Origin: Clostridia bacterium
GTDB taxonomy: Bacteria > Bacillota > Clostridia > Oscillospirales > CAG-272
DNA length: 45,407 bases
Assembly: GCA_017631325.1 (NCBI GenBank)
Contig: JAGBTM010000042.1
Coordinates: forward strand, 1 to 45,407
Direction of reading: 5' to 3'
Shown: in pieces, positions 1 to 45,407 of the stretch
Position numbering within the stretch: position 1 is the first letter of the stretch
How the letters are laid out: the number at the start of each line of letters is the position of its first letter
The notes under the pieces: generated by a model
Database searches by the model: none
Told to the model about the DNA's origin: nothing
What the model saw: only the letters and a program-made list of their open reading frames with translations
Program-made: the position numbers and the translations under genes

Positions 1-108
1 CGCGCAATGCTTCTCGGTGTTTCTCTCGAGGACTACGATCCTGCCGATACCACCACTGATATCATAGGCGGATTTAAGTTCACCGTAGAGGCAGATGCAA
101 AGACCTAA
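1..108 (+). CDS. C-terminal 35 residues of an unidentified protein (5' truncated)
   Basis: An open frame runs from the window edge to a TAA at 106-108. The visible tail is acidic and ends GGFKFTVEADAKT, a beta-strand-like ending. It lies 72 bases upstream of a SipW-like signal peptidase. In Firmicutes such peptidases are often next to their substrates, which are TasA/camelysin-type secreted proteins whose C-termini end in similar short strands. That link is inference from position; too little of the protein is present to name it. Confidence 0.45.
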   Translation, partial: RAMLLGVSLEDYDPADTTTDIIGGFKFTVEADAKT

Positions 109-180
109 TTTCATAAAAACGTTAAAAAGTAAACAAAAATTTACAAAACAAACAAAATTTAATGAAAAAGAGTTAGAACA

Positions 181-1119
181 ATGCAATCGTTTGAGATCAT
201 TGCTCTAATCGTTACGGGAGTTGGCGTAGTCAGCTTTGCTACGATATTTACGATATTGTATTTATCCTACGCCAACTCCACTGTAGCGGAGTACGGAGCA
301 GGTAAAAGAGACGTAGAGCTCATTGAGGAAACGATTTACGATAACATCAAAAGCACGAGTAAATACAGGGCTATGGCGAGGAAAATAAAGCAGGCGTTCT
401 TCTACGTCGCTATCGCCATTCTGATACCTTTTCTCGTTCTGTCTTTATATACCAAGCTCACCACAGGAGTAGCAATGATTGGAGGGCGGGGAGTTATCGT
501 TGTCGCTTCCGGCTCTATGAGTGAAAAAAACCCACAAAACCCCAATATTTCGGCACTTTCAAAATATGACAACCAATTCCAGACCTACGACCTTATAGTC
601 CTTGAGGCTGTAAGCTCGGAGAGTGAAATCAAAAAGTACGACGTTATAGCCTTTACAAATGACGAGGGAGTGAACATTATCCACCGTATCGTCGGATTTG
701 AGGGCTCGGGTGAAAACCGCAGGTACGTCACCTCCGGTGACGCGAATAACGCAAACGATAAATACAAGCCAAGCTTCGATGACGTCATCGGCAGATATAC
801 GGGCGACAGAGTGCCTTGGATAGGTGTTTTCGTTATGTTCCTACAGTCTTATTCGGGTATACTTACCCTCGCTGCGATAATTTACTGTTTAATAATGATA
901 GAATACGTCAGCGAAAAAATCTACAAAACGCAAAAAGCGCGCCTCGGCACGCTTCAGGGCTCCATTGACTTTGTCAGGGAGACCACATTTGACGAGTCCT
1001 TGACGACAAGGTTTACAGAAACCGTCAGATTCAAGGATTACGAATACGTATTTGACGAAGACGGCTTCGTCAGCAAAACTCCCGTTTTTCCAAAAACACA
1101 AGACAACGGAGATAAATAA
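181..1119 (+). CDS. Signal peptidase I, ER/SipW type (family S26B)
   Basis: Likely membrane protease that removes signal peptides from exported proteins. Of its 312 residues, a first membrane helix spans about 6-30, a second about 72-92, and a third about 215-242, followed by a roughly 65-residue cytoplasmic-looking tail. The catalytic serine is Ser112 in SGSMS. The second motif reads INxIIHRI-like with His168 where the usual bacterial enzyme has lysine, and TSGDAN supplies Asp187. This Ser-His-Asp set is that of the archaeal/ER/SipW branch, which is usually dedicated to particular substrates. Family S26B proteins are commonly 180-200 residues, so the extra N-terminal helix and the tail are unusual. 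The ATG has only a weak upstream AAGAG. Only 3 bases separate it from the next gene, so they are probably co-transcribed. Confidence 0.85.
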   Translation: MQSFEIIALIVTGVGVVSFATIFTILYLSYANSTVAEYGAGKRDVELIEETIYDNIKSTSKYRAMARKIKQAFFYVAIAILIPFLVLSLYTKLTTGVAMIGGRGVIVVASGSMSEKNPQNPNISALSKYDNQFQTYDLIVLEAVSSESEIKKYDVIAFTNDEGVNIIHRIVGFEGSGENRRYVTSGDANNANDKYKPSFDDVIGRYTGDRVPWIGVFVMFLQSYSGILTLAAIIYCLIMIEYVSEKIYKTQKARLGTLQGSIDFVRETTFDESLTTRFTETVRFKDYEYVFDEDGFVSKTPVFPKTQDNGDK

Positions 1120-1122
1120 GTT

Positions 1123-2940
1123 ATGCTTACATCAGTTTTGACAAGAAAGAATTTAATTGCGATTTCAATATCTGCATTTTACGCTATAATGCTCGTTTTC
1201 ACGGGTGCGTGCCTTGACGGCTCATATACGATGATGAGCCACAATAACCCTCTCACAAAAATAGCGCAGGGCATAGGCTTCAAGGTTATAACGCCCGGAA
1301 CGATGGGCTTTATCGCTCTTATACTCGTAGCGTTCTATATCGTGGTTTTCGTTACGGCATTTACCTACGAGCACAGATATGCTGTCGTTAACAATATTAA
1401 TCCCAAATCCCCGAAGATGATCGGCGTATACGCAGGAACGCTCGGCGTTTGTCTGCTTCTCTCGCTCGGTCTCGGAATCATAATTCAGAGTCCCCTCACC
1501 GCAGAGAACCTCTCGAACGTCCTTACGTTTATAGGTCAGTCGGTATCTCTCTCGTTCTTCGTATTTGCGGCTCTCATTCTCGTTATTGGCGCCGTTATGA
1601 TGTTCGTTATCAACTTCAGAAACATTGACAAGCCCTTCAAAATGTTCGACGAGAGCAGCCAGCCCATATTTGACGACGATGACCTCGACGGAGGCTCGAG
1701 CGTTAAATCCTCGTTTGATTCCGAGGACGACAAGGGCGCTATGCCGGGCTTTGGCCCCGGTGGCGTAGGTACGGGTATCGGCGCAGGCGCAGCATTTGGC
1801 GAGGGCGAGACGGTTGTGAAGGGCACCGAGCCTCTTGAGGACAGAGAAAAGGTGTTCCCGACTCTTTGCCGTATCGACAACGAGTACGACGGTTTTGTAA
1901 ATGAAAGCATTCAGTCGGACAACGTAACCCTCAAGGAGCTTTGCACAGGCTTCAGAAACTATCTTGCAAAGACAGAGAAGCTCTATTTCGATATTGATAC
2001 TATCAGATTTTTCATTTCGGGCTTTGCCGCATCGCACTTTGAAATTCTCGAGGGACTTTCGGGTACGGGTAAATCCTCGCTTCCCAGATACTTTGCAAAG
2101 TACGTTGACGCAGACGTTCTCTTCATGCCCGTTCAGGCGACCTGGCGTGATAAGACCAACATTCTCGGCTTCTTTAACGAGTTCTCAAAGACCTATAACG
2201 AGACCGAGTTCCTTGCGTCGCTCTATCGTGCAAGCTACAACCCCGACAGACTTCAGCTGTTCGTTCTCGACGAGATGAACATATCCCGTGTCGAGTATTA
2301 CTTTGCAGACCTTCTTTCAGTGCTTGAGTATCCCAAGGACCAGTGGAAGCTTAAGGTTATGAACGTTCCCTACGATTTCATACCCCCCGTTAAGCTTGAG
2401 GACGGTAAGGTTACTATCCCCCCGAACTCCTTCTTCGTCGGAACCGCGAACAAGGACGACTCTACATTTACCATCACCGACAAGGTTTACGACCGTGCTA
2501 TTACTATGGAGTTTACCGACAAGAACGCGCCCTTTGCAGTTCTTGACGACGTTAGCACCATACGCCTCTCGGCATCTCACCTTGACAAGCTCTTCAAGGC
2601 GGCTATGTCTAATCCCAACACGGTTATGCAGCAGGCTGATTTCGTAAAGCTTAATACCATAACGAGTTACGTTTACGAGCAGTTCGGTATAGCAATAGGT
2701 AACCGTATCATCAACCAGATTACCAACATCGTTCCCGTATTCGTCGCGTGCGGCGGCACCAAGGAGACGGCTATTGACTATATGCTCTCTAAGAAGCTCG
2801 TGGCTAAAATCGAGGGACGCTTCGAGGAGTATATCAAGGAGGCTCTCAGAGGTCTTCTTGACCTTATATCCAAGACCTACGGCACAGGCGTGCTTAAGCT
2901 TACCGAGAAGTGCGCAAAGAACATAATCAAGACGCTTTAA
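1123..2940 (+). CDS. Membrane-anchored McrB-like AAA+ ATPase
   Basis: The N-terminal 165 residues carry about four membrane helices (near 11-30, 60-82, 98-121, 140-165). A linker follows, acidic at 175-205 and glycine-rich at 207-227, and then an AAA+ module from about 285. Walker A is GLSGTGKSS (311-319) and Walker B is LFVLDEMN (379-386), with the DEMN form typical of McrB-like and other helix-2-insert AAA+ proteins. The sensor-1 region is FFVGTANKDD (437-446), and Arg458 in YDRA is a candidate arginine finger. McrB GTPases have an MNTADR-like signature at sensor 1, which is not kept here, so ATP is the likelier nucleotide. It sits between a signal peptidase and a DUF2357-like protein with almost no spacing. 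The membrane anchor suggests work at the envelope, for example remodelling a membrane complex; the substrate is unknown. Confidence 0.8.
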   Translation: MLTSVLTRKNLIAISISAFYAIMLVFTGACLDGSYTMMSHNNPLTKIAQGIGFKVITPGTMGFIALILVAFYIVVFVTAFTYEHRYAVVNNINPKSPKMIGVYAGTLGVCLLLSLGLGIIIQSPLTAENLSNVLTFIGQSVSLSFFVFAALILVIGAVMMFVINFRNIDKPFKMFDESSQPIFDDDDLDGGSSVKSSFDSEDDKGAMPGFGPGGVGTGIGAGAAFGEGETVVKGTEPLEDREKVFPTLCRIDNEYDGFVNESIQSDNVTLKELCTGFRNYLAKTEKLYFDIDTIRFFISGFAASHFEILEGLSGTGKSSLPRYFAKYVDADVLFMPVQATWRDKTNILGFFNEFSKTYNETEFLASLYRASYNPDRLQLFVLDEMNISRVEYYFADLLSVLEYPKDQWKLKVMNVPYDFIPPVKLEDGKVTIPPNSFFVGTANKDDSTFTITDKVYDRAITMEFTDKNAPFAVLDDVSTIRLSASHLDKLFKAAMSNPNTVMQQADFVKLNTITSYVYEQFGIAIGNRIINQITNIVPVFVACGGTKETAIDYMLSKKLVAKIEGRFEEYIKEALRGLLDLISKTYGTGVLKLTEKCAKNIIKTL

Positions 2941-2952
2941 TCCGAGGTAGTC

Positions 2953-4239
2953 ATGAGATTTATTGAAACGCAGAAGCTGAACGAGTATATTGAGTCGGTT
3001 GACGAAATTCTCGCCGACCAGACACTGCGTTCGGTTTATTCAAAGATAGAAAATCTCACGACGGCATCTCTCCAAGGCTTTTCTATCGAGGGCGACAGGG
3101 AATTTCTCCGCGAAATTTCCTCGGTCCTCAACGTTATCATTTCCATAATTGCTCACCCGCACATCACTAATAAGCGCGAGGAGGTCGTTATTCGAGTTGA
3201 GAAGGCTCAGCAGATAGACGACGAGGCGTTCAGGCGTGTAATGGCGGACAGCAGACTGTGGAAAAAGCACGGGGCGAAAATGGTGCCGGAGGAGGTTTAC
3301 CATTATCAGCATATCGACGAAATTCGGATTTACGAGAACCGCTTTATCGGTCTTCTCATATCCATAATAGATAAGGAGCTTCAGAAGTTTTCGGCCTTTT
3401 ATCTTTCAAAGCTTCCGACACTCAGCTCGGTTGAGGTGTCGCTCGACGACCCAACGGTCGGTGAGATAATAGGCGAGATAGATCGCCTCCGTCGTAAGAG
3501 TCAGTTCCTTATGAACACGGCCTTTTACCGCGAGGTAACCAAGGGCAAGCCTATTTCAAGAAAGATACAGCCTACCAACATTCTTCTTAAGGACAGATTG
3601 TATTGCTTCTGCTACCGCTTCTACCGTAAATTCGTGCGTTACGAGGATATTTCCGACGCAAAGCGCGATTTGCGTATCTACTACTTTATTCATCTGCTTC
3701 AGGAAATCAAAAAGCACGGCTATTTTCTCACACCCTCTAATAAGGCTGAGGACGAAAACCGACTGCTCTTTGAGGGACTTAATTTCTATCTTGAAATTCT
3801 TCCCGCGTCGGGCGAAAATATAGAAATGACGGTTATGTGGCGCAAGGACAAGACCGTGCCTAAGACCAGACATCTTCTCGTATTTTCACCGGGTGGCGAC
3901 GAGCGTCTCACACCCGACGAGATAGAGAACAAATACGCGGACTACAAGACCGTAGATTTCATTTCTCTTTGGGAGCTTACCGCCTCTCGCGGTGAGGTGA
4001 TAGCCGAGTCCATACCGGAGGCAGCGCTTATCAGCCATTGGCTTGAGAGTAAAACGTCAGCGGCATTCGTTGACAGAAAAATCTATGAAAAATACTGTCC
4101 TATCTGTCGCGCTCGCGACATTGAGGCCGACGAAAACCGCCGTCTCTGTCACTCTTGTGGCTCTGAGTACGTTTTCTGTGAGGTCGGCTCGCGCGATATG
4201 GCGTGGTTTTTGTCCATCGGAGTTCCAAGGAAGGACTAA
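2953..4239 (+). CDS. DUF2357-like partner of McrB-type ATPase, with C-terminal zinc ribbon
   Basis: A 428-residue, probably cytoplasmic protein. Residues around 115-135, which include EIRIYENRFI, resemble the DUF2357 core that is normally encoded next to McrB-like ATPases and often followed by a PD-(D/E)xK nuclease (DUF524). No such nuclease motif is visible here. The C-terminus instead has CPIC (382-385) and CHSC (399-402), a CxxC-x13-CxxC zinc ribbon. Position right after the AAA+ gene (12 bases) supports a two-protein machine in which this subunit recognises a partner or regulates the ATPase. The start ATG is preceded by GAGGTAGTC. DUF2357 is my reading from the YENRF motif and context, and a profile search should decide it. 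Confidence 0.6.
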   Translation: MRFIETQKLNEYIESVDEILADQTLRSVYSKIENLTTASLQGFSIEGDREFLREISSVLNVIISIIAHPHITNKREEVVIRVEKAQQIDDEAFRRVMADSRLWKKHGAKMVPEEVYHYQHIDEIRIYENRFIGLLISIIDKELQKFSAFYLSKLPTLSSVEVSLDDPTVGEIIGEIDRLRRKSQFLMNTAFYREVTKGKPISRKIQPTNILLKDRLYCFCYRFYRKFVRYEDISDAKRDLRIYYFIHLLQEIKKHGYFLTPSNKAEDENRLLFEGLNFYLEILPASGENIEMTVMWRKDKTVPKTRHLLVFSPGGDERLTPDEIENKYADYKTVDFISLWELTASRGEVIAESIPEAALISHWLESKTSAAFVDRKIYEKYCPICRARDIEADENRRLCHSCGSEYVFCEVGSRDMAWFLSIGVPRKD

Positions 4240-4359
4240 ATCCTTTTGAGAACGGTGAAAACGGTATGTCTTAGACGACATCCCCGCAGAGCATAAAGGT
4301 AAAAAAACGATACACGCTATACGGCTAAACTACAATTTTTATAGGAAAAGGTGACTTAA

Positions 4360-5175
4360 ATGTCTTCATACGATAACTACGAACTGTATAATCCATTAGC
4401 GGTTTCCACAGAAGAGGAGGCCGCCTTGGCGGCAACCCCTCGGGAAAAGTCGCCTACTGTTTCTATAAAAAATCTGCATAAGGCATACGGCAAAAAACAG
4501 GTGCTCAAGGGACTTGAGCTTGACGTTTACGAGGGCGAGCTTTTCGGCTTCCTTGGACGAAACGGTATAGGTAAATCGACGACCATAGACTGCGTCATTG
4601 GCGCAAAGAGGTTCGAGAAGGGAAAAATTCTGGTTGACGGCTACGACGTGACAACCCACCCGATAGAAGCGAAGTTCTCGTTTGGATACGTAGCCAGCGA
4701 GCCTAACTGCTACGACGTTATGACAGGCTATGATTATCTTGAATTTATAGCCAGTATATACAAGATTTCAGAGGGCGATTTCGTCAGAAATTTCAAATAT
4801 CTATGTACCCGTCTTGCTCTTGACGAAAAGGAGCTTCTTAACCCTACCTCGAATTATTCTCACGGTATGAAGCAGAAGCTATGCCTTATAGCAAGCCTTC
4901 TTCATAATCCTAAAATCTGGATACTTGACGAGCCTACCGTCGGTCTTGATATTATGGCGGTAGAGGAGCTTAAGAAAATGATGCGTGAGTATGCAAACCA
5001 CGGCAACACCGTGTTTATAACCTCGCACAATATAGAGCTTGTAGCCAAGATTTGCGACCGAGTTGCAATAGTAAACGACGGCAAAATCGAAAAGCTCTAC
5101 GACCTCAACCGCGAGCCTAACCGCCGCATACAGCTCCCCAAAATATTTATGGACCTCTATAAGACGGAGGGATAA
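4360..5175 (+). CDS. ABC transporter ATP-binding protein
   Basis: A 271-residue nucleotide-binding subunit of an ABC-2-type exporter. It has Walker A GRNGIGKST (about 69-77), the signature YSHGMKQK (about 167-174), Walker B IWILDEPTVGLD and the H-loop TSHN. The first 30 residues are an extra polar N-terminal extension before the ABC fold begins at VSIKNLHKAYG. A good RBS (AGGAAAAGGTG) precedes the ATG. The gene starts 120 bases after the DUF2357-like gene. I see neither a strong promoter nor a terminator in that gap, only a small hairpin at 4266-4281, so one long operon is possible. The permease gene begins one base after its stop. Confidence 0.92.
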   Translation: MSSYDNYELYNPLAVSTEEEAALAATPREKSPTVSIKNLHKAYGKKQVLKGLELDVYEGELFGFLGRNGIGKSTTIDCVIGAKRFEKGKILVDGYDVTTHPIEAKFSFGYVASEPNCYDVMTGYDYLEFIASIYKISEGDFVRNFKYLCTRLALDEKELLNPTSNYSHGMKQKLCLIASLLHNPKIWILDEPTVGLDIMAVEELKKMMREYANHGNTVFITSHNIELVAKICDRVAIVNDGKIEKLYDLNREPNRRIQLPKIFMDLYKTEG

Positions 5176-5176
5176 T

Positions 5177-6769
5177 ATGCTTAATCTTATTATAAAAGAT
5201 TTTAAGCTGATGTTCGGCGGGCCGAAAAATGCAGGAAAAAGGCTTCTTTCGCTCCTTCTAAAGTTTCTTTTACTTGGCGGTTTAATTGCCGCTGAAACCT
5301 TCCTTTTCACTGCGATACTTGATAAAATCGGCCATTACAAGAATGCGCCCCGAGCATTTATGGTGCTGTTCTTGCTCGTCGTGTCGGCCTTTATGACCGT
5401 CAGCGCGGTCTTTCAGGCAAAGAAGCTTTTCTTTGACGAGGGAGACATAAGACAGCTTGCAACTCACCCCATCAGCAACGCAACACAGATACTTTCAAAG
5501 CTTGTATTTTTATTTTTAGTTCACTTTGCCAGCTCGTTTTTGTTCGTATATCCTTTGTTTTTGGCGTACGGAATTATGATGGGCAAAACGATGATGTTCT
5601 ATTATCTGGCCCTCTTTTATCCTGCCGCGGCCTTTATATTCGAGGCGGGAATTGGGCTTATTTTCGTGTACCCCTTGTGGTACGTTTTGCAGTACTTAAA
5701 GAAGCACGTCTTATTAGAGTTTGCAGTATCGGTCGTTCTGCTCTTTTTACTCTCTTGGGTGTATTCCGAGGTTCTTACGATTTTCGTCGGAGTAGTAGCA
5801 AACAACGAGCTCATGACCTTGTTTTCAGCCGAGTCCATTGCGGCCATCGTGGATTTTGAGCAGTACGTTGTGCCTATCAACTTCCTTGCTGACGTATTTA
5901 TCGGCGGCAAGAGGTCTATGCTTATGACCTATCTTGCGGTAGCGGGCGGAGTTTTCGTGCTTGGACTTACCGTGACGATTTTTACCTTCCACCGCGTTAA
6001 GAATATGTCAGTTGACATCAAGCCGGCGGCGAACAAAAGGGTTCACAAGCCCCTCTCTGTAACTCTGGCTCTTGTAAAAAAGGAGCTTTCTCTCATTACG
6101 AGAAACTCGGACTACGTCTACTCATATTCGGGCCTGCTTGTCGTTCAGCCACTTCTTCTTTACCTCATAATTATGGCTATGAACACCATATTCAGTACGG
6201 GCTCATTCCTTTATTACACCTCGCTGTTTCCTAATTTCGTATCTATTATCGACGTGTTCGTTGTTATGATGTTTACGGTAATTATCAGCAGCGGTGCAAA
6301 CCAGTATATCTCGATGGAAGAGAAGACCATCAAAAATCTGAAGACTATGCCCGTTGGCTTTAGAAAGCAGATTTATATAAAGCTTCTTATCCCCGTTACG
6401 CTTTCCACTCTCTCGCTTTTATGCTCGGTTATAGTGCTAAGAGCAAGCGGAGTTTTCTCGGACGTGACGGCAGTATTCGCCTTTCTCATTTCGGAGGCCC
6501 TGCTTTTGACCTTCGATTTGATTTCTCTTGGTGAGGAGCTTCAAATCAGACATCAAAGGCCGCGCTCAACCTTTCTTTCATCTGCGGCATCATATATAAT
6601 TCCTGCCGTATATCTTGTAATCAGTCTTTTCCTTTCTTACTCGGGATTTGACATTTCGGCATTGTATATTGCGGGAATATTATTCCTTTTGCTTATCGGT
6701 ATACCTTATTTTCTGGTGTTAAATTCCAAGATGGGCAAATGGTTTCTTGATCTGGAGGCTATCAACTGA
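5177..6769 (+). CDS. ABC-2-like exporter permease, 530 residues
   Basis: Integral membrane subunit that partners the preceding ATPase. I count roughly 11-12 hydrophobic segments in two halves, split by a polar stretch at about residues 275-305 (KPAANKRVHKPL) that leads into a second ABC-2-like half (ALVKKELSLITRN). Both halves begin with an amphipathic XXXKDFKL/KKELSL segment, as is usual for ABC-2 permeases, so the chain looks like a fused duplicate able to form a full channel by itself. The segment NQYISMEEKTIKNLKTMP is the typical cytoplasmic loop of this exporter family. The substrate cannot be read from the sequence. Its stop overlaps the next start (TGATG), indicating translational coupling to the extracellular protein. 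Confidence 0.85.
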   Translation: MLNLIIKDFKLMFGGPKNAGKRLLSLLLKFLLLGGLIAAETFLFTAILDKIGHYKNAPRAFMVLFLLVVSAFMTVSAVFQAKKLFFDEGDIRQLATHPISNATQILSKLVFLFLVHFASSFLFVYPLFLAYGIMMGKTMMFYYLALFYPAAAFIFEAGIGLIFVYPLWYVLQYLKKHVLLEFAVSVVLLFLLSWVYSEVLTIFVGVVANNELMTLFSAESIAAIVDFEQYVVPINFLADVFIGGKRSMLMTYLAVAGGVFVLGLTVTIFTFHRVKNMSVDIKPAANKRVHKPLSVTLALVKKELSLITRNSDYVYSYSGLLVVQPLLLYLIIMAMNTIFSTGSFLYYTSLFPNFVSIIDVFVVMMFTVIISSGANQYISMEEKTIKNLKTMPVGFRKQIYIKLLIPVTLSTLSLLCSVIVLRASGVFSDVTAVFAFLISEALLLTFDLISLGEELQIRHQRPRSTFLSSAASYIIPAVYLVISLFLSYSGFDISALYIAGILFLLLIGIPYFLVLNSKMGKWFLDLEAIN

Positions 6770-9201
6770 TGAAAAAGAAAAATTTGATAATACTCCTGAT
6801 ATTTCCGTTTTTGATTTCGGTATTTTGCATTATCACCGTCAACACCACCTACAATATGATAGACGTTGACATCTCGCATATCGACTGGGATTACAACGAT
6901 ATGGAGGGCTTTCAGCTATCCGAGGGGCAGATGTACGCCCTTAAAGCAGAGGGCGTCAACCAGCGTCACTACGCGGTCTCGGGTGGAAACGATTTGGTCT
7001 GGAGCGTTGAGAACAAGGACCTAAACGACCCTGAGCCGTGTGCGGAAATCGTCAAGGAGGGCGACACCTACTTTATACGCCCCTTGAAGTCTGGAGAGGT
7101 TATAATAACCTGCTCGAACGCAAAGGGAAACGTACAGCGTCGCCTGACCGCCGTCATATACGTTGACGCGGCCATACTCCTTTACCCCACGATAAGCACG
7201 TCGCAGTCCAACATTGACTCGGTGATATACTACGGTGAGTACGACCATACTCTTGGCGAGATGGCAAAAATAGATATGACCCTTGTCACCCTGCCGTCAG
7301 TTCTCAAAAACGAGGTGGAGATTACCACGAGCGAGAACCTAAAATACGAGGACGGAGTTGTCAGTATACTCTCTCCCGGCGAGGCGTTCGTCAAGGTTAG
7401 CGACCCAAAGGGACGCTCGGCTGACGCAACGTATGAGTTCTACGTAGTGGACGAGGGCATAAACGTATACACCTACGAGGACCTGCTTTATTGCACCAAC
7501 TATTCAGAGGACGGCCATATTGCCGTTTTAAGAAAGCATTTCGAGTCGCTTGAAAACACCTACGTTATGAACGGTGAGAGCTTTATGCTCTCGGACGGCG
7601 CGCTCGTTAAAAAGCCGGGTGTAAATAACGTAGAGTGCTTTGGTAATTATAATCCGCAGACTAAAGAGTTTTCTTTCGCGGAGGAGATTTATTCGTTCGA
7701 AACCACCTACAACAAAAATTTTATTGAGCAGTGGAACGAATTTGTCAAAACTAACAGACAGTATTCGCCTATTTCTTCGACGGTATACGCGGGACTTCGC
7801 GTGCAGAAGGATTTTTACGGCAACGGATACACGATAAATCTTCATAACCTTACCTATCCTTACTCTTATACTCTTATGATGGGTGAGAGTGGTGAGGTGC
7901 GTATTCCAACTCTCACCTCAAAGAACCTTTTCAGAGGCCCCCTGAAGATGTATTCTCTGGGTGACCCGAACAACACGCCTCTCGTTTCGCTCTACGGACA
8001 GGATAACGTTGGCGTGTATGTGGACGGCGACGGAATATGCTTAAATGACATCAGCATAAAGAACTGCGATTTCGGTGACAGAATGGCAAATCTCGACACG
8101 GTGGGTACCGTAGTTGAGATTTACGGCAACGGAGTCACGATAAAGAACTCGCGTCTGTCAAACGGCAAGAACGTTCTTCGCAGCTTTTCCTCAATGGATT
8201 TGCTGCTTGAAAATTCGCTTCTCTCCAACGCTCGCAACTTCCTTTTCGTCACCGGCGCAAACGAGTACGAGCCTGTTGACCTGACAAGAGAGGTGAGCTT
8301 CCCGGGTATCGCGGGCAACACCGTCACTATGACGGTTGGCGACTATCTTATGAAGGGGGCTGAGGGTGACGTTTTGGTCAACTCATTCCTTCAGAATTAT
8401 TTTGACAGCTACGAGTCTAAAAGAGCTATGAAGACGGCGCTTCTAGCTATCCAGGACGCGCTTGGTACGGTTAAGGATATTTCTACTCAGTACAAGGGCA
8501 CGACGGTTATACGCGACACGTATTTCTACCGTAGCGGTATTGCTTCTATATGTATGGAGTCGCTCTTTTCCAGTCCGTTTTTGGAAACGGGCTCGTCCCC
8601 GTCCCTTATAACCGATATTTTCGCTACGATACAGGAGGGCGGTAAAACGCTCATACCTTACACGCCTACGGGTGCTTCGGGAGTTGCATATCCCGTTACG
8701 CTCACGGTAGAGGAAGGCGTTCGCTTCTACGACTATAAGGAGGTTGGCAAAATCGACCTTGAGGGACTTATAGAGGAGAATATTTCAGCCATAGCAAACT
8801 CGTTAAATCTTTACGATGGAACTATAACCATAGACGATATATTCCCCTTGCAGACTATGATACGCCAGCAGGCTACTGCAGTGAGCGCCATTTATAATAA
8901 GGACTCAAAAAGCTACTATAACATTCCGATAGTTTATTACGGCGGCGGATTAAATCTCTCTAAGGTTACGATGGGCGCCGAGAAATGTACCGAAAAGGTT
9001 GAGGTGGATATTCTCGACAACTATCTTTCGCTCAAGGGCACCTCGGGCGCGGGCGCATTTGCCAATATGCGCGGTCTTATGCTCAAGACGGTTGCTTCGG
9101 TTACAGGATTTGAGCCGTTCGGGTTCCACTTTGTCAAAAACGGACACCTCTTTGGCGAAACGCCCAACGTATCCGAGCTTGTTGCAAACGCTCGTGAATA
9201 A
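6769..9201 (+). CDS. Membrane-anchored extracellular protein with Ig-like and right-handed beta-helix regions
   Basis: An 810-residue protein. Residues 5-27 form an N-terminal hydrophobic anchor without a lipobox. Residues about 50-135 (LSEGQMYALKA... SGEVIITCSN) and 140-235 (SPGEAFVKVSDPKG... YEFYVVD) look like two bacterial Ig-like (Big2) domains. From about 335 to 530 there are stacked short strands with G-N-G/V-T-I-K-N-S patterns, such as NGVTIKNSRLSNGKNV, which is the rhythm of a parallel beta-helix as in pectate-lyase-like proteins. No pectate lyase catalytic set was recognised. Its start overlaps the permease stop by one base, so it is made with the exporter. It could be an extracytoplasmic partner of the ABC transporter or its cargo. 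A symmetrical stem-loop terminator follows at 9221. Confidence 0.65.
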   Translation: MKKKNLIILLIFPFLISVFCIITVNTTYNMIDVDISHIDWDYNDMEGFQLSEGQMYALKAEGVNQRHYAVSGGNDLVWSVENKDLNDPEPCAEIVKEGDTYFIRPLKSGEVIITCSNAKGNVQRRLTAVIYVDAAILLYPTISTSQSNIDSVIYYGEYDHTLGEMAKIDMTLVTLPSVLKNEVEITTSENLKYEDGVVSILSPGEAFVKVSDPKGRSADATYEFYVVDEGINVYTYEDLLYCTNYSEDGHIAVLRKHFESLENTYVMNGESFMLSDGALVKKPGVNNVECFGNYNPQTKEFSFAEEIYSFETTYNKNFIEQWNEFVKTNRQYSPISSTVYAGLRVQKDFYGNGYTINLHNLTYPYSYTLMMGESGEVRIPTLTSKNLFRGPLKMYSLGDPNNTPLVSLYGQDNVGVYVDGDGICLNDISIKNCDFGDRMANLDTVGTVVEIYGNGVTIKNSRLSNGKNVLRSFSSMDLLLENSLLSNARNFLFVTGANEYEPVDLTREVSFPGIAGNTVTMTVGDYLMKGAEGDVLVNSFLQNYFDSYESKRAMKTALLAIQDALGTVKDISTQYKGTTVIRDTYFYRSGIASICMESLFSSPFLETGSSPSLITDIFATIQEGGKTLIPYTPTGASGVAYPVTLTVEEGVRFYDYKEVGKIDLEGLIEENISAIANSLNLYDGTITIDDIFPLQTMIRQQATAVSAIYNKDSKSYYNIPIVYYGGGLNLSKVTMGAEKCTEKVEVDILDNYLSLKGTSGAGAFANMRGLMLKTVASVTGFEPFGFHFVKNGHLFGETPNVSELVANARE

Positions 9202-9220
9202 AACAAATTTTAACTAAGAG

Positions 9221-9250
9221 CGCACCCGTGTCGAGTTTTTTGGTGCGTTT
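9221..9250 (+). terminator. Stem-loop terminator after the beta-helix gene, with recurring loop
   Basis: CGCACC (9221-9226) pairs with GGTGCG (9242-9247), followed by TTTT. The 15-base loop contains GTGTCGAGTTTTT, identical to the loop of the hairpin at 18804-18826 although the stems differ. The following lipoprotein gene has no strong promoter of its own visible in the short gap, so termination may be partial. Confidence 0.65.
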
Positions 9251-9273
9251 TGGTGAAAGGAATTATAAATTTT

Positions 9274-10407
9274 ATGAAAAAATTACTCTCACTTCTTTGT
9301 CTTTTGTGCATTTGCTTTTCAGTACTCAGCTTCACTAGCTGTGGATTTATTGACCAGGAAAGCGGAAAGATAATAAGTAAAATAGAAAAAACGGCAGAGT
9401 TTGAGGACGGCTCGTCAGAGATAACGATATTCTACACCGACCCGTACTACAAGCCTGAGAAGTTTATCGTTCCCGCAGGAAAGCAGGGCGACGCAGGTGT
9501 CAGCGTGCTTGACGTTACTTCAAAGGACGGGGTCGGTGAGGACGAGGGATACACCATCGTTACCGTAACTCTCTCAAGCAAGAACAAGGACGGCTCTTAC
9601 GTCACGAATTCCTTCAAAATCCCCGACGGAAAAACTATCGTTGACGTATACGCGGATAAGAACTCGCTGACGGGCGAGGACGAGATAGTTTTCGCATTCA
9701 GCGGTGGCGGCGGTACCATTTCTATGCCTATGCCTAAGTTCAACGGTGTCAAGGAAATGCAGCTTGTCGAAAAAGAGGGCGGTGGATACGAGCTTCAGGT
9801 TAAGTACACTCTTGGCGAGGACGAATGGAAAACTATCGGTGAAATCAAGGCGCCCGTCGGTATTGATAAGGTCGACGGTGAAGAGATAAACGGACAGTAC
9901 GTTCTGACGGTTTATTACACTGACGGAAGCATATCACCTCCCATTCCATTCGACAAGCCGGCAGACCCTAACAGCTGGTCAACGGCCGAAACGAAGCCTG
10001 CTGACTCTGTAGGCAGAGTAGGTGACTTCTGCTTTGCTGAGGACACCAAGACTATCTGGAGTAAGGTCAAAGAGGGCACAGACGACAACGTTAGAGAATA
10101 CTGGAAGCCCGTGATTTCTTTCATTGACAAGACCGTGGCGCATACCGTCAGTTTCTACTTGAACGACGGACAGGTGAGCGCTAACGTCCACGCATGGAAG
10201 TCCTACGACGTTCAGCACGGCTGTTATTTTGACTCGACTGGCGCGTCTATTCCTATTCCGACAAGAGAGGGATACGATTTCGTCGGCTGGTACAGAAAAT
10301 CTGAGATTACCGAGCAGGAAATGAAGATTATGACCTCATTTAACGACCTTACTCCCGTACACGGTGACCTTAAGCTCTATGCTATATGGACGCCATTAGC
10401 ACAGTAA
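9274..10407 (+). CDS. Lipoprotein with C-terminal InlB-like (Flg_new) repeat
   Basis: A 377-residue predicted surface lipoprotein. The signal peptide starts at the ATG at 9274 (RBS AAAGGA), giving MKKLLSLL and a lipobox FTSC with the lipidated Cys23. An in-frame TTG at 9250 gives eight more residues but lacks an RBS. The middle (about 40-270) is a beta-rich region with repeated KDGxxxVxVTLSSK-type strands and possible tandem domains of about 75 residues. The last 80 residues match the InlB B-repeat pattern: VSFYLNDG, then REGYDFVGWY, ending LKLYAIWTP. Such repeats are common in surface proteins of gut Firmicutes. It lies downstream of the exporter operon and may belong functionally with it; that is inference. 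Confidence 0.8.
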   Translation: MKKLLSLLCLLCICFSVLSFTSCGFIDQESGKIISKIEKTAEFEDGSSEITIFYTDPYYKPEKFIVPAGKQGDAGVSVLDVTSKDGVGEDEGYTIVTVTLSSKNKDGSYVTNSFKIPDGKTIVDVYADKNSLTGEDEIVFAFSGGGGTISMPMPKFNGVKEMQLVEKEGGGYELQVKYTLGEDEWKTIGEIKAPVGIDKVDGEEINGQYVLTVYYTDGSISPPIPFDKPADPNSWSTAETKPADSVGRVGDFCFAEDTKTIWSKVKEGTDDNVREYWKPVISFIDKTVAHTVSFYLNDGQVSANVHAWKSYDVQHGCYFDSTGASIPIPTREGYDFVGWYRKSEITEQEMKIMTSFNDLTPVHGDLKLYAIWTPLAQ

Positions 10408-10582
10408 CCGCTAAAGGACATAGCGCCCCGTTATAAAGGCGCAGCTCTCGGTAATAAGAACGCAACGTCTTAATATAACTAACAACAGCCTCTTAGCTTA
10501 GGGGCTGTTCTTTTTATAATAAAGAGAGGGCTGAGGCATAAAATATTTTAAATATGAGAATTAAAAAGATTTATAAATTCTA
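10408..10582. other. Intergenic stretch between lipoprotein gene and rsuA promoter
   Basis: It holds a small hairpin around 10427-10443 (GCGCC/GGCGC), the terminator at 10484-10516, and A/T-rich DNA. No short gene with a convincing RBS was seen. Confidence 0.6.
10484..10516 (+). terminator. Rho-independent terminator
   Basis: AACAGCC (10484-10490) pairs with GGCTGTT (10503-10509), extended by TCT/AGG pairing around a five-base loop, and followed by CTTTTT. It closes the lipoprotein transcript. Confidence 0.85.
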
Positions 10583-10611
10583 TTTACAAAATAAGTCTTT
10601 TGTGATATAAT
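10583..10611 (+). promoter_or_regulatory. Sigma-A promoter of rsuA
   Basis: TTTACA at 10583-10588, 17-base spacer, TATAAT at 10606-10611. It is followed by a roughly 90-base leader with two predicted hairpins (10619-10649 and 10663-10691) before the RBS GGGAGGA. Confidence 0.85.
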
Positions 10612-10705
10612 ATACGAGGCTCGTGTTATTGTTTTTCGGCGCGAGCATTTTGAAATATATTACCGACACCTAAGCCAAAAGGGCAAGTCGGCCTCGGGAG
10701 GACGT

Positions 10706-11422
10706 ATGCGAATAGATAAATTCATATCCGAATGCGGCGTTGCCTCTCGCAAGGAGGCCGCAAGGGTCGCAAAATGCGGAGGAGTAACCGTTGACGGTGC
10801 GCCGGTCAAGGACCTCTCAAAGCACATTGACCAGACCAAAGCGCGTGTGTGCTTTATGGGCAGGGAGCTTTCATACCGCAGGTACACCTACGTTATGCTC
10901 AACAAGCCCGAGGGCTACGTCAGTGCAACCGAGGACGAGAAGTTCCCGTGCGTCACCGAGCTTCTTCCCATTGAGCTTCGAAAAATGGAGCTTTTTCCGG
11001 TGGGCAGGCTCGATAAGGACACCGTAGGACTTATGATACTTACCAACAACGGCCCGCTTGCGCACTCGCTTCTTTCCCCAAAGCATCACGTGACTAAGGA
11101 ATATTTCTTTACTGCTGCAGAGCCTCTGTGCGATGGGGTAGAGGACAAGTTCCGAGACGGCGTCGTGCTTGCCGACGGATACGAGTGCAAGAGCGCTCTG
11201 ATACGCCTCGACCGGGATAGAGCCTCGGGAATTATTACGCTTACAGAGGGCAAGTATCACCAGATAAAGCGTATGATAGCAGCGCAAGGTAACAGGGTAG
11301 TAACGCTTGAGAGAATAAGCTTTGCTTCTATTCCGCTTGACACCTCGCTTGACAGAGGCGAGTGGCGCTATCTTACTGAGGAGGAGATTTCGCATCTCGA
11401 GGCCCTCGCAAATAAACAGTAA
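10706..11422 (+). CDS. rsuA: RsuA/RluB-family pseudouridine synthase
   Basis: A 238-residue enzyme that converts a uridine in rRNA to pseudouridine. An N-terminal S4 RNA-binding domain (about 1-48, MRIDKFISECGVASRKEA) is followed by the catalytic domain. The catalytic aspartate is Asp103 in the family motif GRLDKDTVGL. LNKPEGYVSA and GKYHQIKRMI are the other family motifs, the latter being the conserved KL-like motif of the fold. Its length and S4 order fit RsuA (16S position 516), but RluB/E/F-type specificity cannot be excluded by eye. It has its own promoter and lies 43 bases upstream of tex. Confidence 0.88.
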   Translation: MRIDKFISECGVASRKEAARVAKCGGVTVDGAPVKDLSKHIDQTKARVCFMGRELSYRRYTYVMLNKPEGYVSATEDEKFPCVTELLPIELRKMELFPVGRLDKDTVGLMILTNNGPLAHSLLSPKHHVTKEYFFTAAEPLCDGVEDKFRDGVVLADGYECKSALIRLDRDRASGIITLTEGKYHQIKRMIAAQGNRVVTLERISFASIPLDTSLDRGEWRYLTEEEISHLEALANKQ

Positions 11423-11429
11423 TTTTTGC

Positions 11430-11452
11430 ACACGCCCACGGCATGTGTTTTT
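11430..11452 (+). terminator. Possible weak intercistronic terminator between rsuA and tex
   Basis: ACACGCC (11430-11436) can pair with GGC-ATGTGT (11440-11448) with a two-base bulge, followed by TTTTTAT. The bulge and the nearness of tex suggest attenuation rather than a full stop. Confidence 0.4.
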
Positions 11453-11465
11453 ATAAGGAGTAACA

Positions 11466-13655
11466 ATGGATATTTTAAAGACTTTAGCAGAAGAATTTAA
11501 AATCAAAGAGGAGCAGGTGAAGGAAACCGTCGCTCTTATCGACGAGGGCAACACCATTCCCTTTATTTCCCGTTATCGTAAGGAGGTTACCGGCGGACTT
11601 GATGACGCAACCCTTCGTGACCTTAACGACAGACTTAATTATCTTAGAAAGATGGACGAGCGTCGCGCTGAGATTTCCTCTCTCATAGACGCACAGGGTA
11701 AGCTCACCGACGAGATTACCTTCGCCCTTAACAATGCAAAAACGCTCGTAGAGCTTGAGGACATATATCTTCCGTACAGACCTAAGAGAAAGACGAGAGC
11801 CTCGGTTGCTCGTGACAAGGGACTTGAGCCCCTTGCAAACTATATTATGGAGCAGCGCGACGCATACAACCCGGCAATTGACGTATACGCCGAGCAGTTT
11901 ATCGTTATCAGCGACGAGAAGGACAAGTCCGTTCCCGACGTGGCGGCGGCTCTGGCAGGTGCTTCCGATATTATCGCAGAGGATATATCCAATAACGCCG
12001 AAATCAGAAAGGCTCTTCGTGAGTTCACTATGAAAAACGGCTCTCTTACCACCAAGGGAACCACCGAGGAAAGCTCGGTTTACGAGAATTACTACGACTT
12101 CTCCGAGCCTATCAAGAAGCTCAAGGGGCACAGAGTTCTCGCTATCAACCGCGGAGAGAACGAGGAGTTCCTCAAGGTAGCCGTAACTCTTCCCGAAAAC
12201 GACGGCATCGCAGAAATCGTATCGAGAGTTGTTACCAACAAGAAATCTCCTGCGCTTTCCTATCTTATGGCGACTATAACCGACGCATATAACCGTCTGC
12301 TTTTCCCCGCTATTGAGAGAGAGGTTCGCACAACTCTCTTTGACGACGCCTGCGAGGGCGCGCTCAAGGTGTTCTCCGAGAACCTCAGAAACCTGCTTCT
12401 CACCTCGCCCCTTAAGGGTAAAACCGTGCTTGGCTACGACCCCGGTTACGCCCACGGCTGTAAGCTTGCGGTAGTAAACAAGACGGGTAAGGTGCTTGAC
12501 ACCGCAGTTATCTATCCCGTAGAACCCAGAAAGGATATAGAACGCTCCAAAGCGGTCGTTCTTCGCCTTATCAACAAGTACGGCGTAGACGTCGTTTCCA
12601 TAGGAAACGGTACTGCATCGCGCGAGTCCGAGCAGTTTATCGCAACTCACGTTCTTCGCGACCCGGCATGCCCCAAGGGTGTTAAGTACACCATCGTTTC
12701 CGAGGCAGGAGCTTCGGTTTATTCGGCATCAAAGGTTGCTACCGAGGAGTTCCCCGACTACGACGTTATGCAACGCTCGGCTATCTCTATTGCAAGACGA
12801 CTTCAGGACCCCCTTGCAGAGCTTGTTAAAATTGAGCCTAAGGCAATAGGCGTAGGTCAGTATCAGCACGATATGAAGCAGGCGCGTCTTACCGAGGCGC
12901 TTGGCGGTGTCGTCGAGGACTGTGTAAACGGAGTTGGTGTTGACGTAAATACTGCGTCCTACTCGCTTCTTTCCTACGTTTCGGGTATAAATATGACCGT
13001 CGCAAAAAATATCGTTAAGTACAGAGAGGAGTACGGTGAGTTCAAGTCCCGCGCTCAGATTCTCAAGGTGCCGAAGCTTGGAGACAAGGCCTTCACTCAG
13101 TGCGCAGGCTTCCTTCGTATCCACGACGGCAAAGAGGTGTTTGACTCTACGGGAGTTCACCCCGAGTCCTACGCTGTGGCAGAGGACCTTCTTAAGCGCT
13201 TCGGTTTTACCACTGAGGACGTAAAAAACAACAACCTCACTCTTCTTCGCTTCAAGGCTACTCAGTACGGCATAGCCAAACTCGCCCGTGAGCTTGGCTG
13301 CGGTGAGCCTACTCTTGAGGATATTATTTCCGAGCTTGAGAAGCCCGGACGCGATATTCGTGACGATGCACCCGCACCCGTGCTTTCAACCGACGTTCTT
13401 GACATTAACGACCTTAAGCCCGATATGCAGCTCAAGGGTACGGTCAGAAACGTAGTTGACTTCGGCTGCTTCGTTGACATCGGTGTTCACCACGACGGAC
13501 TTCTTCACATCTCCGAGATGAGCGACAGATACATTAAGCACCCCTCCGACCTCTTTAAAACGGGTGACGTTATCGAGGTCAGAATTAAGGACGTTGATAC
13601 TAAGAAATGCCGCATTTCTCTCACGAGAAAGGGCATGAATACAAACAAAGGTTGA
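11466..13655 (+). CDS. tex: Tex-family RNA-binding transcription accessory protein
   Basis: A 729-residue cytoplasmic protein of full family length. The N-terminal helical Tex region is at about 1-190, with IPFISRYRKEVTGGLDD, the strongest family motif, at 31-47. A YqgF/RNase-H-like domain begins near 318 (GKTVLGYDPGYAHGCKLA), with helix-hairpin-helix repeats in the middle (GINMTVAKNIVKYREE). An S1 RNA-binding domain closes the chain at about 655-725 (GTVRNVVDFGCFVDIG). Tex binds nucleic acid and is linked to transcription fitness; its exact job varies among species. RBS AAGGAG lies 7 bases before the ATG. A strong bidirectional terminator follows. Confidence 0.96.
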   Translation: MDILKTLAEEFKIKEEQVKETVALIDEGNTIPFISRYRKEVTGGLDDATLRDLNDRLNYLRKMDERRAEISSLIDAQGKLTDEITFALNNAKTLVELEDIYLPYRPKRKTRASVARDKGLEPLANYIMEQRDAYNPAIDVYAEQFIVISDEKDKSVPDVAAALAGASDIIAEDISNNAEIRKALREFTMKNGSLTTKGTTEESSVYENYYDFSEPIKKLKGHRVLAINRGENEEFLKVAVTLPENDGIAEIVSRVVTNKKSPALSYLMATITDAYNRLLFPAIEREVRTTLFDDACEGALKVFSENLRNLLLTSPLKGKTVLGYDPGYAHGCKLAVVNKTGKVLDTAVIYPVEPRKDIERSKAVVLRLINKYGVDVVSIGNGTASRESEQFIATHVLRDPACPKGVKYTIVSEAGASVYSASKVATEEFPDYDVMQRSAISIARRLQDPLAELVKIEPKAIGVGQYQHDMKQARLTEALGGVVEDCVNGVGVDVNTASYSLLSYVSGINMTVAKNIVKYREEYGEFKSRAQILKVPKLGDKAFTQCAGFLRIHDGKEVFDSTGVHPESYAVAEDLLKRFGFTTEDVKNNNLTLLRFKATQYGIAKLARELGCGEPTLEDIISELEKPGRDIRDDAPAPVLSTDVLDINDLKPDMQLKGTVRNVVDFGCFVDIGVHHDGLLHISEMSDRYIKHPSDLFKTGDVIEVRIKDVDTKKCRISLTRKGMNTNKG

Positions 13656-13688
13656 CATTTTCACACCTTTTAGCCCTCAAACAACCAA

Positions 13689-13721
13689 AAAGGAGTACAA
13701 GCTAGTTGCTTGTGCTCCTTT
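13689..13721 (+). terminator. Bidirectional terminator between tex and the LysR gene
   Basis: AAAGGAGTACAAGC (13689-13702) pairs with GCTTGTGCTCCTTT (13708-13721) with one G-T pair. A and T tracts on both sides let it serve both converging genes. Confidence 0.85.
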
Positions 13722-13773
13722 GATTTATATATCAAAATTATAAACTTATAACAGCCTGCGCTACTTGTGGATA

Positions 13774-14682
13774 TTACGCCCTTATGCTCTCTCCAAACTC
13801 CTTTATTGATAGGATAAATTTCTCTAAAAGAGGGCTCTGAGTTCTGTCGTTTCTCGTGATATAGCCGACGCTGTACATCGAGCTGGACTCAAGCGGAATA
13901 GAAACGATTTTCCCCTCGTTGAGAGCCGAGGGCATAATTCCCGTTCCGACGGTGTAGGTGTCGGTTTTCAAAAGCACGTTCATAAGTGTTGCTCTGTCGC
14001 TTATTACGATGTGCTTATCTGCAAAATCGGCTGAAATCATCTCTTCCTTGAACCAGGAGTCCTTGTGTGCGCCTTGCTCGTAGGAGAGGTAGGGATAACT
14101 CTTTAGCATTTCGTAGCTGATAAGCTCTTTTTTTGCAAGTGGGTGGTTATTGTGAATAAATACGTGGGGCGAAACCTGAAGAATAGGGAAAAAGGATATT
14201 TCCTTATCCTGCAGGTATCTTGTCATTATGTCAATATTTCTGTCCTCAATAGCGATAATTCCCACGTCGCTATAAGCGATTTCGACGTCACGGATTACGT
14301 CGTAGGTCTCCTTCTCCTGAAGCGAGAGTGAAAATACAGCGTCGGTTGTTTGACCGACAAGTCTTGCAAATGCGTCTGCGATAAAGTCGTAATGCTGAGT
14401 TGAAATAAACAGGCGCGAGTCCGCTTTGGCTCTCTTGTATCTGTTAATAACGAAGTCGTTCTTTGAGACTATCTCCTCAGCATATCTGACAAATTCTGCG
14501 CCCTCTACGGTCAGCACGGCGCCATTTTTTGAACGCTCAAAAATCTTGATACCAAGCTCGTCCTCGAGCGACTTTATGCTGGTGGAAAGGCTGGATTGCG
14601 CCACGAAAAGCTTTCTTGCGGCCTCGCTGAACGAGCCCGTGTTATGTATTTCGAGAACGTATACGCACTGCTGGATAGTCAT
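13774..14682 (-). CDS. LysR-family transcriptional regulator
   Basis: A 302-residue regulator. The winged-helix DNA-binding domain occupies about 1-65 with the classic ARKLFVAQSSLSTSIKSLE recognition segment, followed by a linker helix and a two-lobed effector-binding domain. The start ATG at 14682 is chosen because MTIQQCVYVLEI begins the HTH fold and has GGAGG upstream; the open frame extends 47 codons further but inside the neighbouring gene. The ATG overlaps the stop of the upstream DUF554 gene as ATGA, so the two are translationally coupled. That makes the membrane protein a likely target or partner of the regulator. The effector is not evident. Confidence 0.93.
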   Translation of the reverse strand: MTIQQCVYVLEIHNTGSFSEAARKLFVAQSSLSTSIKSLEDELGIKIFERSKNGAVLTVEGAEFVRYAEEIVSKNDFVINRYKRAKADSRLFISTQHYDFIADAFARLVGQTTDAVFSLSLQEKETYDVIRDVEIAYSDVGIIAIEDRNIDIMTRYLQDKEISFFPILQVSPHVFIHNNHPLAKKELISYEMLKSYPYLSYEQGAHKDSWFKEEMISADFADKHIVISDRATLMNVLLKTDTYTVGTGIMPSALNEGKIVSIPLESSSMYSVGYITRNDRTQSPLLEKFILSIKEFGESIRA

Positions 14683-15368
14683 TTTACAAATGCCTCCATA
14701 ATTATATTGTAAATAATGATTAGGAATATTGCGGGAATAATATTGATATTTTTGACCTTGCTTGCGCTCGGGCATATCATATTGAAGCCCGAAAAGAAGA
14801 GTATAAGATATCCGACGGAGCATAGCTGAGAAAGTAAGCTATCGCTCAGAAAATCCATAAAGAAATATGCCACCCCTGCAATTATCAGCTGTATAAGAAC
14901 GACTGCTAAGGACGAGAGAGATACTCTTTTTCCATAGGTTGCGCCAAGCATCAGGGCAAAGGGGAAATCCACGACGCCCTTCAGCATCAGCTGAAAGCTG
15001 TCGCCCTTAAGCGCGTACAAAATCGGACCGCTTATCTGAAGTCCGCCGACGCCGAAGAAGATTATCGCGTCAATTAAGCCGTTAAGCGACAGACTATCTG
15101 AACGGGGCAGGGAATGAAGCCTATCCTCGAGCTTTAAGCCCTCGCCGATAAGAAATCCTACGACGAGCGCTATACTTACAATGACGGTATTCTCACCGAC
15201 GATTTTTCCGTCGGATACGGACAGCATGTTTTCTAAAAGTCCAATTGCGCTGATAAGCATTATGGCAAGCGCAAGAGGGAAATTGTTCTTTATGTTTACC
15301 TTGCTTTTAAAAATTCCGCCCAAAATTCCGCCAAGCGAAATGGCAAGCCCGTCAACGATAAAACCCAC
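14679..15368 (-). CDS. DUF554 family membrane protein
   Basis: A 229-residue integral membrane protein with about six to seven helices. The N-terminal GFIVDGLAISLGGILGG matches the glycine-rich first helix of DUF554 (YdfK-type) proteins, and the central IIFFGVGGLQISGPILYAL is also typical. I place the start at the GTG at 15368, which has AAAGGG 8 bases upstream and gives the usual family N-terminus. Extending to 15413 adds 15 residues that do not fit the family. Function of the family is unknown; transport or sensing is likely. It shares the promoter at 15449-15477 with the LysR gene, and the leader contains a small CGATGC/GCATCG hairpin. Confidence 0.85.
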   Translation of the reverse strand: MGFIVDGLAISLGGILGGIFKSKVNIKNNFPLALAIMLISAIGLLENMLSVSDGKIVGENTVIVSIALVVGFLIGEGLKLEDRLHSLPRSDSLSLNGLIDAIIFFGVGGLQISGPILYALKGDSFQLMLKGVVDFPFALMLGATYGKRVSLSSLAVVLIQLIIAGVAYFFMDFLSDSLLSQLCSVGYLILFFSGFNMICPSASKVKNINIIPAIFLIIIYNIIMEAFVK

Positions 15369-15448
15369 GCTATACACCCTTTCTAGTGCTTTTTTGACCG
15401 ATGCAAGTGGCATCGCGCCTGATTTTTTCTAAAATCAATACTATATAA

Positions 15449-15477
15449 AGTATAGCATAAATAGGGTGTATTGTAAA
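15449..15477 (-). promoter_or_regulatory. Sigma-A promoter of the DUF554-LysR operon
   Basis: On the minus strand, TTTACA (15472-15477), 17-base spacer, TATACT (15449-15454). A hairpin of CGATGC and GCATCG lies in the leader before the RBS. Confidence 0.75.
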
Positions 15478-15504
15478 ATATAAAAAAACTATCACCAGCA
15501 AACT

Positions 15505-15535
15505 AAAAAGGCTTGACCCATACCCGAGTCAAGCC
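15505..15535 (-). terminator. Terminator of the minus-strand scfB-decarboxylase transcript
   Basis: On the minus strand GGCTTGAC (15528-15535) pairs with GTCAAGCC (15510-15517), followed by TTTTTAG. It lies beyond the tandem array, so the array would form the 3' untranslated region of the decarboxylase mRNA. Confidence 0.75.
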
Positions 15536-15589
15536 CTGTGTCTTAATTTTAACGTCGGTTTCTCTGAAAGTTTCGGTTTGACCTAGGCC

Positions 15590-16045
15590 TCAGGTATGTT
15601 TTGCTTGCTCGGTACTAAAAAGGTTTTATTTACTTAGTACTCGTGCAGTTGGGTTTACTTAGCACCTCGGCGATTTAGTTTGCTTGGTACTCGTGCAGTT
15701 GAGTTTACTTAGCACCTCGGCGATTTAGTTTGATTGGTACTCGTGCAGTTGGGTTTACTTAGCACCTCAGCGATTTAGTTGCTTGGTACTCGTGCAGTTG
15801 AGTTTACTTAGCACCTCGGCGATTTAGTTGCTTGGTACTCGTGCAGTTTTGTTTGATTAGCACCTCAGCGATTTAGTTGCTTGGTGCTCGTGCAGTTGAG
15901 TTTACTTAGCACTGCGGTTGTTTTATTTGCTGGGTATTTGCGCTGTTTGATTTGCTTAACATCTTGGCGATTTTGCTTGCTCATTGTACTGTTTGGTTTG
16001 CCTAACACCTTGACTGTTTTGCGCGGTGTCCTTGGTGGTTTGGTC
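15590..16045. repeat. Minisatellite with 49/50-bp unit made of two 24/25-bp half-units
   Basis: The core TCGTGCAGTT recurs at 15641, 15691, 15741, 15790, 15839 and 15888, spaced 50, 50, 49, 49 and 49. Between these lies the second half with the core CACCTCGGCGATTTAG. The two halves are themselves alike (about 14 of 25 positions, many of the differences being transitions), so the array grew from a 25-bp ancestor. Copies decay towards both ends, with degenerate units to about 16045. The period is not a multiple of three and no frame stays open on either strand, so it is non-coding. It is 3' of the decarboxylase gene. Confidence 0.9.
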
Positions 16046-16066
16046 TGTTCTCGGGGAGCGTTATCT

Positions 16067-17404
16067 TTACGTTTTGTCCTCTTTAACCACCGACAGCGTT
16101 TTTATTCCGTAGTACTTAAATGCGTCGAGTGACGGCTTGTCTACCACCTCGCCCGATACGAGAATAGGGACGGCTGGCGGACAGCCGACTGTAACGGCCG
16201 ATAAAATCCTGCCCTCGCATTCGCTTACGGGAAGAATTTCCGAGGGGGAGAGGACGGCGTCCCTTACCCTCATTTTCGCATCTGGCAAAGAAATGGCGGG
16301 GGGCGTGTCGAGTATAGGGGCGCGAGGGGGTATTTTTATGAGTGCGTTTTCTATCGTGCGAATATCACATTCGTCGCTTGATGCTGAGAGCATAAGAACC
16401 AGATAATCTCTGTCGGCAAACTCGGGGTATACTCCCTGTGAAATAAGCAACTCAGAGAGCTCTTCACCCGTGTAGCCGTATTTTGCCGCTTCGACTGTGA
16501 TTTTGAGTGGCTCACCCTTAAGCACGGTGTATCCTGCGCTTGTAAGTCTATCCTTAAGAGCGTGTATTTTTGGAATTGTGACGTCCAGCTTATTTCTAAG
16601 CGACTCAAGATACGGGTTAGCCAAATCAAGCGACGCTAGGATAAGATAGGACGGACTTGTCGAGCCAAAGAGCGAGAGCGCAGAGCGCGCCTCACTTTCG
16701 AATGTGCTCGGGGCGTTTTTTGAGATGTGCAGATACGCGCCACCCGTGAGGGCAGAGAGCGTCTTGTGTGCGGAGTCCGAGGCAGCGTCAGCGCCTAGCT
16801 CTATCGGGTGCTCACCGAGTGCCACAAGATATGCTCCGTGAGCGTTGTCAACGAGCAGAAGAACCCCGAAATCGTGACACGCCTCGGCTATTCTCTTGAT
16901 ATCAAGGCAAAAACCAAGATAATTGGGGCTTGTTACGTAAAGAGCCGTCGGAAGCTCCTCAGCCGACGAGAGAGCCGCCCTTACGTCCTCCGGTGTGAGA
17001 CCTGAGCATAGGTAGGAAGCCCCCCTTGGCATTAGCCATTCTATATCAAAATCAAGTGTGGCAGCAGCACTGACGAATACCTTATGTACGCCGCGCGCAG
17101 CTAAAATTTTGCACCTTTTACCACTTTCGTGCGCATGCTTTACGCACAGGTAAAGCATAGCTCGTATAGAGTGTGACGAGCCCTCGGTGGAAAAGAAGGT
17201 CTTAGCACCGAAAAGCTCCGAGGCAACACCCTCACTCTCGGCAATTATTCCGTCGGCAGAGAAGAGACTGTCGGCGCCCTTGATTTCGGTAATATCGTAT
17301 TTTTCAAGTCCCATATCGCCGCGGCCCTTGTGTCCGGGCATGTGGGCTCTTGCGTAGCCGCCGTCTCCATATTCTTTAAGAAAATCCCAGATAGGTGTCT
17401 TCAT
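16067..17404 (-). CDS. PLP-dependent Orn/Lys/Arg decarboxylase-like protein
   Basis: A 445-residue fold type I PLP enzyme of the short decarboxylase group (SpeA/YaaO-like), which makes agmatine, cadaverine or putrescine from basic amino acids. It begins with WDFLKEY and the group motif HMPGHKGR (21-28). STEGSSHSI contacts cofactor phosphate, VDNAHGAY holds the ring-nitrogen Asp186, and DSAHKTLSALTGGA holds the Schiff-base Lys214. A smaller C-terminal domain follows. The ATG at 17404, with GGTGAG just upstream, is preferred over a TTG at 17416. It starts one base after the scfB stop, so the two share an mRNA. Which amino acid it uses cannot be told from sequence. Confidence 0.88.
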   Translation of the reverse strand: MKTPIWDFLKEYGDGGYARAHMPGHKGRGDMGLEKYDITEIKGADSLFSADGIIAESEGVASELFGAKTFFSTEGSSHSIRAMLYLCVKHAHESGKRCKILAARGVHKVFVSAAATLDFDIEWLMPRGASYLCSGLTPEDVRAALSSAEELPTALYVTSPNYLGFCLDIKRIAEACHDFGVLLLVDNAHGAYLVALGEHPIELGADAASDSAHKTLSALTGGAYLHISKNAPSTFESEARSALSLFGSTSPSYLILASLDLANPYLESLRNKLDVTIPKIHALKDRLTSAGYTVLKGEPLKITVEAAKYGYTGEELSELLISQGVYPEFADRDYLVLMLSASSDECDIRTIENALIKIPPRAPILDTPPAISLPDAKMRVRDAVLSPSEILPVSECEGRILSAVTVGCPPAVPILVSGEVVDKPSLDAFKYYGIKTLSVVKEDKT

Positions 17405-17405
17405 A

Positions 17406-18785
17406 TTACTCACCAAGCTCTTTGGCTATGGCCAGCATTATAGCGCACTCCATACGCTTTTTGAACAGCTCGCAGCCCGGCTTATATACACCGTTTACAG
17501 AGCCTGTTGCGTGGTAGGCGTTTGCGGCACAACCGCCGGAGCAATACAGTCTCGCCCAGCAGTCGCGACACTCTTCCTTTTTATAGAGATTTGAGTTAGC
17601 AAACTCCTCTCTTGCCGCGGTATTCGTAACACCCTCGTAAATATTGCCGAGCTTGTACTTTTCCTCGCCTACAAACTGGTGGCAGGGATAAAGCTCGCCA
17701 AAGGGTGTAACCGCCATATATTCGGTGCCCGAGCCACAGCCCGAGATGCGTTTATAGATACACGGTCCCCCCTTTAAGTCAATCATATAGTGATAGAAGG
17801 TAAAGGGACGGCCCTCCTTTTCACGCTCAAGCATAAGAGAAGCGAGCTTCTCGTACTGCTCCTTTACGATTTCCATATCCGAGGGGGTAAGCTCTGCCGA
17901 GTCCCCCGGTGCGCATACTACGGGCTCCATTGAAAGCTCGTTAAAGCCGAGATCAAGCATTACCTTTATATCCTCGAGGAAATCGGGGTTTGCGTGGGTA
18001 AAGGTGCCTCTCATATAGTAGCCCTTGCCCCCTCGCGCTTTTACGAGCTTTTGGAACTTGGGTACTATCGTATCAAAGCTTCCGCGCCCCTGATAATCCA
18101 CTCTGAAGCGGTCGTGAATTTCACGTCTGCCGTCAAGACTTAATACTACGTTTACGCACTCGCGATTTGCGAAGTCTATAACGTCGTCGTCGATAAGCAT
18201 ACCGTTGGTCGTGAGGGTGAAGCGGAAGTTCTTGTTATGCTTTTTTTCAATGCTTCTCGCGTATGCAACGAGCCTTTTGACTACGTCAAAGTTGAGAAGC
18301 GGCTCACCACCGAAGAAGTCAACCTCGAGGTTGCGTCTTTTTCCAGAGTTCTCAATAAGGAAATCAAGAGCGCGCTTTCCTACCTCGTAGCTCATTACTG
18401 CTCTCTCGCCGTGATACTTGCCCTGACTTGCAAAGCAATAGGAGCAATTGAGGTTGCAGGTGTGGGCGATGTGTAGGCAGAGTGCCTTTACTACACCTGA
18501 GGTCTTGGTTTTAAGATGGTCGGCCATAGGCTCGAAGGTGTCCTCTGTGAAAAGCTTTCCCTCGTTTTTTAGCCACTCGACCTGCTCGTAGCACTCGAGT
18601 ATGTCCTCCGGAGTCACGTCCTTATTGTCCTTATACTTTTCTGCTATGATTTTGAGGACCTCGTCCTTTGATTTTTCTTCAAAAATCGCGATAATATCGT
18701 ATGCAACGTCGTCCACTGCGTGAAGCGAGCCCGACGATACGTCGAGGACAATATTGTATCCTGAAAGCTTGTATTGATGTATCAT
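17406..18785 (-). CDS. scfB: SCIFF peptide maturase, radical SAM/SPASM enzyme
   Basis: A 459-residue enzyme that installs thioether crosslinks in the SCIFF peptide. The N-terminal 85 residues form a PqqD-like RiPP recognition element that binds the leader. The radical SAM cluster is bound by CNLNCSYC-type motif cysteines Cys110, Cys114 and Cys117 (HTCNLNCSYCFAS). The SAM-binding GGEPLLN follows. The C-terminal SPASM/twitch region carries cysteines for two auxiliary clusters, including ECRDCWARLYCSGGC. The length and the cysteine set match known SCIFF maturases such as CteB. RBS GGAG is 5 bases upstream. No strong promoter lies in front, so expression may rely on read-through from scfA. Confidence 0.95.
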   Translation of the reverse strand: MIHQYKLSGYNIVLDVSSGSLHAVDDVAYDIIAIFEEKSKDEVLKIIAEKYKDNKDVTPEDILECYEQVEWLKNEGKLFTEDTFEPMADHLKTKTSGVVKALCLHIAHTCNLNCSYCFASQGKYHGERAVMSYEVGKRALDFLIENSGKRRNLEVDFFGGEPLLNFDVVKRLVAYARSIEKKHNKNFRFTLTTNGMLIDDDVIDFANRECVNVVLSLDGRREIHDRFRVDYQGRGSFDTIVPKFQKLVKARGGKGYYMRGTFTHANPDFLEDIKVMLDLGFNELSMEPVVCAPGDSAELTPSDMEIVKEQYEKLASLMLEREKEGRPFTFYHYMIDLKGGPCIYKRISGCGSGTEYMAVTPFGELYPCHQFVGEEKYKLGNIYEGVTNTAAREEFANSNLYKKEECRDCWARLYCSGGCAANAYHATGSVNGVYKPGCELFKKRMECAIMLAIAKELGE

Positions 18786-18803
18786 AAAAACTCCGTATAA
18801 TGA

Positions 18804-18826
18804 GCCCCGTGTCGAGTTTTTGGGGC
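18804..18826. repeat. Stem-loop with the recurring GTGTCGAGTTTTT loop
   Basis: GCCCC (18804-18808) pairs with GGGGC (18822-18826). The plus strand continues GTTTTT, like a terminator, but no plus-strand gene precedes it. On the minus strand it lies in the scfB leader, 19 bases before the start codon. The loop is identical to that at 9221-9250. Confidence 0.6.
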
Positions 18827-18900
18827 GTTTTTAACTTTTTTATTAGAAATTAAGGTCTGTCGGGTAAGCGCGGGAAAGGTCGAATTGCGCCTTAAAAGGC

Positions 18901-19140
18901 TTTCGCAAGACAAAGAAGCTCGCCAAGTGCTCCTAAAGTGTTCCGTCGGGCAGTGAAATTTGGCAAGTGTTCGTAAGGCGTTCCGTCAGGCAATGAAATT
19001 CGCCGAGCGTTCATAAGGTGTTCCGTCGGGCAGTGAAATTTGGCAAGCGTTCATAAGGTGTTCCGTCAGGCAATAAAGTTCGCCGAGCGTTCCTAAGGCG
19101 TTTCGTCAGGCAATGAAATTCGCCCCGCGCTATAAAAAAT
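18901..19140. repeat. Tandem array with 40-bp unit, about six copies
   Basis: Units start at 18901, 18941, 18981, 19021, 19061 and 19101. The consensus first half is TTCCGTCAGGCAATGAAATT; the second half is CGCCGAGCGTTCATAAGGCG or a TGGCAAGTG variant. Copies 18941-18980 and 19021-19060 share TCGGGCAGTG and TGGC, while 18981, 19061 and 19101 share TCAGGCAAT and CGCC, so there is an 80-bp higher-order repeat. The first copy and the last half-copy are degenerate. A 40-bp period rules out a coding repeat. It sits between the scfA terminator and scfB. Confidence 0.9.
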
Positions 19141-19162
19141 GCCGCCTGTGCAGGCGGCATTT
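19133..19162 (-). terminator. Terminator directly after scfA
   Basis: AATGCCGCCTG and CAGGCGGCATT form an 11-bp-arm near-perfect palindrome at 19138-19161. On the minus strand it is followed by six T's, 13 bases beyond the scfA stop. It should end most scfA transcripts before scfB. Confidence 0.9.
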
Positions 19163-19174
19163 TCAGAGAGCAGA

Positions 19175-19327
19175 TTACTTGCTTTCCTTTTTGCTTTCGC
19201 ACTGCTGATTTGCAATGCCGCAGCTGGTCTTGCAAGCAGACTGGCAGGAGGTCTGGCATTCGCCGCATCCGCCATTCTTTGCGCTCTGGCAAAGGTTCTT
19301 TGTTTCGATAGTTTTGATGTGCTTCAT
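19175..19327 (-). CDS. scfA: SCIFF ribosomal peptide precursor (ranthipeptide)
   Basis: A 50-residue peptide whose first residues MKHIKTIETKNLC and core GGCGECQTSCQSACKTSC are those of the SCIFF family. Cysteines are at 13, 21, 24, 28, 32, 36 and 43. In the studied homologue CteA the maturase links Cys32 to Thr37. Here residue 37 is glycine (TSCGIANQQC), which cannot form the same gamma-carbon thioether. The ATG at 19327 has a GGAGG-like RBS (CGGAGGC) 6 bases upstream, with a consensus promoter and a strong terminator. It is on the same strand as its maturase scfB, but 389 bases away, with the 40-bp array between them. The biological role of SCIFF peptides is unknown. Confidence 0.95.
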   Translation of the reverse strand: MKHIKTIETKNLCQSAKNGGCGECQTSCQSACKTSCGIANQQCESKKESK

Positions 19328-19364
19328 AATAAGCCTCCGAGTTCAATTTATAAATTGCGTTTAA

Positions 19365-19393
19365 ATTATATCATAATTTTTAAATAAAGTCAA
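19365..19393 (-). promoter_or_regulatory. scfA: Sigma-A promoter of scfA
   Basis: On the minus strand TTGACT (19388-19393), 17-base spacer, TATAAT (19365-19370). Transcription would start about 30 bases before the ATG. Confidence 0.88.
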
Positions 19394-19439
19394 TAAATTT
19401 TCAAAAATATATTGCCTTCTGTAAAATCTTTTGACTTAA

Positions 19440-21461
19440 TCAGCTCTTAGCCGCTGTATAGCTGTATTCGTTGTATACCGTCTCGGTACCGTCAACCACA
19501 CCGACAGCGCAGAGCTTGTGTCCCTTTCCGTTCCAGTCGCAAATAGTTACGAGAATAGTGGTGGGCTCGGTGATTTCGGAAAGGAAGCCGTACTGTGCCA
19601 AAACGTTGCTCGAATAGAGCTGATACGACTGTCCGTTTGTATCCTTGAGGTTGCAGGTGGTGGAGTACTGGCTCTTTATAAACTCAGCGCTTGCTGTTAC
19701 TGCAAAAATCTTGGCTGTATCCTTAACGTCCTTTTTCTCGCATATCTTCTTTATATCAGCGAGCGTCTTGTCGGTGATTATCAAGCTCTCGGGGATTTCG
19801 TTTTGACCGTAGAAGTTCGCCTCAAGCTCAGCGTCGTTTATGCAGGCCTGAGTGTCGTCAACGTTAATTCTGACACCGCTCAGTATAACCTCGTTGCCTA
19901 TCTCGATATCAACGATATCCTTGGCGTTTTTGAAGGATACTGCTATAATACCGCCCTCGTCAATAAGGTAGAAGCCGCGGCGGTTAGCGTGAACGAAGGA
20001 GGGGCCCGCTATACCCTTTACGGTAATGGTGCTATCCGGATTTGCATTAATCGCGTCAGCGACACCGATGTAGCTGAAATCACCGTTTGCCTTAACGGTA
20101 ACGGTAATGCTCTCGCTGTACTCGTAGTTGCCGTAGCTTGCGCTGACGGTAACCGTTGCCGTGCCGAAGCCGGGGCAGTTCATAACCGCGCCGTCATCGG
20201 TGACGGTAAATTTAACGACGCTCTCGTCACTTGATGAGAACGAAAGAGTAGCACCCTCAAAGCCGAGAAGCTCGGAGGAAACGGAGGTGTTAAGAAGAAG
20301 CGCGGGGTCACCCGTATAGCTTTCCTTAATCTGAGTGAGGCCGTGATACTTTACAGCGTACTCGGGAGCGTCCTTTGTATCAAAGACGTAGCCCTCGTCG
20401 TATACCGCAACGGGCAAAAATCTGAAATAGCAGTCGGACGAGGTGGATTTAGCGTTCAGGGCGGTGATGTAAACCGTACAGAACTTGCCATCGAACTCTC
20501 TGAGCCAGGTGAAGTCAGAGCCGTTGCACTGAGTGTAGGTGTAGGTACCGGTGGTGCCATCTAAATCAAAGAAATAGAAGTTTGTATAGCCCGAGCCCTC
20601 AATTTCCTTGACAAGAGCGTTTACCTTGTAGATCTTTGAGGTGATGTCCTCGGTGACGGGTATTTCAAGGAGCTCCTTTACGCTGGTCTCTTTAACCCAG
20701 GATTTGTCGAATGTTCCGGTGGTCTTGTTGTCGTTTGAGATAACGGTTACATTCTCAATTTGAGAGGAGCCCATATAACCGAATTTCTCAGCGTTTGCCA
20801 TCTCGTCCTCGAGTATCCAATAGGCTCTGGTGCCGCTAATCGTGACACGGTTGCCCTCTTTTACGCTCTTTGCAGCCGCAGCGTCGTAAACGTATATAGA
20901 AGCAGTGTCGTCAGCGAGAATAAATCCAGAGGGGTTAAGACCGAAGGAATAGGTAATTCTTGCAACGACGCCCTCGACTGTCACCTCGCTTCCCTTGGGG
21001 AGCGCGCGAGCCTCGGAGATAGTCATGCCACTCTCTTCGCCACCGTTATCTGTGGGAGCCTTTACTTCAAGCAGAATAGCGTACCATGCAACGACGCCAC
21101 TCGGTGAGTCCGAAAGGTTTACGCACAGGGTGACCGTGGAGCCAACAACGGGCTTTTCTTCTATATCATTGTATGAAATCTCGGAGTCTCCCTCGCCCTT
21201 TGCTACGAGCGTGGTTACCGAGAGGGAGCCTGTGCTGTCTGATACGGTAATAGAGCCCGAGGACGCGTCGTCAATGGACTTGACAGTTGCGCTAATGTAG
21301 AAATCCTCGGAGATATCCTTGCTTTGTCCGTATTCCGAGAGGGCAGTGCTAATTGATACCGTCTCGTATTCGTCATCTCCGTCACCGCTTGGCGTTATAG
21401 TGCAGGCGGTGAGTAAAAGTGTGAAAATCAGCGTGATAATTAAAAAACGTAGAGCTTTCAT
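19440..21461 (-). CDS. Large lipoprotein with OB-fold-like repeats and an Ig-like domain
   Basis: A 673-residue predicted lipoprotein. The signal peptide ends in the lipobox LTAC with Cys20. I start at the ATG at 21461 because GGGAGG lies just upstream and the TTG before it overlaps the RBS. Several beta-barrel-like modules of about 100 residues repeat the pattern 'xSEVTVEGVVARITY... GFILADDTASIYVYD... KEGNRVTISG', resembling the OB-fold repeats of secreted nuclease-associated proteins (YhcR or DUF5689-like). They occur near 37-140, 147-215 and 460-560. A Big2-like stretch lies near 385-455. No nuclease domain is visible. It has its own promoter and no clear terminator. It may bind extracellular nucleic acid or sugar, which is only inference. 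Confidence 0.7.
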   Translation of the reverse strand: MKALRFLIITLIFTLLLTACTITPSGDGDDEYETVSISTALSEYGQSKDISEDFYISATVKSIDDASSGSITVSDSTGSLSVTTLVAKGEGDSEISYNDIEEKPVVGSTVTLCVNLSDSPSGVVAWYAILLEVKAPTDNGGEESGMTISEARALPKGSEVTVEGVVARITYSFGLNPSGFILADDTASIYVYDAAAAKSVKEGNRVTISGTRAYWILEDEMANAEKFGYMGSSQIENVTVISNDNKTTGTFDKSWVKETSVKELLEIPVTEDITSKIYKVNALVKEIEGSGYTNFYFFDLDGTTGTYTYTQCNGSDFTWLREFDGKFCTVYITALNAKSTSSDCYFRFLPVAVYDEGYVFDTKDAPEYAVKYHGLTQIKESYTGDPALLLNTSVSSELLGFEGATLSFSSSDESVVKFTVTDDGAVMNCPGFGTATVTVSASYGNYEYSESITVTVKANGDFSYIGVADAINANPDSTITVKGIAGPSFVHANRRGFYLIDEGGIIAVSFKNAKDIVDIEIGNEVILSGVRINVDDTQACINDAELEANFYGQNEIPESLIITDKTLADIKKICEKKDVKDTAKIFAVTASAEFIKSQYSTTCNLKDTNGQSYQLYSSNVLAQYGFLSEITEPTTILVTICDWNGKGHKLCAVGVVDGTETVYNEYSYTAAKS

Positions 21462-21489
21462 AAAACCTCCCAAAAATATTTATAAATTA

Positions 21490-21518
21490 ATTGTATACTT
21501 TTTTCTCTCTAAAGTCAA
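21490..21518 (-). promoter_or_regulatory. Sigma-A promoter of the OB-repeat lipoprotein
   Basis: On the minus strand TTGACT (21513-21518), 17-base spacer, TACAAT (21490-21495). Confidence 0.8.
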
Positions 21519-21617
21519 GAGATGCGTGCTATTTTTAAGGGATTTTATCGAAAAGGCGCGAAATTGAGATGCGCAAACCGAAAATATGAGACTTTTTATG
21601 ATATTTTGCCATTAGAC

Positions 21618-21646
21618 TTGAAATTTCAAAGTAAATATGGTAAAAT
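21618..21646 (+). promoter_or_regulatory. Sigma-A promoter upstream of the guanine riboswitch
   Basis: TTGAAA (21618-21623), 17-base spacer, TAAAAT (21641-21646). The expected start, around 21653, coincides with the first base of the aptamer. Confidence 0.85.
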
Positions 21647-21653
21647 ATACTAG

Positions 21654-21715
21654 GTTATATATGTCTGTAATCGGTCAGACGTTTCTACAAGCTACCGTAA
21701 ATAGCTGTCTATAAC
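21654..21715 (+). ncRNA. Purine riboswitch aptamer, guanine type
   Basis: P1 is GTTATA (21654-21659) with TATAAC (21710-21715). P2 is GTCTG/CAGAC around the loop TAATCGGT. J2/3 is the invariant GTTTCTAC, P3 is AGCTA/TAGCT with the loop CCGTAAA, and J3/1 reads GTCTAT. The two G's of loop 2 can pair with the two C's of loop 3, the kissing contact of this class. The base equivalent to xpt position 74 is C, predicting guanine/hypoxanthine rather than adenine. Position 73 is T where xpt has A, and an A/G mismatch replaces the 54-72 pair. After the aptamer there is an ACGGCA/TGCCGT hairpin (about 21718-21739), but no T-run, so the switching mechanism is unclear. Confidence 0.88.
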
Positions 21716-21785
21716 GAACGGCATGGATTTTTGCCGTGCGAGAGCGTAAAAACGCAGTGAAGCAAAACGGTAAGGAGATTTTCAA

Positions 21786-23165
21786 ATGAATTACGATTGT
21801 CTGATAGTCGGGGCAGGCCCCGGCGGAATTTTTTCGGCCTATGAGCTTACTCAGAAAGCGCCCGGTATGAAGGTCGCTATTTTCGAGCTTGGCTCACCTC
21901 TTTCGGGCCGTCACTGTCCTATTGACGGAGAAAAAATTAAGTCCTGTATAGGCTGTAAGACCTGCGCGATAATGAACGGATTTGGTGGCGCAGGCGCTTT
22001 TTCTGACGGAAAGTATAACATAACCAACGATTTCGGTGGCTCGCTCTATGAGTATATCGGCAGACGCCGTGCTATTGAGCTTATGGAGTACGTTGACAGC
22101 ATTAACACCTCACACGGTGGAGCAGGAACAAAAATGTACTCTACGGCCGGCAATTCCTTTAAGACCAAGTGCATACAAAACAAGCTCACCTTACTTGACG
22201 CATCGGTAAGGCATCTTGGAACCGATATCAACTACGTCGTGCTCGAAAATTTGTATAATGAGCTCAAGGATAAGGTGGATTTCTACTTCAACACACCCGT
22301 AGAAAAAATAAAGAAAAATGAACACGGGTACACCCTTTTTACTAAAAAAGGTGAATTTTGCGGTGACAAGTGTATTATTTCGGTGGGCAGAAGCGGAAGC
22401 AAGTGGATGGAGAGCGTTTGTGCCGACCTTGATATTCCGACAAACTCCAGTCGCGTTGATATAGGCGTAAGAGTAGAGATACCCGCGGTTATATTCGAGC
22501 ATATAACGAGCGAGCTTTACGAGAGCAAGATAGTATATAGAACCGAGAAGTTTGAAGACAGAGTACGCACGTTCTGTATGAACCCTCACGGCATCGTAGT
22601 AAACGAGAACACGAACGGAATTGTGACCGTAAACGGCCACAGCTTTGAGGACCCCGAGAAGAAGACCGAGAACACGAACTTTGCTCTTCTTGTTGCAAAG
22701 CATTTTTCAGAGCCGTTCAAGGACTCTAACGGATACGGCGAGAATATTGCCAGACTCTCAAATATGCTCGGTGGAGGAGTTATAGTTCAGCGCTTTGGCG
22801 ACCTTGAGAGAGGTAGACGGAGCACGAGGCAAAGAATAGAGGAAAACACGGTAAGACCCACTCTTTCGGCAACGCCCGGTGACCTTTCGCTTGTTCTTCC
22901 CAAGAGAATACTCGACGGTATTATCGAGATGATTTACGCGCTTGATAAAATAGCGCCCGGTATGGCAAACGACGATACTCTTCTTTACGGAGTTGAGGTT
23001 AAGTTCTACAATATGGAGGTTGAGCTTGATGAAAATCTCCAAACGCGCCACGAGGGACTTTACGTAATAGGCGACGGCAGCGGAGTTACTCACTCGCTCT
23101 CGCACGCCTCGGCAAGCGGTGTTTACGTCGCGGATATTATAGCCTCTGATTTTAATAAAGCATAA
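21786..23165 (+). CDS. FAD-dependent dehydrogenase, COG2509 type
   Basis: A 459-residue flavoprotein. The Rossmann FAD motif VGAGPGG is at 8-14, and the C-terminal FAD signature LYVIGDGSGVTHSL with the A-S-G-V-Y-V-A-D helix closes the site. A cysteine-rich stretch (CPIDGEKIKSCIGCKTC) followed by GFGGAGAFSDGK is characteristic of COG2509 proteins and could hold a cluster or be redox-active. No biochemical role is firmly established for the group. The gene follows a guanine riboswitch by 70 bases, with RBS AAGGAG, which ties its expression to purine levels. A strong terminator follows, so it is monocistronic. Confidence 0.85.
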   Translation: MNYDCLIVGAGPGGIFSAYELTQKAPGMKVAIFELGSPLSGRHCPIDGEKIKSCIGCKTCAIMNGFGGAGAFSDGKYNITNDFGGSLYEYIGRRRAIELMEYVDSINTSHGGAGTKMYSTAGNSFKTKCIQNKLTLLDASVRHLGTDINYVVLENLYNELKDKVDFYFNTPVEKIKKNEHGYTLFTKKGEFCGDKCIISVGRSGSKWMESVCADLDIPTNSSRVDIGVRVEIPAVIFEHITSELYESKIVYRTEKFEDRVRTFCMNPHGIVVNENTNGIVTVNGHSFEDPEKKTENTNFALLVAKHFSEPFKDSNGYGENIARLSNMLGGGVIVQRFGDLERGRRSTRQRIEENTVRPTLSATPGDLSLVLPKRILDGIIEMIYALDKIAPGMANDDTLLYGVEVKFYNMEVELDENLQTRHEGLYVIGDGSGVTHSLSHASASGVYVADIIASDFNKA

Positions 23166-23210
23166 CGGTGAGCATAGCAAACCTCACAACTCCAAGCTAA
23201 AACGACAGAA

Positions 23211-23255
23211 AAAGAGCAGGCACATAAGGTTTTATACCTTGCGTGTTTGCTCTTT
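23211..23255 (+). terminator. Long-stem terminator after the flavoprotein gene
   Basis: A 19-base arm beginning AAAGAGCAGGCACATAAGG (23211-23229) pairs with 23237-23255 with a few G-T pairs and mismatches. It has a 7-base A/T loop. Confidence 0.85.
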
Positions 23256-23444
23256 CTGCTTGTATAGGGGTTGGGCTTAGTCAATAATGCGTTTGACCGG
23301 TTTTCTGTCGGTAGGTAATATATTTCAATTAACAACTAAAATCGACCTAAAGGTACGCACCTTTAGCGAAGTCCTTTTTCTTTTGAGGACGATTTTTAGC
23401 GCGTCTTTTGCCACTGATTTGTTGGTTTTTGCCCTCTTGTACCA

Positions 23445-23473
23445 TTGACAAAGCAAAACAAAGGTGCTATAAT
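23445..23473 (+). promoter_or_regulatory. Consensus sigma-A promoter of the Gfo/Idh/MocA gene
   Basis: TTGACA (23445-23450), 17-base spacer, TATAAT (23468-23473), a perfect match in both boxes. Confidence 0.93.
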
Positions 23474-23502
23474 TAAGAAAAATAATTTTTTTGGGGGAAA
23501 AT

Positions 23503-24387
23503 ATGAAAAAGGTTGCAATTTTAGGCTGCGAGAACTCGCATGCACATTCGTTTTTGAACACTATGAAAAATTATCCCGATGACTTTTCCGAAATAGAGGT
23601 TATCGGTGTATACAGCGACGAGATGGCTGAATGCGAGAAGCTTCGCCAAAGATACGGTGTTGATATTTTGGAGGATTACACCTCGGCGGTCGGTAAGGTT
23701 GACGGCATAATCATTACTGCCCGTAACGGTGATAATCACTATAAATATGCAAAGCCCTATATCGAGAGCGGTATCCCTATGTACATAGACAAGCCGATTA
23801 CAAATTCCGAGGAGGAGGCCGTTGCGCTCGTCAAGGACCTTGAGGCTCACGGCGTGCGCTTTACCGGTGGCTCAACTCTTCGTCACGACAGCACCGTTCT
23901 CAATTTTAAGAAGGAAAGAATTGAAAACGTGGACGGAAAAACTCTTGGAGGTCTTGTTAAGGCGCCTCTTGACTCTAACAGCAAGTACGGTGGCTTCTTC
24001 TTCTATGCGCCTCACCTTGTCGAGATAGTTCTTGAGATGTTCGGCAGACAGCCGAAGTCGGTTATGACCTACAAGGCCGGCATATCTACAACCGTTGTTT
24101 TCAGATACGATGAGTACGATGTTGTAGGCGTTTTTGCAGAAAATAATTATCTCTATTACGCATCTCGCATAGCCGAAAAGGGCGCGAAAATGGAAAAGAT
24201 AGTCCTCGGTACCGGCAGAGAGCACGACTGGATGTACAAGGAGCTTAAGGAATATTACGATATTCTTATGGGTGGTGAGAGAAGCATGTCCACAGAGGAC
24301 TTCCTCGCTCCCGTATTCGTTGCCAATGCTATTAAGCGCTCTATCGACAGCGGCAAACAAGAGGAAGTGCACCCCATATCTCTTTGA
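23503..24387 (+). CDS. Gfo/Idh/MocA family oxidoreductase
   Basis: A 294-residue NAD(P)-dependent oxidoreductase-like protein. The N-terminal Rossmann fold starts KKVAILGCENSHAHSF, where the usual GxGxxG is replaced by GCENSHA, a variant found in a branch of the family. IDKPITNS (about 92-99) corresponds to the EKP motif that holds the catalytic lysine, with Asp for Glu. At 294 residues it is shorter than the common 330-380, so the substrate-binding beta-sheet domain is compact. The ATG at 23503 with GGGGGA upstream is preferred over the in-frame start four codons earlier. The substrate, probably a sugar or polyol, is unknown. It has its own perfect promoter and a terminator, so is monocistronic. 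Confidence 0.8.
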   Translation: MKKVAILGCENSHAHSFLNTMKNYPDDFSEIEVIGVYSDEMAECEKLRQRYGVDILEDYTSAVGKVDGIIITARNGDNHYKYAKPYIESGIPMYIDKPITNSEEEAVALVKDLEAHGVRFTGGSTLRHDSTVLNFKKERIENVDGKTLGGLVKAPLDSNSKYGGFFFYAPHLVEIVLEMFGRQPKSVMTYKAGISTTVVFRYDEYDVVGVFAENNYLYYASRIAEKGAKMEKIVLGTGREHDWMYKELKEYYDILMGGERSMSTEDFLAPVFVANAIKRSIDSGKQEEVHPISL

Positions 24388-24425
24388 TTTTATTGTCACA
24401 AAAACACACAAGAAAAACAAAAAAG

Positions 24426-24449
24426 AAAAGCGGTCAATTGACCGCTTTT
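24426..24449. terminator. Bidirectional palindromic terminator between the oxidoreductase gene and purC
   Basis: A perfect 24-base palindrome: AAAAGCGGTCAA with its exact complement, flanked by A and T tracts on both sides. It serves the two converging genes. Confidence 0.92.
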
Positions 24450-24486
24450 TGCTTTTTATGTAAAGTAAAGTTAGAAAAGCAAGCTA

Positions 24487-25170
24487 TTATCTATTGAGAA
24501 TAAGCTTGGTGAGGTCTACGGGATTAACAATTTCGTTGCCCTTATAAACTCTCATATTACCCGATGCGATTTCGTCGATAAGGATAACCTCCTCACCGTT
24601 GTAGCCGAACTCAAACTTGATGTCCCAAAGGTCAAGGCCGATGGATTTGAGGTCGTCTGCTACGATTTTGGTAATCTTAAGCGTCTGAGCCTTCATGCTC
24701 TCGAACATTTCCTCGGACATAACGCCAAGCGCTGCAAGTCCCTCGCTTGTTACGAGCGGGTCGCCCTTTGCGTCGTTCTTAAAGGTGCATTCAACGTAGC
24801 CGCCGGGGAGGGGAGTGCCGTCAGCGATGTACTCGCCGTATCTTCTGATAAAGCTGCCGGTTGCAACGAGTCTGCAGATAACCTCAAGACCGTGACCGAA
24901 TACCTTTCCGGGAAGAACTTCCATTGTGGCAGACTCTACGTCAGCGCTGACGTAGTGAGTTTTGATGCCCGCTTCCTTGAGAAGATTAAAGTAATAAACC
25001 GAGGTGCGAAGATTAGCCTTGCCGATGCCCTCGATCTTAAGACCTACGGTGTTTTCGCCCGGATCAAAAACACCGTCCTTGCCGGTGCAGTCGTCCTTGA
25101 ACTTAAGAAGCACGTTGCCGTTTTCAAGTGAAAATACGTCCTTGGTTTTGCCTTCATAAATCTTTTTCAT
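24487..25170 (-). CDS. purC: SAICAR synthase (phosphoribosylaminoimidazole-succinocarboxamide synthase)
   Basis: A 227-residue purine-pathway enzyme that joins aspartate to CAIR with ATP. It begins [13 protein letters not shown], the ATP-binding glycine-rich start of Pur[10 protein letters not shown] and [13 protein letters not shown] are the conserved C-terminal motifs. The ATG at 25170 with AAGGAG is chosen; the longer open frame adds 15 unrelated residues. The length is that of the bacterial single-domain enzyme. It is on the opposite strand from the purE operon and has a separate weaker promoter, with no ZTP aptamer in its short leader, so it may be regulated differently from the rest of the pathway. 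Confidence 0.96.
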
Positions 25171-25230
25171 ATTATTCTCCTTTTGCCCGCCGTCGAATAC
25201 AACAGCCAAAGCCAAAAAAATTACGTGTAT

Positions 25231-25259
25231 ATTTTATCACATTTTTTCTCGGTTGTACA
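25231..25259 (-). promoter_or_regulatory. purC: Probable promoter of purC
   Basis: On the minus strand TGTACA (25254-25259), 17-base spacer, TAAAAT (25231-25236). The -35 is a poor match. Confidence 0.55.
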
Positions 25260-25420
25260 TATTTTTTTTAAAAAAAGTCGCAAAAATTTGAATTTCCACA
25301 AAATATACAAAAAACGAGCTTCGCTGAGGTATTTTTTGGTTTTTTTGTTAAATTGGCTCGGATGCTGCGTTTCTTTCACTCTTTCGCACTTAGACCGGAG
25401 GAAAATACGCCTCTATCCAC

Positions 25421-25449
25421 TTGACAATACGCTAAAAAATTGGTAAAAT
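25421..25449 (+). promoter_or_regulatory. Sigma-A promoter of the GH39-like gene
   Basis: TTGACA (25421-25426), 17-base spacer, TAAAAT (25444-25449). Confidence 0.88.
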
Positions 25450-25513
25450 ATAAAGAGAAAATATCTTGAATATAAAAGGATATTATAAGGAAAGAAAAGC
25501 TCGAGGAGAAAAA

Positions 25514-26875
25514 ATGCTTAATAGAGTTATAACCGTAGATTTTTCTAAAAAGAGCGGCAAGATAAAGCCCTTAAACTGCATAAACGGCGCGCCTCGCTCG
25601 GGTGGATATAATTTGCCTTTTGACGTTACCGAGGAGTTTTTGGAGCTTTCTGTTCCTCTTGTCAGGACAAGCGCCTCGGACGGTGAGTACGGATTTAATC
25701 AGTTTTTGAATATACACTGCATTTTCCCAAATTTTGACGCCGACGAGAATTTAGAGGAGTCCTACAACTTTTTGCCGACCGACCTATACATACAGTCCAT
25801 AAGAAATACCGGAGCTGAAATACTCTTCCGTCTTGGCGAGTCTGCCGAGCCGTATTCCTACAAAATCTATACACGCCCCCCTCGTGATAAGGAAAAATGG
25901 GCTAGAATTTGCGAGCATATCGTTATGCATTATAACGAGGGCTGGGCAAATGGATTTAAGTATAATATCAAGATGTGGGAGATATGGAATGCGCCGGACA
26001 GTGCGACGGGCTTTACGGGTGAGGCAGTTGAGTATTACGAGCTGTACCGTATATGCGCAAATCACCTGAAGGAGCGTTTCCCGAAAATCAAGGTAGGCGC
26101 TTACGGGGCGCGCGGATTTTATTCGCTCAACCGTCTTGACGCAAGCGAGGAAATCAAAAGGTGTATACCCTTTATGCAGCAGTTCTTCAGCTACATAACC
26201 AAGGAACCGACGAAGGCGCCACTCGACTTCTTCACGTGGGCCTGCTACACCTCTAACCCCGACGAGCTTGCCATGCACGTAAAGTATGCGAGAAACTACC
26301 TCGACGTGTCGGGACTTAAAAAGACGAAAAGTATTATTTGCGAGTACAATACAGCCACAAAAGGCGACACGCCCCCCGGCTTGTTGCCCGAATTTCCCTC
26401 TGAGCTTGGCGCATCTCTTATTCTTGCGCAGAAGGGTGAGGTCGATATGATGATATATTCGACCTCGGATATACGCGCAAGGGAAAACGCTCTTTTCACT
26501 ATGGACGACCATACTAAAACGCACAGGTACGCTGCCTTTAACGTAATGCGCTCGTTTGGAAAGGCGTATAAGCTCGGAACCTCGTTTGAAACGAGCGGAG
26601 ATTACCGAAAGGAGCTTTACTCACTCGCGGCAGGCGGGCAGAATACGGCTGAGGTGCTGTTGGTTACAAGAAGCTACTCGGGCAGGGTAGAGGTAATTCT
26701 AAAGGACGCGCCATACGACACCTGCAGCGTTGTTAAAACCGTCTCAGGCGGTGAGCGTGGTGAGGGCGCCGTATACAGAGCAGAGAATATAGCTATAAAC
26801 GGCGCAAAAATAATTCTTCCCGTCAAGCAGAATGAAATTTACGAGATTTCGCTGTTTACTAAAAATGAGGAATGA
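25514..26875 (+). CDS. Clan GH-A / GH39-like glycoside hydrolase homologue lacking the acid/base glutamate
   Basis: A 453-residue protein without a signal peptide, so cytoplasmic. It has a TIM-barrel core and a C-terminal beta-sandwich (about 370-453), like GH39 beta-xylosidases. The acid/base motif of the clan, WxIWNEPD, here reads MWEIWNAPD, with Ala160 in place of Glu. The nucleophile strand SIICEYN keeps Glu277. The codon is GCG, not one base from a glutamate codon by transition, so a simple sequencing slip is unlikely. The ATG at 25514, with GAGGAG, is favoured over a TTG at 25466. It could be a binding pseudoenzyme or act on activated or self-assisting substrates. It has its own promoter. 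Its last four codons lie in a short-repeat tract. Confidence 0.72.
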   Translation: MLNRVITVDFSKKSGKIKPLNCINGAPRSGGYNLPFDVTEEFLELSVPLVRTSASDGEYGFNQFLNIHCIFPNFDADENLEESYNFLPTDLYIQSIRNTGAEILFRLGESAEPYSYKIYTRPPRDKEKWARICEHIVMHYNEGWANGFKYNIKMWEIWNAPDSATGFTGEAVEYYELYRICANHLKERFPKIKVGAYGARGFYSLNRLDASEEIKRCIPFMQQFFSYITKEPTKAPLDFFTWACYTSNPDELAMHVKYARNYLDVSGLKKTKSIICEYNTATKGDTPPGLLPEFPSELGASLILAQKGEVDMMIYSTSDIRARENALFTMDDHTKTHRYAAFNVMRSFGKAYKLGTSFETSGDYRKELYSLAAGGQNTAEVLLVTRSYSGRVEVILKDAPYDTCSVVKTVSGGERGEGAVYRAENIAINGAKIILPVKQNEIYEISLFTKNEE

Positions 26876-26932
26876 TTAATTGGGAATGATAAATGAGAAA
26901 TGAGGAATGAGAAATGATTAATTATAAATTGC
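26864..26932. repeat. AATGAG/AATGATTAATT short-motif repeat overlapping a stop codon
   Basis: The tract repeats the words AAATGAGGAATGA, GAAATGAG and AATGATTAATT. It starts inside the end of the GH39-like gene, supplying its final KNEE and stop. Such A/T-rich decayed repeats are frequent between genes of gut Clostridia; no open frame or stable fold was seen. Confidence 0.65.
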
Positions 26933-27082
26933 CTTTTTTCCTCAGGCTTTCAAAACGTTTTTTCGAGGCATTCTTGATTTAATCGTCATTTTCGGTCATT
27001 TTCCACCGTATTTTGTATAAAATGTCCAAAATAGCAGGGTGAATATTTTAAATATTTCACCCTTTTATTTTTGGTTTTTCCA

Positions 27083-27112
27083 TTGACTTATATAATTTAA
27101 ATATGATAAAAT
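27083..27112 (+). promoter_or_regulatory. purE: Sigma-A promoter of the purine operon
   Basis: TTGACT (27083-27088), 18-base spacer, TAAAAT (27107-27112). Transcription would begin near 27119, just before the ZTP aptamer. Confidence 0.85.
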
Positions 27113-27124
27113 ATATACGGTAAA

Positions 27125-27196
27125 GGTTTTTGTGACCGACGGTGAGCGGAATTGACCGCAAGGAAGCAAAAATCGTAAATCAGCCGACCGTCTGGG
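27125..27196 (+). ncRNA. ZTP (pfl) riboswitch aptamer
   Basis: P1 is GGTTTTTG (27125-27132) with CAAAAATC (27167-27174). Conserved internal-loop bases follow (TGTGACCGACGG), then a GCGG/CCGC hairpin, and AGGAAGC. After a short A-rich linker comes the hallmark CCGTCTGGGC (27187-27197 region). This class senses ZTP/ZMP, which builds up when 10-formyl-THF is short. Its place before purE is the usual one. The GGGC at the aptamer's 3' end is also the first part of the terminator stem, so ligand binding and termination exclude each other. Confidence 0.9.
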
Positions 27197-27239
27197 CAGA
27201 ACTACCTTGTTGGGGGAGTTCTGCCCTGTTTTGTTTTTT
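27194..27239 (+). terminator. Riboswitch-controlled terminator
   Basis: GGGCAGAACT (27194-27203) pairs perfectly with AGTTCTGCCC (27217-27226), followed by TGTTTTGTTTTTT. Its 5' arm shares GGGC with the ZTP aptamer, making an ON switch. Confidence 0.93.
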
Positions 27240-27302
27240 GGCTGTTTTTGGTTCAATTAACGAGATTAATTAAATGAAATATCAACCGAAGGAGAGTACA
27301 GT

Positions 27303-27797
27303 ATGAAAAAAGTTGCTATCATCATGGGAAGCGACAGCGACCTTCCTATCGTAGAGAAGGGTATTAACGTTCTTTCTGACTACGGCATTCCGTTCGAGGT
27401 GCACGTTTATTCGGCGCACAGAACGCCAAAGGAGACCGCAGAGTTCGTATCGGGCGCTATTGACAGAGGGTTTGGAGTTATTATAGCGGCGGCAGGTATG
27501 GCAGCGCATCTTGCAGGTGCGGTTGCCGCGAATACAACCCTTCCCGTTATCGGCATTCCGATTTCCTCAAAGAATACGGGCGGTATTGACGCGCTTTGGT
27601 CGACGGTTCAGATGCCCTCGGGCATACCCGTTGCAACGGTAGCCATTGACGGTGCGGCAAACGCAGCTCATCTTGCGGCCGAGATACTTGCTCTCTCTGA
27701 GCCGTCACTCAGCGAGAAAATCAAAAGCGCAAGAGAGTCGGGACACTCTAAGGTAATAGAAAAGAATAAACAGATAGAGGCTAAATACAATATGTAA
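27303..27797 (+). CDS. purE: N5-CAIR mutase / AIR carboxylase
   Basis: A 164-residue enzyme of the AIR-to-CAIR step. The motifs MGSDSDLP (8-15), SAHRTP (about 39-44) and the C-terminal TVAIDGAANAAHLAAEIL are typical. The usual GMAAHLPG reads GMAAHLAG. No purK is in the operon or elsewhere in the window, which leaves open whether the protein accepts N5-CAIR (class I) or AIR plus CO2 (class II). First gene after the ZTP switch, RBS AAGGAG. Confidence 0.96.
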   Translation: MKKVAIIMGSDSDLPIVEKGINVLSDYGIPFEVHVYSAHRTPKETAEFVSGAIDRGFGVIIAAAGMAAHLAGAVAANTTLPVIGIPISSKNTGGIDALWSTVQMPSGIPVATVAIDGAANAAHLAAEILALSEPSLSEKIKSARESGHSKVIEKNKQIEAKYNM

Positions 27798-27847
27798 CCG
27801 TTGGCTCGCCACGGTTTAGGCAACCCAGATGAAATTCGGAGGAATAT

Positions 27848-29257
27848 ATGGGAGTTTTTGGTATTTTCGCGGGTGAAAAAACGAACGTAGCCTCGAGCGT
27901 ATACTACGGCCTCTACGCGCTTCAGCACAGAGGACAGGAGTCTGCGGGAATCGTCGTAAACGACGACGGAGTTTTCACATCGTATAACGACTCGGGTATT
28001 GTAAACGACGTCTTCACCAAGGATCGACTTGAGGGTCTTGGACAGGGAAACATGGCCATCGGTCACGTTCGTTACGGAACGCTTGGCACGAAGGGAAGAA
28101 TTAACGCTGAGCCGATAGTTATAAATCACGTCAAGGGTAAGCTCGCTATTGCGACGGCCGGCGGTATAGTGAACGCATCTGAATTAAAGCGCGAGCTTGA
28201 GCTTCAGGGTATGATTTTCCATACCACGAATGCCGCTGAGGTCGTGTCTTACGTTATCACCAAGGAGCGCATAAGCTCCTCGTCAATTGAGGAGGCTGTG
28301 GTTCGCTCTATGGAGAGAATTGACGGTGGATTTTGTATGCTGCTTATGTCACCTCAGAAGATGATAGCAGTCAGGGACAAGCACGGCTTTCACCCCATAT
28401 GCTACGGTCAGCGCGAGAGCGGAGAGTACGTTATCGCATCTGAGAGCTGCGCGCTCGATTCGGTAGGAGCTACCTTTATAAGAGAGCTTGACCCGGGCGA
28501 GATTATCGTATTTTCAAGCAAGGGAATCGAGTCTATACGCGACCACTGTGGTAAGGCAAGAGAATCACTCTGCGTGTTCGAATATATTTACACGGCTCGC
28601 CCCGATTCGACCATTTCGGGTCTTTCAGTCCACGAGGCGAGAGCGCGCGCAGGTGCGCTTTTGGCGGCGGCTCATCCTGTTGAAGCCGACGTTGTAGTTG
28701 GAGTTCCGGACTCGGGACTTGATGCCGCTATCGGCTATGCAAACGCATCGGGAATACCCTATGGCATAGGTCTCATTAAGAATAAGTACATAGGTAGAAC
28801 TTTTATAGCGCCCGGTCAAGATGTGCGTGAGGACAAGGTTAAGATTAAGCTCAACCCCGTGCGCTCGACCTTGAACGGAAAGCGCGTCGTTCTGGTTGAC
28901 GACTCGATAGTCAGGGGAACTACCTGCGCAAAGCTCGTCGGCCTTCTCAAAAACGCGGGAGCCGTTGAGGTTCATATTCGCTCGTCAGCGCCTCCGTTCC
29001 TCAACCCCTGCTATTACGGTACTGATATAGATTCTAAAGAATCTCTTATAGCCTGCAACCACACCATTGAAGAAATCAGGCAGATGACGGGTGCTGATTC
29101 TATCGGATTTTTGCGTCTTGAGGACCTTTCGAAGCTCGGTGTAGGCAGTAGCTCTCGCGGCTTCTGTACAGCGTGCTTCGACGGAATATATCCTACAAAG
29201 CCCCCCGTAATCTACAAGAACAAATACGACACTAAAATTTCGGAAAACAAAAAGTAA
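27848..29257 (+). CDS. purF: PurF amidophosphoribosyltransferase with degenerate glutaminase site
   Basis: A 469-residue homologue of the first committed purine enzyme (PRPP plus amide nitrogen to phosphoribosylamine). The PRPP-binding loop VVLVDDSIVRGTT is intact. Cysteines matching the four cluster ligands of the Bacillus-type enzyme remain (CVFEYIY, NPCYYG, and FCTACF near the end). The glutaminase half is not intact. The chain starts MGVFGIF, where active PurF has CGVFGI after processing, and the oxyanion motif HNGNL reads TAGGI (103-107), so Asn becomes Ala104. HRGQESAGI and HVRYG remain. The start is firm: GGAGG is 5 bases upstream and an in-frame stop lies at 27830. The enzyme probably uses free ammonia. 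Confidence 0.92.
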   Translation: MGVFGIFAGEKTNVASSVYYGLYALQHRGQESAGIVVNDDGVFTSYNDSGIVNDVFTKDRLEGLGQGNMAIGHVRYGTLGTKGRINAEPIVINHVKGKLAIATAGGIVNASELKRELELQGMIFHTTNAAEVVSYVITKERISSSSIEEAVVRSMERIDGGFCMLLMSPQKMIAVRDKHGFHPICYGQRESGEYVIASESCALDSVGATFIRELDPGEIIVFSSKGIESIRDHCGKARESLCVFEYIYTARPDSTISGLSVHEARARAGALLAAAHPVEADVVVGVPDSGLDAAIGYANASGIPYGIGLIKNKYIGRTFIAPGQDVREDKVKIKLNPVRSTLNGKRVVLVDDSIVRGTTCAKLVGLLKNAGAVEVHIRSSAPPFLNPCYYGTDIDSKESLIACNHTIEEIRQMTGADSIGFLRLEDLSKLGVGSSSRGFCTACFDGIYPTKPPVIYKNKYDTKISENKK

Positions 29258-29272
29258 AAGGAGATAAGGAAA

Positions 29273-30319
29273 GTGAAAAATTCTAGATCAGAAAGCTACG
29301 CTGCGGCAGGCGTTGATATTACGGCCGGCTACAAGGCGGTAGAGCTTATGAAATCTCATATCGCGCGCACCGTTACCGCGGGAGCAGATACCGACATCGG
29401 CGGTTTTGGCGGTTTGTTTGAGCTTGACCTTGAGGGACTTAACATAACCAAGCCCGTCCTTGTCAGCGGAACCGACGGAGTAGGCACAAAGCTTAAAATC
29501 GCCTTTCTTATGGATAAGCACGATACCGTAGGTATCGACTGTGTTGCTATGTGCGTAAACGACGTTATATGCGTAGGCGCAAAGCCTCTTTATTTCCTTG
29601 ATTATATTGCCTGCGGCAAGAATATCCCCGAGAGAATTGCCGACATAGTTAAGGGTGTTGCCGAGGGCTGCGTTCAGTCGGGCGCTGCTCTTATCGGCGG
29701 TGAAACGGCAGAGATGCCCGGCTTCTATCCTGTCGATGAGTACGACCTCGCAGGCTTTGCCGTTGGTGTGGTTGACAAGAGCCGCGTGCTTGACAAAACT
29801 ACTATGAAGCCCGGCGACACGGTTATCGCTCTTCCCTCAAGCGGAGTACATTCCAACGGATTTTCACTCGTGCGTAAGGTGTTCGACGTTGAGTCGGCCG
29901 ACCTTACCTCTCCGAGAGAGGAGCTGGGAGGAGCTTCGCTGGGACAGACGCTTCTCACACCTACCAAGATATACGTTAAGCCTATCTTAGCACTTCTTAG
30001 CGAGGTGAAGGTTAAGGGAATTTCGCATATCACGGGTGGTGGTTTCTATGAGAACATACCGCGTAGCATACCCAAGGGTCTTGGAGCTAAAATAAATAAA
30101 AAGGATATAAAAATTCTTCCCATCTTCGAGCTTATCGCAAAGTGTGGAAATATTCCCGAGCGCGATATGTTCAACACCTTCAATATGGGCGTCGGAATGA
30201 GCGTTGTCGTTGCTAAGGAGGATAGCGCTCGCGCGCTTGAGATACTCAAGGCAAACGGCGAGGGGGCCTATATTATCGGTGAGATAGTTGAAAGCGAAGA
30301 CGGTGTAATCTTATGTTAA
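29273..30319 (+). CDS. purM: AIR synthase (phosphoribosylformylglycinamidine cyclo-ligase)
   Basis: A 348-residue ATP-dependent enzyme that closes the imidazole ring. It starts at GTG 29273 with AAGGAG upstream and reads [21 protein letters not shown], the standard PurM N-terminus. [23 protein letters not shown] and [13 protein letters not shown] are the conserved ATP- and substrate-binding motifs, and [13 protein letters not shown] lies in the second domain. Full length. It overlaps purN by 7 bases. Confidence 0.97.
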
Positions 30320-30930
30320 ACAAGGCTAAAATTGCAGTTATGGTATCGGGCGGCGGAACTAATCTTCAGGCGCTTATTGATGCGCAGTCCTCGGGTATCA
30401 TAAAGAGTGGTGAGATTGTGCTTGTGCTTTCGAACAAGCCCGACGCTTACGCCCTCACCAGAGCAAAGAATGCGGGAATTGACGTTGCCGTGGTTGACAA
30501 GAAAGAATGCACGGACAGAGCCGACTTTGAAGCTCGAATTGTCGAAATTCTCGACGGACACGGTATAGATATTATCGTGCTCGCAGGATTTATGTGCATA
30601 CTTTCGGCTGAGTTTACGGGGCACTACCACGACAGAATTATCAACGTACACCCCTCGCTTATTCCCTCGTTTTGTGGAGAGGGATATTACGGACTTAGGG
30701 TGCACGAGGCAGCGCTTAAGTATGGCGTTAAGGTTTCGGGCGCTACGGTGCATATAGTCAATGAGATACCCGACGGTGGCAGAATACTTATGCAGCGCGC
30801 CGTTGAGGTGCTCGACAATGATACACCCGAGAGCCTTCAGAGACGCATAATGGAGGAGGCAGAGTGGAAAATACTGCCGCTTTCCTGCGAGCTTATGTGC
30901 AAGCAAATCACCGATGAAAAAGAGAAATGA
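30313..30930 (+). CDS. purN: GAR transformylase (10-formyl-THF dependent)
   Basis: A 205-residue enzyme that formylates GAR using 10-formyl-THF. It opens with [18 protein letters not shown] (GAR phosphate loop). [11 protein letters not shown] holds the catalytic Asn and His, [15 protein letters not shown] holds the catalytic Asp, and the chain ends with the usual helical tail. The motif after PSF ([13 protein letters not shown]) differs from the common PGLHAH but is seen in clostridial forms. The start overlaps the purM stop, so translation is coupled. Its folate need fits the ZTP control of the operon. Confidence 0.96.
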
Positions 30931-30943
30931 GAGGGAAATGCAA

Positions 30944-31660
30944 ATGAACGTTTACAAAATCGATACTATTGGCACTCTCCTTAAGGATAAAAGCTATCCC
31001 GGAAGAGGTATTATAATTGGCAAAAGTGAGGACGGGAAGTCCGCTGTGTTCGCATACTTTATAATGGGTAGAAGCGAAAATTCAAGGAACAGAGTTTTTG
31101 CTCTTCGTGACGGTGCGGTGTTCACCGAGCCCCACGACTTTAGCAAGGTATCCGACCCGTCTCTTATTATCTATTCGGCAGTAAGAAGCGCTTGTGGCTC
31201 GGTGATAGTTACCAACGGTGACCAGACAGACACCATCTACGATGCTATTATTAATGGCGGTGATATGCGTTCGGCTCTTCGCACTCGCGAGTTTGAGCCC
31301 GATGCACCTAATCTTACACCCCGTATCAGCGGTGTTCTCAATTTTGACGGTGAGTTCAGCTACGAGATGAGTATTCTCAAAAGCGCTGACTCCGAGGGCA
31401 CGGGTTGTAACCGTTTCTTCTACGAGTACACCCCCATCGCGGGAGTCGGCCACTTTATTCATACTTACGTTGACGACGGAAATCCTCTCCCTACGTTCCA
31501 GGGCGAGCCTGAGAGAGTAGCTATTCCCTCTGATATTGACGCATTTGCAAGCGCAATATGGACAAATCTCAACGAGGAGAATAAGATATCCCTCTACGTT
31601 CGATACGTCGCTCTTGACGGCGGTGAATCCTGCGAGCGTGTATTCAATAAAAACAACTAA
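30944..31660 (+). CDS. purO: IMP cyclohydrolase, PurO type
   Basis: A 238-residue enzyme of the last purine step (FAICAR to IMP) of the archaeal-type PurO family rather than the PurH N-terminal domain. Key motifs are YPGRGIIIGKSEDGKSAV and YFIMGRSENSRNRVF, which are near-diagnostic, with EYTPIAGVGHFIHTY in the C-terminal half. I start at the third in-frame ATG (30944) because GAGGG lies 8 bases before it and MNVYKIDTI is the usual N-terminus. The first ATG at 30914 is within purN and would add ten charged residues. It works with the separate AICAR transformylase encoded next. Confidence 0.93.
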   Translation: MNVYKIDTIGTLLKDKSYPGRGIIIGKSEDGKSAVFAYFIMGRSENSRNRVFALRDGAVFTEPHDFSKVSDPSLIIYSAVRSACGSVIVTNGDQTDTIYDAIINGGDMRSALRTREFEPDAPNLTPRISGVLNFDGEFSYEMSILKSADSEGTGCNRFFYEYTPIAGVGHFIHTYVDDGNPLPTFQGEPERVAIPSDIDAFASAIWTNLNEENKISLYVRYVALDGGESCERVFNKNN

Positions 31661-31689
31661 CCGCATAATCGGTGTTTTATAAGAAAAGA

Positions 31690-31707
31690 ACCGAGAGAAA
31701 TCTCGGT
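31690..31707 (+). promoter_or_regulatory. Intercistronic hairpin between purO and purV
   Basis: ACCGAG (31690-31695) pairs with CTCGGT (31702-31707) around AGAAAT in the longest gap of the operon (109 bases). No T-run follows, so it is more likely an RNA-processing or stability element than a terminator. Confidence 0.45.
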
Positions 31708-31769
31708 GTAACCGACAAATTTTAAAAAGCTTTACACATCAAAAATTAAAAAGACAGGTGAGGTAGAAA

Positions 31770-32954
31770 ATGAAAGAGTTTGAACTTAAATACGGCTGTA
31801 ACCCCAACCAGAAGCCCTCTAAAATTTATATGCACGACGGCTCGGAGCTTCCGATAGAAATTCTTTCGGGCAGACCGGGATACATAAACTTTCTTGACGC
31901 ATTCAACTCATGGCAGCTCGTAAAGGAGCTTAAGGAAGCAACAGGACTTGCCGCGGCTACCTCGTTTAAGCACGTCAGCCCTACCTCGGCAGCTGTTGGA
32001 CTTCCTCTTTCGCCCGAGCTTAAGCGCGCCTGCTTCGTTGACGATATTGAGGGCCTTGACGACTCGCCTCTTGCTTCGGCTTATGCGAGAGCGCGTGGCA
32101 CCGACCGTATGTCCTCGTTTGGCGACTGGATAGCACTTTCGGACGTGTGCGACAAGACCACGGCTCTTATTATTAAGCGCGAGATTTCCGACGGTATTAT
32201 AGCGCCCGGCTACACCGACGAGGCGCTTGAGATTCTCAAAACCAAGAAAAAGGGTAACTATAACATAGTTAAGATAGACCCGAGATTCACTCCGGATCCG
32301 ATAGAGCGCAAGCAGGTATACGGAATTACGTTCGAGCAGGGAAGAAACAATTTCGAGATTAACAGAGAGCTTTTCTCTAATATAGTAACCAAAAACAAGG
32401 AGCTTCCCGAGGAAGCGATAATAGACCTCACGATAGCCCTTATCACTCTTAAGTACACTCAGTCGAACTCTGTATGCTACGCATACAAGGGACAGGCTAT
32501 CGGTGTAGGAGCCGGACAGCAGTCGAGAATACACTGTACCCGTCTTGCAGGAACAAAGGCAGACACCTTCCATCTTCGTCAGTACAAGAAGGTGCTTGAG
32601 CTTCCTTTCCTTCCCACGATTTCCCGCCCCGACAGAGATAACGTAATCGACGGATATATCAACAAGAACGAGGAGGACGTTTGCGCCGAGGGCGTATGGC
32701 AGAAGTATTTCACCACCCGTCCCGAGCCTCTCACTAACGAGGAGGCGAGAGCGTACCTCGATACGATTACGGGCGTTTCACTCGGCTCTGACGCTTTCTT
32801 CCCCTTTGGAGATAACATCGAGAGGGCAAAGAAAAGCGGTGTTTCCTATATTGCAGAGCCCGGTGGCTCGGTGCGTGACGACGTGGTTATAGAAACTGCG
32901 GATAAGTACGGCATGACCGTTGCATTCACGGGAATGCGCCTTTTCCACCACTAA
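31770..32954 (+). CDS. purV: Stand-alone AICAR transformylase
   Basis: A 394-residue enzyme that formylates AICAR with 10-formyl-THF. It corresponds to the C-terminal domain of PurH only, with no cyclohydrolase domain (supplied by PurO upstream). It begins LKYGCNPNQKPSKIYM, the counterpart of RYGENPHQ. TSFKHVSPTSAAVG carries the catalytic Lys-His pair. SDAFFPFGDNIERA, followed by PGGSVRDD, is the conserved C-terminal substrate site. The length agrees with described PurV proteins. RBS is AGGTGAGG. It is another folate-using step under ZTP control. Confidence 0.95.
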   Translation: MKEFELKYGCNPNQKPSKIYMHDGSELPIEILSGRPGYINFLDAFNSWQLVKELKEATGLAAATSFKHVSPTSAAVGLPLSPELKRACFVDDIEGLDDSPLASAYARARGTDRMSSFGDWIALSDVCDKTTALIIKREISDGIIAPGYTDEALEILKTKKKGNYNIVKIDPRFTPDPIERKQVYGITFEQGRNNFEINRELFSNIVTKNKELPEEAIIDLTIALITLKYTQSNSVCYAYKGQAIGVGAGQQSRIHCTRLAGTKADTFHLRQYKKVLELPFLPTISRPDRDNVIDGYINKNEEDVCAEGVWQKYFTTRPEPLTNEEARAYLDTITGVSLGSDAFFPFGDNIERAKKSGVSYIAEPGGSVRDDVVIETADKYGMTVAFTGMRLFHH

Positions 32955-32993
32955 TAGCTGTGACGAGAATTATTCTGACGAGAGGCTGACTGT

Positions 32994-34268
32994 ATGAAAA
33001 TAATGGTAGTAGGTGGCGGCGGAAGAGAGCACGCCATTATAAAGAAGCTGAAGGAAAACAAAAGGGTTAGCGAAATCTTTGCTCTTCCGGGTAACGGAGG
33101 TATGGCAAGCGATGCAACGCTCGTGCCGATAGGAGCAAAGGAAATAGACAAAATCCGTGACTTCGCACTCAAGGAGAAGATAGATTACGCCGTAGTAGCA
33201 CCCGACGACCCACTCGTGCTTGGCTGTGTTGACGCACTCGAGGCTGTCGGTGTCAAGTGCTTTGGTCCAAGAGCATGCGCGGCAATAATCGAGGGAAGCA
33301 AGGTTTTTTCAAAGAATTTGATGAAAAAATACTCAATTCCCACAGCGTCCTACGAGGTTTTTGACAACGCTGATGAGGCACTCAGGTATATCGAGAGCTG
33401 TCCTATCCCCACCGTTATAAAGGCTGACGGACTTGCACTCGGAAAGGGTGTAATTATCGCGACCGACAGAGATATGGCGCGCGAGGCTGTAAACTCGATT
33501 ATGAACGACAAGAAATTCGGTGAGAGTGGAAATAAGATAGTAGTCGAAGAGTTCCTCACAGGTCCCGAGGTTTCGGTGCTCGCATTTACCGACGGCACAA
33601 CCGTCGTTCCTATGGTATCCTCTATGGACCACAAAAGAGCCTACGACAACGACGAGGGTCTTAATACGGGAGGTATGGGAACGGTTGCTCCGAACCCCTA
33701 CTACACCGAGGCTATCTCAAAGGAATGTATGCAGACGATTTTTCTTCCCACAATACGCGCTATGAAAAACGAGGGAAGAGAGTTTCGCGGTTGCCTCTAT
33801 TTTGGACTTATGCTTACCGCAAAAGGACCTCGCGTCATAGAGTACAACTGTCGCTTTGGCGACCCGGAAACGCAGGTAGTTCTTCCGCTTCTTCAGTCTG
33901 ATTTGCTTGATATAATGATGGCTACAACCGATGGAAAGCTTGCGGAATGTGAAGTTAAGTTTGCAAACGAAGCTGCTTGCTGTGTAATTATGGCCTCGTC
34001 GGGATACCCCGAGGCATATAAAAAAGGATATGAAATTAAGATAGACGATAAGGTTTTAGATAGCGTATACGTCGCAGGAGCCGCGCTTGAGTGTGGAAAA
34101 CTCGTTACCTCGGGTGGAAGAGTTCTCGGCGTGAGCGCGACGGCTCCGACACTTGCTGAGGCTATCAAGTCAGCCTACTCTAAGGTTGAGAAGATAAGCT
34201 TTGAGGGTGCGTTCTATCGCAAGGATATAGGCAAAAAAGCAATGATGGCAATGGAGGACGAAATTTAA
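32994..34268 (+). CDS. purD: GAR synthetase (phosphoribosylamine-glycine ligase)
   Basis: A 424-residue ATP-grasp enzyme that adds glycine to phosphoribosylamine. It opens MKIMVVGGGGREHAI, the N-domain glycine loop. PTVIKADGLALGKGV is the ATP-grasp lysine strand, and NTGGMGTVAPNPYY and EYNCRFGDPETQVVLPLL are the conserved catalytic segments. Full length. Its TAA overlaps the purL ATG (TAATG), so the two are translationally coupled. Confidence 0.97.
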   Translation: MKIMVVGGGGREHAIIKKLKENKRVSEIFALPGNGGMASDATLVPIGAKEIDKIRDFALKEKIDYAVVAPDDPLVLGCVDALEAVGVKCFGPRACAAIIEGSKVFSKNLMKKYSIPTASYEVFDNADEALRYIESCPIPTVIKADGLALGKGVIIATDRDMAREAVNSIMNDKKFGESGNKIVVEEFLTGPEVSVLAFTDGTTVVPMVSSMDHKRAYDNDEGLNTGGMGTVAPNPYYTEAISKECMQTIFLPTIRAMKNEGREFRGCLYFGLMLTAKGPRVIEYNCRFGDPETQVVLPLLQSDLLDIMMATTDGKLAECEVKFANEAACCVIMASSGYPEAYKKGYEIKIDDKVLDSVYVAGAALECGKLVTSGGRVLGVSATAPTLAEAIKSAYSKVEKISFEGAFYRKDIGKKAMMAMEDEI

Positions 34269-37200
34269 TGGTATATCGCATTTACGTTGAGAAAAAGGCA
34301 GGACTCGATAACGAGGCTCGCGCTCTTCTTTCCGAAATAAAAACGTTTCTTTCAATTGACGGTGTTGATAAGGTGAGAATTATCAACCGTTACGATGCCG
34401 AGAATATCACAAAGGAGCTGTTTGATTACGCTGTAAAGACAGTCTTCTCAGAGCCTCAGCTCGATGACGTTTACACCACTCTTTCAAACGACGGCGCAGT
34501 AGTTTTCGCTACAGAGTTTTTACCTGGACAGTTCGACCAGAGAGCAGACTCTGCGGCTCAGTGTATTCAGCTTATCTCACACGGTGAGAAGCCGAGCGTA
34601 GCGAGTGCAAGAGTGTATATGATTTACGGCAGAATTACCGCTGAAGAGGCTGCCAGAATTAAAAAGCACGTTATAAACCCCGTTGAAGCTCGCGAGGCCT
34701 CTCTCGGATCTAAGAAGACACTCAAATCCGAGTACACCGTCCCCGAGGACGTAAAGGTGCTTTCGGGATTTTTAGAGCTTGATGATGCTGGACTTGGAGA
34801 GATGATATCCTCTATGGGTCTTGCTATGGATATTGACGATATAAGGTTCTGTCAGACCTACTTCAAGTCGGAAAAGAGATGTCCCACCGTCACCGAAATC
34901 AAAATGATAGATACCTATTGGTCGGACCACTGCCGTCACACGACCTTCCTCACCACGATTGACAAGGTGACCTTTGAGGACGAGCTTGTAGAGAAAACCT
35001 ACAACGAATATATACAGTCGCGCGAGTATCTTGAGAGAACTAAGCCGATAAATCTTATGGACATCGGAACTATTGCGGCAAAATGCCTCAAAAAGTGCGG
35101 AAAGCTCGACAAGCTTGACGAGTCTGAGGAAATTAACGCCTGCACCGTTAAAATTACGGTAGACGTTGACGGCAAGGAAGAGCCCTGGCTTCTTCTTTTC
35201 AAGAATGAAACTCACAACCACCCCACCGAAATCGAGCCGTTTGGCGGAGCTGCAACGTGTATCGGTGGCGCTATCCGCGACCCGCTTTCAGGCAGGTCAT
35301 ACGTCTACGCTGCTATGCGTCTTACCGGCGCGGCAGACCCCACCGTTTCGCTTGACAAAACTCTTAAAGGCAAGCTTCCCCAGAGAAAGATAGTAACCAC
35401 AGCAGCGGCAGGATATTCCTCATACGGAAACCAAATAGGCCTTGCTACCGGTATAGTTGATGAAATATATCACGACGGATACGCGGCAAAGCACATGGAG
35501 GTTGGCGCAGTTATAGCCGCCGCTCCCGCTAAGAACGTCAGACGCGAAGTGCCTGCTCCCGGCGACCTTGTAGTATTACTCGGTGGAAGAACCGGACGCG
35601 ACGGCTGTGGCGGTGCAACAGGCTCCTCAAAGTCGCATAATCTCTCCTCTCTTGAGAGCTGTGGCGCAGAGGTGCAAAAAGGTAATGCGCCCGAGGAAAG
35701 AAAGCTTCAGCGTCTTTTCAGAAACCCCAAGGTTTCCTCTATGATAAAGCGCTGTAACGACTTTGGCGCAGGCGGTGTTTCGGTCGCTATTGGCGAGCTT
35801 GCCGACGGTCTTGATATTGACCTTAACGCAGTACCGAAGAAATATGACGGCCTTGACGGAACCGAGCTTGCAATAAGCGAGTCTCAGGAGAGAATGGCAG
35901 TAGTAATCGAGTCAAAGAACCGTAAAAAATTCCTTGACCTTGCTGCTACCGAGAACCTTGAGGCAACCGTCGTTGCAAAGGTAAAGGCAGAGCCGAGGCT
36001 CACTATGAAATGGAACGGAAAAACCATAGTAAACCTCAGCCGCGAGTTCCTCAACTCCAACGGCGCAGAGAAGCACATTGAGATTAAGGCCGCACCCGTG
36101 TGCGATTTTAACAAGGAAATTCCCCAATCGTTCACTGATGGAATGAAAGAAGTAGCAGAGGGACTTAACACCTGCTCCAAGCGTGGTCTGTCTGAGAGAT
36201 TTGACAGCAGTATCGGTGCGGGAACGGTGCTTATGCCCTTTGGCGGTAAGTATCAGCGCACACCCATTCAGTCGATGGTTCATAAGGTTTCGGTGGAAAA
36301 GGGACACACCGACCTCGCGTCCTATATGTCCTGGGGATATAACCCAGACCTCTCGTCTAAGAGTCCCTACCACGGCGCATATTTTGCGGTGGTTGAATCG
36401 GTATCAAAGCTCGTTGCCAGCGGCGCAAAATTTGAGGACGTGTATCTCACGTTCCAGGAGTATTTTGAGAAGCCCGGACGCGACGGCGCGCGCTGGGGCA
36501 AGCCTCTGTCGGCTCTTCTTGGCGCTTACAAGGCACAGATGGAGCTAGGAGTTGCCGCTATCGGCGGTAAGGACTCTATGAGCGGTAGCTTTGAGAAGCT
36601 TGACGTGCCCCCCACTCTTATTTCCTTTGCTGTTACGACGGATAAGGCCGAGTATGCTATCTCTCCCGAATTTAAATCGGCAACAAGCAAGGTTGTTATC
36701 CTCTCTCCCGATTACGATGAGAACGGCCTTCCCGTAACTGAGAGTCTTCTATCGCTTTACTCCAAGGTCAACTCGCTTATGCGAGAGGGCAGAGTGCTTT
36801 CAGCATACACACCCACCATCGGAGGTGTGGCCGAGGCAGTAATGAAGATGTGCCTTGGAAACGGCTACGGCTTTGAGTTTGACCCCTCGGTAACACTCTC
36901 TGACATTTTCTCTTACAAGTACGGCTCGTTTATCCTCGAGGTTTCACCAGAGGAGCGCTTTGGCGAGATTATCGGCTACGTAACCGAGGAGAAAAACTTC
37001 ACCTACAAGGACGAAAAACTCGACACGGATACCGTCATATCGCTCTATGAGGGCAAGCTCGAGGGTGTTTATCCCTGCAATATCAAGGTGGATACTCCCG
37101 CACCCGAAACGGTCAGCTCAAAGAAAAAGATAAGCGTAGCGCCTGCCATCAAGCGCGCAAATCCAAGAGTTCTTATTCCCGTATTCCCGGGTACCAACTG

Positions 37201-37960
37201 CGAGTACGACTCTGCAAAGGCTGTGGCCGACGCCGGCGCAGTACCTGAAATCTTCGTAATCAACAACCTCACAGCAGAGGGCATCAAGCGTTCTGCAGAG
37301 CTGTTTGCAGAGAAGATTTCTGAGTCTCAGGCAATATTTGTGCCCGGTGGATTTTCGGGCGGTGACGAGCCCGACGGCTCGGGTAAGTTTATCACAGCGT
37401 TCTTCCGCGGTGAAGCTGTAAAGAGTGCCGTTAGCGAGCTTCTTGACAGCCGTGACGGACTTATGTGCGGTATATGCAACGGCTTCCAGGCTCTTATTAA
37501 GCTTGGACTCGTGCCCTTTGGCAAGATAGTTGACACCGACGAGAGCTGTCCGACCCTTACCTTTAACAACATCTCGCGTCACCAGTCAAAGATTGTCAGA
37601 ACGAGAATTGCCTCGAATATGTCACCTTGGCTCTCGCTTACCGAGGTCGGTGATATATACAGCGTTCCGATTTCTCACGGTGAGGGCAAGTTCCTTGCAA
37701 CCGATAAGGTTATAAAGAAGCTTATAAAGAACGGACAGATTGCTACTCAGTACGTTGATGAAAACGGACTTGCTACCTACGATATCGACTACAACCCCAA
37801 CGGCTCGACGCTCGCCATCGAGGGTATAACCTCCCCCGACGGACGCGTGTTCGGTAAGATGGGTCACGCTGAGCGTATCGGCAAGGACCTTTACCGCAAC
37901 GTTATCGGAGAGTACGATATCAAAATGTTCAAATCCATGGTTAAGTATTTCAAGGGTTAA
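34268..37960 (+). CDS. purL: FGAM synthase, large single-chain clostridial form
   Basis: A 1230-residue enzyme that converts FGAR to FGAM with glutamine. An N-terminal PurS-like region is followed by a linker, two PurM-like ATP-binding halves (SDHCRHTTFLTT, KNETHNHPTEIEPFGGAAT; and the second half around PIQSMVHKVSVEKGHTD), and a C-terminal class I glutaminase from about 960. The glutaminase is intact: GTNCEYDS, the nucleophile in MCGICNGFQ, and the His and Glu in ISHGEGKF. The length places it in the clostridial 1240-residue clade that replaces PurS/PurQ/small PurL, none of which is seen here. It contrasts with PurF in the same operon, whose glutaminase is degenerate. Confidence 0.97.
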   Translation: MVYRIYVEKKAGLDNEARALLSEIKTFLSIDGVDKVRIINRYDAENITKELFDYAVKTVFSEPQLDDVYTTLSNDGAVVFATEFLPGQFDQRADSAAQCIQLISHGEKPSVASARVYMIYGRITAEEAARIKKHVINPVEAREASLGSKKTLKSEYTVPEDVKVLSGFLELDDAGLGEMISSMGLAMDIDDIRFCQTYFKSEKRCPTVTEIKMIDTYWSDHCRHTTFLTTIDKVTFEDELVEKTYNEYIQSREYLERTKPINLMDIGTIAAKCLKKCGKLDKLDESEEINACTVKITVDVDGKEEPWLLLFKNETHNHPTEIEPFGGAATCIGGAIRDPLSGRSYVYAAMRLTGAADPTVSLDKTLKGKLPQRKIVTTAAAGYSSYGNQIGLATGIVDEIYHDGYAAKHMEVGAVIAAAPAKNVRREVPAPGDLVVLLGGRTGRDGCGGATGSSKSHNLSSLESCGAEVQKGNAPEERKLQRLFRNPKVSSMIKRCNDFGAGGVSVAIGELADGLDIDLNAVPKKYDGLDGTELAISESQERMAVVIESKNRKKFLDLAATENLEATVVAKVKAEPRLTMKWNGKTIVNLSREFLNSNGAEKHIEIKAAPVCDFNKEIPQSFTDGMKEVAEGLNTCSKRGLSERFDSSIGAGTVLMPFGGKYQRTPIQSMVHKVSVEKGHTDLASYMSWGYNPDLSSKSPYHGAYFAVVESVSKLVASGAKFEDVYLTFQEYFEKPGRDGARWGKPLSALLGAYKAQMELGVAAIGGKDSMSGSFEKLDVPPTLISFAVTTDKAEYAISPEFKSATSKVVILSPDYDENGLPVTESLLSLYSKVNSLMREGRVLSAYTPTIGGVAEAVMKMCLGNGYGFEFDPSVTLSDIFSYKYGSFILEVSPEERFGEIIGYVTEEKNFTYKDEKLDTDTVISLYEGKLEGVYPCNIKVDTPAPETVSSKKKISVAPAIKRANPRVLIPVFPGTNCEYDSAKAVADAGAVPEIFVINNLTAEGIKRSAELFAEKISESQAIFVPGGFSGGDEPDGSGKFITAFFRGEAVKSAVSELLDSRDGLMCGICNGFQALIKLGLVPFGKIVDTDESCPTLTFNNISRHQSKIVRTRIASNMSPWLSLTEVGDIYSVPISHGEGKFLATDKVIKKLIKNGQIATQYVDENGLATYDIDYNPNGSTLAIEGITSPDGRVFGKMGHAERIGKDLYRNVIGEYDIKMFKSMVKYFKG

Positions 37961-37964
37961 ACGT

Positions 37965-38001
37965 ACTAAAAGGTGCTCGACGACGACAAACACCTTTTAG
38001 T
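37965..38001 (+). terminator. Hairpin after purL
   Basis: ACTAAAAGGTG (37965-37975) pairs perfectly with CACCTTTTAGT (37991-38001). There is no T-run, so it may protect the 3' end; the terminator at 38067 can complete the stop. Confidence 0.6.
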
Positions 38002-38066
38002 GTGCACCCGTGTATGAATTAACCGAAAAAAGCAAGATATTTAATCGAATAAACAGCTGAAAAATG

Positions 38067-38125
38067 GCGAAGCAGACACGTTTTCTCAAAAGAGGAGCGC
38101 GTCGGCTTCGCTATTTTCATATTTT
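38067..38125 (+). terminator. Probable terminator of the purine operon
   Basis: GCGAAGC (38067-38073) followed by AGACACG pairs with CGCGTCG followed by GCTTCGC (38105-38111), then a T-rich tail ATTTTCATATTTTTT. Confidence 0.7.
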
Positions 38126-38145
38126 TTAATTATTTTCGTCTTTTC

Positions 38146-38174
38146 TTGACTTTTTTCTACTTTAATGGTACAAT
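38146..38174 (+). promoter_or_regulatory. Sigma-A promoter of the MATE gene
   Basis: TTGACT (38146-38151), 17-base spacer, TACAAT (38169-38174). Confidence 0.85.
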
Positions 38175-38218
38175 ATTACGGTAAGAAAAGTCGGAGCTAC
38201 TAACTGAAAGGTATATTC

Positions 38219-39613
38219 ATGAATAAGGACAGAGAGCTTTTTGAGAGAACGCCCGTGCCTCGCGCCCTGGCTACTCTCGCAATTCCCACGATTATAAGTC
38301 AGCTTATTACTATGATATATAATCTCGCTGACACGTTTTATATAGGCCTTGCAAACAACCCGTCGATGACGGCCGCCTCCTCGCTCACCTTTACGCTCGT
38401 TTTTGCTATGAGCTGTCTATCTAATCTCTTTGGCGTAGGTGGAGGAAGTCTTATTTCAAGACTACTTGGACAGAAGCGCGACGCGGACGCTTCTCAGGTT
38501 TGCTCGTTTTCGTTCTACGGCGCTCTTTTTTCGTCGGTAATCTATTCCTTGTCGGTGCTTATTTTTATGGAGCCTCTGCTTCGTCTTCTCGGTGCAACCG
38601 ACGGCTCGATAGGATATGCGACCGATTACGCTATGTGGGTAATAGTGGTCGGCGGTATACCGCTAACCCTCAGTATGACTATGGCAAACCTTCTCAGAAG
38701 CGAGGGTTATGCAAAGGAAGCGAGCTTCGGTCTTGGAATGGGCGGTGTTATAAACATGGCGCTCGACCCACTCTTTATGTTCGTGATTTTAGAGCCCGGC
38801 TCAGAGGTTAAGGGCGCTGCAATTGCAACAATGCTCTCGAATCTTATCGTTGTTATCTTCTTCTTTATAATTTTCTTAGTTATAAGAAAGAAGAGTGTTC
38901 TTTCTGTTGACCCGAAGCTTGCAATACCAAAGTCCGAGCATATAAAAGCAGTATTTGTCGTTGGTATTCCCTCGGCACTCAGCTCGCTTTTTGCCTGTCT
39001 TTCTAACGTAGTTCTCAATAATCTTGCTTCGGGATACAGCCATCTTTACGGTGACGTGCCTGTAGCAGCCGTTGGCATAGCCAAAAAAATAGATATGCTC
39101 CCGATGAACGTGGGAATGGGACTTTGTCAGGGTATGATGCCCCTTGTGGCCTACAATTACGCATCGGGTAACTATAAGAGAATGCGCTCCTTTGCCACCT
39201 CGGCGCGAATTGCGGGAATAAGCTTCGCTGTGGTTTGCGTGCTGTGCTTCCAGCTCTTCACCGAGCCGATAGTAACTATATTTAACGGCGACCCTATGAC
39301 CGTCGAAATGAGCCGTGACTTTCTTCGTATATTATGCCTGGCCGTTCCTCTTATGATAATTAACTTCCAGATGAACTTTACCTTTCAGGCAATGGGCAGG
39401 GGAAAACAGTCGCTTCTTCTCTCGTCACTGCGACAGGGAGTTGTGAACATTCCTCTTATGTTCATAATGAACCACTTTTTCGGACTTTACGGCCTCGTTT
39501 TCACACAGATTATCTCGGATATACTCACCACCGCGATTTCGTTTATTCTATATAGAGGCGTTCTAAAGGAACTTGATATAAAGCAGAAAATGACGGAAAA
39601 TGTAGAAGCATAA
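38219..39613 (+). CDS. MATE family efflux transporter
   Basis: A 464-residue inner-membrane exporter with twelve predicted helices in two related halves, driven by Na+ or H+. The first half starts PRALATLAIPTIISQLITMIYNLADTFYIG, and typical family stretches include GVGGGSLISRLLG and MANLLRSEGYAKEA. The second half restarts at about 235 with FVVGIPSALSSLF, then GIAKKIDMLPMNVGMGLCQGMMPLVAYNYASG. It belongs to the clostridial DinF/NorM-like group. The substrate (drugs, cationic metabolites) is not predictable. It has its own promoter and a shared bidirectional terminator, so is monocistronic and probably unrelated to the purine operon. Confidence 0.94.
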   Translation: MNKDRELFERTPVPRALATLAIPTIISQLITMIYNLADTFYIGLANNPSMTAASSLTFTLVFAMSCLSNLFGVGGGSLISRLLGQKRDADASQVCSFSFYGALFSSVIYSLSVLIFMEPLLRLLGATDGSIGYATDYAMWVIVVGGIPLTLSMTMANLLRSEGYAKEASFGLGMGGVINMALDPLFMFVILEPGSEVKGAAIATMLSNLIVVIFFFIIFLVIRKKSVLSVDPKLAIPKSEHIKAVFVVGIPSALSSLFACLSNVVLNNLASGYSHLYGDVPVAAVGIAKKIDMLPMNVGMGLCQGMMPLVAYNYASGNYKRMRSFATSARIAGISFAVVCVLCFQLFTEPIVTIFNGDPMTVEMSRDFLRILCLAVPLMIINFQMNFTFQAMGRGKQSLLLSSLRQGVVNIPLMFIMNHFFGLYGLVFTQIISDILTTAISFILYRGVLKELDIKQKMTENVEA

Positions 39614-39795
39614 TTAATCTTGTAAGGGCCCAAAGGCTAGAAGCAACAAAGACGTATTATAACTTGTGCGACGCCCGAAGCCTAAAAAAGAGCCGATATT
39701 CATTATAAATTGTAGTTTAAGCCCTTTTAAAAAGCTCGGTGAATGGCGGCCGTAATTTTTTCTAAAAAACTAAAGAAATGTAAACTAAAATATGA
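39614..39795. other. Gene-free stretch between the MATE gene and its terminator
   Basis: About 180 bases of A/T-rich sequence with no convincing RBS-linked frame, promoter or strong fold. Confidence 0.5.
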
Positions 39796-39834
39796 AAAAT
39801 GGGGACCCAAGACATTATCTGCGGTCCCCATTTT
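39796..39834. terminator. Bidirectional terminator between the MATE gene and eno
   Basis: AAAATGGGGACC (39796-39807) pairs perfectly with GGTCCCCATTTT (39823-39834), followed by GTTTTT on the plus strand and A-rich sequence on the other side. Confidence 0.9.
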
Positions 39835-39849
39835 GTTTTTTAAAACTGT

Positions 39850-41091
39850 TTATTTAAGAATTTCTGCCTCTATTGCGAGAAGCCTATTATATTTAGAGAG
39901 ACGCTCTGAACGGCAGGGCGCACCCGATTTTATATAAGGCGCTCGCGTAGCGACGGCAAGGTCGGCTATGAAGCTGTCCTCGGTCTCGCCAGAGCGGTGT
40001 GAGATTATGGGCTTGTAGCCACACTCTGCCGAGGTCTTTATAACCCTCAGCGTTTCGGTGAGCGTTCCTATCTGATTAGGCTTTATAAGAACCGAGTTCG
40101 CGATGCCCATATCTATGCCCATCTTAACTCTTTTTTCATTGGTAACGAACAGGTCGTCGCCTACGAGCATTATTTTATCACCGAGCCTCGCGCTCAGATT
40201 TTTCCACCCCTCGTAGTCCTCCTCGCCAACACCGTCCTCAATAGATATAATAGGATACCTTTCTACAAGAGCTGAATAATAGTCGCATAGCTCACCTGAG
40301 GTGTATACCTTCCCTGATTTTGCCATTTTGTATTCGCCCTTATCATACCACTCGCTAGAGGCGACGTCAAGGGCTATTTTTACTTTATCAGTGTCGTAGC
40401 CTGCTGCCTCTATCGCCTCGAGTATAAGCTCGCATGCCTCGGTATCAGAGGAAAGGTTAGGCGCGTAACCACCCTCGTCGCCGACGGAGGTCGAGTAACC
40501 GCGGGAGCGAAGAATAGAGGCGAGCTTTTTGTAGATTTCCGAGCCCGCGCGCAGCCTCTCGCTGAAGCGTTCTATGCCCACGGGGACTATCATAAATTCC
40601 TGAATTTCAAGATTATTAGAGGCGTGCGCGCCACCGTTGAGAATGTTCAGCATAGGGACGGGAAGCTTAATCTCGCCCGAGGTGCCGAGATATTTATATA
40701 GGGGTACTCCGAGCGCAACCGAGGCGGCTCTTGCCGTGGCAAGTGATACTGCGAGAATTGCGTTTGCGCCAAGATTGGATTTGTTTTCGGTGTTGTCGGT
40801 TTTTTGCATTACAGCGTCAATTTCAGCGCTGTCGGTAGCCGACATACCGATAAGACTAGGCGCTATAATATTCTCAATGCCGTGTATAGCGGACAGAACA
40901 CCTGCACCGCCGTAGCGCTTTGGGTCTCGGTCACGCAGCTCGTGGGCTTCGTATTTTCCGACCGAGGCGCCCGAGGGCACAGAGGCCGAGCCACAAGCTC
41001 CACCCTCAAGAATAACGGTTGCTTCGATAGTTGGATTTGCTCGGGAGTCAAGTATCTCCCTGGCTGTAATATTTAGGATATTTGTGTTCAT
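39850..41091 (-). CDS. eno: Enolase
   Basis: A 413-residue glycolytic enzyme (2-phosphoglycerate to phosphoenolpyruvate). The N-terminus is ITAREILDSRANPTIEATV. Family motifs are LLNGGAHASNNLEIQEFM-like (metal-site region), VGDEGGYAPNL (acid), SIEDGVGEEDYEGW, VLIKPNQIGTLTE with the catalytic lysine, and ISHRSGETEDSFIADLAVA. I place the start at the ATG at 41091; the longer frame to 41151 adds 20 residues not found in enolases. The C-terminus stops at SKYNRLLAIEAEIL, so it is slightly shorter than the usual 430. It has its own promoter. Confidence 0.97.
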   Translation of the reverse strand: MNTNILNITAREILDSRANPTIEATVILEGGACGSASVPSGASVGKYEAHELRDRDPKRYGGAGVLSAIHGIENIIAPSLIGMSATDSAEIDAVMQKTDNTENKSNLGANAILAVSLATARAASVALGVPLYKYLGTSGEIKLPVPMLNILNGGAHASNNLEIQEFMIVPVGIERFSERLRAGSEIYKKLASILRSRGYSTSVGDEGGYAPNLSSDTEACELILEAIEAAGYDTDKVKIALDVASSEWYDKGEYKMAKSGKVYTSGELCDYYSALVERYPIISIEDGVGEEDYEGWKNLSARLGDKIMLVGDDLFVTNEKRVKMGIDMGIANSVLIKPNQIGTLTETLRVIKTSAECGYKPIISHRSGETEDSFIADLAVATRAPYIKSGAPCRSERLSKYNRLLAIEAEILK

Positions 41092-41121
41092 AGACCCACC
41101 CCGTGTATCAATTTTAAGTTG

Positions 41122-41151
41122 ATTATACCCTTTTTTTGTAAAATTAATCAA
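41122..41151 (-). promoter_or_regulatory. eno: Sigma-A promoter of eno
   Basis: On the minus strand TTGATT (41146-41151), 18-base spacer, TATAAT (41122-41127). Confidence 0.8.
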
Positions 41152-41165
41152 AAGAAAAGCTTTTT

Positions 41166-41203
41166 AAAAGAGCGCGAGGCAAAAAGCTACCTCGCGCTCT
41201 TTT
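41166..41203 (-). terminator. Terminator after folC
   Basis: AAAAGAGCGCGAGG (41166-41179) and CCTCGCGCTCTTTT (41190-41203) are exact complements around a ten-base loop, two bases beyond the folC stop. Confidence 0.92.
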
Positions 41204-41205
41204 GC

Positions 41206-42480
41206 TTATATATTTTCTTTTATAGCGTCAAGGACAGAGCCGTAGGTGTAAAGAGAGCCAAGGCAGAATAGAGGCACTTGGTTTTCCTTAGCGTAGGCGA
41301 TAGCTGACTTTAACGCTTCCTTTATGCTGTGGTAGGCTATCGCTGAAACGCCATATTCCGAAAGTACCTCAGAATACTTTTCGGCAGGGAGCGCACGCGG
41401 ATTATCGGGGGTTATAGTAAACGCTGAGGCAGCTACCTCGGAAATGCTCCTCGCGATAGCTCTGTAATCCTTGTCGGCAAGCACTCCGCTCATTACGGCA
41501 ACGCGACCGTTGGGGTAGTACTCCTTGATGCTATTGACAGCGGCTGCAATGCCCTCGACATTATGTCCACCGTCAAAAATAACTGTCGGATTCTTTGAGA
41601 TAATTTCAAATCTTGCGCGCCAGCGAGCCTCACGAATTCCGTCGTAAACCGCACCCGTGTCAATTTTTAAGCCACTATCACGCAGTATTTCGACCGATTT
41701 AAGAACGAGAGAGGCGTTTTTTGGCTGATAGGCTCCTAGCAGAGAGAGGCGTACGTTTTTCCACTCGCCGAATGAAAATTCCGTACCCGAAAGCGACATT
41801 GACGTGTCATGTATAAGGCTGTGGTCAACGGTATAAAAAGGGGCGGAAAGCGCAAGAGAACGCTTCTTTATAACAGCGAGTGCTTCCTCGTTTTCGCCGC
41901 CAAATATTACGGGGCGGCCCTCTTTTATTATTCCTGCCTTTTCAAAGGCTATCTTCTCTACGGTATCACCGAGAAAGGCTACGTGGTCGAGCGATATTCC
42001 GGTGATTATAGAAAGAAGCGGCTCCTCTATGATGTTCGTTGAGTCAAATCTGCCACCCATTCCGACCTCGAGAACTACGATATCGCACCTCTCACGTCTG
42101 AAATACTCAAACGCCACGGCCGTGATAAGCTCAAATTCGGTGGGCCTGTCGGACATTTTATCTGCTATCGGCGCAATTTCGCTGACAAGCTCGGCAAGAG
42201 CCGTGTCCTCTATCTCAAGGCCGTTAATCTGCATTCTTTCGTTGAAGCGATAAATGTAGGGCGAGGTGTAAAGGCCTGTTCGGTAGCCGGCTTGCTTTAA
42301 AATGCTTGCAAGCATACAAGAGGTCGAGCCCTTACCGTTAGTGCCTGCCACGTGTACGAATTTGAGTTTTTTTTGAGGGTTTCCGAGTGCCTCGCACAGA
42401 GCGCTGATTCTCTCAAGCCCAGGCTTGCAAAAGGTGTGATTTACACCGTGAATATAGCTTAATGCTTCATGGTAATTCAT
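41206..42480 (-). CDS. folC: Bifunctional dihydrofolate / folylpolyglutamate synthase
   Basis: A 424-residue Mur-ligase-like enzyme that joins glutamate to dihydropteroate or reduced folates, which keeps folates in the cell. The P-loop is GTNGKGSTS (46-54). LYTSPYIYRFNERMQING is the conserved folate-site segment, VVLEVGMGGRFDSTN follows, and FDGGHNVEG holds the C-domain ATP contact. The ATG at 42480 is chosen because AAGGAG stands just before it, overlapping the folT stop region, and MNYHEALSYIHG is the family start. It lies 10 bases after folT, hence one operon under the THF riboswitch. Confidence 0.95.
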   Translation of the reverse strand: MNYHEALSYIHGVNHTFCKPGLERISALCEALGNPQKKLKFVHVAGTNGKGSTSCMLASILKQAGYRTGLYTSPYIYRFNERMQINGLEIEDTALAELVSEIAPIADKMSDRPTEFELITAVAFEYFRRERCDIVVLEVGMGGRFDSTNIIEEPLLSIITGISLDHVAFLGDTVEKIAFEKAGIIKEGRPVIFGGENEEALAVIKKRSLALSAPFYTVDHSLIHDTSMSLSGTEFSFGEWKNVRLSLLGAYQPKNASLVLKSVEILRDSGLKIDTGAVYDGIREARWRARFEIISKNPTVIFDGGHNVEGIAAAVNSIKEYYPNGRVAVMSGVLADKDYRAIARSISEVAASAFTITPDNPRALPAEKYSEVLSEYGVSAIAYHSIKEALKSAIAYAKENQVPLFCLGSLYTYGSVLDAIKENI

Positions 42481-42490
42481 TTTAAACTCC

Positions 42491-43084
42491 TTAGGCGTCA
42501 GCATCAGAGCCTCTGCCCTTAGCTTCGTTTTTTCCAAAACGCGCGTATCCTTTTGTAAGAGATGCTATCTCGGTGCTGATAAGCTTGTTTTTCATAAGAG
42601 CGAATACGAGAATACCCTCGAGCACACCTACTATAATGTAGTTAAGAAGGCGCCAGAGCATAAGGATAATAAACGGCATATCGTACCACTGTGCAAGGCC
42701 GAAGGTCTTGATAACTACCGAGCCCAAAAGGTGCGAGAGGGCAACGACAACGGCAACCTTAAGCCAAAAGGGAAGAGAGCTTTTCCTGAGTAACCTATAA
42801 GATATTCCGCTAACGAGGCCTATACATACAGCTCCAAGGGTAACCAGAGGATTTATAGTGTATCCAACGAGAAGACAGCCGACCAGGTCTGCCACAGTTC
42901 CTACAAGAGCGCCTGCGACAGGGCCAAAGGCAACTCCTGCGAGGATTATCGGCAAATTTTCAAACGAGAAGCGCAAAACCTCGCCTCCGGGTATCGCAAG
43001 ATATTTGCCAAGCACTATGCTTATTGCCGAAAGCATAGCAAGCGATACGGTAATTTTAAGTGGAATTTCAGCTCTTTTTTTCAT
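42491..43084 (-). CDS. folT: Folate-specific ECF transporter S component
   Basis: A 197-residue integral membrane protein with about six helices, the substrate-binding subunit of an energy-coupling-factor importer. It begins MKKRAEIPLKITVSLAMLSA, then FENLPIILAGVAFGPVAGALVGTVADLVG, the membrane segment typical of FolT (longer stretch at about 44-72). The ATG at 43084 follows GGAGGT; the longer frame reads through the riboswitch. The shared ATPase/EcfT module is not in the window and must lie elsewhere. Co-transcription with folC and a THF riboswitch agree with folate as substrate. Confidence 0.92.
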   Translation of the reverse strand: MKKRAEIPLKITVSLAMLSAISIVLGKYLAIPGGEVLRFSFENLPIILAGVAFGPVAGALVGTVADLVGCLLVGYTINPLVTLGAVCIGLVSGISYRLLRKSSLPFWLKVAVVVALSHLLGSVVIKTFGLAQWYDMPFIILMLWRLLNYIIVGVLEGILVFALMKNKLISTEIASLTKGYARFGKNEAKGRGSDADA

Positions 43085-43092
43085 AAAAAAAC

Positions 43093-43132
43093 ACCTCCGT
43101 TTTACAGATTTACATCTCTGTACCTCGGGGGT
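43093..43132 (-). promoter_or_regulatory. folT: Hairpin that can mask the folT ribosome binding site
   Basis: On the minus strand ACCCCCG (43126-43132) can pair with CGGAGGT (43093-43099) at six of seven positions. An inner ACAGA/TCTGT stem sits inside. The RBS is therefore in the stem, suggesting that the riboswitch acts on translation. Confidence 0.6.
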
Positions 43133-43165
43133 ATTCAACAAGCACCGTGGCGCTTCACCTTGGGT

Positions 43166-43265
43166 AACAGTGGGATGCGGAAAGCATATCGCAACCCTAA
43201 GGCCTTTCGTCTGTGTGACAACTCCCCGTCCACACGGCACTGAACGCATGCTAACCTACTCTGTT
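43166..43265 (-). ncRNA. Tetrahydrofolate (THF) riboswitch aptamer
   Basis: Read on the minus strand, the aptamer is closed by AACAG (43261-43265) and CTGTT (43166-43170). Conserved blocks follow the class: AGAGTAG after P1, GCGTTCAGTG, GTCACACAGACGAAAG, GCGAT and CCGCATCCC. An AGCAT/ATGCT stem links the halves. The block order matches the folT leader of Streptococcus mutans as I remember it. Location before folT-folC is the classic one. Confidence 0.87.
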
Positions 43266-43331
43266 AAATGTATATTTAGTTTATGCCGCGCGATGCGTCG
43301 GCCTCGGATTATTCTTTAATCCGTCCATTGT

Positions 43332-43360
43332 AGTATATCACATATACTACCTTTTTTCAA
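43332..43360 (-). promoter_or_regulatory. folT: Sigma-A promoter of folT-folC
   Basis: On the minus strand TTGAAA (43355-43360), 17-base spacer, TATACT (43332-43337). The leader between it and the aptamer has two further hairpins (43306-43322, GGATT/AATCC; and 43285-43302, GCCG/CGGC). Confidence 0.75.
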
Positions 43361-43512
43361 TAGTATTTTTAAAAAAACTCGGTTTTATTTTGTGAAAAAA
43401 CGAGAGCGTATCCGACGCGAATACAGATTGTGAAAAAATAAACAAAAAAACTTTAGAAAGAAGCTGAAAAACCATAAAAGAGCACAAAGATAACAAAATT
43501 TTTAGAAATCCC
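43361..43512. other. A/T-rich spacer between the divergent folT and gap promoters
   Basis: No gene, repeat or clear operator was seen in these 150 bases. Confidence 0.5.
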
Positions 43513-43541
43513 TTGTATATTTATAAATTCCGTGCTATAAT
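43513..43541 (+). promoter_or_regulatory. gap: Sigma-A promoter of gap
   Basis: TTGTAT (43513-43518), 17-base spacer, TATAAT (43536-43541), followed by a leader of about 65 bases and RBS GGAGG. Confidence 0.85.
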
Positions 43542-43614
43542 ATAGCGTGGTGAAGAAGGCTTCACCGAAATACGATTAGTTTATAAAAAATTATATTTTT
43601 GGAGGATTTTCACA

Positions 43615-44634
43615 ATGGCAAACGTAAAGGTTGCAATTAACGGCTTTGGCCGTATCGGACGTCTCGCATTCAGACAGATGTTCGGCGCAGAGGGCTACGA
43701 CATCGTAGCTATCAACGACCTCACCAGCCCCAAGATGCTCGCTCACCTTCTTAAGTACGATACCGCTCAGGGCACCTACGCTCTTGCAAGCACCGTATCT
43801 GCTACCGAGGACAGCATCACCGTAGATGGCAAGACCATCAGAATTTACGCAGAGAAGGACGCTGCTAACTGCCCCTGGGGCGAGCTTGGCGTAGACGTCG
43901 TTCTTGAGTGCACCGGCTTCTACTGCTCTACTGAGAAGTCCATGGCTCACATCAACGCAGGCGCAAAGAAGGTTGTTATCTCTGCTCCCGCAGGAAACGA
44001 CCTCAAGACCATCGTTTTCAACGTAAACAACGATACTCTTACAGCTGAGGACAAGATCATCTCTGCAGCTTCTTGTACAACAAACTGCCTCGCTCCTATG
44101 GCAAAGGCTCTTAACGATTACGCTCCCGTACAGAGCGGTATCATGACCACTGTTCACGCTTACACAGGTGACCAGATGATCCTTGACGGTCCTCACAGAA
44201 AGGGTGACCTCCGCCGTGCACGTGCTGGCGCACAGAACATCGTTCCTAACTCCACCGGTGCTGCAAAGGCAATCGGTCTCGTTATCCCCGAGCTCAACGG
44301 CAAGCTTATCGGTTCTGCTCAGAGAGTTCCCACCTGCACAGGTTCTACAACTATCCTTGTTGCAGTTGTTAAGGGTAAGGACGTTACTAAGGAAGGCATC
44401 AACGCTGCTATGAAGGCTGCTGCTACCGAGTCCTTCGGATACAACGAGGAGGAGATCGTTTCTTCCGACGTTATCGGAATCCGTTACGGTTCTCTCTTCG
44501 ATGCAACTCAGACAATGGTTGCTAAGATCGATGACGACACATATCAGGTACAGGTTGTTTCTTGGTACGACAACGAGAACTCCTACACAAGCCAGATGGT
44601 TCGTACAATCAAGTACTTCGCAGAGCTTAACTAA
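43615..44634 (+). CDS. gap: Glyceraldehyde-3-phosphate dehydrogenase, type I
   Basis: A 339-residue NAD-dependent glycolytic enzyme. NAD motif is INGFGRIGR (8-16) with VAINDLT, consistent with NAD rather than NADP preference. The catalytic Cys154 lies in [10 protein letters not shown] and His181 in [28 protein letters not shown] and [13 protein letters not shown] are the phosphate-site and C-terminal motifs. Codon choice is strongly biased (AAC, AAG, ATC, GTT, GCT) compared with its neighbours, as expected for a very highly expressed gene. RBS GGAGG. A bidirectional terminator follows. Confidence 0.98.
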
Positions 44635-44648
44635 TTTGTTAATCAATA

Positions 44649-44688
44649 AAAAACAGCTTGTCTTGCAACTGCAGGACAAGCTGTTTTT
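44649..44688. terminator. Bidirectional terminator between gap and the DHH gene
   Basis: AAAAACAGCTTGTC (44649-44662) pairs perfectly with GACAAGCTGTTTTT (44675-44688) around a 12-base loop, with T-rich sequence after it. Confidence 0.93.
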
Positions 44689-44707
44689 GTTTTATTTTAT
44701 TAAAAAA

Positions 44708-45407
44708 TTATAATATCTCTTTTATTGCGCTTACGATAGTTCTCTCCGCCTCTTCAATACCGCATGCACTCAAAGTACATCCTGCAGCACGCTTGTGTCC
44801 GCCGCCGCCAAAGCGAGAGCAAACGCGAGAAACGTCAATATCGCCCACCGAGCGCATCGAAACTCTGAAAATGTTTTCCTCGGTAGACTGTCTGATAGCC
44901 ACCGCAACAAGAACTCCCGCAAGTGAGCGAGGAATATCGATAACGGTTTCCATAGATTCGTCCTTAAGACCGAGTGAATATTTAACACTGTAAGGTATTG
45001 AAGCAACGGCTATACGTCCACCGCTGTAAACGTTCATTCTGCGCGATGCCTCGCCCTCAGCCTTTATCTGCTTGATATTCTTTGACGAATATAGCGCGTG
45101 ATTTATCTGTGAGGCATCAACGCCAAGTATCAAAAGCTCTGCCGCAATTATATGTGTCTGCGGAGTAGTATTGGCAAATCTGAATCCGCCTGTATCCGAA
45201 GAGATTCCGGCATAAATAAACTCGCAAACCTTGCGCGGTATGCTCTCGATAGCACCGCGTTTTTTCAGTTCCTTGGCGATCTTGAATATTATTTCAGCGG
45301 TTGCCGCAGCGGTAGTTTCGATATAATTATCCGCGTAAACAGTTCCCTGCGCGTGATGATCTATCATTAAATCAACGTTCTTTTTAAGACGCTCAAATAT
45401 TACGCCA
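44708..45407 (-). CDS. nrnA: DHH/DHHA1 phosphoesterase, NrnA-like (5' end outside window)
   Basis: The visible 232 residues are the C-terminal two thirds of a protein of the nanoRNase/pAp phosphatase family, which degrades short oligonucleotides and/or 3'-phosphoadenosine 5'-phosphate. The frame is open to the window edge (GVIFERLKKNVDLMIDHH), so the ATG at 45367 is internal. The DHH metal motif is at the edge. The conserved YAGISSDTGGFRFANT supplies another metal Asp, and the C-terminal DHHA1 RNA-binding motif is FGGGGHKRAAG. Substrate choice between nanoRNA and pAp cannot be judged. Confidence 0.9.
   Translation of the reverse strand, partial: GVIFERLKKNVDLMIDHHAQGTVYADNYIETTAAATAEIIFKIAKELKKRGAIESIPRKVCEFIYAGISSDTGGFRFANTTPQTHIIAAELLILGVDASQINHALYSSKNIKQIKAEGEASRRMNVYSGGRIAVASIPYSVKYSLGLKDESMETVIDIPRSLAGVLVAVAIRQSTEENIFRVSMRSVGDIDVSRVCSRFGGGGHKRAAGCTLSACGIEEAERTIVSAIKEIL

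Follow-up and report, generated by a model that had tools for sequence, protein, structure and literature searches.

The window is a 45,407-nt stretch of a draft genome (1.93 Mb, 61 contigs, 93% complete) from a Clostridia bacterium (Oscillospirales; CAG-272). It carries a purine operon with the gene order purE-purF-purM-purN-purO-AICARFT-purD-purL, together with purC on the other strand. These genes, each with the evidence by which it was named, are:

24487–25215, minus strand: purC (named from its translation; relatives share operons with purE and purF in other loci)
27303–27797, plus strand: purE (TIGR01162)
27848–29257, plus strand: purF, 469 aa, a predicted glutaminase-dead PRPP amidotransferase (TIGR01134 and translation)
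29273–30319, plus strand: purM (TIGR00878)
30313–30930, plus strand: purN (TIGR00639)
30914–31660, plus strand: purO-like IMP cyclohydrolase gene (PF07826; under the NCBIfam cut-offs)
31770–32954, plus strand: AICAR formyltransferase gene of the PRK07106 type (NF005492)
32994–34268, plus strand: purD (TIGR00877)
34268–37960, plus strand: purL with a C-terminal PurQ glutaminase domain, intact by motif (TIGR01857; GICNGFQ, GHAER)

Between 30914 and 32954, a PurO-like IMP cyclohydrolase and a stand-alone AICAR formyltransferase take the place of the bifunctional PurH. The PurQ domain of PurL retains GICNGFQ and GHAER, which we take to be its glutaminase motifs, in agreement with a sequence-only reading of this DNA that had called the PurL glutaminase intact.

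The PurF protein begins MGVFGI and scores 467.5 bits against TIGR01134 (cut-off 350) over residues 2–449, i.e. above threshold and at full length. Residues were numbered and mapped with reference to E. coli PurF (from NC_000913); homologues with and without the catalytic Cys1 are termed Cys-type and Cys-less. Features in and just upstream of the gene are:

27830–27832, plus strand: in-frame TGA stop 5′ of purF, which rules out a longer N-terminus (window sequence)
27838–27842, plus strand: Shine–Dalgarno sequence GGAGG, 5 nt 5′ of the ATG (window sequence)
27848–27850, plus strand: start codon, standing where E. coli PurF has its catalytic Cys1 (alignment)
28154–28168, plus strand: TAGGI replacing HNGNL, with Ala104 (28157–28159) equivalent to Asn101 (alignment)
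28232–28234, plus strand: Ala129, equivalent to Asp127 (alignment with E. coli PurF)
28592–28594, plus strand: Thr249, corresponding to E. coli Phe259 (Thr in 59/59 Cys-less and Phe in 44/44 Cys-type PurFs)
28895–28924, plus strand: PRPP loop VDDSIVRGTT (identical in 59/59 Cys-less PurFs)

The sequence-only reading had placed the initiator Met at the position of the catalytic cysteine and had excluded a missed propeptide, and both claims hold. In the alignment, Met1 coincides with E. coli Cys1. The GGAGG and the in-frame TGA are where they were said to be, and only the residues NSEEY lie between the stop and the ATG, leaving no possibility of a Cys-bearing propeptide. A mis-called start codon is ruled out by these two elements in the window and by the other sequences considered below. 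In a few Cys-less relatives (such as L003 and L045), the open frame continues 5′ of the Met, yet no Cys occurs at position 1; an alternative start may be used in these cases, and it would put no Cys there either.

The replacement of HNGNL by TAGGI is likewise borne out, and the alignment adds a third change in the glutaminase site, Asp127 to Ala. Arg26, Arg73, Tyr74, Thr76 and Gly102 are all retained in the window protein. Among the hallmarks of a class II (Ntn) glutaminase, the N-terminal Cys is lacking (Met1 in the window and in 59/59 members of the Cys-less group), the oxyanion pair Asn101-Gly102 reads Ala104-Gly105, and the Arg73 that binds the glutamine carboxylate is present, as Arg75, in 59/59. 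Judged from these residues, the window PurF cannot be a standard class II amidotransferase.

Equivalents of the PRPP-binding residues Thr333, Arg342, Lys349, Asp366, Asp367 and Arg371 are present in the window PurF and in 59/59 Cys-less sequences; the Lys344 equivalent is Asp, as it is in 41/44 Cys-type relatives. As the sequence-only reading had said, the motif VDDSIVRGTT and the cluster cysteines remain: Cys242, 388, 440 and 443, which we take to be Fe-S cluster ligands of the B. subtilis type, are invariant across a 42-sequence alignment. A wall of the PurF ammonia channel is formed by Tyr74 and Ile335, according to an excerpt of PMC7953260, and both are unchanged in 59/59 Cys-less PurFs. 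AlphaFold2 modelled the window protein with a mean pLDDT of 86.8 and a pTM of 0.85. The glutaminase domain is predicted with confidence (pLDDT at least 79 in 10-residue blocks across residues 1–230), and residues 311–330, the PRPP flexible loop, are uncertain.

We compared the protein with a main set of 110 loci encoding 103 distinct PurFs, drawn from a search of the genus (59/69 genomes with a match at E ≤ 1e-20) and from a scan of named genome contigs in which the best 80 of 213 relatives were used. Because this set is ranked by similarity to the window protein, counts within it are not frequencies. Position 1 is Met in 59 of the distinct sequences and Cys in 44, so the alignment of N-termini proposed in the sequence-only reading shows the loss to be shared. 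In the 44 Cys-type sequences, EEC precedes GVFG, as the end of a propeptide would. The oxyanion Asn101 is N in 44/44 Cys-type sequences and variable in the Cys-less set (N 9, D 34, A 8, S 5, E 2, T 1; n = 59). Gly102 and Arg73 are found in 59/59 Cys-less members, Asp127 is D in 50/59, and residue 2 is Ala in 33/59 and Gly in 22/59, with 4/59 beginning MS. Besides position 1, two substitutions fully separate the groups, namely Glu88 for Gln and Thr249 for Phe, the latter adjoining the Tyr258 equivalent.

The sequence-only reading had argued from two independent losses in one site. Both losses are real; their independence is doubtful, as the wide variation at Asn101, which is still N in 9/59, fits decay after a single loss of Cys1.

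A family-level search gave matches in 134/395 genomes at E ≤ 1e-100. Among the 24 further loci read from it, some of which seemingly repeat earlier species, 16 are Cys-less and 8 Cys-type, and in two of them (L127 and L128) Gly102 is gone too. Inferring Cys status from where a match starts proved unreliable, since L116 matched from residue 2 yet has Met. For the 49 Cys-less loci on named contigs, 38 contig titles give cecum, colon or rectum of deer, sheep, goat or yak, and the other 11 give no body site. When the neighbourhoods of these 49 loci and of the window were queried with the window's own genes, purine genes were found beside purF in 49/49 named loci (purE in 48, purM in 47).

All Cys-less PurFs fall on one side of a single branch (SH-aLRT 99). 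In a tree of 75 rows (31 Cys-less) built after removal of the site columns, this branch received bootstrap and SH-aLRT values of 100/99. The loss of Cys1 maps as a single event, and hence the group offers no independent repeat of its association with other losses. Cys-less PurF is under purifying selection: dN/dS is 0.03–0.12 in both domains for 11/11 close Cys-less pairs, rough values given that dS is often >1 or saturated, and nine Cys-type pairs give 0.02–0.11 where computable. Within the Cys-less group, the glutaminase half changes faster than the phosphoribosyltransferase half: the ratio of their branch lengths is 1.37 there versus 0.83 outside it, and the corresponding parsimony ratio of ratios is 1.52 (column permutation, P = 2e-4). 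Two observations count against a faster-changing glutaminase half: on the group stem it was the phosphoribosyltransferase half that changed more (ratio 0.36), and small Cys-type subclades show ratios scattered from 0.44 to 2.0.

A second, intact purF in the same genome would have undercut the sequence-only reading by its own account. We searched the 93% complete assembly with the window PurF and obtained one PurF match at E ≤ 10, the window protein itself. The same query detects a distant family of PurF homologues, termed PurF2 below, in relatives (mostly at E 1e-39 to 1e-57), and hence a PurF2 or Cys-type copy in this genome would have been visible if assembled. Some relatives do have a second, intact purF. 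G059 and G451 each carry one (Cys read), and G378 probably does so beside its Cys-less gene, judging by a match only. These extra PurFs are ∼60% identical, and those of G059 and G451 adjoin guaA-pyrG.

Other amidotransferases of the window's genome were surveyed in the same way. The only class I glutaminase found with PF00117 is HisH, identified by GICLGMQ and its his-gene neighbours; HisH and PurL/PurQ are intact by motif. Neither GlmS nor AsnB was detected in this genome, a class II (PF13522) search having matched PurF alone; a route to glucosamine 6-phosphate through NagB running in reverse is a guess. The GMP synthetase consists of the synthetase part only, starting MDTNKRPD, with no GATase domain. 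Its gene is divided between two contig regions (G000:C18:3-818 and G000:C5:46781-47120) whose ends share an identical run of residues; this reflects a break in the assembly, not a gene that is truly split. In relatives, the GATase-less GMP synthetase is complete at ∼330 aa. CarB is encoded by a 1065-codon frame within pyrC-carB-pyrK-pyrD (names other than carB assigned by sight), and carA is absent near it. Across 19 carB neighbourhoods of the group (14 from Cys-less genomes; 17 of 7 kb and two shorter), 32 CarA queries gave 0 matches, and the control matched. CTP synthase (PF06418) was found in 0/51 genomes of G000–G050, in 17/18 of G051–G068 and in 14/14 controls. Low search sensitivity was rejected as the cause of the missing amidotransferases, the same searches having given matches in 14/14 controls and, among the 18 genomes G051–G068, in 17 or 18. 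One caveat here is that the absences rest on draft bins and are provisional, and divergent replacements of CTP synthase or GlmS may exist in these genomes. Lack of glutamine synthetase can be discarded as the reason for a switch, as the window's genome has two matches.

Using PF00117 in an open frame of at least 510 aa as the criterion, we found PyrG or full-length GuaA in 2/36 further Cys-less genomes (G451 and G462) versus 13/14 Cys-type genomes. These losses are not in lockstep with that of Cys1: G004, G006, G013 and G018 lack PyrG yet keep Cys1, and G006 and G018 also have carB with no carA nearby.

Many of the 36 further Cys-less genomes retain a protein of CarA length. We read 21 of the 23 such matches (the other two lie on pyrG contigs, G451:C47 and G462:C33), plus one CarA from the PurF2-only genome G031. 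The Cys of GICLGHQ and the His of QFHPE, which we take to be the catalytic residues of CarA, are each kept in 0/22. GICLGHQ has become GIGLGHQ or similar, and the His of QFHPE is lost. These CarA-like proteins, roughly full-length and devoid of catalytic Cys and His alike, are encoded at L196–L205, L211–L221 and L209. In CarAs fetched from genomes with Cys-type PurF, both residues are kept in 9/10, the exception being G492, where a decayed CarA occurs together with a Cys-type PurF.

These data make it quite probable that the window PurF is a true PRPP amidotransferase which no longer hydrolyses glutamine and instead combines PRPP with free ammonia to give phosphoribosylamine. The enzyme would hand its product to PurD, and ammonia would reach the PRPP site either directly or via the old channel. 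The herbivore hindgut is rich in ammonia, which could make the rate sufficient in vivo, and the dead glutaminase domain may be retained because it supports the structure and closes the PRPP site. The sequence-only reading had left the choice between an ammonia-dependent PurF and a separate ammonia donor; its proposal gains support, and free ammonia is preferred to a dedicated donor, since in this genome GMP synthetase and carbamoyl-phosphate synthase have lost their glutaminase parts as well, and HisH and the PurQ domain of PurL are the only other class I or II glutaminases found.

One point against free ammonia is that Arg73 is kept in 59/59 sequences and the glutaminase domain is under purifying selection, more than a vestige needs. 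This would be compatible with a docking partner, in the form of an independent glutaminase or amidase that binds PurF and feeds ammonia into the old channel; the system would then be in two pieces and still glutamine-dependent. Two-piece amidotransferases are common, and the fully retained channel wall and the whole, confidently predicted glutaminase domain would suit such an arrangement. However, HisH and the PurQ domain of PurL are the only class I or II glutaminases found in the genome, and GuaA and CarB have lost their glutaminase parts too. Moreover, glutaminase folds unrelated to one another have decayed in these genomes, which points to one shared cause, namely a change of nitrogen source, and not to a partner private to PurF. 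We consider a docking glutaminase unlikely.

Lower still is the probability that PurF is a relic or regulator, with phosphoribosylamine coming from another enzyme or from ribose 5-phosphate and ammonia, which are known to form it non-enzymatically. This would be hard to square with the persistence of the PRPP-site residues under strong purifying selection in what is the sole PurF found, amid purine genes. An active glutaminase with a different nucleophile is scarcely credible. The invariance of Arg73 and Gly102 in the main set would fit it, and the four sequences beginning MS would expose an N-terminal Ser after Met removal; residue 2, though, is mostly Ala or Gly, Asn101 is replaced in 50/59, and even Gly102 is gone in L127 and L128. 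Finally, a sequencing or assembly error or a wrong start codon, conceivable in a draft genome, has next to no probability and was rightly discounted in the sequence-only reading, given Met at the Cys1 position in 59 distinct sequences from many records and a start fixed by the stop and the Shine–Dalgarno sequence.

With PurF of the B. subtilis type (EC 2.4.2.14), the window protein shares the family HMM, a full-length two-domain architecture, the PRPP loop, cysteines at the Fe-S positions and a place in a purine operon; it differs in having no Cys1 and no propeptide and in the replacement of the oxyanion Asn and of Asp127. A precedent for the chemistry is E. coli PurF with Cys1 replaced, which still uses ammonia (excerpt of PMC3261824, citing Mei and Zalkin 1989). 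The same excerpt describes a Cys-less PurF′ besides a normal PurF in every Crenarchaeon studied, and an extra PurF copy with Ser in one methanogen; ammonia dependence of PurF′ is a suggestion put forward there as untested. Compared by that description, crenarchaeal PurF′, the nearest precedent, resembles the window PurF as a homologue without N-terminal Cys near purine genes. In contrast, PurF′ coexists with an intact PurF, whereas the Cys-less PurF of the window is the only one found in its genome; the combination of Cys-less paralogue and intact PurF is absent there and present in a few relatives. In the open-licence literature, we came across no bacterium described as having a Cys-less PurF as its sole copy, nor any account of this pattern, and only crenarchaeal PurF′ surfaced.

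CPS I is an ammonia-dependent amidating enzyme. Other synthases are described as working on ammonia: ammonia supplied externally can serve the ATPPase subunits of GMP synthetase in vitro (excerpt of PMC10526850), the large subunit of the E. coli enzyme (CarB) alone made carbamoyl phosphate from NH3 in vivo according to the title of a 1987 paper cited in PMC6245113, and type N NAD synthetases are ammonia-dependent (excerpt of PMC3376133). Type N NAD synthetase, CarB alone and CPS I resemble the proposed PurF in being synthases that act on free ammonia with no glutaminase, and they belong to other enzyme families.

Textbooks treat glutamine as the invariable nitrogen donor of the first purine step. 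If our reading is true, a sole PurF unable to use glutamine, together with the decay of CarA and the loss of the GuaA glutaminase, would amount to a changed nitrogen currency. The 2011 suggestion of an ammonia-dependent PurF would become directly testable in bacteria, with the prediction that these organisms are insensitive to glutamine antimetabolites at the PurF step and strictly dependent on ammonia. There is also a consequence for annotation: the curated PurF model scores Cys-less PurFs above its cut-off and does not flag the loss, so they would be called glutamine-dependent.

PurF2 is a name coined here for the MGGFFG or MSGFFG proteins of related Clostridia. Among the 69 genomes of the genus, 17 have a Cys-less PurF, 19 a Cys-type PurF (G059 both; the Cys of G052, G057, G064 and G065 being inferred from the match, not read), 24 PurF2 only and 10 none at E ≤ 1e-20. 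PurF2 loci L274–L284 come from G053, G064, G056, G057, G034, G033, G019, G024, G043, G012 and G029. In 10/13 loci read, PurF2 stands in the place of purF, flanked by purE or purC on one side and by purM on the other; in 13/13, the protein lacks Cys1, and Arg73–Thr76 are deleted. PurF2 retains Arg342, Lys349, Asp366, Asp367 and Arg371, with Ile335 replaced and Ser for Thr333. Two members score ∼160 bits against TIGR01134, under its cut-off, and match no other NCBIfam model at E ≤ 1e-10. Like the window PurF, PurF2 is without Cys1 and sits in the purF slot; unlike it, PurF2 lacks Arg73–Thr76 and forms a separate, distant family, ∼30–38% identical. A glutaminase-dead PurF in the purine-operon slot thus seems to have arisen twice.

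Some genomes appear to hold two sets of enzymes. G059 and G451 have a Cys-less PurF along with PyrG, full-length GuaA and an intact Cys-type PurF adjoining guaA-pyrG on one contig. A Cys-type PurF occurs with PurF2 in the purine operon in G053 and G056 (Cys read) and in G057 and G064 (Cys inferred). Contamination of draft bins may lie behind such two-set genomes. We give roughly even odds to a broader reading, in which free ammonia feeds the synthesis of purines, GMP and carbamoyl phosphate in this ruminant-hindgut lineage of Clostridia. The relatives of this lineage would hold two enzyme sets in parallel. One would work on ammonia and comprise a glutaminase-dead PurF or PurF2 encoded in the pur operon, GuaA lacking its GATase, and CarB by itself; the other would work on glutamine, be clustered with glnA, glutamate synthase and an ANTAR regulator, and presumably serve in times of scarce ammonia. 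PurF2 would be a second, independently evolved ammonia-dependent PurF.

A search of the open-licence literature for the Ruminococcus nitrogen cluster yielded nothing useful here. The long glutamine-using gene cluster itself is seen at L264, L206 and L265 (G451:C47), with parts on contigs of G053, G064, G067 and others. In G451, it starts carB-carA-purF-pyrG-guaA-purB-purA-purC, followed by asnB and a 698-aa glutamine synthetase-like protein, and continues with glutamate synthase-like parts, a glnA-like gene (under the curated cut-off) and an ANTAR-domain regulator.
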